From the NCBI GenBank assembly GCA_947626915.1, contig CANQUA010000024.1:1-41512 (forward strand): a stretch of DNA of 41,512 bases, written 5' to 3'. The notes under the pieces were generated by a model that saw only the letters and a list, made by a program, of their open reading frames with translations, was not told the DNA's origin and made no database searches. Both the position numbers and the translations under genes were made by a program. Positions 1 to 41,512 of the stretch are shown piece by piece. The stretch's first letter is position 1, and every line of letters begins with the position of its first letter. The stretch comes from an uncultured Lachnospiraceae bacterium (lineage in GTDB: Bacteria > Bacillota > Clostridia > Lachnospirales > Lachnospiraceae).

Positions 1-2136
1 GATGGAAGCTTTACATTTACAGTAAAGGTTACTAAGGGGCAGGAGACTGCCACAACAGGCAACTTGGACGGCATCATCAAAGCGACAGAATATCCGGGCG
101 ATAGCAATGCAGATCTAGCCAAGGCGGCCATAGAAGGCGGAGAATATATCTTTACTCAGGCTGAAGCAGAGAGTAAGGAAGCCCTGAGCGCGGCCCTTGT
201 CGGCAAGATTAATGAACTGCTGAAAACAAAAGAACTGCCTGTCGAAGTGACTGCAGAGAATATTACTATAGACAAATTTGACCCGGCGGTGGCTGGAACT
301 GTGGATATACCGGATGGCAAGGGTACAGACGGCAAATTTACATTTACAGTAAATATCAGTAAAGGGGCTCACACCGCCAAGGCCGAAAATGTATCAGGCG
401 CCATCACCGCCACACCGTTTGACGGCCTGACCAACGCCCAGGCGGTTGCGGATGCCAAAACGATCATCGACGGCGGCACGTATACATTTACGCAGGCCGA
501 GGCAGGGACCGTGGAAGACCTGAAGGCGGCCCTTGCCGCCGGCATCAACGCCATGTCCGGCATGAGCGAGACCGGAATCACTGTGACAGCGGAGAATATC
601 ACCGTGGATCCGTTTACGCCTGCCGGGGCCGGCACCGCGGATAATCTCAAGGGCGTCAACGGCAGCTTCACATTTACGGTGAACCTTGTCAAAGGCAGCG
701 CTGCCCAGACGGCCGGAAAGACCGGCGCGATTACCGCGGATGCGTTCATCGTGACGGGATTTACGTTTGACAGCAGCCGGGTGACGATTGACCTGACCCA
801 GGCTGTGGAAGCGGAAATTACGGTGACGCCGGTACTGTCCGGCACGCCGTCAGCAGAGCAGAAGGAAGCGATTTATCAGGATTTCCTTGACGGGAAATTC
901 ACGGCGGCCACGACATTTACCGGCAAGGACTGCGCCAGAGTATTGAAAACAACGGTAAATGAGGACCTGACGGTCACGCTGACCATTGAAGGACTGGCGA
1001 TTGATTCTGCAACGCTCAGAGTCAGCTATGGCGTGCTTACCGCCGCATGCCCGGTTGTTGTGACGGAAACCGGCAGCGGCCCTGTCGTCGGCGCGGACGT
1101 CCCCAAGGTGACTCTGAGCGATGTGAATACGGAGGAATTGGCGGGAAATCTGAACAATATCGTCGAAGAAGGGACATCCGTTCCGGAGAACGCCCCGGAG
1201 CAGATTGAGCAGATCATCGAGGTGCTCAGCACGACGGAGCCGCCCTTTGAGGAGAACAATCTGTCGGTTGAGAATGTGCTTCTGGAGGAATTGCCGGAGG
1301 CGCAGGTTATCATTCTCACGCCGTTTGTCGAGATTCAGGATCTGAATCTGGCCGTTGAGGGAGATACCGTCGTCGTCAAGAGCATGAAGACAGAGCTCAA
1401 AGTAGAAATCGATGTGGACGGGGAACCGCTTCAGGAAGAGGAAGTAAAGGCCCTTCTGCAGAAGAACGGCGTTTATATCTCCATGAGCGTGGCCGTGCCG
1501 GGGCGGGACGCCCGCGGCGGCGCGGATTATGTGGAATGGACGCATTATGACGGGGAACGGGTGGACAACAGCGTCATCCAGGACACCGTGACAAGGATCA
1601 GCGACGACAATATCGCTACCGTCAAATCGAAATCCTTCAGCCCCTTCGATTTGACATTTGTAGCGAATGACAATGAATCGCATATTCCTTCCGACAGCGG
1701 CGATTCTTCCGATTCGTCCGACGACAGCGACGATTCTTGCGATTCGTCCGACAGCGATTCTTCCTCCGCTCAGCCGGCTGCTGTCGGCCAGTGGAAAAAA
1801 GCCGCGGACGGTGTCCGCTGGTGGTATGAGAATCCGGACGGCACGTGGCCCGCGGACGGATGGGCGCAGCTTGTCTGGAATGACAAAATCGACTGGTATT
1901 ACTTTGACGCCGAGGGTTACATGGTAACCGGATGGGTCACGTGGGAAGACAACCGTTATTATCTGCATCCGATATCTGACAATACGCAGGGGCATATGTA
2001 TACCGGATGGCAGGTGATCGAAGGCAAGTGGTATTATTTCCGTCCGGAGAGCGGCGGCCCGCAGGGCTCCCTGCTCGTGAACGGAATAACTCCGGATGGC
2101 TGCAAAGTAGATGCCGACGGCGTGTGGATCCAGTAA
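1..2136 (+). CDS. Surface protein with tandem repeats and cell-wall-binding C-terminus (5' partial)
   Basis: The reading frame is open from base 1, so the true start and signal peptide lie outside the window; the 711 residues seen are the C-terminal part. The first ~240 residues hold repeats of roughly 100 residues marked by YxFTQAEA, VTAENIT and GxFTFTVN, two nearly whole and one cut by the window edge. A beta-rich region follows, then an acidic Ser/Asp linker (about residues 560-590). The end carries W/Y/F repeats (WWYENPDG, WYYFDAEG, WYYFRPE) like those of choline/glucan-binding cell-wall modules. Likely an exported wall-attached adhesin or matrix protein; ligand unknown. No sortase motif is visible. 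The first repeat's DNA is AT-richer than the later ones. A TTG at base 64 is not a credible start because the repeat pattern runs through it. Confidence 0.85.
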   Translation, partial: DGSFTFTVKVTKGQETATTGNLDGIIKATEYPGDSNADLAKAAIEGGEYIFTQAEAESKEALSAALVGKINELLKTKELPVEVTAENITIDKFDPAVAGTVDIPDGKGTDGKFTFTVNISKGAHTAKAENVSGAITATPFDGLTNAQAVADAKTIIDGGTYTFTQAEAGTVEDLKAALAAGINAMSGMSETGITVTAENITVDPFTPAGAGTADNLKGVNGSFTFTVNLVKGSAAQTAGKTGAITADAFIVTGFTFDSSRVTIDLTQAVEAEITVTPVLSGTPSAEQKEAIYQDFLDGKFTAATTFTGKDCARVLKTTVNEDLTVTLTIEGLAIDSATLRVSYGVLTAACPVVVTETGSGPVVGADVPKVTLSDVNTEELAGNLNNIVEEGTSVPENAPEQIEQIIEVLSTTEPPFEENNLSVENVLLEELPEAQVIILTPFVEIQDLNLAVEGDTVVVKSMKTELKVEIDVDGEPLQEEEVKALLQKNGVYISMSVAVPGRDARGGADYVEWTHYDGERVDNSVIQDTVTRISDDNIATVKSKSFSPFDLTFVANDNESHIPSDSGDSSDSSDDSDDSCDSSDSDSSSAQPAAVGQWKKAADGVRWWYENPDGTWPADGWAQLVWNDKIDWYYFDAEGYMVTGWVTWEDNRYYLHPISDNTQGHMYTGWQVIEGKWYYFRPESGGPQGSLLVNGITPDGCKVDADGVWIQ

Positions 2137-2221
2137 GAACGCCTCCCTGAGAACGGAATACGGTATAAAAATGAGACGGCCCCGCAAGGGCGGCGTCCAA
2201 TAAAACATGATGGATATTGAA

Positions 2222-2264
2222 AGCAGCGGCATCCTCCGCTTGGAAAGCCGGGGATGCCGCTGCT
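2222..2264 (+). terminator. Hairpin, probable terminator of the surface protein gene
   Basis: A perfect 13-bp stem (AGCAGCGGCATCC at 2222-2234 with its complement at 2252-2264) lies about 85 bases after the stop codon. There is no clean T-run after it, so termination is likely but not certain. Confidence 0.5.
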
Positions 2265-2384
2265 GCATGGATACGTTTTCCTACAATAAAATTGTGGTGG
2301 TTAGATACCTAACAGCCAGTTAGGACTGACCGTTCCGTTGCTTGGAAAAATAGCAAACAAATCCGCTGTCCGTACGCAGCGGAA

Positions 2385-2423
2385 AAAATGACCGCCCTTC
2401 ATGCTGCGGAGAACGGTCATTTT
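2385..2423 (-). terminator. Intrinsic terminator for the leftward hydrolase operon
   Basis: The 10-bp arms AAAATGACCG (2385-2394) and CGGTCATTTT (2414-2423) pair. Read on the minus strand the stem is followed by a run of T (the A-run at 2383-2388), as expected for a terminator of the gene ending at 2609. Confidence 0.6.
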
Positions 2424-2608
2424 GGTTCGAGGGATGTCCCCCACCTTTTTTACGCGAGGCGAATGCAGGAATGGAATTACTTTGTGATCTGAATGAGTTC
2501 GATCCCTTCGCTTTTTCCGAGATTGCGGCTATACAATTTTTCCGCGGAGCTGCACCAGATTTTCAAAAACAGGCGCCGCTCCGGGACCATCAGCGCCCGA
2601 TCTGTATT

Positions 2609-3607
2609 TTATTTCAAATATTCTGTAAAGAAGCGTTCCAGCTTGTCAAACGGTATGGCGTTCTTCCCGCCGCCGTCATACAAATCGGTGTGGACGGCGT
2701 CCGGGATAATCAGTAATTCTTTGTTTTCCGTGTACCTGCTGTCCCTGGTCATAGCGGCGAAAGCGTCCTTTGAAAAGTAGCAGGAGTGCGCCTTCTCACC
2801 GTGCATGATCAGCACAGCGCTTCTGATCTCATTGCTGTATTTGAGAATGGGCTGATTGAGGAAGGACTCGCAGCCGATCACGTTCCAGCCGCCGTTGGAG
2901 TTGAGGCTGCGGGGATGGTAGCCCCGTTCGGTCTTGTAGTAATCGTAATAATCCTTTACGAAGAACGGCGCGTCCTCCGGCAGGGGATCGACGACGCCGC
3001 CGCCGAGAGCGTAATCTCCCGCCTTCAAATCCGCAAGCCGCTGCGCGCACATGGCCGCCCGCTTCTGATAGCGGGCTTCCTCGCTGTCCTCGGCGTCAAA
3101 GTAGCCGTTGGCATTTACTCTTGTCATATCGTACATCGTGGAGGCGACGGTCGCCTTTACTCTCGTATCCAGTGCCGCCGTATTCAGCGCCATGCCGCCC
3201 CAGCCGCAGATGCCGATAATTCCGATTCGGTCAGGATCAACATTCTCGTGCAGCGACAGGAAATCCACCGCCGCCATAAAGTCCTCGGTGTTGATGTCGG
3301 GGGACGCCATGTAACGGACATTTCCTCCGCTTTCGCCGGTAAAAGAGGGGTCAAAGGCAACCGTCAGGAATCCTCTTTCCGCCATCGTCTGGGCGTACAG
3401 CCCAGCCGCCTGCTCCTTGACCGCTCCGAAGGGGCCGCAGACGGCAATCGCCGGGAGCTTCCCTTCCGCATTTTTCGGCACATACAAATCTGCCGCCAGC
3501 GTGATACCGTAACGATTCACAAAGGTCGCCTTGCTGTGATCGACCTTCTTGCTCTTTGGGAAGGTTTTATCCCATTCCGCCGTCAGTTTCAATTCTTCTT
3601 TTTTCAT
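2609..3607 (-). CDS. Alpha/beta hydrolase (YcjY/dienelactone-hydrolase-like)
   Basis: A 332-residue soluble alpha/beta-hydrolase-fold protein. The nucleophile elbow reads GICGWGG, giving a cysteine nucleophile (residue 134) as in YcjY and dienelactone-hydrolase-like enzymes instead of the usual serine. A late PDAVHTDLYD segment offers the catalytic histidine. Substrate is unknown. I start it at 3607 (MKKEEL) because AAAGGATG sits at the right distance; an upstream ATG at 3619 falls inside that ribosome site. It follows the 76-residue gene with its ribosome site touching that gene's stop, so the two are one operon. It is divergent from a LysR regulator, which probably controls it. Confidence 0.85.
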   Translation of the reverse strand: MKKEELKLTAEWDKTFPKSKKVDHSKATFVNRYGITLAADLYVPKNAEGKLPAIAVCGPFGAVKEQAAGLYAQTMAERGFLTVAFDPSFTGESGGNVRYMASPDINTEDFMAAVDFLSLHENVDPDRIGIIGICGWGGMALNTAALDTRVKATVASTMYDMTRVNANGYFDAEDSEEARYQKRAAMCAQRLADLKAGDYALGGGVVDPLPEDAPFFVKDYYDYYKTERGYHPRSLNSNGGWNVIGCESFLNQPILKYSNEIRSAVLIMHGEKAHSCYFSKDAFAAMTRDSRYTENKELLIIPDAVHTDLYDGGGKNAIPFDKLERFFTEYLK

Positions 3608-3623
3608 GATGTCTGCCATCCTT

Positions 3624-3854
3624 TCATAATTTCATGGATTGTTTTTCAGTCTCCCGTATCAGGTAATCCATAAGGTCTACCCGCTTTTGGCTTTCGTGCA
3701 TCCGGTCAAGCAGGCCGCAGCGGCATTGCCGGAGGAATCTTGTCAGTTCGTTCAGGCTGCCCGCCTGCAGGATGCGCCCGGCCTTCTCGATTTCTTCCGC
3801 CCTGCATCCTGCGTCGGCCATCCCCGTGAGCAGGCTCTCTGTTTGTTCGTTCAT
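3624..3854 (-). CDS. Small hypothetical protein (76 aa) upstream of the hydrolase
   Basis: A charged, helical-looking 76-residue protein with no signal peptide or membrane segment and three cysteines (C17, C45, C47). I do not recognise a characterised family. It is supported as a gene by position: it is the first gene of the LysR-divergent leftward unit, and its stop codon leads directly into the ribosome site of the hydrolase. It may be a partner or helper of the hydrolase, but that is inferred only from the linkage. Confidence 0.65.
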   Translation of the reverse strand: MNEQTESLLTGMADAGCRAEEIEKAGRILQAGSLNELTRFLRQCRCGLLDRMHESQKRVDLMDYLIRETEKQSMKL

Positions 3855-3895
3855 CCTCTCATCCCTTCCGAGTCCGACTTCTTCTTGACATCTGC

Positions 3896-3901
3896 AGTAT
3901 A
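3896..3901 (-). promoter_or_regulatory. Possible -10 of the leftward hydrolase operon
   Basis: The minus strand reads TATACT here, 42 bases ahead of the 76-residue gene. No good -35 stands 17 bases upstream, which fits a promoter needing LysR activation. Confidence 0.35.
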
Positions 3902-3906
3902 GCGCA

Positions 3907-3935
3907 TTGACATATCTCTCGCTAATGGTTATAAT
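3907..3935 (+). promoter_or_regulatory. Consensus sigma-A promoter of the lysR gene
   Basis: TTGACA (3907-3912), a 17-base spacer and TATAAT (3930-3935) form a perfect consensus promoter pointing at the LysR gene. Confidence 0.85.
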
Positions 3936-3937
3936 GA

Positions 3938-3972
3938 ATATCGTGATATTCTTTTAACGAATATCACGATAT
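3938..3972. promoter_or_regulatory. Inverted-repeat operator, probable LysR site
   Basis: Arms ATATCGTGATATT (3938-3950) and AATATCACGATAT (3960-3972) are exact 13-bp complements, and each is itself nearly palindromic. They sit immediately downstream of the lysR -10, over the likely start of transcription, so binding would repress lysR and could act on the divergent operon. LysR proteins usually bind such T-N11-A dyads beside their own gene. Confidence 0.7.
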
Positions 3973-4062
3973 GGAATGGAGGATACTGACGGCAGATGAG
4001 AAATCGCATTCGCGAATTTCTCATCGCCCCGTCGCGCAAAGCGCTCCGGAGTGAGGATTAAT

Positions 4063-4938
4063 ATGGAAATTCGTACTTTAAGATACTTCCTTGCCATTGC
4101 AAGAGAAGAAAACATGACCAATGCCGCAGAGATCCTGCACGTTACGCAGCCCACTCTTTCCAAGGCGCTTCGGGCATTGGAGGACGAGCTGGGGAAAAAG
4201 CTGTTTATACGGCACAGCTTCGGCATTTCGCTGACCGAGGAAGGAATTCTGCTCAGAAAGCGGGCGGAAGATTTGGTCTCGATGGCGGATAAAATCATCG
4301 GCGAATTCGTGTCATTGGACGATATAACCGGCGGAGATATTTATTTTGGGCTGGCTGAGTCATATCAAATCCGTTATCTTGCACAGGAGATCAAGCGTTT
4401 CAAAGAGATTTATCCTGGCCTGCGCTACCATATCAGCAGCGGGGATACGGAGCAGGTCACGGAAAAGCTGGATAAGGGCGTTCTTGACTTCGCCGTGCTG
4501 GCGGAGGAGCCGGACGCCGCGAAGTATCACTTTCTCACTTTCCCGGAGGCGGACGTATGGGGGCTGGTCATGCCCGCAGAGCATCCGCTCGCGAAGAAGG
4601 AAAGCATTGCAGCGGATGATGTGATCGGTTTGCCCCTGTTCTGTTCGGAACAGGGATGGAAACGGGACATTCCCCGCTGGTGCGGAGAAAACATGGACAA
4701 ACTGCGTCTGGAAGGCTCTTTTCGTCTGTCCTATAACGCATCTTTGTTTGTCAGGGAGGGGCTGGGGTTCCTGCTGACCTTTGACCATTTGATTGATACG
4801 AGTCCGGGAAGCGGACTTGTGTTCCGCCCGCTTTCACCGAAATTGGAGGCAAAGATGTACTTGATTTGGAGAAAGTATCAGGCTTTTACGCCTATCGCGG
4901 AACGTCTGCTCGCGGAATTGAAAGAAAGGTTTGCCTGA
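4063..4938 (+). CDS. LysR-family transcriptional regulator
   Basis: A 291-residue regulator. Residues 1-60 are a typical LysR winged helix-turn-helix (LRYFLAIAREENMTNAAE, then VTQPTLSKALRALE). Residues ~85-290 form the periplasmic-binding-like effector domain, with the usual GDIYFGLAES start and a VREGLGFLL segment near the end. The start at 4063 is preferred over a GTG at 4051 because GGAGTGAGG is then a correctly spaced ribosome site. It is divergent from the small gene and the hydrolase, with a consensus promoter and an inverted-repeat operator between them. Its effector is probably the hydrolase substrate or product, which is not known. Confidence 0.93.
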   Translation: MEIRTLRYFLAIAREENMTNAAEILHVTQPTLSKALRALEDELGKKLFIRHSFGISLTEEGILLRKRAEDLVSMADKIIGEFVSLDDITGGDIYFGLAESYQIRYLAQEIKRFKEIYPGLRYHISSGDTEQVTEKLDKGVLDFAVLAEEPDAAKYHFLTFPEADVWGLVMPAEHPLAKKESIAADDVIGLPLFCSEQGWKRDIPRWCGENMDKLRLEGSFRLSYNASLFVREGLGFLLTFDHLIDTSPGSGLVFRPLSPKLEAKMYLIWRKYQAFTPIAERLLAELKERFA

Positions 4939-5051
4939 GCTGGCGGCCTTCGTTTCCCGTCCTGCTTCTGGACCTTTAATGCGGCCGTATCGGCATCATT
5001 TGGGGCGGAATTTCAGGAACAAACGCTCCCGCACGAGCCGGTCAAAATCAG

Positions 5052-5115
5052 ACGCCCGTCTCCGATACGGCTGATACACACATACAGCCGCCGGAAACGG
5101 GCGTTCGTTTTATGA
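5052..5115 (+). terminator. Nested-stem terminator between lysR and the L,D-transpeptidase gene
   Basis: Outer arms ACGCCCGT (5052-5059) and ACGGGCGT (5097-5104) enclose an inner stem CGGCTG (5068-5073)/CAGCCG (5085-5090), followed by TCGTTTTA. It separates two convergent genes and may serve both strands. Confidence 0.65.
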
Positions 5116-5186
5116 TCTGGATGTTTTTGCCTGCCGCCGCAATGCCGGCAGGGCTGCCGGGCCTGGCGGCTCCGCTGTCTGAAAGG

Positions 5187-6584
5187 CTACTGCTGGATCA
5201 GCCCGTACAGCGCCACAGCCTCCGGGTCGGTGGGATCCCAGGTCTGGGTCGTGGGGATCGCGTAGGGGATGTTGGGTCTGTCATAAGGTCCGGCGACAGA
5301 GGAATTATATACCTGAATCGTGGTACCGATAGGACAGTGATCGTAGATCCATTTGGCGTCGCCGGTCACGAGGCGGATGCAGCCGGAGGAACGCGCAGCG
5401 CCCATTTCGATGTAGGTGCCGGTGTCCAGCGTATGATTGTCGCGCGCATTGTAAACCGGAGAGTGGATCAGGATATGGAGTCCGGCGCCCAGTCTCGTCA
5501 GGTACTGGCAGTAAACGTCATGCACCATCAGCTGCCAGCGGAGCTTCTCCGGGGTATGGAACGTGCCGATGGGGGTGTCGTTGCCGGTGGAGCAGAGGAA
5601 GCTCTTCAGCGGGATGATATACTGGCCATCCGTGTCCTGCACATAGACCGTCAGGCAGTTCATCTGCTTGTTGACCTTGATGAGGTACGGTCCGTTCGCG
5701 CCGATGAGGGGCTCCAGATCGGTCATCAGCTTGCCGTCTTCCTGGAAATAATATTTGTAGCCGTCCACATACTGCCATCCGGTCACAGCGGTATTATTGA
5801 CGAAATAATAGCGGTCGTTCTCGTACCAGACCCATCCGGTGAAGGGCTGGCCGTTGCCGCAGGTGAACGTGGTGCCGCCCTCGCCGAAGAAAATCTTTTC
5901 CTCCGCAATGCCGTCCACTTTGCGCTCGGTGCTCCAGTCCTCCGGGAATTCGCCCTTGGGGCAGACGAAGAGGCGGATATCCGTGATATATTTGCCCACT
6001 CCCATGGTGCCGCTGCTCTCGCCGTTGCGGGCCCAGCCGCAAAGCGTGCCGTCAGAAAGGACGCAGGCGTAGTAAATGTCATAATACTGGCCGAAAACGC
6101 CGTTTACGCGGATCTGTATGGCCTCAATGCGGGGAGAGGTCCAGGGCGTCTGCACATCCCAGGCGGTATGCTCTCCGTGCATGGCCCATGAGGACCAGCC
6201 CCGCTCGGTGCTGTAGGTGCGGTACAAAACGTCGCCGGGCAGTCCCACGCGGTAGATGCAGAGGGACAGAAAGCCCTGCCCGTGGGTGGACAGCACGTTG
6301 TCCTCGCAGTGGATGGTGGGCAGCCATTCCGGAGTCGGGGACAGCGCGGTCAGCGTAAGATGACAGCTGTCGATCAGGTCGGCAAGCGAAGCGTAGACCG
6401 GCGGTTTTTCCACCGCGGGCCTGGCCTCCGGCTCTTCTTCTATCGGAAGCCCCTCAGGGTACTCGTCGCTGAAATACGGGAAAGAAAGGCTGCCGGACTG
6501 GGAAGATGCCCACGCAGCAGGAGCCTGTCCCACACTTAACGAGAGCAGCAAGGCGATGAGCGTTATATGAAAAAATTTACGCAT
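5187..6584 (-). CDS. Exported L,D-transpeptidase (YkuD) with ChW-like and cell-wall-binding repeats
   Basis: A 465-residue secreted enzyme. It has an N-terminal signal peptide (hydrophobic 8-20, cleavage after AWA near residue 26). Residues ~115-215 hold two ChW-like repeats (GWSSWAMHGE and GWARNGESSGT, each followed by IEAIQI or ITDIRL). Two W/Y/F cell-wall-binding repeats follow (TGWVWYENDRYYF, TGWQYVDGYKYYF). The YkuD catalytic domain has His374 in LIHSP and Cys402 in SSGCIRL. YkuD enzymes form 3-3 crosslinks in peptidoglycan or attach proteins to it from the outer face. The start is supported by AGGAGG just upstream. It is a single-gene unit. Confidence 0.9.
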   Translation of the reverse strand: MRKFFHITLIALLLSLSVGQAPAAWASSQSGSLSFPYFSDEYPEGLPIEEEPEARPAVEKPPVYASLADLIDSCHLTLTALSPTPEWLPTIHCEDNVLSTHGQGFLSLCIYRVGLPGDVLYRTYSTERGWSSWAMHGEHTAWDVQTPWTSPRIEAIQIRVNGVFGQYYDIYYACVLSDGTLCGWARNGESSGTMGVGKYITDIRLFVCPKGEFPEDWSTERKVDGIAEEKIFFGEGGTTFTCGNGQPFTGWVWYENDRYYFVNNTAVTGWQYVDGYKYYFQEDGKLMTDLEPLIGANGPYLIKVNKQMNCLTVYVQDTDGQYIIPLKSFLCSTGNDTPIGTFHTPEKLRWQLMVHDVYCQYLTRLGAGLHILIHSPVYNARDNHTLDTGTYIEMGAARSSGCIRLVTGDAKWIYDHCPIGTTIQVYNSSVAGPYDRPNIPYAIPTTQTWDPTDPEAVALYGLIQQ

Positions 6585-6640
6585 GTGTATTTCCTCCTGT
6601 GCTGTAATGGTCTATCCTTTACTATAACATATTTTGAAGA
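6585..6640 (-). promoter_or_regulatory. Probable extended -10 promoter for the L,D-transpeptidase gene
   Basis: On the minus strand an extended -10 (TGTTATAGT) lies about 40 bases before the start codon, with no convincing -35. Confidence 0.35.
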
Positions 6641-6732
6641 AAAAAGCTATAAAAAATAAATCCTGGCAAAAATTTAGCATAAGCGCGGCTTTGCGAATGG
6701 CGCGGCTGAACGGCTGCAGTTTTGTTCCCGGT

Positions 6733-6756
6733 AAAAATTGGGCGGCAGAGCGCCGC
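6733..6756 (-). terminator. Possible intrinsic terminator of the leftward membrane-protein operon
   Basis: On the minus strand GCGGC-gctct-GCCGC (6742-6756) is followed by AATTTTTAC. It stands about 57 bases after the end of the DUF6056 gene. Confidence 0.45.
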
Positions 6757-6812
6757 GCGCGTTATCGTTCCGTTTTCCGGAATGCGGCGCAGGTTAGGAG
6801 AACAAAGCCCGG

Positions 6813-8210
6813 CTACAGCAGCGGCACGCGGAAGGAATACGGAAATTCCGTCCGGAATGCGGCGGCGACCAGGAACAGCAGATTGACAAAACAGACCGCC
6901 ATGACGATCTCCGCGGCCGTCAGGATCCGTTTCCGGAAACGTTCGGAAAGCTGCAGGCGGCGGATATTGTGCATATAGATCAGGACGACGGCCCCTATGA
7001 TGCAGAAGCTCATGATGGAGCAGGTCCGGTTCCCCGATGCGAAGATCGTCGGCGAAAATCCAAGCACGACCCGCGAGGCGGTTCCGGCCAGCAGGAGGAT
7101 CATTGCCGCAAGGCAGGTCCCGGCGTCGTCGGCCAGAAGCACGAATTCCGCGAGGATCGTCATGACGGTCAGGCTCATCAGGAAAAAGCGTCCGAATTCC
7201 AGGATCCCGCCCCTGTTTGCCGCGTTTACGAGACCGTAATAGGGGATATCCTGTTTCAGACACGCCAGGTACGGAAACATGGTTTCGGCGGCGGAGCTGA
7301 ACGGCCCGGTCAGCAGGGTGACGCAAACGGGAAAAAGGGCCAGAAGACGGTAAAACCGGTCCTGATATTTTTTCCAGATCAAAAGGGCCAGAAGGATGCA
7401 GGAGACCGCCATGAAAACATTATTGTCAAACAGGAGCCATTTCAGGGCGGTGGAATAGCCCAGTTCGGCCTTGTCGATCAGGTTCAGCATGGCGAACGGA
7501 GGATATTTTGTATTGATTTCCATATCCGTCCTTGCGCCGTTGCCGGGACAGAGCAGGATAAACGCCGCGCTCAGGATACATAACACCAGAAGCACGATCA
7601 GGTAGGGACAGGTCTTTTTGCGGAAGGCCAGAACGAGGACGGCAACCGTATAGCAGGCCAGGAGGACGGCCATCATCTGCTCAAGATTGGCTCCGTAAAT
7701 CAGACAGGCGGCAAACAGGATATATTCCCACCACCGGAACGGCTCTCCGTACACGGCCTTTCTGACAGGCACCAGCGCCATGAAGCCGAAAGCGGCGGAC
7801 GCCAGGTAGGTGGTCGCCGTGGAGATCCAGCCGGCTTCGTAGAGGACGGAGAAGGGAAACATCATAACCATGCAGGCGATGAAATGGTTCCCTTCGCGCC
7901 GGTATTCCCGGTCAACGAAAAGAAGAGAAAATGCGCTCATCAGAACCAGGAGGCAGATCCCCATATAGATTGCCCAGAAGACGGGCGGATGGTCCGTAAA
8001 AATGAAGATCGGAAAATTGATCAGGACTCTCGCGGTCTGAGTCTGATACAGTTCCAGGGAATGGAGCCAGTATCCGGCCAGCGTGCCGCCCTCCAGCCGC
8101 ATGGAGGCCACGTCGTCTCCTCCCATAAACGCGAAGGAAAGGAGAAGAGCGAACAGGAGACTTACGATGTAAAATATGGTCCAGTCGGAGTGAAGAAGCT
8201 TCTTTTTCAT
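6813..8210 (-). CDS. DUF6056-like multi-spanning membrane protein, probable GT-C fold
   Basis: A 465-residue protein with about ten or more membrane segments. A GGDD motif (residues 30-33) follows the first segment, where GT-C glycosyltransferases carry catalytic acidic residues, and LCPGNGARTD in the middle resembles the PGN..R motif of DUF6056 proteins. It probably transfers a sugar from a polyprenyl-phosphate donor to a surface polymer outside the membrane; donor and acceptor are unknown. The start at 8210 overlaps the upstream stop as ATGA and has a GGGGGAACG ribosome site; an ATG at 8225 is less likely. Last gene of a three-gene leftward operon. Confidence 0.75.
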   Translation of the reverse strand: MKKKLLHSDWTIFYIVSLLFALLLSFAFMGGDDVASMRLEGGTLAGYWLHSLELYQTQTARVLINFPIFIFTDHPPVFWAIYMGICLLVLMSAFSLLFVDREYRREGNHFIACMVMMFPFSVLYEAGWISTATTYLASAAFGFMALVPVRKAVYGEPFRWWEYILFAACLIYGANLEQMMAVLLACYTVAVLVLAFRKKTCPYLIVLLVLCILSAAFILLCPGNGARTDMEINTKYPPFAMLNLIDKAELGYSTALKWLLFDNNVFMAVSCILLALLIWKKYQDRFYRLLALFPVCVTLLTGPFSSAAETMFPYLACLKQDIPYYGLVNAANRGGILEFGRFFLMSLTVMTILAEFVLLADDAGTCLAAMILLLAGTASRVVLGFSPTIFASGNRTCSIMSFCIIGAVVLIYMHNIRRLQLSERFRKRILTAAEIVMAVCFVNLLFLVAAAFRTEFPYSFRVPLL

Positions 8211-8737
8211 GACGCGTTCCCCCATGTTTTGAGCGTGACGCCGGACGCGACGATCCGCGGTATATTATTCACATTAAACAGAGCGTATATTTCGTAATCG
8301 TAGCGGTCCGCGTCGATTGGGCCGTCCCGCGGGATCTTCACATGGAATCCGGACATATTGTAATTGTTTCCGTCGCCGATCTGCTCCGTCACGTCGGTTC
8401 TCATGACTACCGTTGTGGGAAGCAGGTAACACTGGTCCGTGGATGTATTCCGCAGAAGGATATGGATGGCGACCCTGGAAGCGGGCCATTGCCTGCGGAC
8501 GATCCAGCCGTCCATGGTGATCCAGTCTTTGGTGATGGAGATGCCGTCGTCTTCAAAATTCAGACTCTCTATGCGGAAAATATGGTCCTGATCGGATTCG
8601 GCAAAGGGGATGGAGGTAAGGACAAAATCTTTGATCCGTGTGTCATCCCACACCATAACAGACCATCCGGCGATCAGGACGGCGATTACGAGTACAAAGT
8701 ACAGGGAAACAGCTTTTTTGGCGTGCAGCTTGTCCAT
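8207..8737 (-). CDS. Membrane-anchored hypothetical protein of glycan loci
   Basis: A 176-residue protein with one N-terminal membrane anchor (about residues 9-30) and an outside beta-rich domain. Its pattern (GWIV near residue 77, then LLRN, LPTTVVMRTDVTE, SGFHVKIP) resembles small beta-sandwich proteins encoded beside membrane glycosyltransferases in clostridial surface-glycan loci. No catalytic residues are recognised and the function is unknown. It lies between two GT-C-like genes with an ATGA overlap to the next, so it may assist or regulate one of them. Confidence 0.6.
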   Translation of the reverse strand: MDKLHAKKAVSLYFVLVIAVLIAGWSVMVWDDTRIKDFVLTSIPFAESDQDHIFRIESLNFEDDGISITKDWITMDGWIVRRQWPASRVAIHILLRNTSTDQCYLLPTTVVMRTDVTEQIGDGNNYNMSGFHVKIPRDGPIDADRYDYEIYALFNVNNIPRIVASGVTLKTWGNAS

Positions 8738-8807
8738 GGCATAGGTTCTCCGCTTGTTTGCTTGGTTTCGGTGCTGTTCCTAATTTTAGGATAAGGCCGG
8801 GAAAAAG

Positions 8808-10445
8808 TCAAGAGCCCGCGGAAACGGCGGTCTCCGGCTGCTCGAACAGAAGCGTAAGCATTGGGGGAATGCAGAGCATCAGGGGATAGGCGTAACGGAT
8901 CAGCGCGGCGGGGCCTAAAAGCAGGATGCCTGCCTGCCCCAGCAGCAGGGAACAGGCGGCGAATTGTTCCCGCCTGCGGCAGACGGCGCAACGGATCAGG
9001 CATGCGGACATCAGCCAGACAGACAGCGCCGGACCGAACAGGGCGGAGGGGATCGGGCGGCTGTTGACGTAATCGACGCTTTGGACAAGTAAACTCCAGC
9101 CGGCAGGGAAAAGCTGGAATCTCTGCACGACGCAAAAATCAGCCAGAGGTCCCGGAGCGGTGTCCGAATACAGATGATACCAGCGTTCGAACCGCCAGCC
9201 GGGAATCCAGTAGCCGGAGAACAGATCCATAAACGCGCGGAGGTAGGTCCTGGGACAGCGCAGTCCGAGGCGCAGATAAAGCCGGAGATAATATCCCGGG
9301 TTTTCAGTCAGGACCTGCGTCTGAAAACCGGCCTTGACCGGATCGGAGATAGAGGGCAGGTAATCGTCCAAAACGTCCGGCGGGATCAGGGCTTCTATAT
9401 GGGCGGCCTCCTCTTGCGAAAGAACGGCCTGACCGGCGGCGTATTGGTTCCATACCGCGGCGATCTGCTGCATGGGCAGGCTGAACATTTCGCGGGGATC
9501 GCCTTTGCGCAGGCCGAGCAGATCCGGGAACGGCCGCATGAAAAACCAGCTTATGAGGGCCGCCGCTCCCAGCGTCAGCAGTAATCTGCGCTTTCGGGGC
9601 AGCAAAAGTATAAACACGGCAAGCGTAAAAGCCAGGATATAAAAGCCGGGGTTGCGGAAAAGGCTCATTCCAACGGCAAAGAGCAGCAGAAGGACCGGCT
9701 GCTTCCGCGATTTTTCGATATCGGGGGAAGATTTCGCCGCTTGGGCCAGATCAAGCAGCTTTAAGAAAAGCAGCAGAAAGAATGCGGCGGAAATCGTGTC
9801 CTTGGTGGTGGAAAACAGCAGACAGTGAATGAACGGGTTCAGGATCAGATAGAAAAACGATATGGTCCGGATCCAAACCGGCGTTTTCCTGTGCTCCATC
9901 CAGACGAAAAGATATGTGAAAGCGGCCGCGGAGAAAAACCACTGCAGGAGACTGTAAAAGAACAGGCCCCAGCTGTAGCTGCCCGTCAGAACGAGCCCCA
10001 GGCGGAAGCACAGGCCGAGCAGACAGGTGTGCGCCGGCGGATGGTGCGTGGAAATGCGGATTTCCGGGTTCAGAAAATCGTAGACCTGGTCCGGACCGTC
10101 GTAGTTGAAAATTCCGGGACATACGGCCAGAAAGGATGGGGCGTATGCCAGAAGAAACAGCAGAAACAGAAGGATTGCCCGGTATTCTGCGCGTTTCAGG
10201 CGGGGCAGGTATCGGGTCATGGGACCGGGAAGCATCTGGGAGAACCGGCGTCCCAGCCGGAATAAGCCGTAGACAAGGGCGGTAAACAGGACGGCGTATA
10301 CAGGCAGAAAAATCAGCGGACGAAACGACAGGCCGGCCCCGGAAGAAGTCTCGCACAGTTTCCGGCTGATTGAAAACAGCGAAAAAAGGATCCCGGTCAG
10401 CAGAGAGAAAAGAAAGGTTTCTTTTTCGGGTGTTTTGGATTTCAT
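8808..10445 (-). CDS. DUF6020-like multi-spanning membrane protein, probable GT-C glycosyltransferase
   Basis: A 545-residue protein with roughly a dozen membrane segments. PGIFNYDGPDQ (Asp116) followed by STHHPPAHT (about residues 132-140) matches the conserved motifs of DUF6020 proteins and is placed like the acidic catalytic loop of GT-C enzymes. Likely role: moving a lipid-linked sugar onto a cell-surface glycan on the outer face. It is the first gene of the leftward operon and has a strong promoter at 10517-10545. The acceptor is not evident. Confidence 0.72.
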   Translation of the reverse strand: MKSKTPEKETFLFSLLTGILFSLFSISRKLCETSSGAGLSFRPLIFLPVYAVLFTALVYGLFRLGRRFSQMLPGPMTRYLPRLKRAEYRAILLFLLFLLAYAPSFLAVCPGIFNYDGPDQVYDFLNPEIRISTHHPPAHTCLLGLCFRLGLVLTGSYSWGLFFYSLLQWFFSAAAFTYLFVWMEHRKTPVWIRTISFFYLILNPFIHCLLFSTTKDTISAAFFLLLFLKLLDLAQAAKSSPDIEKSRKQPVLLLLFAVGMSLFRNPGFYILAFTLAVFILLLPRKRRLLLTLGAAALISWFFMRPFPDLLGLRKGDPREMFSLPMQQIAAVWNQYAAGQAVLSQEEAAHIEALIPPDVLDDYLPSISDPVKAGFQTQVLTENPGYYLRLYLRLGLRCPRTYLRAFMDLFSGYWIPGWRFERWYHLYSDTAPGPLADFCVVQRFQLFPAGWSLLVQSVDYVNSRPIPSALFGPALSVWLMSACLIRCAVCRRREQFAACSLLLGQAGILLLGPAALIRYAYPLMLCIPPMLTLLFEQPETAVSAGS

Positions 10446-10516
10446 GGCTTACCTCTGATTTTGGCAGTATTTCCAAAAGGCGGAGCGTGGTACCCTGCCC
10501 GTTGGACCGCAATACG

Positions 10517-10545
10517 ATGATAGCATCCGGGTCGGGGGTTGTCAA
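10517..10545 (-). promoter_or_regulatory. Promoter of the leftward DUF6020/DUF6056 operon
   Basis: The minus strand reads TTGACA (10545-10540), a 17-base spacer, and TATCAT (10522-10517), about 70 bases ahead of the DUF6020 start. Confidence 0.75.
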
Positions 10546-10620
10546 GGAATTGCGGCGGCCGCCGGATTGGACGGTTTTCTTTTAACGGGACTATTTTTAA
10601 AAATATGTCGGGCTGGCGGC

Positions 10621-10649
10621 TTGTCCGACGGGAGAAAAGCAGTTATAAT
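10621..10649 (+). promoter_or_regulatory. Promoter of the rightward glycosyltransferase gene
   Basis: TTGTCC (10621-10626), 17 bases, TATAAT (10644-10649). It is back to back with the leftward promoter about 75 bases away. Confidence 0.7.
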
Positions 10650-10698
10650 CAATAGAAAACGTATGGGCGTAGTTTTTGCGGACAGAGAGGCGCAGGAG

Positions 10699-11661
10699 AT
10701 GAAATTTGTGATTGTGACTCCGCGGCAGGATTCCGGCGGGCCGCTGGTGCTGCACGCGCTGTGCAAAGAATTGGAGGAACTGGGACATGAGGCGCAGGTG
10801 TTTTATGCGCCGCGTTATGATTTTGCGGGCCATGAGGTCCGTTACTGGCTGGATATGCCGGTATTTTTGCTTTATGATTTTTTCTGCATGGCGCTGGTCC
10901 GGCTCCTGCCCGTTCCCAGGGTGAAGAATGCGCCCGCGCTGCGCATGTACGCTTACCCGCAGATCAAAGGCTGCCGCCGCCGTCTGTGGCCTTTTGCGGA
11001 TAAGGAGACTGTTGTGGTCTATCCGGAGGTGGTTTCCGGCAATCCTCTGCGCGCGAAACGGGTGGTCCGCTGGTTCCTGTATTTCCACCCTTTCTCCGGG
11101 CGGGACGATGTGTTTAAAAAAGAGGACCTGTTTTTCAGTTATCAGGATACGTATAACGATCCGGCCTGGAACCCGGTATGCAGGACCTTTAAGATCCAGC
11201 GATACGATCTGGATTTGTATAAGCAGACGAATTTTGCCGAGCGGACGGGGACCTGTTATATTATCCGGAAGGGGAAGGATCGGCCTGACCTGCCGAAGGA
11301 GCTGGACGGGATCGTGGTGGATGATCTGCCCGAGCCGGAAAAGGTGAAAGTGTTTAATCAGTGCAAATATTGCGTCAGCTATGATATGTATACGGCGTAT
11401 ATGCAGATCGCGGCCCTGTGCGGCTGTATCCCGGTGGCGGTGCCGGAACCCGGCAGGAAGAAGGAGGATTACGGCTCCGAATACAAGGACCGGTACGGCG
11501 TAGCGTTCGGGACGGATGAGGCGGAGATCGAGTATGCGGTCCGCACGCGGGGGCTGGCCGTGGAGAAGTACCGGAGGATGAACCGGGAAGCCCGGGAATC
11601 GGTCCGCCGGTTCGCGCAGGAGTGCCAGTCTTATTTTTTCGGGGACGCAGAGGGAAAATGA
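10699..11661 (+). CDS. Glycosyltransferase-like protein (GT-B-like C-terminal half)
   Basis: A 320-residue soluble protein. The start MKFVIVTPRQDSGG followed by LHALCKELEELGHEAQVFYAP is the beta-alpha-beta opening of GT-B glycosyltransferases (glycine-rich loop, then an E-x-L-x-x-x-G-H-E helix). In the C-terminal half the segment AALCGCIPVAVPEP corresponds to the donor-site helix/strand of this fold. Family assignment is tentative and the sugar is unknown. I chose the ATG at 10699, with GAGAGG eight bases upstream; a longer frame opens at 10567 but runs through the promoter. It is followed by a PLP enzyme gene in the same direction. Confidence 0.7.
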   Translation: MKFVIVTPRQDSGGPLVLHALCKELEELGHEAQVFYAPRYDFAGHEVRYWLDMPVFLLYDFFCMALVRLLPVPRVKNAPALRMYAYPQIKGCRRRLWPFADKETVVVYPEVVSGNPLRAKRVVRWFLYFHPFSGRDDVFKKEDLFFSYQDTYNDPAWNPVCRTFKIQRYDLDLYKQTNFAERTGTCYIIRKGKDRPDLPKELDGIVVDDLPEPEKVKVFNQCKYCVSYDMYTAYMQIAALCGCIPVAVPEPGRKKEDYGSEYKDRYGVAFGTDEAEIEYAVRTRGLAVEKYRRMNREARESVRRFAQECQSYFFGDAEGK

Positions 11662-11717
11662 CGCGGCCGCGCGAAAGCGGGCGGAGCAAGCCGAAGGGAA
11701 AATGACGCGGCCGCGCG
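11651..11717. repeat. 23-bp direct repeat spanning the end of the glycosyltransferase gene
   Basis: A 23-base sequence beginning AGGGAAAATGACGCGG occurs at 11651-11673 and again at 11695-11717. The first copy contains the stop codon of the glycosyltransferase gene. This looks like a recent small tandem duplication with a 44-base period. Confidence 0.85.
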
Positions 11718-11749
11718 GAGATTAAAATGTTTGGATGGAGGAGCGGTTT

Positions 11750-12688
11750 ATGAGACAATGGCCGGAGCTTTTGACGCCGACGCCGGTCCAATTTATCGGG
11801 ACCTGCGAAAGCGGACAGACTATCTATATGAAGCGGGAGGATTTTCTGGGCTTTTCGTTCGGCGGGAATAAGTGCCGCATCGGCCTGTCGTTTTTAAAGG
11901 ATATGGAGGCGAAAGGCGGGGATTTTCTGGTATCCTACGGAAAGAAGCAGTCCAATCTGAACCGGGTGCTGGCGACCATGTGCCGGAGCCTGGACATACC
12001 CAGTATGATCCTTTCGCCGGATCTGGGGGAACCGGAAGGAACGGACACCTTCAATAAACTCCTGGTCCGGTCCATGGGGAGCCGTTATGTCTCGTGCAGT
12101 CCGGACCGGGTGGCGGAGGCGGTGGAGCAGATTCTGGAATGGCTCCGGGCCCAGGGCTATCGTCCTTATTATATTTATGGGGACAAATTTGGACATGGCA
12201 ACGAGGCCGCCGCCAGAGAGGCCTACCGGAACGTTTACGGGGAGATTCGCCGGTGGGAAGAGGAACAGGGAATCTTTTTCGATTATATTTTTCTGGCCAG
12301 CGCTACCGGCATGACCCAGGGCGGGCTGCTGGCAGGCTGGTATGAGTCCGGCGGGGACGAACAGATCATCGGCGTGTCCGTGGCCCGCGGGCAGGAGACG
12401 GGAGAAGCGGGCGTCAGGCGTTATGCGGGACGGGAAGAGATACCGATCCGTTTCCTGACCGAATATACCTGCGGCGGATACGGGAAATATGATGAGGACA
12501 TAAAGACCGTGATCCGGGAAATGATGGAGCAGCATGGGATTCCTCTGGACCCCACCTATACGGGGAAAGCTTACGCGGGGATGCTCAAATGGCTGAAAGA
12601 CCACGGCGCCGGCCGCGGGAACGTGCTTTTTATCCACACCGGGGGAGCGCCATTGTATTTCGACTATCTCCGGTCCGGCGTAGTATAA
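11750..12688 (+). CDS. PLP-dependent D-cysteine desulfhydrase / ACC deaminase-like enzyme
   Basis: A 312-residue fold-type II PLP enzyme. FGGNKCR (Lys41) is the PLP-binding lysine motif of the ACC deaminase/D-cysteine desulfhydrase family. ASATGMTQGGLLAG is the phosphate-binding glycine-rich loop, and FIHTGGAP near the end is also typical. These enzymes deaminate D-cysteine, D-serine-type substrates or 1-aminocyclopropane carboxylate; sequence alone does not decide which. The ATG at 11750 has ATGGAGGAG as ribosome site, so an upstream ATG at 11735 is rejected. It is convergent with a DegT aminotransferase 18 bases away. The setting among glycan and ligase genes suggests a biosynthetic rather than catabolic use. 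Confidence 0.85.
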   Translation: MRQWPELLTPTPVQFIGTCESGQTIYMKREDFLGFSFGGNKCRIGLSFLKDMEAKGGDFLVSYGKKQSNLNRVLATMCRSLDIPSMILSPDLGEPEGTDTFNKLLVRSMGSRYVSCSPDRVAEAVEQILEWLRAQGYRPYYIYGDKFGHGNEAAAREAYRNVYGEIRRWEEEQGIFFDYIFLASATGMTQGGLLAGWYESGGDEQIIGVSVARGQETGEAGVRRYAGREEIPIRFLTEYTCGGYGKYDEDIKTVIREMMEQHGIPLDPTYTGKAYAGMLKWLKDHGAGRGNVLFIHTGGAPLYFDYLRSGVV

Positions 12689-12706
12689 CCGTTTCCCGTC
12701 CCCGGA

Positions 12707-13816
12707 CTAAGACAGAATGATATCGCAGATTAGATCCACGATCTCCATGGACAGTTCCGGGTACAGGGGCAGCGTCAGCACCTGGCGGGAGATCCGCCTG
12801 GCGATGGGCGTATCATTTTCGTCGAAACGGTCCCGGTAGCAGTCGTAGGCGTTGATGCAGGGGTAGAAATATTTCCTGGCGTGGATGTCGCAGGCGGCCA
12901 GTTCCGCAAACACCTGGTCCCGGTTTTTCCGGTACCCGTCGAACACCACCGGCATATAGGCGTAATTATATTTCACATCCGGTCTTTCCGGGCAGAGCCG
13001 GATCCCTTTTATATCGGACAGCCGCTCACGGTAACGGGCCGCCAGGGTCTTGCGCACGGCGATGGACTCGTCCACATGGCGCAGGTTGCAGATGCCCATG
13101 GCTGCCTGAAATTCGTTCATTTTGCCGTTGGCGCCCACGTAGCCGACAGTTTCATAGCCGGTGATCCCGAAATTTTTGATCTGGTACAGAATTGGAGCCA
13201 GGGTCGGGTTGCGGAAACTGACCGCCCCGCCCTCGATGCTGTGAAATACCTTCGTCGCATGGAAGCTGAACATGGAAGCGTCCCCGAACTGACCGATGCC
13301 GCGTCCGCCGATTTCCTCGGCGAACGCGTGAGCCGCATCGTAGATCACTTTCAGATGGTGTTTTTGGGCGATTTCGGCGATTCTGTCCACGTCGCAGGGG
13401 TTCCCGTATACGTGGACCGGCACGATGGCCGAGGTGCGCTCCGTGATCAGGTCCTCCAGCTTCTCCGCGTCCAGCGTGTAGTCTGCGGGATCGATGTCGC
13501 AGAAGACCGGGGTCAGCCCGTTGCGGACAATGGCGTGGGTCGTGGACGCGAAGCTGTAAGGCGTGGTAATGACCTCGCCCGTCAGTTCCATGGCCTGCAG
13601 CGTCAGTTCCAGCGCGGCGTGACCGTTGACGAACAGCTCCAGATTTTCTGTCTGCAGGCGCTCTTTCAGCTGCTTTTTAAATCGTTCATGGTAGTCTCCC
13701 ATATTGGTCAGCCAGGCGCTTTCCCACAGGGGCTTCAGCATTTCGACATATTCTTCTAAAGGAGGCAGCGCCGACCGCGTGACGGCGATCGGGCGGTCCG
13801 GTTTTCTGATCGTCAT
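12707..13816 (-). CDS. DegT/DnrJ/EryC1/StrS-family aminotransferase
   Basis: A 369-residue PLP-dependent aminotransferase of the nucleotide-sugar type. FSFHATKVFH places the aldimine lysine at 189, IYDAAHAF (Asp160) contacts the pyridine nitrogen, and GANGKMNEFQAAMG is the characteristic C-terminal active-site loop. Such enzymes add an amino group to keto-sugars such as dTDP-4-keto-6-deoxyglucose (VioA-like) for surface glycans or antibiotics. AGGAAAGG precedes the start. It is downstream of the ATP-grasp gene on the same strand with a 183-base gap, so the two may be cotranscribed. Exact substrate is undetermined. Confidence 0.9.
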   Translation of the reverse strand: MTIRKPDRPIAVTRSALPPLEEYVEMLKPLWESAWLTNMGDYHERFKKQLKERLQTENLELFVNGHAALELTLQAMELTGEVITTPYSFASTTHAIVRNGLTPVFCDIDPADYTLDAEKLEDLITERTSAIVPVHVYGNPCDVDRIAEIAQKHHLKVIYDAAHAFAEEIGGRGIGQFGDASMFSFHATKVFHSIEGGAVSFRNPTLAPILYQIKNFGITGYETVGYVGANGKMNEFQAAMGICNLRHVDESIAVRKTLAARYRERLSDIKGIRLCPERPDVKYNYAYMPVVFDGYRKNRDQVFAELAACDIHARKYFYPCINAYDCYRDRFDENDTPIARRISRQVLTLPLYPELSMEIVDLICDIILS

Positions 13817-13999
13817 AATCTATCCTTTCCGGCACAGGAAATGTGCCGCATACGTTCCGGCGTCCCGCGCGGGTGCGCTTTTTGTCTGCGCGTACGCGGG
13901 GGCCCTGGAATGCTGTAAAAATCCGGGGATTGCGCCGCGCCGGACAGGTTTGCGGGGCGGTTCGGGCGGCGGGGGAATGGCTGGTTATTTTTCATTCCG
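13817..13999 (-). other. Spacer between the ATP-grasp and DegT genes
   Basis: GC-rich spacer without a convincing gene. A small hairpin (CGGCACA at 13830-13836, TGTGCCG at 13842-13848) lies just upstream of the DegT ribosome site on the minus strand and could influence translation. Confidence 0.4.
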
Positions 14000-14998
14000 T
14001 CAATCTTCGATTTTCGTACAAAATTCGGTATAACGTTTCACCAGGTATTGGTTTTTGATCTCGCCGGCCGGTTCGATTTCTCCCCCGGCAAAGCAGCGCA
14101 GATGATTTTTGACCATATCATAGCCGGCCATCCGGGAGAACGCCGCGCCTCCGGAGAAGCGGGGATTGCATTCCAAGAGGTACCGTTCGGTTTCCGTTTT
14201 CTCGATAAATTCAAAATTGACGCAGCCCCGGATGTCCAATGCCTCCGCCAGCGCGGCGCATTGTTTCTCCAGGAGCGGGTCGCGGAACACGTATACCGAG
14301 GTCCCGGCTCCATTGAAAGTGCGCAGAAGCTCCCGGCGCGGCAGACAGACGGTGCGGCCATGGTCTGCGTCCCGCACCACGTCCACGGTCACGACGGGAC
14401 CGGGAATTTTCGGCTGTACCAGGTAATGGGCCGCTTCACCGCGCAGATCCTCGCCCGCCCGCTGCATCTGACGGACGTTTTCAATGATGCGGAGTCCCTG
14501 GCTGCTGCGGCCGCGGAACGGTTTCAGCACCAGAGGATATGCGAGCGGTTCAAAGCCGCCGGCTTCCGCTTCTGAGAGAACCTGGGACAGGCTCCGGCCG
14601 GGAATAACGGGGCAGATCCGCAGCGGCTTCAGGTACTGCGCCAGCTTTTGCTTGTCACGGCAGAGCCCGATGGCCGCCTCCCCGGACATGCACAGGGTAA
14701 CGCCCAGCGCCCGGGCCCGGCTGCGCCAGCGGTCGATCACATCGATTTCCACATCGGTCAGCGGGAGCAGAAAGTCGATCTGATTTTCTGCGCAGATCTT
14801 CTCCAGAAATTCCAGATAATGCGCCCCGTCCGTCGCGTAAGGAGCCTGGAAGAAACGATCTGTTTCCAGGGACGCCGCGATCCATTCCGGCGGGTAGATG
14901 TCGCAGCCGATGACCCGGTACCCTTCTGCTTTGCAGGTTTCTATGACCGCCGCCGCCGAGAATGAGCCGACGGCCGTTACGAGCACGGTTCCTTTCAT
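14000..14998 (-). CDS. ATP-grasp ligase (carbamoyl-phosphate-synthase/PylC-like)
   Basis: A 332-residue ATP-grasp protein. It opens with a Rossmann-like pre-ATP-grasp domain (VLVTAVGSFSAAAVIE). The ATP-grasp core follows: YPLVLKPFRGRSSQGLRII with the nucleotide-binding lysine and flexible loop, then NFEFIEKT and LECNPRFSGG carrying the Mg-binding Glu and Asn. These enzymes join a carboxylate to an amine through an acyl-phosphate. Substrates are unknown. The start at 14998 has AAAGGAG upstream; an ATG at 15049 is in the promoter region. It is transcribed ahead of the DegT gene, suggesting that an amino-sugar or amino acid is made and then coupled. Confidence 0.85.
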   Translation of the reverse strand: MKGTVLVTAVGSFSAAAVIETCKAEGYRVIGCDIYPPEWIAASLETDRFFQAPYATDGAHYLEFLEKICAENQIDFLLPLTDVEIDVIDRWRSRARALGVTLCMSGEAAIGLCRDKQKLAQYLKPLRICPVIPGRSLSQVLSEAEAGGFEPLAYPLVLKPFRGRSSQGLRIIENVRQMQRAGEDLRGEAAHYLVQPKIPGPVVTVDVVRDADHGRTVCLPRRELLRTFNGAGTSVYVFRDPLLEKQCAALAEALDIRGCVNFEFIEKTETERYLLECNPRFSGGAAFSRMAGYDMVKNHLRCFAGGEIEPAGEIKNQYLVKRYTEFCTKIED

Positions 14999-15047
14999 GG
15001 GAAATTCTCCTTTTGTCATTTGGGTGTTTTTCAATGGCCTGTTCCCC

Positions 15048-15076
15048 ATTTTACCATGGGGGAAGAAAAAAGTAAA
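15048..15076 (-). promoter_or_regulatory. Promoter of the ATP-grasp/DegT unit
   Basis: The minus strand reads TTTACT, a 17-base spacer, then TAAAAT with an extended TGG. The whole element closely resembles the promoter ahead of the polysaccharide operon at 24885-24913. Confidence 0.7.
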
Positions 15077-15167
15077 TGGCGGATGCGGGCTCCGGAACGG
15101 ATAATGCGCTTAAGTGCAACCTTTTTTAAAAAGAATCCTGCTGAAAATAATTGTGGATCATTGCGGA

Positions 15168-15196
15168 TTGACAGTTCGCGTTTGCCGGGTTATAGT
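15168..15196 (+). promoter_or_regulatory. Promoter of the glycerol-1-phosphate dehydrogenase gene
   Basis: TTGACA (15168-15173), 17 bases, TATAGT (15191-15196). The gene starts about 195 bases downstream, so a leader is transcribed. Confidence 0.7.
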
Positions 15197-15391
15197 GATA
15201 AAGGCATCCGGAGCAGACCGGACGCCTGTCTGACGTTTCCGGCCCTGGATGAGCCGGAATGGATCGGGGCAGTTCAAAAGGAAAATGGTTTGCGTTTGCA
15301 GGTTTCCTCATTTTAACGCCGCAGCTTGCGCAAACCGCATAGATCGTATATACTTTTTTGGAAAAAAGGGATTTGTCTGGAGGTGGTGTTC

Positions 15392-16639
15392 TTGCTGATT
15401 GATTGCAGCGTATTTGACGGAGCCTGTTCCTGCGGCAGGACGCACAGCGTGATTACCAAAACGGCGGTGATCGAACAGGGGTGTCTTCGGAGTATCGATT
15501 CGTACATGCGATCCCAGGGCATAACCGGGCGGCGCTGTGCGCTTTACGACAGCAATACTTACCGGGCGGCGGAGGGAAGGCGGCCCGGCGCGGAGCAGGA
15601 GATCATTTTGCCGGCCCCGGGTCTCCATGCGAATGAGCATTCCGTGGGCGCAGTGCTGGAAAAGCTGGATGCGGGGACCGAGATAATCATTGCCGTGGGC
15701 AGCGGCACGGTGAACGATATTGCCCGCTATGTGGCGTATAAGAAAGGCCTGCGGTTCGTGTCCGCGCCTACCGCTGCCAGCGTGGACGGCTATTGCAGTT
15801 CCGTCGCGGCCATGACCTGGCATGGGTTCAAGACGAGTCTGGGGGCGGTTGCGCCGGAGCTGGTGATAGCGGATCTGGACGTGATCCGTTCCGCCCCGCC
15901 GGAGCTGTGGAAGAGCGGCGTGGGAGATATCCTGGCGAAGTTCACAGCCCTGGCCGACTGGCGGATCGCTCATATCCTGACGGGCGAATATCTTTGCCCC
16001 GAGGTCTATGAACTGGTCATGGGAGCGGCGCGCTCTGTGCTGGATCTGGCGGACGGGCTGCTGGCCGGCGACCTGCACGCTTTTGAGGAATTGATACGGG
16101 CTCTTCTGATCAGCGGCATCGCCATGCAGATGATGGGCAATTCCCGGCCGGCTTCCGGCGCGGAACACCATATATCCCACGTGATTGAGATGCACCCGGC
16201 AGGTCTGCGGGTCCGTTTCGACGCGCTTCACGGGGAGAAGACCGGCGTGGGCGCGGTACTTTCTGCCCGGGCATACCATAGCCTGACGGAAGAGGCGCGT
16301 CCGCCGCGTCTGGACCGGGCCGGTATTCCGTCGGAAGAAGAGATACTCGCTTTCTTCGGCGCGGCTTTGGGAGAGACGGTGCTGCAGGAAAACAGTAAAA
16401 ATTGTCTGGAGGCCGTCAGCGATGAGACGTTTGAACGCGCATGGCCGGAGATACGTGAGATTGCAGCAGGCATTCCTTCCCCGGAACGCCTGGAGGGTGT
16501 TTTGAAGGGCCTGGGCGCAAAGTACAGCCTGGAGGATATAGGCGTGGACGCCCGGGATACGGAGCTGCTGCTTCGTTTTTCACCCCTGGTGCGCTGCCGC
16601 CTGACGTTTATGCGCCTCAGGCAGATCATAAAACGGTGA
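15392..16639 (+). CDS. sn-Glycerol-1-phosphate dehydrogenase (AraM/EgsA family)
   Basis: A 415-residue iron-alcohol-dehydrogenase-like protein. GSGTVNDIARYVAYK is the NAD(P)-binding loop, SAPTAASVDGYCSSVAAM and GDILAK (metal-ligand Asp179) are hallmarks of G1P dehydrogenase, and SGAEHHISHVIE and LHGEKTGVG supply the metal-binding histidines. It reduces dihydroxyacetone phosphate to sn-glycerol-1-phosphate, the archaeal-type stereoisomer. In Bacillus AraM this feeds heptaprenylglyceryl phosphate. I start at TTG 15392, six bases after GGAGGTGG; a GTG at 15386 is in frame but too close. It forms a single-gene unit with a promoter and a terminator. Confidence 0.9.
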   Translation: MLIDCSVFDGACSCGRTHSVITKTAVIEQGCLRSIDSYMRSQGITGRRCALYDSNTYRAAEGRRPGAEQEIILPAPGLHANEHSVGAVLEKLDAGTEIIIAVGSGTVNDIARYVAYKKGLRFVSAPTAASVDGYCSSVAAMTWHGFKTSLGAVAPELVIADLDVIRSAPPELWKSGVGDILAKFTALADWRIAHILTGEYLCPEVYELVMGAARSVLDLADGLLAGDLHAFEELIRALLISGIAMQMMGNSRPASGAEHHISHVIEMHPAGLRVRFDALHGEKTGVGAVLSARAYHSLTEEARPPRLDRAGIPSEEEILAFFGAALGETVLQENSKNCLEAVSDETFERAWPEIREIAAGIPSPERLEGVLKGLGAKYSLEDIGVDARDTELLLRFSPLVRCRLTFMRLRQIIKR

Positions 16640-16661
16640 AGAGACATATATGACACGCTAT

Positions 16662-16725
16662 GCCGGGTATCGGGGAGACACCAGGGACGTGCATTGGCCC
16701 TGTGTTCCCGCCATGCCCGGCTTTT
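16662..16725 (+). terminator. Intrinsic terminator of the G1P dehydrogenase gene
   Basis: GCCGGG (16662-16667) pairs with CCCGGC (16716-16721), with further internal pairing such as CGGGGA/TCCCG, followed by TTTTATT. It starts 23 bases after the stop. Confidence 0.75.
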
Positions 16726-16782
16726 ATTGTATCGTTTGCATAGCAGAAAGAAGCAATTCCATTTAAAATTACTGCGCGCCTG

Positions 16783-16811
16783 TTGTCTTTCTTCAGCCGT
16801 ATCTCTATAAT
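16783..16811 (+). promoter_or_regulatory. Promoter of the Bce-type two-component operon
   Basis: TTGTCT (16783-16788), 17 bases, TATAAT (16806-16811), 36 bases before the response regulator start. Confidence 0.75.
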
Positions 16812-16847
16812 GGATTCTGATAAAAACCAACGGGATGGTAAAATAAC

Positions 16848-17516
16848 ATGCAGAAAATCATGATTATTGAAGACGAGCCGGAAATCCGGGAGGAACTGGC
16901 GCTGGTGCTTCAGAATGAAGGGTACGAACCGCTTCCGGTCACGGATTTTGAAACGGTTACGGAAGCGGCGGTGCGGGAGCGCCCGGATTTGATCCTTTTA
17001 GACATCGGCCTGCCCGGGCGGGACGGGTTCGGGCTGTGCGCCGCCCTGCAAAAAGCCGTTCCGGCGCCGGTGATCTTTGTCACGAGCCGCGATTCGGGGC
17101 TGGACGAGGTGCGGGCGCTGAGCCTGGGCGGAGACGACTACATCACCAAACCGTACAGCGTTCCCGTTCTGCTGGCCAGGATCAGGGCCGTTCTGCGCCG
17201 CAGCGGCGGTACGCCGGAACGCACAGATATGGTGGAAGCCTGCGGCCTGCGCCTGTGCCTGACCAAAGGGACCCTGACAGCGGAGGGAAGAACCGTGGAG
17301 CTTACCCGGAATGAACTGCAGATTCTCGCTTATTTAATGGGGCGCGCCGGGCAGATCGTTTCCCGCGCCGATCTGCTGGACGCGCTGTGGGACAGTCAGA
17401 TTTACATTGACGACAATACGCTCAGCGTCAATATGACGCGGCTGCGCGGAAAACTGGCGGAATTGGGCAGGCCGGATCTGATCAAAACCCGCCGGGGAAT
17501 GGGGTATCAGCTATGA
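16848..17516 (+). CDS. BceR-like OmpR-family response regulator
   Basis: A 222-residue response regulator. The receiver domain has the acidic pair E8/D9, phospho-acceptor Asp52 (LLDIGLPGRDG), Thr79 and Lys101 (YITKPYS). The C-terminal winged helix (ELTRNELQILAYL ... NTLSVNMTRLRGKL ... IKTRRGMGYQL) is of the OmpR/BceR type. It is followed by its sensor kinase with a 4-base overlap and then by an ABC transporter, the standard Bce arrangement for sensing and removing cell-wall-active peptides such as bacitracin or lantibiotics. The likely target is the box at 18573-18588. Confidence 0.93.
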   Translation: MQKIMIIEDEPEIREELALVLQNEGYEPLPVTDFETVTEAAVRERPDLILLDIGLPGRDGFGLCAALQKAVPAPVIFVTSRDSGLDEVRALSLGGDDYITKPYSVPVLLARIRAVLRRSGGTPERTDMVEACGLRLCLTKGTLTAEGRTVELTRNELQILAYLMGRAGQIVSRADLLDALWDSQIYIDDNTLSVNMTRLRGKLAELGRPDLIKTRRGMGYQL

Positions 17517-18529
17517 CAGTTGGAACATTTTTATCTGACCGGCTGGGCAGGATCATCCTTTGGCTGGCCTGTTTTGCGGCGGCGGCCCTTTTCCTTGCCG
17601 CGACCGGAACGCAGACGGGAGTGCTCGTCATTTTATTGCTGGGCCTGCTGTTGATTTTCCTGATCGTACAGGCGGCGGATTATCTGCGCCAGCGCTCCCG
17701 CCTGGCGGAGCTGGAGCAGATTCTGGAGAATCTGGATGAAAAATATCTGTTTACCGAATGTGTTCCGGCCGCGGACCGGCTTTATGAACGCTGCCTTTTT
17801 GACCTGATGCGCCGGGCGGGACAGGCGATGATCGGCGCGGTATCCGACGCGAGGGCCGCCCAGCGGGATTACCGGGAGTATGTGGAAAGCTGGGTGCACG
17901 AGATCAAAGCGCCCATCACCGCCGCGCGGCTGGTCTGCCGCCAGCTGGAGGGAGAGAGCAGGCGGAAACTGGATTTTGAGCTGGCGCAGATCGAGGGGCA
18001 TATAGAGAGGGCCCTGTTTTACGCCCGCGCGGAGAGCCCGGAACGCGACTGCGTGATCCGTCAGACATCCCTTGCCGAAATCGTCGCGCAGGCGGTGGAA
18101 AACCACCGGACATTGCTGATGCAGAGCGGAGTCCGGATCGAGACGCAGGAGCTTGATCAGCAGGTCTATACGGACAAAAAATGGGCCGTTTTTATTCTCG
18201 GGCAGCTGCTCCAGAACGCCGCCCGTTACCGCGGAGAGGAGCCGGTTATCACCATTTCCGCGGTTCCTCTCGGGAAGCAGACGCAGCTTTCGGTCCGGGA
18301 CAATGGGATCGGCGTCCCCGCCCATGAACTGCCCCGCGTGTTCGACCGGGGCTTCACCGGTTCCAACGGCCGGTCGCGGGGCGGCGCTACCGGGATGGGG
18401 CTGTACCTGTGCAAAAAGATGTCCGGTTTTCTGGAGCTGGACATTCGCCTGACCTCGGAAGAGGGTGCGGGGACCTGCGCGACCCTCACGTTTCCGGCCA
18501 GGGAGCCGGCCGGAGAGCGGGAGCGCTGA
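17513..18529 (+). CDS. BceS-like intramembrane-sensing histidine kinase
   Basis: A 338-residue kinase with two close N-terminal membrane helices (about 13-31 and 36-54) and almost no outside domain, the mark of intramembrane-sensing BceS kinases that read the transporter rather than the drug. His129 in ESWVHEIKAPI is the phosphorylation site. The ATPase domain has the N box (LQNAARYR), DNGIGVP, and GATGMGLYLCKK. It overlaps the response regulator stop by four bases (ATGA). Signalling is expected to depend on the BceAB transporter downstream. Confidence 0.92.
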   Translation: MTVGTFLSDRLGRIILWLACFAAAALFLAATGTQTGVLVILLLGLLLIFLIVQAADYLRQRSRLAELEQILENLDEKYLFTECVPAADRLYERCLFDLMRRAGQAMIGAVSDARAAQRDYREYVESWVHEIKAPITAARLVCRQLEGESRRKLDFELAQIEGHIERALFYARAESPERDCVIRQTSLAEIVAQAVENHRTLLMQSGVRIETQELDQQVYTDKKWAVFILGQLLQNAARYRGEEPVITISAVPLGKQTQLSVRDNGIGVPAHELPRVFDRGFTGSNGRSRGGATGMGLYLCKKMSGFLELDIRLTSEEGAGTCATLTFPAREPAGERER

Positions 18530-18572
18530 AGCCGGCCGAAATACACGCCCTGCGGGCGGGTTCGGCATCTTT

Positions 18573-18588
18573 CTTACAAAATTGTAAG
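18573..18588. promoter_or_regulatory. BceR-like operator upstream of the transporter genes
   Basis: CTTACAA-AA-TTGTAAG is a perfect dyad in the gap between the kinase and ABC genes. Bce-type regulators bind TTACA...TGTAA dyads. A -10-like TATCAT at 18632-18637 without a good -35 fits an activator-dependent promoter. Confidence 0.7.
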
Positions 18589-18663
18589 GCAAACCCATAT
18601 GAATTCGATACAAGCGCCGCTTCCTTTGCTGTATCATACTGTCATCAGAAAGGAGGCTGTACC

Positions 18664-19422
18664 ATGCTGCAAGTGCAGAACATCGAAAAATACTATGGAA
18701 ACAAAAACAATGTCACCAAGGCGCTGGACCGGGTGAGCTTCGACGTGGCTGACGGGGAATTTCTGGCTATCATGGGCGCGTCCGGCAGCGGCAAGACCAC
18801 GCTGCTCAACTGCATCTCCACCATTGACACGGTCAGCGCCGGGGAAATTCGGATGGATGGGGTCAATATCGCCGATCTGTCCGATGACGCCCTGGCGAAA
18901 TTCCGGCGTGAAAGGCTGGGCTTCGTGTTCCAGGACTTCAATCTGCTGGACACGCTGACGGTGGAAGAAAATATCGGTCTGGCTCTTTCTTTGAATCACA
19001 CCGACGCGAAAACGGTGCAGGAGAGGGTGCGGGAAGTGGCCGGGAAGCTGAGCATTGCGGACATTCTCGCGAAATTTCCCTATCAGATCTCCGGCGGACA
19101 GAAGCAGCGGACTGCCTGCGCCCGCGCCATAGCGGCGGGACAATCGCTGCTGCTGGCCGATGAACCGACGGGGGCGCTGGATTCCAAAGCTTCCAAAAAT
19201 TTACTGGAAATCATGTCCGAGATGAACCGGGATATGGGGGCAACGATCCTCATGGTCACCCACGACGCCTACAGCGCCAGCTACGCGGGGAGGGTCCTGT
19301 TTCTCAAGGACGGCCGGGTCTTCAACGAGCTGCTTCGGGGAGACCGCGGGCGGTCCGTGTTCTACCATGAGATCCTGGACGTGCTGGCCGCGCTGGGAGG
19401 TGATGTCAGTGACGTACTTTAA
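18664..19422 (+). CDS. BceA-like ABC transporter ATP-binding protein
   Basis: A 252-residue ATPase. Walker A is GASGSGKTT (residues 38-46), the signature is ISGGQKQR, Walker B is LLLADEPTGALD and the switch is VTHD, all typical of the BceA/MacB-like class. It energises the permease encoded next, which protects lipid II-cycle targets from peptide antibiotics and signals to the kinase. The ATG at 18664 has AAAGGAGG eight bases upstream; the frame is open further upstream but that overlaps the kinase gene. Its 3' end overlaps the permease start by 14 bases. Confidence 0.94.
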   Translation: MLQVQNIEKYYGNKNNVTKALDRVSFDVADGEFLAIMGASGSGKTTLLNCISTIDTVSAGEIRMDGVNIADLSDDALAKFRRERLGFVFQDFNLLDTLTVEENIGLALSLNHTDAKTVQERVREVAGKLSIADILAKFPYQISGGQKQRTACARAIAAGQSLLLADEPTGALDSKASKNLLEIMSEMNRDMGATILMVTHDAYSASYAGRVLFLKDGRVFNELLRGDRGRSVFYHEILDVLAALGGDVSDVL

Positions 19423-21370
19423 ATTGTCCCTGCGCAACGCCCGGCGGCAGGCCCGGGATTATCTCGTCTATTTCGTCACCATGGTGTTGGCCGCCGCGCT
19501 GATCTTTGCGTTCAACGCGCTGGCGGTCTCCGGCGAGGTGCGGACTTTGGCGGCGAGATCGGAGAATCTTTCCCTGATGATCGTCCTGGCCAGTCTGGCC
19601 GTGGTGTGCGTGTTCGGCTGGCTGGCGGTGTACTCCACCCGCTTCATGCTTTCCCGCCGCAGCCGGGAGCTGGGGATTTATCTTCTCAGCGGGCTGACGG
19701 GCCGGCAGGTGGCCCGGCTCTTTTTTCTGGAGAATCTGGCGGTGGGTGCCGCCGCCCTGATCCTTGGGGCAGGGCTTGGCGGGCTGCTCTATCAGGTCAT
19801 GCGGGCCGTCGTGATGGCCATGTTTGCCCAGCCCTATCATTTTGCCCTGGAGCTCTCGCTGCCTGCCCTTGGCCGGACCGCGCTGTATTTTGCGCTGATC
19901 TATCTTTTCGCCCTGGGCAGGAGCCGGAGACGCATCCGGAAGATGAGGATTTACGACCTGATTTACTTCGAGCGGCAAAACGAGGGCGCGGTACTGCAAA
20001 AAGGGAAAATGCGCCGCCTGGTGTTCGGGGCGTCTCTGGTCCTTGGGGCAGCCGGGACCTGCCTGCTCATGCGCTGGAATCTGTATATTGCGCTGGCCGG
20101 GGCATTCTGCGCCATCCTTGCCTTGTTTGGCTTTTTTATCAGCTTCGCTTCCGGCGTGCCCGCGTTTTTTGACCGCCGTCCCGCCCGGAAATACCGGGGA
20201 CAAAACCTGCTCATTTTCCGCAGCCTGACGGCGAAGCTGGCCAGTATGGGCGTCCTGATGGCGGTTCTCTCCGTCATTTTCACTGCCACGCTGATCTCTG
20301 AGGGAAGTTCCTCCGTCCTTTACGGCATCATGAGAGGACGGACTGCAGAGGCGGCCTGCTTCGATCTCTATATCGGGATAGAGGGAGAGGAACAGGACCC
20401 CGGGCCGTACCTGGCTTATATCGGAGAGAATATCCCGGTGGAGCAGGAATGGCTGTATGCGGTGTACCTGTCGGGCAGCCGGCGAATCCAGGAATACCTG
20501 GGGGATATGTATTACAACTACAGCTACGACAGTGACCCCGTCCTCCGCTGGAGCGACTACGCGGCCCTGCGCGCCCTGGCCGGCTATCCGGCGGCGGAGT
20601 CTCCCGGACCGGGGGAGGCCCTTATCCACTGTATGACCTATGTGGAGGAACCGCTGCGAAACTATCAGGGAACGCTTCTTGTGGGACAGACGGCCCTGGC
20701 TCCAGGCGGCATTTATACGGAACACCTCTCCCAGAGCTACGGAACGGTCAACGGACGGGGTTATATCCTGGTCGTGCCTGATGAAGCGGCGGATGGCCTG
20801 CCGGTCCATCACATGGCTTACGCCGCCCAAACTGCCCGGCCTGTGACCGCAGAGCAGTACGAGGCGCTGTCCGGTCTGGCCGGAGCGGAACGTGACCGGC
20901 AGGAGGATCCGTCCGGGTCTGTGTTTGTGCTCAGCAAGGCATATGAGGAGGCGGAAGTGGCCGCGCAGGCTCTCATGGGCTGCTTCCCGCTGTACTATCT
21001 GGCGCTGGCCCTGATGATGACCGCCGTCACCATCCTGACCATCCAGCAGCTCGGCGAGACGGAGCGATTCCGGCGGCAGTTCGTGCTTCTGCGCAAGCTG
21101 GGCATGGACCGGCGGGAGATGGCCCGGACGCTGGGCAGGCAGTTCGCCCTGTTTTACACATTGCCCGCCGTCCCGGCAGTGCTGATCGCCGGTTTCTTTA
21201 TCGTGCATCTGGCCATGATGCCGGAACCGGGCGTCATGGTGGGCTGGAACCACCCCGCTGTTATTGTAATGATCTCGCTGGGCGCGTTTTTTCTGATTTA
21301 TGCGGTTTATATCCTGCTGGCCTACACCAGCCTGAAGCGGAATGTGCTTCCGGATCATGATTTGAAATAG
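19409..21370 (+). CDS. BceB-like FtsX-family ABC permease
   Basis: A 653-residue permease. About ten membrane helices are seen: one near the start, groups around 50-110 and 130-185, a pair at ~215-255, one at ~275-295, and three near the C-terminus. The large extracellular region of roughly 200 residues (about 295-520) is the drug-sensing domain characteristic of BceB. I start at GTG 19409, preceded by GGGAGGTGATG at correct spacing and giving the usual TYFKLSLRNARRQARDY opening. The specific antibiotic cannot be told from sequence. Confidence 0.92.
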   Translation: MTYFKLSLRNARRQARDYLVYFVTMVLAAALIFAFNALAVSGEVRTLAARSENLSLMIVLASLAVVCVFGWLAVYSTRFMLSRRSRELGIYLLSGLTGRQVARLFFLENLAVGAAALILGAGLGGLLYQVMRAVVMAMFAQPYHFALELSLPALGRTALYFALIYLFALGRSRRRIRKMRIYDLIYFERQNEGAVLQKGKMRRLVFGASLVLGAAGTCLLMRWNLYIALAGAFCAILALFGFFISFASGVPAFFDRRPARKYRGQNLLIFRSLTAKLASMGVLMAVLSVIFTATLISEGSSSVLYGIMRGRTAEAACFDLYIGIEGEEQDPGPYLAYIGENIPVEQEWLYAVYLSGSRRIQEYLGDMYYNYSYDSDPVLRWSDYAALRALAGYPAAESPGPGEALIHCMTYVEEPLRNYQGTLLVGQTALAPGGIYTEHLSQSYGTVNGRGYILVVPDEAADGLPVHHMAYAAQTARPVTAEQYEALSGLAGAERDRQEDPSGSVFVLSKAYEEAEVAAQALMGCFPLYYLALALMMTAVTILTIQQLGETERFRRQFVLLRKLGMDRREMARTLGRQFALFYTLPAVPAVLIAGFFIVHLAMMPEPGVMVGWNHPAVIVMISLGAFFLIYAVYILLAYTSLKRNVLPDHDLK

Positions 21371-21532
21371 AGAGCTGTGAATGACGGAACATTTTTGGTG
21401 TAAGACAGCGACGATCGAAGAAATGAACATAAAATGGGACTCTCTTTTCAGGAAGATGTGTTCTTACTGTCAGCCACCGGCTGGCTATGTATATTCATAC
21501 ATTTTCCACAGATACCTGTCATTTTGAAGCAC

Positions 21533-21573
21533 AAAAAAGAGACAATCCATATCTTCTGGACTGCCTCTTTTTT
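21533..21573. terminator. Bidirectional terminator between bceB-like and lipoprotein genes
   Basis: AAAAAAGAG (21533-21541) pairs with CTCTTTTTT (21565-21573), with further pairing inside. It has A- and T-runs on both sides and separates convergent genes. Confidence 0.8.
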
Positions 21574-21595
21574 ACTATGCTACAAACGGAATTTG

Positions 21596-22057
21596 TTATT
21601 CTTTTTCCCAGTATTCGCTGTCGTCATGATGGAACTCTGTGCTGAAAAGAGCGCCGTCCGCTATCTTGCAGAACGGCAGCTCATCTGAACCGTCGGCGAT
21701 AAACGTCAGCTCCGTCTTATCGTCATTGATGCGGAACAGGAACTCCTTATACTCCGCCGATGTTGCGGAGTCTCTCAGCGTAACAACATCCCCGTCCACA
21801 TGAAAATAACCTTTGTAGACCGTGCTGCTCAGGGGTCCTTCGCACATTTGGAACGTGTTAAGCGGTTCCAACGTAACGGTGAAGTCGCCGCCAAATCCGA
21901 CTTCCTCCCATACGAACGTGACCGGTTCGGATACGTAGCTGTCCTCCGAGGAAAAACCGGTCGGCGTCGTTTCTCTTTCATGATTGACTGCATTTGCCTT
22001 ACACGCTGACAACAGCATTGCGCCCACAAGTAATGCAATAAATATAGATTTCTTCAT
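21596..22057 (-). CDS. Small lipoprotein of unknown function
   Basis: A 153-residue exported lipoprotein. The N-terminus KKSIFIALLVGAMLLSAC is a signal peptide with lipobox LSAC, so Cys19 would be acylated and the protein held on the outer face of the membrane. The mature part is acidic and beta-rich (EEVGFGGDFTVTLEP, GYFHVDGDVVTLRD, ELTFIAD) and resembles small META- or lipocalin-like clostridial lipoproteins, but I do not recognise a named family. The start at 22057 has AAGGAGAAA upstream. It sits at the edge of the AT-rich degraded island. Confidence 0.8.
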   Translation of the reverse strand: MKKSIFIALLVGAMLLSACKANAVNHERETTPTGFSSEDSYVSEPVTFVWEEVGFGGDFTVTLEPLNTFQMCEGPLSSTVYKGYFHVDGDVVTLRDSATSAEYKEFLFRINDDKTELTFIADGSDELPFCKIADGALFSTEFHHDDSEYWEKE

Positions 22058-22493
22058 AAATGTTTCTCCTTGCAAACGATTTGTCTGTTCCTTTATAACT
22101 GTATATCAAATATATCATACTGATAAATAAACTACAATGTTGGTTATTCTTAATTTTTTCCTACAACTTTATCACCCCCCCTATCTTAACTACCCTTTAC
22201 TACAAAATTGTCTGTAATATCATACTTAAAGTTCCAAATATCAAAAATATCTGGCACTATGATACTCCAAAATCTTTATTTATATAAAAATCATACTCTT
22301 ACTATTATAAGATTCAAAATTAGTATGGGGAAATAATAAGAAAAGGGTGTTGATGAACACCCTAATGATTGTAGCAATAAAATGATAGAATATACAAAAA
22401 TAGTGTATAAATATAAAACACACCTTTAATTGAAAAGGGACAAATGGGATTATGAGATCGCGCGCAGCGGAGACGACAGAGAGAATTGGATAA
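22058..22493. other. AT-rich gene-free stretch
   Basis: Base composition here is markedly AT-rich compared with the genes on either side, with many stops in all frames. No gene, tRNA or hairpin terminator was found. It probably includes the lipoprotein promoter and the edge of a degraded island. Confidence 0.5.
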
Positions 22494-22706
22494 TGTGGAA
22501 GCTTTTCAAAGCTGTTTCATTTTATGATGGACGATCTGCGGCAAAGGGGATTCACGAAAGCGACGCTTGGCGCAGAACCCGGCGGTATGAAAAACAAAGC
22601 GATCGATACGCACTATGGGTTTTCTGAATATATAAAAACCGGCAGGGAATCTTATCCGGACGGAACCGTAATAGAAGTGGAATATTACGGGAAAATGCTG
22701 GAATGA
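22494..22706 (+). pseudogene. C-terminal remnant of a GNAT N-acetyltransferase
   Basis: The frame from about 22500 reads SKLFHFMMDDLRQRGFTKAT and ends with HYGFSEYIKTGRESYPDGT and VIEVEYYGKML. This matches the last third of GNAT acetyltransferases (helix alpha-3, beta-5, the GF motif and the final strand). The acetyl-CoA-binding part is missing and a TAA stands in frame at 22491-22493. The ATG at 22524 would give only 60 residues, too short to function. Treated as a decayed gene. Confidence 0.6.
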
Positions 22707-22860
22707 TACGATCAGGTTCCGGCTGGCCGGTGAGTGAAAAAGTCCTGTATAAATGACGCAGTGATATGATTTGTCATTCCCCCGCCGCAATGCTGGGTGC
22801 CCGTAAGAAAGTTTTGAAGTCAAAATTATAATTACGGCATCTGTCAGGCTGGATTGGGGC

Positions 22861-22914
22861 GAACCAAAAGCACGGAACAAAGGGAATATTTCCAATGCCT
22901 CGTGCTTTTGGTTC
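22861..22914. repeat. Perfect 14-bp inverted repeat at the hsdR break point
   Basis: GAACCAAAAGCACG (22861-22874) is exactly complementary to CGTGCTTTTGGTTC (22901-22914) around a 26-base loop. It lies where the HsdR-like reading frame loses similarity. There is no T-run after either arm, so it looks like an inserted small palindromic element rather than a terminator. Confidence 0.75.
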
Positions 22915-23119
22915 TAACAGTCGTTGGATTGTAATATATTTGTTGCAAAGTAATCTGCGAAGGCTGCGTGTCCTGCAAAAAGCGGAAAAGTCGTGTCTCA
23001 TCGATAGCGAATTCTTTGCTATAATCGGTGTTCTTGCCTTCCTCGTAACCATTATGCTCTACAAGCCACTTCACAATGAGGGTCTCTAAACCGTTCTCCT
23101 TCGTGTTGGTAACGGGCAT
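22915..23119 (-). pseudogene. hsdR: Truncated type I restriction subunit R (HsdR), N-terminal fragment
   Basis: The frame begins MPVTNTKENGLETLIVKWLV and continues through EFAIDETRLFRFLQDTQP, which I recognise as the N-terminus of type I restriction endonuclease R subunits (normally about 1000 residues). Similarity ends after ~55 residues, and the rest of the frame (to 22844) reads through the palindrome at 22861-22914. AGGAGGAATGACAA gives a good ribosome site and the gene follows the DUF1016 gene by a few bases, so it was once its operon partner. No nuclease or helicase domain remains. Confidence 0.75.
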
Positions 23120-23122
23120 TTG

Positions 23123-24145
23123 TCATTCCTCCTGTTGCTCAATTCGTTTGCGCTCGATTTCGATTTCATGCTGCAGTTCTTCGACAGTAGGCAATTCCAA
23201 CTGATACTTTGACGCGAAGATCTGCTGGGCGTCATTCAAAACCGAATATTTCACGATGGCCTCATTCTTCTGTGAACACAGGATAATGCCTATGGTCGGA
23301 TTGTCATCTGCGTTTTTATAGAGGTCATCGAACATCCGGATATAGCTGTCCATCTGCCCAATATCACCGTGTGTCAGCTTGCCAACTTTCAAGTCGATTA
23401 ACACATGGCACTTCAGAATGCTATGGTAAAAAACAAGGTCGAGATAAAAATCCTCATCCTCATATCGCATCAGCTTTTGCCTGGCGACAAAGCAAAAGCC
23501 GCGTCCGAGTTCCAGCAGAAACTCCTGCAATTTATCTATAAGCGCCTGCTCCAGGTCGGATTCCCGCAAAGCCGGATAATCTTTCAGATCAAGAAATTCC
23601 AACACATATGGGTCTTTGATGAATTCTTCTGCCTCCAGCGGTGCCATCAATTCTCCGGCTTCAGCTCTGACCGGCGCCTTTTCTCTGCTTGCAAGAAGGC
23701 GTTCATAATACAATGTAGAGATCTGCCGCTCCAACTGGCGGCTTGACCACGCGGATGCTGCCGCCTCATTCATATACCACTGCCGCGCCTGTTCGTTTTC
23801 TACCGACAGAAGCAGACGATAATGTGTCCATGTCAATTGCGAACGCAGTGCGTTCGTATTTGGAAACATCACATAAAACTTTTTCATCTGCTGAAGCGTC
23901 CGCACGGAAAAGCCTTTACCAAATTCTTTTGTCAGACGATTGGACAACTCCTGCAATATGGATTTCCCATAGCCGGACCGCAAGTTTCCTTCCTGCTCAT
24001 GCTCCACGATGATGCGGCCGATTTGCCAGTACGCCTGTACCATTGTAAAATTCACAGCGGTGTACGCCTGGTTTCTCGAAGTGAGCAAGGCTTCTTTTAT
24101 TTCAGAGTAGATGTCCTCGTAAGTTGAAAGCTCAACATCTGCCAT
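23123..24145 (-). CDS. DUF1016 / YhcG-like PD-(D/E)XK nuclease-domain protein
   Basis: A 340-residue protein. The N-terminal half (AYTAVNFTMVQAYWQIGRII, LQELSNRLTKEFGKGFS, LTWTHYRLLLSVEN) is the DUF1016 N-terminal helical domain. The C-terminal half has a PD-(D/E)XK-type core: DFYLDLVFYHSILKC followed by VLIDLKVGKL, with Asp in place of the usual Glu before x-Lys. YhcG-like proteins are often encoded inside type I restriction-modification loci; their exact role is unsettled. The start at 24145 is the best methionine, though AGGAGG is about 12 bases upstream. It is apparently intact although its hsdR neighbour is truncated. Confidence 0.85.
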   Translation of the reverse strand: MADVELSTYEDIYSEIKEALLTSRNQAYTAVNFTMVQAYWQIGRIIVEHEQEGNLRSGYGKSILQELSNRLTKEFGKGFSVRTLQQMKKFYVMFPNTNALRSQLTWTHYRLLLSVENEQARQWYMNEAAASAWSSRQLERQISTLYYERLLASREKAPVRAEAGELMAPLEAEEFIKDPYVLEFLDLKDYPALRESDLEQALIDKLQEFLLELGRGFCFVARQKLMRYEDEDFYLDLVFYHSILKCHVLIDLKVGKLTHGDIGQMDSYIRMFDDLYKNADDNPTIGIILCSQKNEAIVKYSVLNDAQQIFASKYQLELPTVEELQHEIEIERKRIEQQEE

Positions 24146-24185
24146 CTTTATTATCCATCCTCCTTGACCCTGACAAAAATATAGT

Positions 24186-24395
24186 TTAGATATGATAGCA
24201 CTCAATTGGTACAGACTCACTATCCAATTCGTCAGAATCGTTAATATACAATTTATGAATCTCTTTTATTCCCGCATTTACCGCAGCAGAAACGATAAGT
24301 CTGCTTTCAAATTCAGGCGTTCTCATTCCGATAATAACCTTGCTGGGCTTCATTTTTATAGGTGTACGCTGTTCCATCATTGCAGGACGAATCAT
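24186..24395 (-). CDS. Small hypothetical protein coupled to the HTH gene
   Basis: A 69-residue basic-then-acidic protein with no signal or membrane segment and no recognised family. It starts inside the stop of the HTH gene (ATGA overlap), which argues for translational coupling and is the main evidence that it is real. It ends about 40 bases before the DUF1016 start. It could also be a worn remnant of a longer gene, given the state of this island. Confidence 0.45.
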   Translation of the reverse strand: MIRPAMMEQRTPIKMKPSKVIIGMRTPEFESRLIVSAAVNAGIKEIHKLYINDSDELDSESVPIECYHI

Positions 24396-24565
24396 TCTCC
24401 ACTCTTGATCCTCGCGTCCTTCGGCTGCGGCTCATCGTCTGGTATCGCCCACGAATAATCAATCCTGGCCGCGCCGGAAACGCGTCCCTCCGCACATAAA
24501 ATTTGTATGCGCCGGGTTGAGATTCCCCAGCGTTCCGCTGTCTGACGAATGGACAGATACTTCAT
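24392..24565 (-). CDS. Small MerR/excisionase-like helix-turn-helix protein
   Basis: A 57-residue protein reading MKYLSIRQTAERWGISTRRI then QILCAEGRVSGAARIDYSWA and IPDDEPQPKD. This is the compact winged helix of excisionase/MerR-like DNA-binding proteins: two helices, then a GR.SGA..I...W.IP wing. Such proteins are frequent in clostridial mobile elements and defence loci. AGGGGG precedes the start and a promoter lies at 24602-24630. It probably heads the leftward operon with the 69-residue gene and DUF1016, and may regulate it. Confidence 0.72.
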   Translation of the reverse strand: MKYLSIRQTAERWGISTRRIQILCAEGRVSGAARIDYSWAIPDDEPQPKDARIKSGE

Positions 24566-24601
24566 TATTCTCGCCCCCTGACGACAAATTTCTATTTGTA
24601 T

Positions 24602-24630
24602 ATTGTACTCAATATTGCGAATAAAATCAA
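24602..24630 (-). promoter_or_regulatory. Promoter of the HTH/DUF1016 unit
   Basis: The minus strand reads TTGATT (24630-24625), 17 bases, TACAAT (24607-24602), about 37 bases before the HTH start. Confidence 0.7.
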
Positions 24631-24685
24631 TGCGGTTTTATTGTTTTCTCAAAAATGTCAGATTTATTATTTTCTCAAGTTGACC

Positions 24686-24739
24686 TGAGGGTGTCCCAAA
24701 AGTCATTTAAAATTCGACTTTTGGGACATCCTCATTTTT
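24686..24739 (+). repeat. 19-bp inverted repeat with T-run: palindromic terminator or element end
   Basis: TGAGGGTGTCCCAAAAGTC (24686-24704) pairs with GACTTTTGGGACATCCTCA (24716-24734) with one G-T wobble and an 11-base loop, followed by TTTTT. The shape is that of an intrinsic terminator on the plus strand, but no plus-strand gene lies nearby. GGGTGTCCCAAAAGTC-type sequences also resemble insertion-sequence ends. Confidence 0.65.
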
Positions 24740-24884
24740 AATATGGGCATTGGAACTGATTCTTTTCCGGATTCCGGACGCTGCCGCAACGTTCCAGGAA
24801 CGCGAAAAGGAAATTGGGAGATAATAAAACCCAGCCTCCCGGCGCGTTCCGCGGCAAACCGGCCGTAATTCTCCGATAATGTAA

Positions 24885-24913
24885 TTTACTTTTTATTCCT
24901 CTCATGGTAAAAT
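24885..24913 (+). promoter_or_regulatory. Promoter of the polysaccharide operon
   Basis: TTTACT (24885-24890), 17 bases, TAAAAT (24908-24913) with an extended TGG before the -10. It lies 160 bases before the first gene and closely resembles the ATP-grasp promoter at 15048-15076. Confidence 0.65.
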
Positions 24914-25072
24914 CGTAAGCGAACCGAACGGTACAGAGAAAATACGGCATTTTAGAAGAACAGCATTTTATAGAAGGAATGGTTTTTGAAACAGCGCTCA
25001 GGGCGCGGGGCTTTAGCGGCGCCGCCCGGTCGCGGCGCAACGCAGGGCAGAAAAAGGCAGGTTAAAACACGG

Positions 25073-25774
25073 ATGGACAAGGTTCTGCTGGTGATTCCGG
25101 CTTATAATGAGGAACAGAATATTGCCAGGGTGGTGGATCATATCCGGCAGGATTTTCCGGAGCTGGATTATATCGTGGTCAACGACGGCTCCACGGACGG
25201 CACGGCCCGGATCTGCCGGGAGCGGGGTTACGAGCTGCTGGACCTGCCGGTGAATCTGGGGCTGGCCGGCTGCTTCCAGGCGGGGATGAAATACGCCAGC
25301 CTGAAAGGGTACCGGTATGCGATCCAGTTCGACGGCGACGGGCAGCACCGGCCGGAATATATCATGGATATGAAGAAAAAAATGGACGAGGGCTATGATA
25401 TTGTCATCGGTTCCCGCTTCGTGACAAAGAAAAAGGACTGGTCCGCGCGGATGCTGGGCAGCCGTTTCCTGAGCGCCGCGATCTTTCTGACCACCGGCGT
25501 CCGGATCCAGGACCCCACTTCCGGTATGCGGCTCCTGAACCGGGAAATGATCGAGGAATTTGCCTGGAGCCTGAATTACGGCCCGGAGCCGGATACGGTG
25601 TCTTACCTGATCAAACAGGGCGCGAAAGTAGCCGAGGTGCAGGTGACGATCGATGAGAGGACCGGCGGCGAAAGCTACCTGAAGCCGCTGACGGCCGCAT
25701 CCTATATGGTGCGGATGCTCTTGTCCATCCTGCTGATTCAGAATTTCAGGAAACGGAGAGACAGGCGGGCATGA
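25073..25774 (+). CDS. GT2 glycosyltransferase, dolichyl/undecaprenyl-phosphate sugar synthase-like
   Basis: A 233-residue GT-A enzyme. VLLVIPAYNEEQNI, VVNDGSTDGT and the metal-binding FDGDGQH (Asp87-x-Asp89) are the classic motifs of the DPM1-like branch of GT2, which transfers a sugar from a nucleotide to a polyprenyl phosphate on the inner membrane face. DPTSGMRLLNREMI is also typical of that branch. I start at 25073 because the family normally begins right before this strand; the frame is open further upstream. It overlaps the next gene by ATGA. With DUF2304 and DUF2142 downstream it would supply the lipid-linked sugar for extracytoplasmic decoration. Confidence 0.88.
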   Translation: MDKVLLVIPAYNEEQNIARVVDHIRQDFPELDYIVVNDGSTDGTARICRERGYELLDLPVNLGLAGCFQAGMKYASLKGYRYAIQFDGDGQHRPEYIMDMKKKMDEGYDIVIGSRFVTKKKDWSARMLGSRFLSAAIFLTTGVRIQDPTSGMRLLNREMIEEFAWSLNYGPEPDTVSYLIKQGAKVAEVQVTIDERTGGESYLKPLTAASYMVRMLLSILLIQNFRKRRDRRA

Positions 25775-27078
25775 AGACAGCGGACCGGTTCGCCGCCCTT
25801 CTGATGGGGACGGGCTCCAACAGGGAAAAACAGAATATTATCTGGAATATGATCGGGAGCTTCTGCTACGCATTTTCGAGCATGGTGCTGTCGTTTCTGG
25901 TCATGCGGATCGTGGGGGAAGACCAGGGCGGCGTTTTCGCGTTCGGCTTCAGCACATTCGGGCAGCAGATGTTTATCCTGGCCTATTTCGGGCTGCGGCC
26001 ATTTCAGATCACGGACGGCGCGGGGGAATACCGCTTCGGGGATTATCTGCTTCACCGGTATCTGACCTGCGCGACGGCGCTTTTGGCGGGCGCGGGATAT
26101 CTGCTGGTCAGCGGTTACACGGCGGAAAAGGCCGCGGTCGTGTTTCTGCTGGTCTGCTATAAAGTGATCGACGGTTTTGCCGATGTATACGAATCGGAAT
26201 TTCAAAGAAAGGGTCACCTGCATCTGACCGGCAAATCCAATACGTTCCGTACCCTGCTTTCCGTGGGCACGTTTCTGACGGTGCTGCTGCTCAGCCGGAC
26301 GCTGGCAGCCGCCTGCGCGGCGGCGGTGGCGGCCCAGGCGGCGGGGGTGCTGCTGTTCGACGTGACGGTGCTGAAACGGCTGCCGTCGGTGGACCGGGGG
26401 CGCGACCCGGCGCGGCTGCTTCCTTTGACGGGGGCGGCGGTACTGCTGTTTGTGTCGGTATTTCTGGACTTTTATATTTTTTCCGCCGCCAAATACGCCA
26501 TCGACGCGCATATGGACGATGCGGCGTCGGGATATTTTAATGTAATTTTTATGCCGACTTCGGTAATCAATCTGGCGGCCGGTTTTGTCATACGGCCGGT
26601 TCTGACCTGGCTGACGGAGGACTGGACGGCGGGCAATTACGGGAAATTTAAAGGGATGCTGGTGAAGATATCGGCGTTGATCGCGGCGCTGAGTCTGCTG
26701 GCGGTGGCGCTGGCCTGGTTTTTGGGCAGGCCGGTTCTGAGGATCATGGAACTGCTGCTGGGCGCGGGGTATGAGGGCAGCCTGGTACGGTACCATAAAC
26801 CGTTTGTGGCGGTGGTATTGGGCGGCGGTTTCTATGCCATATTAAACCTGTATTACTATGTGCTGGTGATCCTGCGGCGGCAGAAGGTGATCTTCGGGAT
26901 TTACGCGGCGCTGACGGTGCTGGCGGCCCGGCTGGCCCCGGCCATGGTGAAAAGGAGCGGAATCCCGGGAGCGGCCCGGGCGTACCTGACGCTGATGGTC
27001 CTTATGGCGGCGTGCTTTGCGGCCGGGGCGTGGGTTTCTTATATCCGCGGGCGGCGGAAACGGGAGAACGGCGTCTGA
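25771..27078 (+). CDS. Wzx-like polysaccharide flippase family membrane protein
   Basis: A 435-residue protein with about 12 membrane helices arranged as in the MOP superfamily (opening NREKQNIIWNMIGSFCYAF, a usual start for Wzx/RfbX-type proteins). It would flip a lipid-linked sugar or oligosaccharide across the membrane. Because the operon also encodes an ABC exporter for the main chain, this flippase may serve a side branch or the lipid-linked monosaccharide made by the preceding GT2 gene. That role is inferred from the operon. It overlaps the GT2 gene by four bases. Confidence 0.75.
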   Translation: MKTADRFAALLMGTGSNREKQNIIWNMIGSFCYAFSSMVLSFLVMRIVGEDQGGVFAFGFSTFGQQMFILAYFGLRPFQITDGAGEYRFGDYLLHRYLTCATALLAGAGYLLVSGYTAEKAAVVFLLVCYKVIDGFADVYESEFQRKGHLHLTGKSNTFRTLLSVGTFLTVLLLSRTLAAACAAAVAAQAAGVLLFDVTVLKRLPSVDRGRDPARLLPLTGAAVLLFVSVFLDFYIFSAAKYAIDAHMDDAASGYFNVIFMPTSVINLAAGFVIRPVLTWLTEDWTAGNYGKFKGMLVKISALIAALSLLAVALAWFLGRPVLRIMELLLGAGYEGSLVRYHKPFVAVVLGGGFYAILNLYYYVLVILRRQKVIFGIYAALTVLAARLAPAMVKRSGIPGAARAYLTLMVLMAACFAAGAWVSYIRGRRKRENGV

Positions 27079-27139
27079 AACCTGCGGGGTGAAGGACGCG
27101 TACGCCGCGGATACGGCGCGGCAGGAAAGGAAACACAGA

Positions 27140-28123
27140 ATGAGCGACAAGGAGAAACTGACAGAGAAGAAGCATCCGACGGTGGACGTGATCATTCCCG
27201 TCTACCGGCCGGACCGGCGTCTGGCCCGCCTGCTGCGTATGCTGGAGGAACAGACTTATCCGGCCGGCAGGATCATTATTATCAATACGGAACGCAGATA
27301 CTGGAATGAATCCGGGTTTGAGGGGATTGCCGGTCTGGAGGTGCGTCACATTTCCAGGCGGGAGTTTGACCACGGCGGGACCCGGAATCTGGGCGCGTCC
27401 CTCAGCCGGGCGGATGTGCTGCTTTTTATGACCGACGACGCGGTTCCGAGAAACGACCGGCTGATCGAGAGCCTGGTGCGGGCGCTGGAGCGGAAAGGCC
27501 CCGGCGGAGAAACGGCGGCGATGGCTTATGCGAGGCAGATGCCGGCCCCGGACTGCCGCGCGATCGAAAGTTACACCCGGAATTTTAATTATCCCGCGCA
27601 GGGCCGGATCAAGACGGCGGCGGATCTGCCAAAGCTGGGCATCAAGACATTTTTTGCCTCCAATGTCTGCTGTGCGTACCGCCGGGATATTTTCGAGAAA
27701 TTGGGTGGTTTTATCAATCGGACGATCTTCAATGAGGACATGATTTACGCGTCGGGCGCGGTCCGGGCGGGCTATGCCGTGGTTTACGCGGCGGAGGCGG
27801 AGGTGGTCCATTCCCACAATCTGACGCTGCTGCAGCAGTTTCGCCGGAATTTTGATCTGGGCGTGTCCCAGGCGGACCATCCGGAAGTGTTTGCGGGCGT
27901 CTCGTCGGAGAGCGAGGGGATCCGCCTGGTGAAACAGACCGCCGCCTGGCTGCTGCGCACGGGGCGTCCGTGGCTGCTGCCTCTTCTGGCGGCGGGCAGC
28001 GGCAGTAAAGTTCTGGGATACTGGCTGGGCAGACGGTACCGGCGGCTTCCGACGGCGCTGATCCTGCAATGTACTTCCAACCGGCAGTATTGGATGAAAG
28101 AGAAAGGGGAAAAACACGTATGA
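27140..28123 (+). CDS. GT2 glycosyltransferase, rhamnosyltransferase-like
   Basis: A 327-residue GT2 enzyme. VDVIIPVYRPDRRL opens the GT-A fold, FMTDDAVP (Asp99-Asp100) is the metal site, and the segment EFDHGGTRNLGASLSRADVL is characteristic of bacterial rhamnosyltransferases. GGFINRTIFNEDMIYASGAV carries the ED catalytic motif. It is expected to add rhamnose to the growing surface glycan in the cytoplasm, which fits the rmlC gene further on. The ATG at 27140 has GGAAAGG upstream; the frame runs back into the flippase gene. It overlaps the DUF2304 gene by ATGA. Confidence 0.85.
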   Translation: MSDKEKLTEKKHPTVDVIIPVYRPDRRLARLLRMLEEQTYPAGRIIIINTERRYWNESGFEGIAGLEVRHISRREFDHGGTRNLGASLSRADVLLFMTDDAVPRNDRLIESLVRALERKGPGGETAAMAYARQMPAPDCRAIESYTRNFNYPAQGRIKTAADLPKLGIKTFFASNVCCAYRRDIFEKLGGFINRTIFNEDMIYASGAVRAGYAVVYAAEAEVVHSHNLTLLQQFRRNFDLGVSQADHPEVFAGVSSESEGIRLVKQTAAWLLRTGRPWLLPLLAAGSGSKVLGYWLGRRYRRLPTALILQCTSNRQYWMKEKGEKHV

Positions 28124-28557
28124 TGACCATGACGCTGCGGGCGGCGCTGATATTGGTATCGGTGGCGACGCTGTTTTTGATGATGCGCCGGATCCGGCAG
28201 TCCCGGCTGCAGATCGAGAGCGCCGTATTCTGGATCCTGCTGGCGCTGGTGCTGGTGGTATTCAGCCTGTTCCCGTCGGCGGCGGATTTCGCGGCGCATT
28301 GTCTGGGCATTTATTCCACAGCGAACTTCCTGTTCCTGTTCGCGATTTTCGTGCTGATCGTCAAGGTATTCTACATGACGATCCATATTTCGCAGCTGGA
28401 GACGAAGCTGAAAGAGCTGGTGCAGCAGATGGCCCTGGAGGAGAAGCGGAGCCGGGAGGAGAAGCTTCTTCTGGAGGCGCGGCTGAAAGAGCTGGAGCGG
28501 GCGCCGGCCGGGAATGGAGACGAACACGATGGAAAAAACAAAGCGCAAAATCAATAA
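28120..28557 (+). CDS. DUF2304 family membrane protein
   Basis: A 145-residue protein with three membrane helices (about 5-20, 35-55, 65-87) and a charged coiled-coil tail rich in Glu/Lys (ETKLKELVQQMALEEKRSRE). This is the layout of DUF2304 proteins, which are regularly encoded beside DPM1-like GT2 enzymes and are thought to assist polyprenyl-phosphate sugar synthesis or flipping. Biochemical function is not established. It overlaps the GT2 gene before it (ATGA) and the DUF2142 gene after it by 29 bases. Confidence 0.85.
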   Translation: MMTMTLRAALILVSVATLFLMMRRIRQSRLQIESAVFWILLALVLVVFSLFPSAADFAAHCLGIYSTANFLFLFAIFVLIVKVFYMTIHISQLETKLKELVQQMALEEKRSREEKLLLEARLKELERAPAGNGDEHDGKNKAQNQ

Positions 28558-30243
28558 AATCTGGCTCCCGGCCGCAGGTGTTCTGGCGGCTGCGGCGTTC
28601 TGGCGGCTGCTGGACGTGCGCTCCGGCGCGGTAAACAGCGGAGACGGCTGGCTGCTGGGCTGGTACCTGCTGCTCTGCGTGCTGGCGGTCGGGCTGGTAC
28701 TGGCGCTGGGCTGGGCCATTTTTAAGGGGAAAGACGGCCGCGGCTGGGATTTGTGCCGGGTCTATCCGCTGGCCGGGCTGGGGCTGGGGCTTTTGTACCT
28801 GTTTGTGCTCCCGCCCATGTCGGCTCCGGATGAGATCGCCCATTATGTAAGCGCTTATGAGGTCTCCGATCATCTGATGGGGAAGCGGGCCAATTCCGAC
28901 GACGGGTATGTGCTGGTGCGGGCCCAGGACTGGTTTTTGGAGGATATGTACGGAAATTACGTTTACGATGATGCTTCGTCCTACTGGCGGTGGACGGACG
29001 AACGGACCGCTTCGGGGACGGAGATCGTGAATGAGGACGACGATAAAGAAACAAGCATCGTTTTGGGGCAGACCCTGCAGGAAAGGACCTACCGGGCCAT
29101 TCATGGCGTGCTGATAGAGCGGAAACGGACGCCGCAGCAGGAGTGGCTGGAGGCGGCCGGTTCGGACATCACGGAGGCCGAATCCATTTATCCGCCGGTG
29201 AACACGACGCCCGCGGCTTACCTGCCTCAGGCGCTGGGCATTACCCTGGCCCGTCTGCTGGGACTGGGCAGTCTTCCGCTGGCGTATCTGGGACGGTTGT
29301 TTAATCTTTTGTTTTTTGTGGGAATGACCTGGCTGGCGATGCGGCGGCTGCCGTTCGGGAAAGAAGTGCTGTTCGGCGTGGCGCTGCTGCCGATGACGCT
29401 GCATTTGTCGGCGTCCTTTTCCTACGATGTGATGATCCTGGGCTGTATGTTCCTGTTTACGGCGGCCTGCCTGGATCTGGCTTACGCCAGGGACCGGGTC
29501 CGGCTGGGGGACGCGGCGCTGCTGGCGGTCCTGATGGCGGCGGCGGGCCCCTGCAAGATGATTTACGCCCCGCTCATGGGCCTGTGCCTGCTGGTTCCGG
29601 TAAAGAAATTCGGCGGCTGGGGCAGATGGCTTTTGTATGCGGCGATGGTGGCCGGGGCCTGGGCGCTGGCCATGGCGCTGGTCAACGGGCAGATCGTGGC
29701 CGGCTATGCGACAGGAACGGGCGCGGCGGCCGCAGGTCTGGACACGGGCTACAGTTTCAGCCAGCTCCTGCGCGATCCCGTCCTTGTGATCCGGATGTTT
29801 GGAGATACCCTGGCCTGGCAGGGCGCGATGTATATGCAGACCATGCTGGGGACCTGGCTGGGCAATCTGGACCAGCTTCTGAACGTGCCCTATCCGGCGC
29901 TTCTGTTTTTCGCCGCGGCGCTTTTGCTGCTGGCCCTGCGCAAGCCCGGTGAGGAACTGCCGGTACGCATGGGAAGCCGGGTCTGGATCTGGACTGTCTG
30001 CGCCCTCTGCGGCGCGGCGGCCATGTTTTCAATGCTCCTGGCCTGACGCCCCGTTCCTCGACGGTGATCGAAGGAGTGCAGGGGCGGTATTTCCTGCCTT
30101 TCCTGCCGGTTTTCCTGATTGCGTGCAAAAATGACCGGTTGGTTTTGACAAAGAATGGAAACCGTAGTATATTGTATTTGATGTGCTGTGTCAACGCGTA
30201 TATTCTGCTGCGGCTGTATGCGATCGTGAGCATACGTCTGTGA
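28529..30243 (+). pseudogene. DUF2142 GT-C-like membrane protein, interrupted by a frameshift near 30043
   Basis: DUF2142 proteins are multi-spanning, presumed GT-C glycosyltransferases. Here PMSAPDEIAHY (residues 96-106) is the acidic motif of the first loop. The frame from 28529 ends at a TGA at 30044-30046 after ~505 residues. Directly after, the neighbouring frame reads TPRSSTVIEGVQGRYFLPFL and runs to a TGA at 30241, which is the conserved DUF2142 C-terminus. Restoring one G (gcctgacg to gcctggacg) gives an unbroken protein of ~571 residues with the usual Trp-Thr-Pro. It is either a real mutation or a sequencing error. The start at 28529 has GGAGACGAACACG upstream. Confidence 0.85.
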
Positions 30244-30488
30244 GGCGCGCCGCAGGCGGCTGAGACCGGCCGTTACGCTGCGCGGGAATATTTCTCCACA
30301 TGGCCCGTCCCGGGAGGATGCCGCCAGCGCACGGAACCGTTCGGTCCGTACGGGCATATTTTACAACGGTACCATGGAAACGGCTCCCCGGCAGAGAGCC
30401 ATGAGAGGAAGAAAAACATTTACGGTTATTAGAGAGGTACGAACAGAAGGCCGCCCGTGCCGGGCGGTCCGGGAAAGGAGAACGATTC
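30244..30488 (+). other. Spacer before rmlC
   Basis: No gene and no convincing promoter or terminator seen in this 245-base gap within the operon. Confidence 0.4.
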
Positions 30489-31043
30489 ATGGGAAAAATA
30501 AAAGTAACGCCCTGTCCGATCGAAGGACTTTATGTGATCGAGCCGGAGGTGCATGTGGATGCGCGGGGCTATTTTGTAGAGACTTATAATCAGCGGGATT
30601 TCCAGGCGGCCGGACTGGACATGGTTTTCGTCCAGGACAATCAGTCCAAATCGTCGAAAGGCGTGCTGCGCGGGCTTCATTATCAGAAGCAGTTTCCGCA
30701 GGGCAAGCTGGTGCGGGTGCTGCGGGGAGCGGTCTTCGACGTGGCGGTGGACCTGCGTACGGCTTCGAAAACGTACGGACAATGGTTCGGCGTAGAGCTG
30801 ACGGAGGACAACAAAAAACAGTTTTATGTATCGCCCGGCTTCGCCCATGGGTTCCTGGTAATGTCCGACGAGGCGGAATTTGCCTACAAGGTCACGGATT
30901 TCTACCATCCCGGCGACGAGGGCGGTCTGGCCTGGGACGATCCGGAGATCGGCGTGGCCTGGCCCCTGGAGGCGGGACAGACGCCCATTCTTTCCGAACG
31001 GGATACGAAATGGGGAGGGCTGAAGGATACGTTTAAGTTCTGA
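30489..31043 (+). CDS. rmlC: dTDP-4-dehydrorhamnose 3,5-epimerase
   Basis: A 184-residue cupin enzyme of normal length. Family motifs are all present: DARGYFVETYN, VQDNQSKSSKGVLRGLHYQ with catalytic His64, FDVAVDLR, FYVSPGFAHGFLV and WDDPEIGVAWP. It converts dTDP-4-keto-6-deoxyglucose to the L-rhamno form, the third step to dTDP-L-rhamnose, in the cytoplasm. Only rmlC is present; rmlA, rmlB and rmlD must lie elsewhere. GGGAAAGGAG precedes the start. It supplies substrate for the rhamnosyltransferase-like genes around it. Confidence 0.96.
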   Translation: MGKIKVTPCPIEGLYVIEPEVHVDARGYFVETYNQRDFQAAGLDMVFVQDNQSKSSKGVLRGLHYQKQFPQGKLVRVLRGAVFDVAVDLRTASKTYGQWFGVELTEDNKKQFYVSPGFAHGFLVMSDEAEFAYKVTDFYHPGDEGGLAWDDPEIGVAWPLEAGQTPILSERDTKWGGLKDTFKF

Positions 31044-31088
31044 CGGACCGCGCAATCCATGAATAGAGGAAGGACATAAAAGAAACCT

Positions 31089-31901
31089 ATGAATTATGTA
31101 TTATCACTGGCAAAAGAAATCATAAAGAGCAGAAGACTGATCTGGGATCTGGCGAAATCCGATTTCCGCAAGCGGTTCGTGGGATCTTATTTCGGCGTGG
31201 TCTGGATGTTCGTGCAGCCGGTCGTCACGGTGCTGATCTATTTCTTCGTATTCCAGATGGGATTTAAGAGTACGCCCCCGATCCCGGGCTATCCGTACGT
31301 ACTGTGGCTGATTCCCGGCATCGTGCCCTGGTTTTATATGAACGAGACGATGAACTGTGGGACCCAGTGTCTGCAGGAGTACCATTATCTGGTGAAAAAA
31401 GTGGTTTTCCGGGTGGAGATCCTGCCCCTGATCAAACTGCTTTCCTGCCTGTTCGTCCACGCGATCTTTATGCTCATCATGATGGGCGTATTTCTGCTGT
31501 ACGGCGTATTCCCCAGGTTTTCCTGGGTGCAGGTGATCTATTACTGCTTCGCGGCCAGCGTGTTTTCCGTGGCGATCGTATATTTCACCAGCGCGGTCAA
31601 CGTATTTTTCAAGGATATGGCCCAGATCGTCAATATTACGCTGCAGATCGGGATGTGGCTCACCACGATCATGTGGGATCCGGCGATGTTTGAGGGGCAT
31701 CCGGACTGGCTGGACCGGATCCTGCCGCTGAATCCGGTCTGGTATATCGTCAACGGTTACCGCGACAGTATGCTGACCGGAACCGCGTTCTGGACCAAGC
31801 CGGGCGTCACGGTCTATTTCTGGGCGGTGACCATTTTGCTGCTTTTGGCGGGACTCAAGGTATTTAAGAGGCTGCGGCCCCATTTCTCGGATGTGCTGTA
31901 G
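31089..31901 (+). CDS. ABC-2 type polysaccharide export permease (Wzm/TagG/RgpC-like)
   Basis: A 270-residue permease with six membrane helices. The opening with LAKSDFRKRFVGSYFGVVWM and the segment LIPGIVPWFYMNETM are typical of Wzm/TagG/RgpC permeases. With the next gene it forms the exporter that moves a completed lipid-linked polysaccharide across the membrane. Its position among rhamnose genes is like rgpC in streptococcal rhamnan loci. The ribosome site is weak: AGAGGAAGG lies about 15 bases before the ATG. Confidence 0.92.
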   Translation: MNYVLSLAKEIIKSRRLIWDLAKSDFRKRFVGSYFGVVWMFVQPVVTVLIYFFVFQMGFKSTPPIPGYPYVLWLIPGIVPWFYMNETMNCGTQCLQEYHYLVKKVVFRVEILPLIKLLSCLFVHAIFMLIMMGVFLLYGVFPRFSWVQVIYYCFAASVFSVAIVYFTSAVNVFFKDMAQIVNITLQIGMWLTTIMWDPAMFEGHPDWLDRILPLNPVWYIVNGYRDSMLTGTAFWTKPGVTVYFWAVTILLLLAGLKVFKRLRPHFSDVL

Positions 31902-31973
31902 AATGGGCGGAAGAATGCGGAGAAGAGAACGCCGCGGAGAGAAAAGCCCCGCAGGCGGTACAGGAGGAACTGC

Positions 31974-33311
31974 ATGGAAACTGCGATCAGCGTGAAAGAC
32001 GTGACGAAGATTTACAAATTATATGACAAGCCCATCGACCGGCTGAAAGAATCGCTGCACCCCTTTCACAAGGAATATCACAAGGATTTTTACGCGTTGA
32101 GCGCCCTGTCCTTTACCGTAGAGAAGGGACAGACGGTGGGAATCATCGGAACCAACGGTTCCGGCAAATCCACGATCCTGAAAATCATTACCGGCGTGCT
32201 TTCGCCCACTACCGGAACGGTGGAGGTGAAAGGCAAGATCTCGGCGCTTCTGGAGCTGGGGGCCGGTTTCAATATGGACTATACCGGCATTGAAAATATC
32301 TACATGAACGGCAGCATGATGGGCTTTTCGCGGAAGGAGATGGACGCGAAGCTGGAGGAGATCCTGGATTTCGCGGACATCGGCGATTTCGTGTACCAGC
32401 CGGTGAAGACCTATTCCAGCGGTATGTTTGTCCGCCTGGCGTTCGCGCTGGCGATCAATGTGGAGCCGGAGATTCTGATCGTGGACGAGGCGCTGTCGGT
32501 GGGCGACGTATTCTTCCAGGCCAAATGCTACCGGCGCATGGAGGAGATCCGCAAGAGCGGCACCACGATCCTGATGGTGACCCACGACATGGGCAGCATC
32601 CTGAAATACTGCGACAAGGTGGTGCTGCTGAACAAGGGCAATTTCGTGGCCGAGGGCACGGCGGCCCATATGGTGGACCTGTATAAGAAAATCCTGGCGA
32701 ACCAGCTGGATCTTCTGGAGGAGGAGCTCCATTCCGACAAATGGAAAGCCGAGGGCCGCGTCAACGATATCACGGCCAAGCCCAAGGGGACGCCCGGCAG
32801 CGGCGCATACGCCGGATTAATGAAAGAGAAAATGACCGTCAATCCCAACCGTACCGAGTACGGCGACGGACGGGCGGAGATCTATGATATGGGGCTGTTC
32901 GACGGCCGGGGCAACCTGACCAACCTGCTCCTGAAGGGCGAACAGTTCACGATCCGGGAGCGGATCCGTTTCCATGCGCCCATACAGGCCCCGATCTTTA
33001 CGTACACGATCAAGGACAAGAAAGGCACGGACCTGACGGGCACCAATACCATGTACGAGGGGACGGACATCAAGCCGGTGAAGCGCGGGGATGAGTACGA
33101 GGTTTCCTTCACCCAGAGGATGACGCTGCAGGGAGGCGAGTACCTGCTGTCCATGAGCTGCACCGGGTTCGAGCAGGGGGAGCATGTGGTTTATCACCGG
33201 CTGTACGATATATTGAACCTGACCGTGATCTCCAATAAGAACACGGTAGGGGTCTACGATATGGAATCGGTCGTAGAAGCGGTGCGGACAGAGGCGAAAG
33301 GACAGGCGTGA
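31974..33311 (+). CDS. ABC polysaccharide exporter ATPase with C-terminal Wzt domain
   Basis: A 445-residue protein. Residues 1-245 are the ATPase: Walker A GTNGSGKST (59-67), signature YSSGMFVRLAFA, Walker B ILIVDEALSVGD, switch VTHDMG. Residues ~286-430 form a beta-rich Wzt_C-like domain (TEYGDGRAEIYDMGLFD, then ERIRFHAPIQAPIFTYTIKD and GGEYLLSMSC). In E. coli O9a and related systems this domain binds the capped end of the O-chain and is needed for export of finished polymers only. Its presence suggests the glycan here is capped before export. It overlaps the next gene by GTGA; GGAGG lies upstream of the ATG. Confidence 0.93.
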   Translation: METAISVKDVTKIYKLYDKPIDRLKESLHPFHKEYHKDFYALSALSFTVEKGQTVGIIGTNGSGKSTILKIITGVLSPTTGTVEVKGKISALLELGAGFNMDYTGIENIYMNGSMMGFSRKEMDAKLEEILDFADIGDFVYQPVKTYSSGMFVRLAFALAINVEPEILIVDEALSVGDVFFQAKCYRRMEEIRKSGTTILMVTHDMGSILKYCDKVVLLNKGNFVAEGTAAHMVDLYKKILANQLDLLEEELHSDKWKAEGRVNDITAKPKGTPGSGAYAGLMKEKMTVNPNRTEYGDGRAEIYDMGLFDGRGNLTNLLLKGEQFTIRERIRFHAPIQAPIFTYTIKDKKGTDLTGTNTMYEGTDIKPVKRGDEYEVSFTQRMTLQGGEYLLSMSCTGFEQGEHVVYHRLYDILNLTVISNKNTVGVYDMESVVEAVRTEAKGQA

Positions 33312-36300
33312 GAACAGAGATGACGAAAACAGAACTGGAAAGAAAGATATTGGGCCTGGTCGAGGCCTACGGGACGGATTATAAAGGGCTTCTGCGGGAC
33401 AATCCGAATCTGGATTACCTCTATGCCTTTTCTCCCCAGCGCGAGAACCTGATGGAATGGTACCCGATGCGCAGGGACGCGAAACTTCTGCAGATCGGTT
33501 CCGATTTCGGCGCGCTGACCGGCGTTTACAGCCGCAAGGTGGCGCAGGTGGACGTGCTGGACACTTCCTGGCCCAGCCTGGAGATCAACCGGGAGCGCCA
33601 TGTGGAGCACGGAGCATGCAAAAATATCCAGTATGTGCAGGGAACGATCGAGGAATATCTGGCCCAGACGAAGGAGCGCTACGATTACATCGTGATCGCC
33701 GGCTCCCTGGACGAGGACTACCAGGAGCAGTTCCGGCTGGTGCGGCGTCTTTTGAAGCCTGCCGGCGAGCTGATCATGGCGGTCTGCAATCCGCTGGGCG
33801 TGAAATACTGGGCGGGGGCGAAAAAGGACGACGTGAGCCTGTCGCTGAAAAAGGTGATCGCGCTTCTGTCGGAGGATGGCACCGGAGAGGATCTGGAGTT
33901 TTATTACCCGATGCCGGACTATAAGCTGCCGGTGACGATCTATTCCGACGCGTATCTGCCGGGGGTTGAGGACCTGGCCGACGCCATCGGGGCTTACGAT
34001 TATCCGAAATATTCGTTTTTTGATGTGGGAGCCGCATACGCCGAGGTCTGCGGGGACGGCCGGTTCACGGAGTTCGCCAATTCCTATCTGGTGATCTGGC
34101 GGCGTTCCGGCAGGAAATATCAGACGGCAGGTCCCGTGTATATGAAATATAACCGGACCCGAGCCGACCGGTTCCAGATCAAGACGGTGATCCTGGGCGG
34201 GCAGGAACACAGGAAAGTGGAGAAGAGCGCGCTGACCGAAGAGGCGGCCGGGCATATACTGGAATTTGGGGACAATTATAAGCGTCTGAGCGCCCAGCAT
34301 AAATTTCTCCGGTTCGCGGAGCCGGAGATCGATGAAACGCGCGCCGCGGCGGTCTTCCCTTACCTGACGGGCCGGTCCTTGGCGGAGCAGGTATACCAGG
34401 AGCTGGTGAACGGTTCGGATCCGGTGGAATTGATCCGGCAGACCATCGACGTGCTGCTGGCGGTGGAAGAGGACGCGCTGGTTCCGTTTGAGGGCACGCC
34501 GGAATTTGCCGAGGTCTTCGGGGAAGAAGCCATGGAGGCTCTGACCGCGCTTTCCGGGACCAGGGAAGAAACCGCGGAGGGAGAGGAAGCGGCGGAGGCG
34601 GAGAGCGCGGCCCCGATGCTCTGTTTCCGGATCTCCAATATCGACCTGTTGTTTGAAAATATTCTTCTGCTCGAATCCCAGGAAGGCGAGAGCGAAATGT
34701 GCTGCCTGGATTACGAGTGGGTGTTTACGTTCCCGATCCCGGTGGATTTTGTGCGCTACCGGATGCTGGCTTATGCTTACCGCCAGTACCGCAGTCTGCT
34801 GGCGGAGCGCGGCTATGAGACGGACGCCGCCTGGATGGAAGCGTTTGGGCTGACGCCGGAGACGGAAGAGATCTACCGGAAGATGGAGGCGGCGTTTCAG
34901 AACTACGTCCATGGGGAGAACCAGCAGATCTATCTGGGCAATTATCTGGTGGAGCTGCGGACCGTGGCCGATTACGGCGTGCTGGACGAGGAGCTGATCC
35001 GCAAGAGGCGGGAGGTTAAGCGGGCCGAGTATGCGGCGGACATGATCCGCTATCAGATGAAAGACCAGGAAGTGCAGATGAAAAATTATGCACTTGCGAA
35101 AGATCAGCTGATGCGCCAGGAGGTGGACCGCCAGATCCAGCTGCGCGAGTGGGCTGTTAAGGAGAAAGAAGAGATCATAGCCGGAAAGGACAGCGTCATC
35201 GAACAGAAAGACAGCGTGATCCGGGAAAAGGACGCGCTGATCCAGAAGATGACGGAGGTGAAGCGCCTGACGGACAATCATGTGACCAATCTGGAAGCGA
35301 TGATCGGCGATATGAAGCACGAGATCGGCGAATTGAACGCCGCGGTCAGCTATTATGTCCGGCACCAGACCCTGTATTCCCGGATCCGCAGAAAACTGGG
35401 CGACCAGTTTAACAAAATGTACCCCAAGGGTTCCGCAAAGAGGGAAAAGCTGCGCCGCATAAAAACATGGTTCCGTCATCCGGTCAGCACTTATAAATTC
35501 TGCCGCAGCGAAGAGGGGCAGAATAAGATCGAGGGGGCCCAGGAAATCGGGGAGGCCTACTGGGAGTACGGGCGGCTCGTGTTCCCCGCAGCGGAGAACC
35601 CGATCGTGTCCATCATCATACCGGTCTACAATCAGCTGGAATACACGTACAAATGCCTCGTCTCGATCCTGGAGCATACGAAAGACGTCAGCTGCGAGAT
35701 CATTATCGCGGACGATGTGTCTACCGACGGCACGGAACGGCTGGGCCGCTATTCCGAAGGTCTGGTGATCTGCCGCAACGAGACAAACCAGGGATTCTTA
35801 AAGAACTGCAACCATGCGGCAAAGCAGGCCCGCGGGCGGTATCTGATGTTTCTGAACAACGATACCCAGGTGACCGAAGGCTGGCTCAGTTCCCTGGTGG
35901 AGCTGATTGAGTCCGACCCGTCCATCGGTATGGTGGGTTCGAAGCTGGTGTTCCCGGACGGACGCCTGCAGGAGGCCGGCGGGATCATCTGGAGCGACGG
36001 TTCCGGCTGGAATTACGGCCGCCTCGACGATCCGGACAAGCCGGAATACAATTATGTGAAAGACGTGGATTATATTTCCGGCGCGGCGATCCTGATCTCC
36101 CATGACCTGTGGAATCAGATCGGCGGCTTCGACGAGCGGTTTGCCCCGGCCTACTGCGAGGATTCTGACCTGGCGTTCGAGGTGCGGAAAGCCGGTTACC
36201 GGGTGGTCTATCAGCCGAAATCGAAGGTGATCCATTTCGAGGGAGTGTCAAACGGCACCGACGTCCAGGGCACGGGGCTCAAGCGCTACCAGGTGGAAAA

Positions 36301-37561
36301 TTCGGAGAAACTCCGGGAAAAATGGGCGGACGAATTTGCGAAGCAGTGCGAGAACAACGGCAATCCCGACCCGTTCCGGGCCAGGGAGCGCAGCATGGGC
36401 AAGACCATTGTGCTGGTCGTGGATCATTATGTGCCGACTTACGACCGGGACGCCGGTTCCAAGACCACGTTCCAGTACCTGAAAATGTTCCTGAAAAAGG
36501 GCCTGGTGGTCAAATTCATCGGCGACAATTACGCGCATGAGGAGCCCTACGCCACGACGCTGGAGCAGATGGGCATCGAGGTGCTGTCCGGGCCCGGGTA
36601 CGCGGTAGGCGTCTGGGATTGGATCAAAAAGCACGGACACGATATCTCCGTCGCCTATCTGAACCGCCCGCATATCGCTTCCCGGTATATCAATTTTATC
36701 CGGGAAAACACAAACATGAAAGTCATTTATTACGGACATGACCTGCATTTCCTGCGGGAGGGCCGGGAATATGAGCTGACGCAGGATCCGGAGCGGAAAG
36801 AGTCGGCAAAATACTGGAAAGCTATCGAAATGTCCCTGATGTATAATTCGGACGTGGTCTATTATCCCTCCTATGTGGAGCGGGACGCGATTCTGGGAGA
36901 GGACGATACGATTCCTGTCAAGGACATCGTGGCCTATGTGTACGAGCAGTTCCGCCAGGATATTCCGGAGAATTACGAAGAGAGAGAGGGCCTTCTCTTT
37001 GTAGGCGGGTTCGGGCATCCGCCCAATGCGGACGCGGTGCTGTGGTTTGCCCGCGAGGTCTACCCGCTGATCCGTCAGAATATGGAAGCCGCGGGCCAGA
37101 CGCCGCCGGTATTCTATGTGGTCGGTTCCAAGGCGACCGACGAGATCCTGGCCCTGGAAGAGCCGGACAATGGCATCGTGATCAAAGGATTCGTCACCGA
37201 GGAAGAATTAACGCGGCTTTACGATACAACCAGGCTGGTGGTGGCGCCGCTCCGTTACGGCGCGGGCGTGAAGGGCAAGATCGTCGAGGCCCTGTATAAC
37301 GGAGCCGCCGTTGTGACCACCTCCATCGGAGCCGAGGGAATCCCGGATGCGGAGACGGTCATGGCCGTTGCCGATGAGGAGCAGGCGTTCGCGGATGTGG
37401 TGACGGAGCTTTACCTGAACCCGGAGGAGTGCCGGGACCTGAGCCTGCGGACCCAGGATTATGTGCGCCGGAATTACAGCATGGACGCGGCCTGGAGCGT
37501 GATCGAGGAGGATTTCCTGCCTCAGGATGCGCGGGATGAGGAAGCGCCGGAGTCCTTTTGA
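33308..37561 (+). CDS. Giant multidomain glycan protein: methyltransferase-like, kinase-like, coiled coil, GT2, GT4
   Basis: A 1417-residue cytoplasmic protein. Residues ~40-270: class I SAM-methyltransferase-like, motif I KLLQIGSDFGALTG (Gly64, Gly68). Residues ~275-560: kinase-like, with a candidate ATP lysine (Lys292, FQIKTVI), a catalytic-loop-like NIDLLFEN (Asp446 x4 Asn451) and CLDYEW (Asp468) in place of DFG. Residues ~575-690: coiled coil with seven-residue units (KDSVIEQ, KDSVIRE, KDALIQK). Residues ~763-1000: GT2 (SIIIPVYNQ, ADDVSTDG, FLNNDTQV, CEDSDLAFEV). Residues ~1030-1410: GT4 (VVDHYVPTYDRDAGS, FVGGFGHPPN, APLRYGAGVKGKI). The start is GTG 33308, overlapping the wzt stop, with AAAGGACAGGC upstream; ATG 33320 is an alternative. 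I infer a polymerase fused to a WbdD-like capping module. Confidence 0.8.
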   Translation: MRTEMTKTELERKILGLVEAYGTDYKGLLRDNPNLDYLYAFSPQRENLMEWYPMRRDAKLLQIGSDFGALTGVYSRKVAQVDVLDTSWPSLEINRERHVEHGACKNIQYVQGTIEEYLAQTKERYDYIVIAGSLDEDYQEQFRLVRRLLKPAGELIMAVCNPLGVKYWAGAKKDDVSLSLKKVIALLSEDGTGEDLEFYYPMPDYKLPVTIYSDAYLPGVEDLADAIGAYDYPKYSFFDVGAAYAEVCGDGRFTEFANSYLVIWRRSGRKYQTAGPVYMKYNRTRADRFQIKTVILGGQEHRKVEKSALTEEAAGHILEFGDNYKRLSAQHKFLRFAEPEIDETRAAAVFPYLTGRSLAEQVYQELVNGSDPVELIRQTIDVLLAVEEDALVPFEGTPEFAEVFGEEAMEALTALSGTREETAEGEEAAEAESAAPMLCFRISNIDLLFENILLLESQEGESEMCCLDYEWVFTFPIPVDFVRYRMLAYAYRQYRSLLAERGYETDAAWMEAFGLTPETEEIYRKMEAAFQNYVHGENQQIYLGNYLVELRTVADYGVLDEELIRKRREVKRAEYAADMIRYQMKDQEVQMKNYALAKDQLMRQEVDRQIQLREWAVKEKEEIIAGKDSVIEQKDSVIREKDALIQKMTEVKRLTDNHVTNLEAMIGDMKHEIGELNAAVSYYVRHQTLYSRIRRKLGDQFNKMYPKGSAKREKLRRIKTWFRHPVSTYKFCRSEEGQNKIEGAQEIGEAYWEYGRLVFPAAENPIVSIIIPVYNQLEYTYKCLVSILEHTKDVSCEIIIADDVSTDGTERLGRYSEGLVICRNETNQGFLKNCNHAAKQARGRYLMFLNNDTQVTEGWLSSLVELIESDPSIGMVGSKLVFPDGRLQEAGGIIWSDGSGWNYGRLDDPDKPEYNYVKDVDYISGAAILISHDLWNQIGGFDERFAPAYCEDSDLAFEVRKAGYRVVYQPKSKVIHFEGVSNGTDVQGTGLKRYQVENSEKLREKWADEFAKQCENNGNPDPFRARERSMGKTIVLVVDHYVPTYDRDAGSKTTFQYLKMFLKKGLVVKFIGDNYAHEEPYATTLEQMGIEVLSGPGYAVGVWDWIKKHGHDISVAYLNRPHIASRYINFIRENTNMKVIYYGHDLHFLREGREYELTQDPERKESAKYWKAIEMSLMYNSDVVYYPSYVERDAILGEDDTIPVKDIVAYVYEQFRQDIPENYEEREGLLFVGGFGHPPNADAVLWFAREVYPLIRQNMEAAGQTPPVFYVVGSKATDEILALEEPDNGIVIKGFVTEEELTRLYDTTRLVVAPLRYGAGVKGKIVEALYNGAAVVTTSIGAEGIPDAETVMAVADEEQAFADVVTELYLNPEECRDLSLRTQDYVRRNYSMDAAWSVIEEDFLPQDARDEEAPESF

Positions 37562-37709
37562 GCGTTTCCATCCGGACCTGCGGAAGGCCGGCCCGCCGTC
37601 CCTGTGATCTGACCGGTACCATGGGAGCGTCCTGGCAAGATGGTAAAAGAGCCGGCGCTCTGAAAGCCTCTGCTGCAGGAAGTTGCGGGACCTGCCGCGC
37701 GGCTTGTTC

Positions 37710-37738
37710 TTGACGGGGGCCGGAGTATCCTGTATGAT
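37710..37738 (+). promoter_or_regulatory. Promoter of the cell-wall-binding cysteine-hydrolase-like gene
   Basis: TTGACG (37710-37715), 17 bases, TATGAT (37733-37738), 38 bases before the start codon. It separates this gene from the polysaccharide operon. Confidence 0.75.
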
Positions 37739-37775
37739 AGAATCGGAACGAAAATACAAGAGCCGGAGGTTTATT

Positions 37776-38804
37776 ATGAAGAAATTATGGAAAAAACAGA
37801 TAAGCACGCTTTTTCTGGCCGTGTTGCTGGCCGTTTTGGCCTGCCAGTGGGCGTGGGCGGCGGTTTCCCCTCTGACCGAGGAAAACGTGTATAACGCCAT
37901 GATAGCGATGAAATCGGAGTATCCCGAAAAGATGAGCTGGACCAACGACAATTTTTACGGGGGCCGGATCGTTTACAAGGATCTTAATGAGAAGGCCTAT
38001 GGCAATACGCTGGGCGGCGGCTTCGGCTGCGCGGGATTTGCATGGATCCTGAGTGACGAGGCGTTCGGCGACCTCCCGGCGAGAGCGGACAGAGACGCCG
38101 ACAGCGTCCGGGTGGGCGATATTCTGCGGATCAGGAACGACGGGCACAGCGTGATCGTACTGGAACGGGATGAAGACACGGTGACAGTGGCGGAGGGGAA
38201 TTACAACGATTCCATCCACTGGGGGAGAAAACTGTCCCTCTCTTCCCTTGCGGAGGATCCTCTGTTCATGCGCATCACCCGCTGGCCGGAGAGGGAAGAG
38301 GACGGGCAGGAACTTGTTCAGCCGGAGGAGCCGCAGCAGACCGTTCAGCCGGACCTGACGTGGTCCAGGACCTGGCTTCTGGACGGTGAGACCTGGTATT
38401 ATTTTAAAGACGACGGCTCCCAGGCAGTCGGGTGGGAATGGATCGGCGGCGATTATTATTATTTCAACGCGGCCGGACAAATGCAGACAGGCTGGTTTCA
38501 GGACGCAGAAGGCGTGTGGTATTTTCTGAATCCGAAACACGACGGCACATACGGATGTATGCAGACGGGCTGGCTGCAGGACGGAGGCGACTGGTATTTC
38601 CTGAATCCGGAGCATGACGGATACGGGCAGATGCTGCAGAACGGATGGAAATGGATCGACGGCTATTCCTATTATTTCGACGCCAGCGGAAGAATGGCGG
38701 CGGACTGTGAGACCCCGGATCATTACCGGGTGAACGCTTCCGGACAATGGGTCGAGAACGGAATCCCCCAGTATAACCCGGGCGCGGGCATCCGGACGAA
38801 ATAG
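37776..38804 (+). CDS. Exported CHAP/NlpC-like protein with cell-wall-binding repeats
   Basis: A 342-residue secreted protein. It has a signal peptide (hydrophobic 10-23, cleavage after AWA near residue 28). Residues ~30-185 look like a papain-like wall hydrolase: Cys85 in GFGCAGFAW, then RVGDILRIRNDGHSVIVLE with His124 and EGNYND with Asn142, an order seen in CHAP/NlpC-type domains. Residues ~205-325 are W/Y/F cell-wall-binding repeats (TWYYFKDDGS, DYYYFNAAGQ, VWYFLNPK, DWYFLNPEH, YSYYFDASG), like those of the transpeptidase and the first surface protein in this window. Enzymatic activity is inferred only. GCCGGAGG precedes the ATG. Confidence 0.8.
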   Translation: MKKLWKKQISTLFLAVLLAVLACQWAWAAVSPLTEENVYNAMIAMKSEYPEKMSWTNDNFYGGRIVYKDLNEKAYGNTLGGGFGCAGFAWILSDEAFGDLPARADRDADSVRVGDILRIRNDGHSVIVLERDEDTVTVAEGNYNDSIHWGRKLSLSSLAEDPLFMRITRWPEREEDGQELVQPEEPQQTVQPDLTWSRTWLLDGETWYYFKDDGSQAVGWEWIGGDYYYFNAAGQMQTGWFQDAEGVWYFLNPKHDGTYGCMQTGWLQDGGDWYFLNPEHDGYGQMLQNGWKWIDGYSYYFDASGRMAADCETPDHYRVNASGQWVENGIPQYNPGAGIRTK

Positions 38805-38872
38805 CAGGCCGGTTGGACGCTGCTTCGGCGGGACCGGCCGGAGAAGGAAAAATGGAAGAAAGCGTAAAAGAA

Positions 38873-38910
38873 AAAGGCTGACCGCTGCGGATCTGCAGCG
38901 GCCGGCCTTT
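38873..38910. terminator. Strong terminator between the exported protein and signal peptidase genes
   Basis: AAAGGC and CCGCTGC (38873-38888) pair with GCAGCGG and GCCTTT (38895-38910). On the minus strand the stem is followed by TTTTTCTTTT, so it chiefly ends the signal peptidase transcript; it may also stop the plus-strand gene. Confidence 0.75.
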
Positions 38911-38932
38911 CAGGTTCTGTGAAATGTGTTCC

Positions 38933-39595
38933 TTATTTGATCCATCCGATCCGCGGGAAATAGCTGAACAGCACTTTCGCGATGATTTTTTCCTTGCGGA
39001 TATAAGTATACTGCCAGAATCTGGCGTCTGCCGACCAGTTCCGGTTGTCGCCCAGCATCAGATAGCAGCCTTCCGGAACTTCGTAATGCAGGGCCTGGGG
39101 CGTGAGCATGGTTTCCTTCAGGTAGGGCTCGTCATAGGGTTCTTCGGAACCGTTTAAGTACACATGGCCGTCATGAATGTCTACGGTATCGCCGGGAAGG
39201 CCGATGACCCGCTTGACATAATAGATTTTGGCGTTCCGTTTGTCGGAGCGTCCGCATCTGGGACAGACCCCGTCCGGCGCCTCCTGGTAGGACAGACCGC
39301 ATTCGCGGCACTCGTAGCCGTAGATAAAGATCGCCACGTCGCCTCTCTGGGGATCGCCGAACCGGTAGGAGAGCCGGGAACCGATGACCCGGTCGCCGGT
39401 CATGATCGTGTTTTCCATGGAGCCGCTGGGGATCCGGCTGTTGGCGATGATAAATGTGTCTAATATAAAAGCTGAAAGCGCCGCTATGACCAGAATCTGG
39501 ATCCAGCTGATGATCTCAGCCTTCCAGTCCGTTTTTTTTCCTTCGATGTCAGACTCTTCCTGCAGCGTTTCATTAGGGCCTTTTTTGTTTTTCAT
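38933..39595 (-). CDS. lepB: Type I signal peptidase with an inserted four-cysteine ribbon
   Basis: A 220-residue signal peptidase. One N-terminal membrane helix (about 28-51) precedes the catalytic box SRIPSGSMENTI (Ser59). RGDVAIF is box C, YYVKRVIGLPGD carries the general-base Lys128, and LGDNRNWSADAR is box E. It removes signal peptides from exported proteins on the outer membrane face. Unusual is an insert at residues ~93-122, YECREC then CPRCG (Cys96, 99, 111, 114), which looks like a zinc ribbon or rubredoxin knuckle between boxes C and D. Bacillus and E. coli enzymes lack this. The ribosome site is weak (AAGAAGG about 13 bases upstream). Confidence 0.93.
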   Translation of the reverse strand: MKNKKGPNETLQEESDIEGKKTDWKAEIISWIQILVIAALSAFILDTFIIANSRIPSGSMENTIMTGDRVIGSRLSYRFGDPQRGDVAIFIYGYECRECGLSYQEAPDGVCPRCGRSDKRNAKIYYVKRVIGLPGDTVDIHDGHVYLNGSEEPYDEPYLKETMLTPQALHYEVPEGCYLMLGDNRNWSADARFWQYTYIRKEKIIAKVLFSYFPRIGWIK

Positions 39596-39631
39596 ATGTT
39601 GATCGCAACCTTCTTTCTTTCCGTTCTTTTA

Positions 39632-39660
39632 AGTGTAAATGAGATGTCCCGATTCTGCAA
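39632..39660 (-). promoter_or_regulatory. Promoter of the signal peptidase gene
   Basis: The minus strand reads TTGCAG (39660-39655), 17 bases, TACACT (39637-39632), about 37 bases before the start codon. Confidence 0.55.
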
Positions 39661-39713
39661 GGGGTTTTTGAAAAAGGTAAGAAAAAATTTAGATATGCCG
39701 GAAAGACAGAAAA

Positions 39714-39860
39714 TTACGCTGTACTTAGCGGAAGAAAGGATCGGGGCCGCAGGGAAATACCGGCGTTTTGCGCTTCCCGCAAGTAGTAGCCGTCCGAAAA
39801 GCTGATATTGTAAGCATCGGCGATGCAGAGCTGTTTTCCATCTGCGGGCGGCCGTGACAT
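39714..39860 (-). CDS. Doubtful small ORF (48 aa)
   Basis: The frame reads MSRPPADGKQLCIADAYNIS then FSDGYYLREAQNAG and ends at a TAA. The residue mix looks protein-like rather than random, but there is no clear ribosome site and no family is recognised. It may be a remnant of a longer gene or chance. Confidence 0.2.
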   Translation of the reverse strand: MSRPPADGKQLCIADAYNISFSDGYYLREAQNAGISLRPRSFLPLSTA

Positions 39861-39933
39861 CCATAGATGCCGCAGTTCCGCCCGGGCGGAAAACGATCCT
39901 GTTTTGACAGCGTCAGCGCGCCCTGGGGGCGGA

Positions 39934-41169
39934 TTATGAGCGGCGGAGGGCCCTGAGTTCTGCTTCTAACCGGGCGATCTGCTCAGCCTGCCGGGTGTTC
40001 TCCTTTTTCTGCATAATGATTTCCTGCTTTTGCTCGGCGATTTCCCGCCGCAGTTTTTTCTTTTCTTCGCTGCTCTGGTACTTTACCGCTTCTACGTCCA
40101 TTTCATATAATACTTCTGAAAACACGCCCAGCACCTCCCCAATCTCTCTCCGGTATTCCGACAGGTCGTGGTACATTTCTTCGAATACCGGGTCAAAATG
40201 GCTGATTTCCCAGATCCGTTCCAGATCGTCGAACGCCAGGAAACCCAGCCACGCTTCCAGTTCCGTTTCGATAGTTCTATTATGAAGCTTTTCGCGGAAA
40301 AGGTCAAGGGGAATGAAAATATATTCCTGCAGCAGCGGCAGGTTCAGACCGCTGTCGAAGACCTGCTTTCCCCGGTGGATGTATGTTTCCGGATAGCGGT
40401 GGAACTCCGCCGAGCTTTTCTGCATGATTACGATCGTGTATACATTCTGCATCCTTTTGTAGCGGACCGGGGCGGTTTTCCCGCCGCTTCCTTTCAGCGA
40501 TGTGTACTGCCGCAGAACCAGGTCGCTGGAGTAGCTGGCGGCGCGCTCGCCCGGAAATTGGTACGGTTCCCGCTGGATCTCTGTGTTCGCGTAGGAATGG
40601 TCGTCCAGCTCTACCACGATGTCCATGATGACGAGTGGGCTCCGGGCCACGATCCGCCCGCCCTCGTTGGGAAGCACGTTTTTTACGCGGACCGGGCGGT
40701 CCAGCAGGCTGGACAGGAAGCGGGAGAGGCGGCCGCGGCGCGCTGTCGGACTGAACACGTATTTGAAGAACGGGTCGTAGCAGACCGCAATGCCCCGCGC
40801 GCCGCTGCACATATCCAGGAATTGTTCGCGGCGCTCCGGCGTCAGGCCGTAAAATCGGTCCAGCAGTTCCGGAGAAGCGGTGATCTGCGCGAGAATCTCC
40901 TTTCGCGGGATCCGCGGTCCCATCGCTTCGTACCAGGGCGTTCGGGCTGCGTCGGTGAGGTTGGAATGATGCTCTGCTGTACGATCCGGCGGCGTTTGGT
41001 TCGGGTCGCTGTCGGCCGCGCCGGTTCGGCTGTCTGTAGCGGAAATTTTGCGGCCGTCGTTTAAGACTCCGCTGCCGGTATCCGACCGTTTGCTGTCGGC
41101 TGCCGGTTCATTTGACAGGCCGGCTGTTTCGCCGGAACTTCCGCCGGCGATTCCTTTTTGTCTGCACAT
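39934..41169 (-). CDS. Rpn/PD-(D/E)XK nuclease-family protein
   Basis: A 411-residue protein. The first ~75 residues are polar and probably disordered. The middle matches the PD-(D/E)XK family annotated as transposase-like or Rpn recombination-promoting nuclease: CYDPFFKYVFS, then RFLSSLLDRPVRVKNVLPNE, VIMDIVVELDD (Asp183) and ANTEIQRE (Glu197-x-Gln199), the variant E-x-Q active site of this group. LRQYTSLKGSGG and VYTIVIMQKSS follow. The C-terminus is a coiled coil (REIAEQKQEIIMQKKENTRQ). Such proteins are multicopy in clostridia and may cut DNA during recombination. The start at 41169 has AAGGGGGAAA upstream; an ATG at 41214 is less likely. Confidence 0.85.
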   Translation of the reverse strand: MCRQKGIAGGSSGETAGLSNEPAADSKRSDTGSGVLNDGRKISATDSRTGAADSDPNQTPPDRTAEHHSNLTDAARTPWYEAMGPRIPRKEILAQITASPELLDRFYGLTPERREQFLDMCSGARGIAVCYDPFFKYVFSPTARRGRLSRFLSSLLDRPVRVKNVLPNEGGRIVARSPLVIMDIVVELDDHSYANTEIQREPYQFPGERAASYSSDLVLRQYTSLKGSGGKTAPVRYKRMQNVYTIVIMQKSSAEFHRYPETYIHRGKQVFDSGLNLPLLQEYIFIPLDLFREKLHNRTIETELEAWLGFLAFDDLERIWEISHFDPVFEEMYHDLSEYRREIGEVLGVFSEVLYEMDVEAVKYQSSEEKKKLRREIAEQKQEIIMQKKENTRQAEQIARLEAELRALRRS

Positions 41170-41512
41170 AAAAATATTTCCCCCTTTTGCATAAATGCCG
41201 CGGCCGGTCAACAAACCACCGCCGAAACTACGGTTACGTCAAAATGGAATCCACCGGGGAAACCCCGAACAGATACCGGATACGGGCAGGACACAGACAT
41301 CCTGCCGACAGATTCAGTGTATCACATAAAGAGGGAACGGGCAAGCGGAAATTTCTGCTTGCGGGAACCAGGCGGATGTGATAAGATAGTCACGTAGAAC
41401 AAGGACAGGCGACCTGCCCCCTCAAAAACCGGAACGTTTTTGGGGGGGCAGCGTGCGTTTCTGCGCTGCCGGCCGTACCGCTCCGTGACAAAACGCAGCA
41501 GGCGGAGAGACC
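41170..41512. other. Window end: leader of the nuclease gene and a terminator
   Basis: No gene is supported. A hairpin (GGCAGGA at 41285-41291, TCCTGCC at 41300-41306) lies in the leader of the nuclease gene. The strong hairpin at 41414-41451 is listed separately. Confidence 0.45.
41414..41451. terminator. Strong hairpin near the window end
   Basis: CTGCCCCCTCAAAAAC (41414-41429) pairs with GTTTTTGGGGGGGCAG (41436-41451) with one wobble and a 6-base loop. It looks like a terminator; its gene is probably beyond the window edge or it is a stand-alone palindrome. Confidence 0.5.

Follow-up and report, generated by a model that had tools for sequence, protein, structure and literature searches.

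The window analysed here, i.e., a stretch of 41,512 nucleotides from an uncultured Lachnospiraceae bacterium (contig CANQUA010000024.1), encodes directly behind wzm and wzt a protein of 1417 residues, which is likely to be a one-chain assembly machine that builds, measures and caps a lipid-linked surface polysaccharide for Wzm/Wzt export, in the manner of ORF6 of Klebsiella pneumoniae O7. It is a variant of a known single-protein design, carrying GT2 and GT4 modules. In the mechanism that we propose, these two modules would lengthen the chain near the membrane and the coiled coil would keep the kinase-methyltransferase head at a fixed distance, so that only chains reaching the head would be phosphorylated at the non-reducing end and then methylated. 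The methylphosphate cap would halt extension, and its recognition by the Wzt_C domain would lead to export. From the module content and its relatives we infer the cap chemistry, the cap reading, the ruler function and the sugar identity, as well as the control of chain length by one protein.

Organisation of the locus

ORF calling gave one open frame of 1417 residues, starting inside the wzt stop codon as the initial annotation had described: its GTG start and the stop share the letters GTGA, and an alternative in-frame ATG start lies at 33320 (Table 1). The module order claimed there, i.e., methyltransferase, kinase-like domain, coiled coil, GT2 and GT4, is found again in motifs, Pfam matches and periodicity, with Glycos_transf_2 at residues 768-888 and Glyco_trans_1_4 at residues 1228-1369. 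The adjoining Wzt indeed carries a Wzt_C domain, and Lachnospiraceae is a Gram-positive host family as stated. The rmlC-like gene suggests a rhamnose-containing glycan. The search of genome contigs for related loci returned one relative, 97% identical (locus L008), and the search of viral contigs returned none. What the initial annotation had observed thus stands for the frame, the motifs and the coil but not for Lys292, and structure brought no confirmation; from its interpretation the module order, the motif set and the Wzt_C neighbour stand, while the WbdD-like nature of the kinase and the novelty of the fusion do not.

Table 1. Positions of the genes, domains and residues discussed, numbered along the window
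Feature	Position	Strand	Basis
rmlC-like dTDP-4-dehydrorhamnose 3,5-epimerase gene	30489..31043	+	Pfam PF00908 2.1e-72
wzm, ABC exporter membrane subunit	31089..31901	+	Pfam ABC2_membrane 5.7e-13
wzt, ABC exporter ATPase	31974..33311	+	Pfam ABC_tran 1.3e-23, Wzt_C 7.5e-43
C-terminal Wzt_C domain of wzt	32850-33263	+	Pfam
Fused terminator-ruler-polymerase protein (putative), 1417 residues	33308..37561	+	ORF calls, start overlap
Methyltransferase domain, residues ~1-270	33308..34117	+	Pfam, conservation
Motif I Gly64/Gly68 of methyltransferase	33497-33511	+	conservation
Kinase-like domain, residues ~275-550	34130..34957	+	conservation, hhalign, background control
Lys306; Asp446; Asn451; Asp468	34223-34225; 34643-34645; 34658-34660; 34709-34711	+	conservation
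Putative coiled-coil ruler, residues ~556-698	34973..35401	+	periodicity (relatives, window), spacing
Approximate place of 61 extra coil residues vs family mode, ~582-645	35051..35242	+	anchor distance
Length-locked segment, LTDNHV motif to GT2, residues 654-745	35267..35542	+	constant spacing
GT2 glycosyltransferase module, residues ~763-1010	35594..36337	+	Pfam 3e-25
GT4-like glycosyltransferase module, residues ~1041-1410	36428..37537	+	Pfam Glyco_trans_1_4 4.4e-19

Methyltransferase and kinase-like domain

The methyltransferase is recognised by Pfam (Methyltransf_25, residues 61-153, E 2.5e-7), and its proposed motif I is well kept, with Gly64 present in 42 and Gly68 in 41 of 47 aligned rows, and with glycine at both positions in 91 of 99 methyltransferase matches. 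One or both of these glycines are altered or absent in seven methyltransferase rows, thus methylation cannot be general. Within a search set of four proteins, the family methyltransferase profile matched two that stand in for O7 ORF6, i.e., an ORF6-like Pseudomonas protein at 1.5e-47 and a Citrobacter protein at 5.3e-48. A solved-structure search with the 601 N-terminal residues returned methyltransferases, together with a single uncharacterised protein (E 0.097).

The kinase motif set was correct for Asp446, Asn451 and Asp468, which are identical in 41/41 aligned domains, and likewise Glu470 and Trp471, window included; Lys292 is not conserved. The conserved lysine is Lys306, found in 40 of 41 rows, the remaining row being a gap in a sequence that contains a masked run (L045). 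In the family the catalytic loop has for the most part the form N-x-D-x4-N and lacks the usual His. The window kinase region has no family match in Pfam, NCBIfam or PHROGs, no single Pfam family matches more than two of 40 members of the domain, and the 40-sequence profile retrieved nothing at E < 0.1 from solved structures, from which L126 and L127, searched singly, retrieved nothing under E 0.6. AlphaFold2, run on residues 254-584 as a single sequence without an alignment, reached a mean pLDDT of 40.6, and the model was unusable. Such a lack of Pfam and structural matches would fit a pseudokinase or a sugar-binding fold with a plain methyl cap as proposed for Geobacillus WsaE, a methyltransferase with two glycosyltransferases and methyl capping (PMC2943079), and each of the two linking proteins lacks one residue, the equivalent of Lys306 or that of Asp468. 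We nevertheless regard this as improbable, since the three residues are invariant in the family and Lys306 occurs in all unmasked rows, since the domain is retained where the methyltransferase is degraded, which is the opposite of what a plain methyl cap predicts, and since kinase activity is established for the O7 relative (PMC11231755).

The profile is related both to an APH kinase and an ORF6-like protein. It aligned by hhalign with the APH protein L127 (90%, P 1.5e-6), with Lys306, Asp446, Asn451 and Asp468 all in register and a score of 49.0 compared with a maximum of 27.9 among 564 other ORFs of the retrieved loci; because L127 was itself found by the kinase profile, this match is no independent draw. 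Fourteen other APH sequences, chosen by catalytic motif, were divided into four that scored above all or all but two of the background and ten that fell within it. A plasmid protein of Pseudomonas asturiensis aligned over 204 columns (96%, P 1.8e-9), with Asp446 on its Asp443; the published catalytic residue of O7 ORF6 is Asp441, and D441A abolishes phosphorylation (PMC11231755). The triad is incomplete in both linking proteins, with His at the position of Lys306 in the Pseudomonas protein and Glu at that of Asp468 in the Citrobacter protein. The link to O7 ORF6 runs through the Pseudomonas protein, a stand-in for the O7 sequence compared at looked-up motifs only, in which all six published ORF6-O7 methyltransferase residues (Y28, Y66, G91, G93, E112 and Y158) have the same numbers; those of the Citrobacter protein differ by one. 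Judged by these alignments, the methyltransferase and kinase are probably homologous to K. pneumoniae O7 ORF6.

The designation of the kinase as WbdD-like was not upheld, because the 40-sequence profile scored E. coli WbdD at background, a weak negative that concerns one WbdD sequence (E. coli HS) and a background shared by the ten APH sequences above. WbdD itself matches Pfam APH at 2.4e-9. The best BLASTP piece between the window protein and WbdD had E 0.02 over 29 residues, and on these two results WbdD orthology was set aside. Were the protein a genuine orthologue of WbdD, extended by polymerase modules at its end, it would share the order methyltransferase, kinase, coil beside wzm-wzt, as is seen here, and the kinase non-detection, coming from a single sequence, weighs little against it; with the BLASTP result, and with both family profiles matching ORF6-like proteins instead, we hold such an origin to be very improbable.

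Coiled coil and spacing

Across 84 columns, the mean hydrophobicity of 24 equal-length relatives repeats with a period of 3.5 (p 0.0015 by shuffling), in agreement with the coiled coil claimed at this place; among the five coil stretches tried, the near part gave p 0.0055, the far part alone p 0.12 and the two ends no signal. Over the window's own coil the period of 3.5 was not significant (p 0.34), and its extra residues at ~582-645 have seven-residue periodicity (p 0.0015).

Coil length is near-constant in the family, with a long variant in the window strain. Of 54 proteins, 25 have a distance of 66 residues from the kinase to an anchor motif, LTDNHV, at a mean pairwise identity of 0.40 among these 25, and another 13 have a distance of 73; in this set the kinase N-part was measurable in 52 of 54 proteins and the anchor motif was absent from three. 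The distance amounts to 127 residues in the window protein and one 97%-identical relative. Coil-length variants of 66, 70, 73, 89 and 127 residues occur alongside polymerase modules of one kind. The 66-residue distance recurs in many diverged lineages; a clade of the window's genus exceeds it by 7 and the window's lineage by 61, the latter excess not being a whole number of heptads. A search for tandem repeats in the DNA of the coil extension found none; two 21-base copies there share 71% identity. GT2 lies 92 residues from the anchor in 50 of 51 proteins. The net charge over window residues 685-745 is +12, and the basic stretch within 654-745 may touch the membrane. By its spacing the coil looks like a ruler, and from its greater length longer chains are predicted in the window strain.

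Pairing with the exporter

Relatives of residues 1-691 were found in 173 of 348 Lachnospiraceae genomes at E <= 1e-10. Any Wzt_C domain is present in 168 of the 173 genomes with the methyltransferase-kinase and in 39 of the 175 without it, and a strong Wzt_C in 164/173 and 5/175, respectively, with a strong/weak split at 1e-34 picked post hoc from the data and with genomes that are related to each other. This pairing with one Wzt_C class is what a cap and its reader would predict. Another terminator in the five strong-Wzt_C genomes lacking a methyltransferase-kinase match was considered and rejected, as four of them still have the kinase, with a methyltransferase that is shortened or altered, and the contig of the fifth (G170) breaks off. 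Conversely, five genomes have the methyltransferase-kinase but no Wzt_C (G076, G188, G277, G279 and G313), and in G188, the one examined, the protein is without a coil tail. Wzt_C lies within 5 kb of 65 of 68 kinase proteins whose tail measures at least 82 residues, a count that excludes L123 and L196, both at contig ends, and of none of the four complete tail-less ones (L067, L126, L137 and L138), in a survey that excludes the 22 genus loci retrieved as the gene only (L169-L190) and proteins that fell short of the profile cut-off (1e-8). Behind the coil, the C-terminal modules differ in kind, e.g., WbsX and RgpF in L121 or RgpF and HAD in L133, as expected if different polymerases attach to one terminator.

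The four tail-less proteins, which are not beside Wzt_C, imply that these two enzymes are able to work where no cap is made for export. They are in line with a kinase-methyltransferase that decorates sugars along the chain, with the coil a mere scaffold and polymerase processivity setting the length. The co-occurrence with one Wzt_C class and the near-constant coil length argue against chain decoration, as does the termination chemistry demonstrated for the apparent homologue O7 ORF6 (PMC11231755), and we consider it unlikely. With capping and export by Wzm/Wzt as the preferred reading, the degradation of the methyltransferase in several lineages that retain the kinase and the same Wzt_C class suggests that the kinase alone could suffice as terminator. 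We put forward tentatively, as somewhat short of likely, the joint reading of a natural covalent ruler series in Lachnospiraceae in which the kinase alone is enough for termination.

Discussion

The fusion had been regarded as a new principle, which it is not, as WbbB, O7 ORF6 (PMC11231755) and WsaE (PMC2943079) are already known. In O7 ORF6, a demonstrated methyltransferase-kinase terminator is joined to a coil and two GT2 modules (PMC11231755). The window protein resembles it in the methyltransferase, the kinase that databases do not recognise, the coil and the two polymerase modules, in being a single protein of more than 1400 residues in a Wzm/Wzt locus, and in the about equal position of the catalytic Asp (441 in O7, 446 in the window) (PMC11231755). 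It differs in that the kinase and the coil of O7 ORF6 are separated by an Ig-like CBM (PMC11231755), for which the window protein has no room, a statement made from spacing only (conserved kinase region to ~540, coil from ~556), and in carrying GT2 followed by a GT4-like module instead of two GT2 modules. WbbB of K. pneumoniae O12, a one-protein polymerase-terminator, likewise unites a terminator, two GT modules and a coiled-coil ruler in one polypeptide, but its terminator is a Kdo transferase instead of a methyltransferase-kinase (PMC11231755).

E. coli O9a WbdD shares the order of methyltransferase, kinase and coil, the position next to wzm-wzt and the coil as ruler, but its polymerase WbdA is a separate protein, whereas GT2 and GT4 lie in the same frame in the window (PMC3482155, PMC5082667); similarity between the kinases went undetected with one WbdD sequence. 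The Gram-positive precedent is WsaE of G. stearothermophilus, also encoded in a wzm-wzt locus, a single polypeptide in which an N-terminal methyltransferase is combined with two glycosyltransferase domains (PMC2943079). It has a methyl cap, and no kinase is reported in the available text; we liken the two by description only. According to that review, the WsaE system may need a further length factor (PMC2943079). A report on the C. difficile S-layer glycan (PMC6254364) cites the WbdD work, in its available part, in the reference list only.

The relatives named in PMC11231755 come from alpha- and gammaproteobacteria, cyanobacteria and an archaeon, and the term 'Gram-positive' is absent from its main text; among the titles and abstracts listed by searches of the open-access literature for Lachnospiraceae or Gram-positives, none describes such a system. 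Our results would mean that a Gram-negative O-antigen mechanism extends to gut Firmicutes, 173 of 348 Lachnospiraceae genomes having relatives of the protein's terminator half. The existing coil-length variants allow the ruler idea to be tested in living strains via their glycans, and if the natural ruler series is true, coil length across these strains should predict chain length. The lineages with a degraded methyltransferase raise the question of whether export can proceed on a bare phosphate alone.

Architecture and distribution of the fused gene

The module architecture of the fused protein is certain: a methyltransferase, a kinase-like domain, a coiled coil, a GT2 and a GT4-like domain lie in one open frame of 1417 codons, in which residues 162-766 have no Pfam match. 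The GTG start overlaps the TGA stop of the preceding gene, a second in-frame start follows, and the 5' neighbours are an rmlC-like epimerase gene, wzm, and wzt, whose product carries Wzt_C (Pfam). A protein with cell-wall repeats is encoded immediately downstream, and elsewhere in the window a YhcG-type nuclease gene lies inside a reduced-GC stretch.

Features of the window and of selected relatives
Feature	Location	Remark
Fused gene	33308-37561 (+)	
GTGA overlap	33308-33311	GTG start, TGA stop
Second start codon	33320	ATG
Methyltransferase	residues 61-153	Pfam, best family
GT2	residues 768-888	Pfam
GT4-like domain	residues 1228-1369	Pfam
Cell-wall repeat protein	37683-38804	choline-binding type
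Reduced-GC stretch	22001-24220	0.42 at 22001-24000
YhcG-type nuclease gene	23123-24220	
PDDEXK_2 transposase-family gene	39934-41214	
Methyltransferase-kinase protein	L121:7828-11958	then WbsX, RgpF domains
Kinase protein	L133:4921-8457	runs on into RgpF and HAD-type hydrolase domain
Tail-less kinase protein	L067:7004-8695	methyltransferase fused
Tail-less kinase protein	L137:10171-11853	methyltransferase fused
Tail-less kinase protein	L138:9231-10901	methyltransferase fused
Tail-less kinase protein	L126:9348-10154	methyltransferase separate

Relatives of residues 1-691 (E <= 1e-10) occur in 173 of 348 family genomes, the window's own counted, and one fetched locus (L008) is 97% identical to that of the window. 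Among forty loci of 15-18 kb around relatives, Wzt_C is no more than 5 kb away from the kinase gene in 38, GT2 and GT4 follow the coil on the kinase protein itself in 24, and the methyltransferase is either in frame with the kinase or encoded immediately 5' of it. A tree of 54 GT2-GT4 members, built without coil columns by a quick method with SH-aLRT only and a long-branch warning from the program, gives at least five changes between fused and split states, four of them forced by starred branches. In the window's genus the protein is present in 24 of 26 genomes and fused in all 24 read. Across the phylum the kinase profile matches 11 of 398 genomes; four belong to the same family (own genome counted), and the APH protein L127 is among the other seven. 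The methyltransferase-kinase of L121 stands near a Wzt of 258 residues that gave no Wzt_C match.

The kinase-like domain

Kinase homology of residues ~275-550 is well supported by sequence comparison. Asp446, Asn451, Asp468, Glu470, Trp471 and Gly355 are invariant in 41 aligned domains, the window counted, and Arg285, Thr293, Lys306 and His316 are identical in 40; the one remaining sequence is masked and has a gap there. Lys292, proposed in the initial annotation as the kinase lysine, is not conserved in this alignment, and Lys306 takes its place. The window's region matched no Pfam, NCBIfam or PHROGs family, and against solved structures the kinase profile gave no match better than E 0.1 (JAK1 0.24, corramycin phosphotransferase 0.78). 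L127, a Pfam APH protein (1.1e-10), aligned to the profile in hhalign at 90% (P 1.5e-6) and placed the lysine, the catalytic loop and the metal-binding aspartate opposite their counterparts; its score is 49.0, while the best of 564 further ORFs in the fetched loci reaches 27.9, in a match that is no independent draw, since the same profile had picked L127 up. As a group, 14 sequences that came from loci retrieved with Pfam APH and were selected via the catalytic motif exceed the 564-ORF background (p 3.6e-6); singly, four stand out and ten lie within it, as does WbdD (score 12.5).

A search of plasmids with the methyltransferase-kinase of the distant relative L122 returned proteins of Pseudomonas asturiensis (1457 residues) and Citrobacter braakii (649 residues), each encoded immediately 3' of two ABC exporter genes. 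The former comprises a methyltransferase, an unannotated stretch and two GT2 domains. The kinase profile matches this stretch at 96% (P 1.8e-9, 204 columns) and the Citrobacter protein at 61% (P 8e-5); the catalytic Asp and Asn align in both, with Lys306 opposite a His of the Pseudomonas protein, and Asp468 opposite a Glu of the Citrobacter one. At the motifs looked up, the Pseudomonas protein carries at identical numbers all six methyltransferase residues published for the Klebsiella O7 terminator ORF6 (Y28, Y66, G91, G93, E112, Y158; PMC11231755), and its catalytic Asp is 443, against the published 441; the Citrobacter equivalents are one off (27, 65, 92, 94, 113, 159), with Asp 446. On the basis of residue numbers, we take both proteins as putative ORF6 relatives. 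The O7 enzyme phosphorylated a repeat-unit mimic completely and methylated it partially, and D441A abolished phosphorylation (PMC11231755). The kinase assignment in the window protein thus rests on probable, indirect homology to an enzyme of demonstrated kinase activity and not on resemblance to WbdD. The Citrobacter locus (L139) lies on plasmid pF217-3, typed conjugative, in an O-antigen-like cluster with rml genes, an ABC exporter, the methyltransferase-kinase and glycosyltransferases.

The proposed cap and its reader

Wzt_C is present in 207 of the 348 family genomes: 168 of 173 with the methyltransferase-kinase versus 39 of 175 without. At a cut of E 1e-34, set after inspecting the data, strong Wzt_C occurs in 164 and 5 of these genomes and weak Wzt_C in 4 and 34, respectively; the genomes are related, so co-occurrence p-values are overstated. 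Among the five genomes with strong Wzt_C but no methyltransferase-kinase match, four still have the kinase, at profile E-values of 5e-47 to 3e-55, with a methyltransferase that is shortened or altered in motif I; in the fifth the contig stops right after wzt.

The fetched loci, picked non-randomly by match quality and contig size, hold 74 kinase proteins, two of which end at contig ends. Where the tail measures 82 residues or more, Wzt_C lies within 5 kb in 65 of 68 proteins, versus none of four complete tail-less proteins (Fisher p 3.4e-5). The latter (Table) stop soon after the kinase, lacking both coil tail and adjoining Wzt_C. We infer that the methyltransferase-kinase provides the cap and the export signal of the window system.

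Of 99 methyltransferase matches, 91 have both motif-I glycines. Among the other eight, L043 differs only by Ser at the first Gly, and the match to L078 covers just its later part. In L131, L132, L133 and L134 (and L052, L056) the SAM-binding motif is lost or altered, with kinase and Wzt_C retained. This suggests that these lineages may use a phosphate-only cap, which is plausible since phosphorylation alone is described as sufficient for termination by WbdD (PMC3482155).

The coil as a possible ruler

In 54 GT2-GT4 type proteins, 24 of them of the window's genus, the distance between two conserved motifs, ExxF behind the kinase and LTxxHVxN, is 66 residues in 25, 73 in 13, 67 and 70 in four each, 127 in two, and 63, 69 and 89 once each, the second motif being missing from three; 19 of the 30 proteins from other genera have 66. 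LTxxHVxN and GT2 are 92 residues apart in 50 of 51. The N-part of the kinase, measured in 52 of 54 proteins, spans 114 to 247 residues, and 48 of 54 have a GT2-GT4 spacing of 285, so constant length is not peculiar to the coil. Compared in pairs, the 25 segments measuring 66 residues have a mean identity of 0.40.

Across 84 columns the aligned stretch shows a period of 3.5 (p 0.0015; near part alone p 0.0055, far part alone p 0.12), or about 12 nm at ~1 nm per heptad (PMC5082667). In the window protein and the relative 97% identical to it, the coil is 61 residues longer; the extra residues, placed at about 582-645, show a periodicity of seven (p 0.0015, with periods 3 to 12 tried). In the whole window coil alone period 3.5 is not significant (p 0.34). 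The window coil would thus be about 21 nm long, close to the ~20 nm stated for WbdD, where insertions in the coil lengthened chains and truncations shortened them (PMC5082667). The coil may likewise act as a ruler, and we predict a longer glycan in the window strain.

Comparison with known systems

Polymerisation, measurement and termination by one protein, which the initial annotation presented as new, is already described for WbbB of O12 and for ORF6 of O7, the closest known counterpart (PMC11231755). In a Gram-positive, WsaE joins a methyltransferase to two glycosyltransferases (PMC2943079). The window protein has GT2 followed by GT4, whereas ORF6-O7 is described with two GT2 domains, and it has no room between kinase and coil for the CBM found in ORF6-O7. 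We regard it as a variant, probably homologous, of the ORF6-O7 kind and not as a WbdD. What sets this protein family apart from the known systems is its occurrence in Lachnospiraceae, its split forms, a methyltransferase that has decayed in some lineages, and a coil that is near-fixed in length with discrete longer variants.
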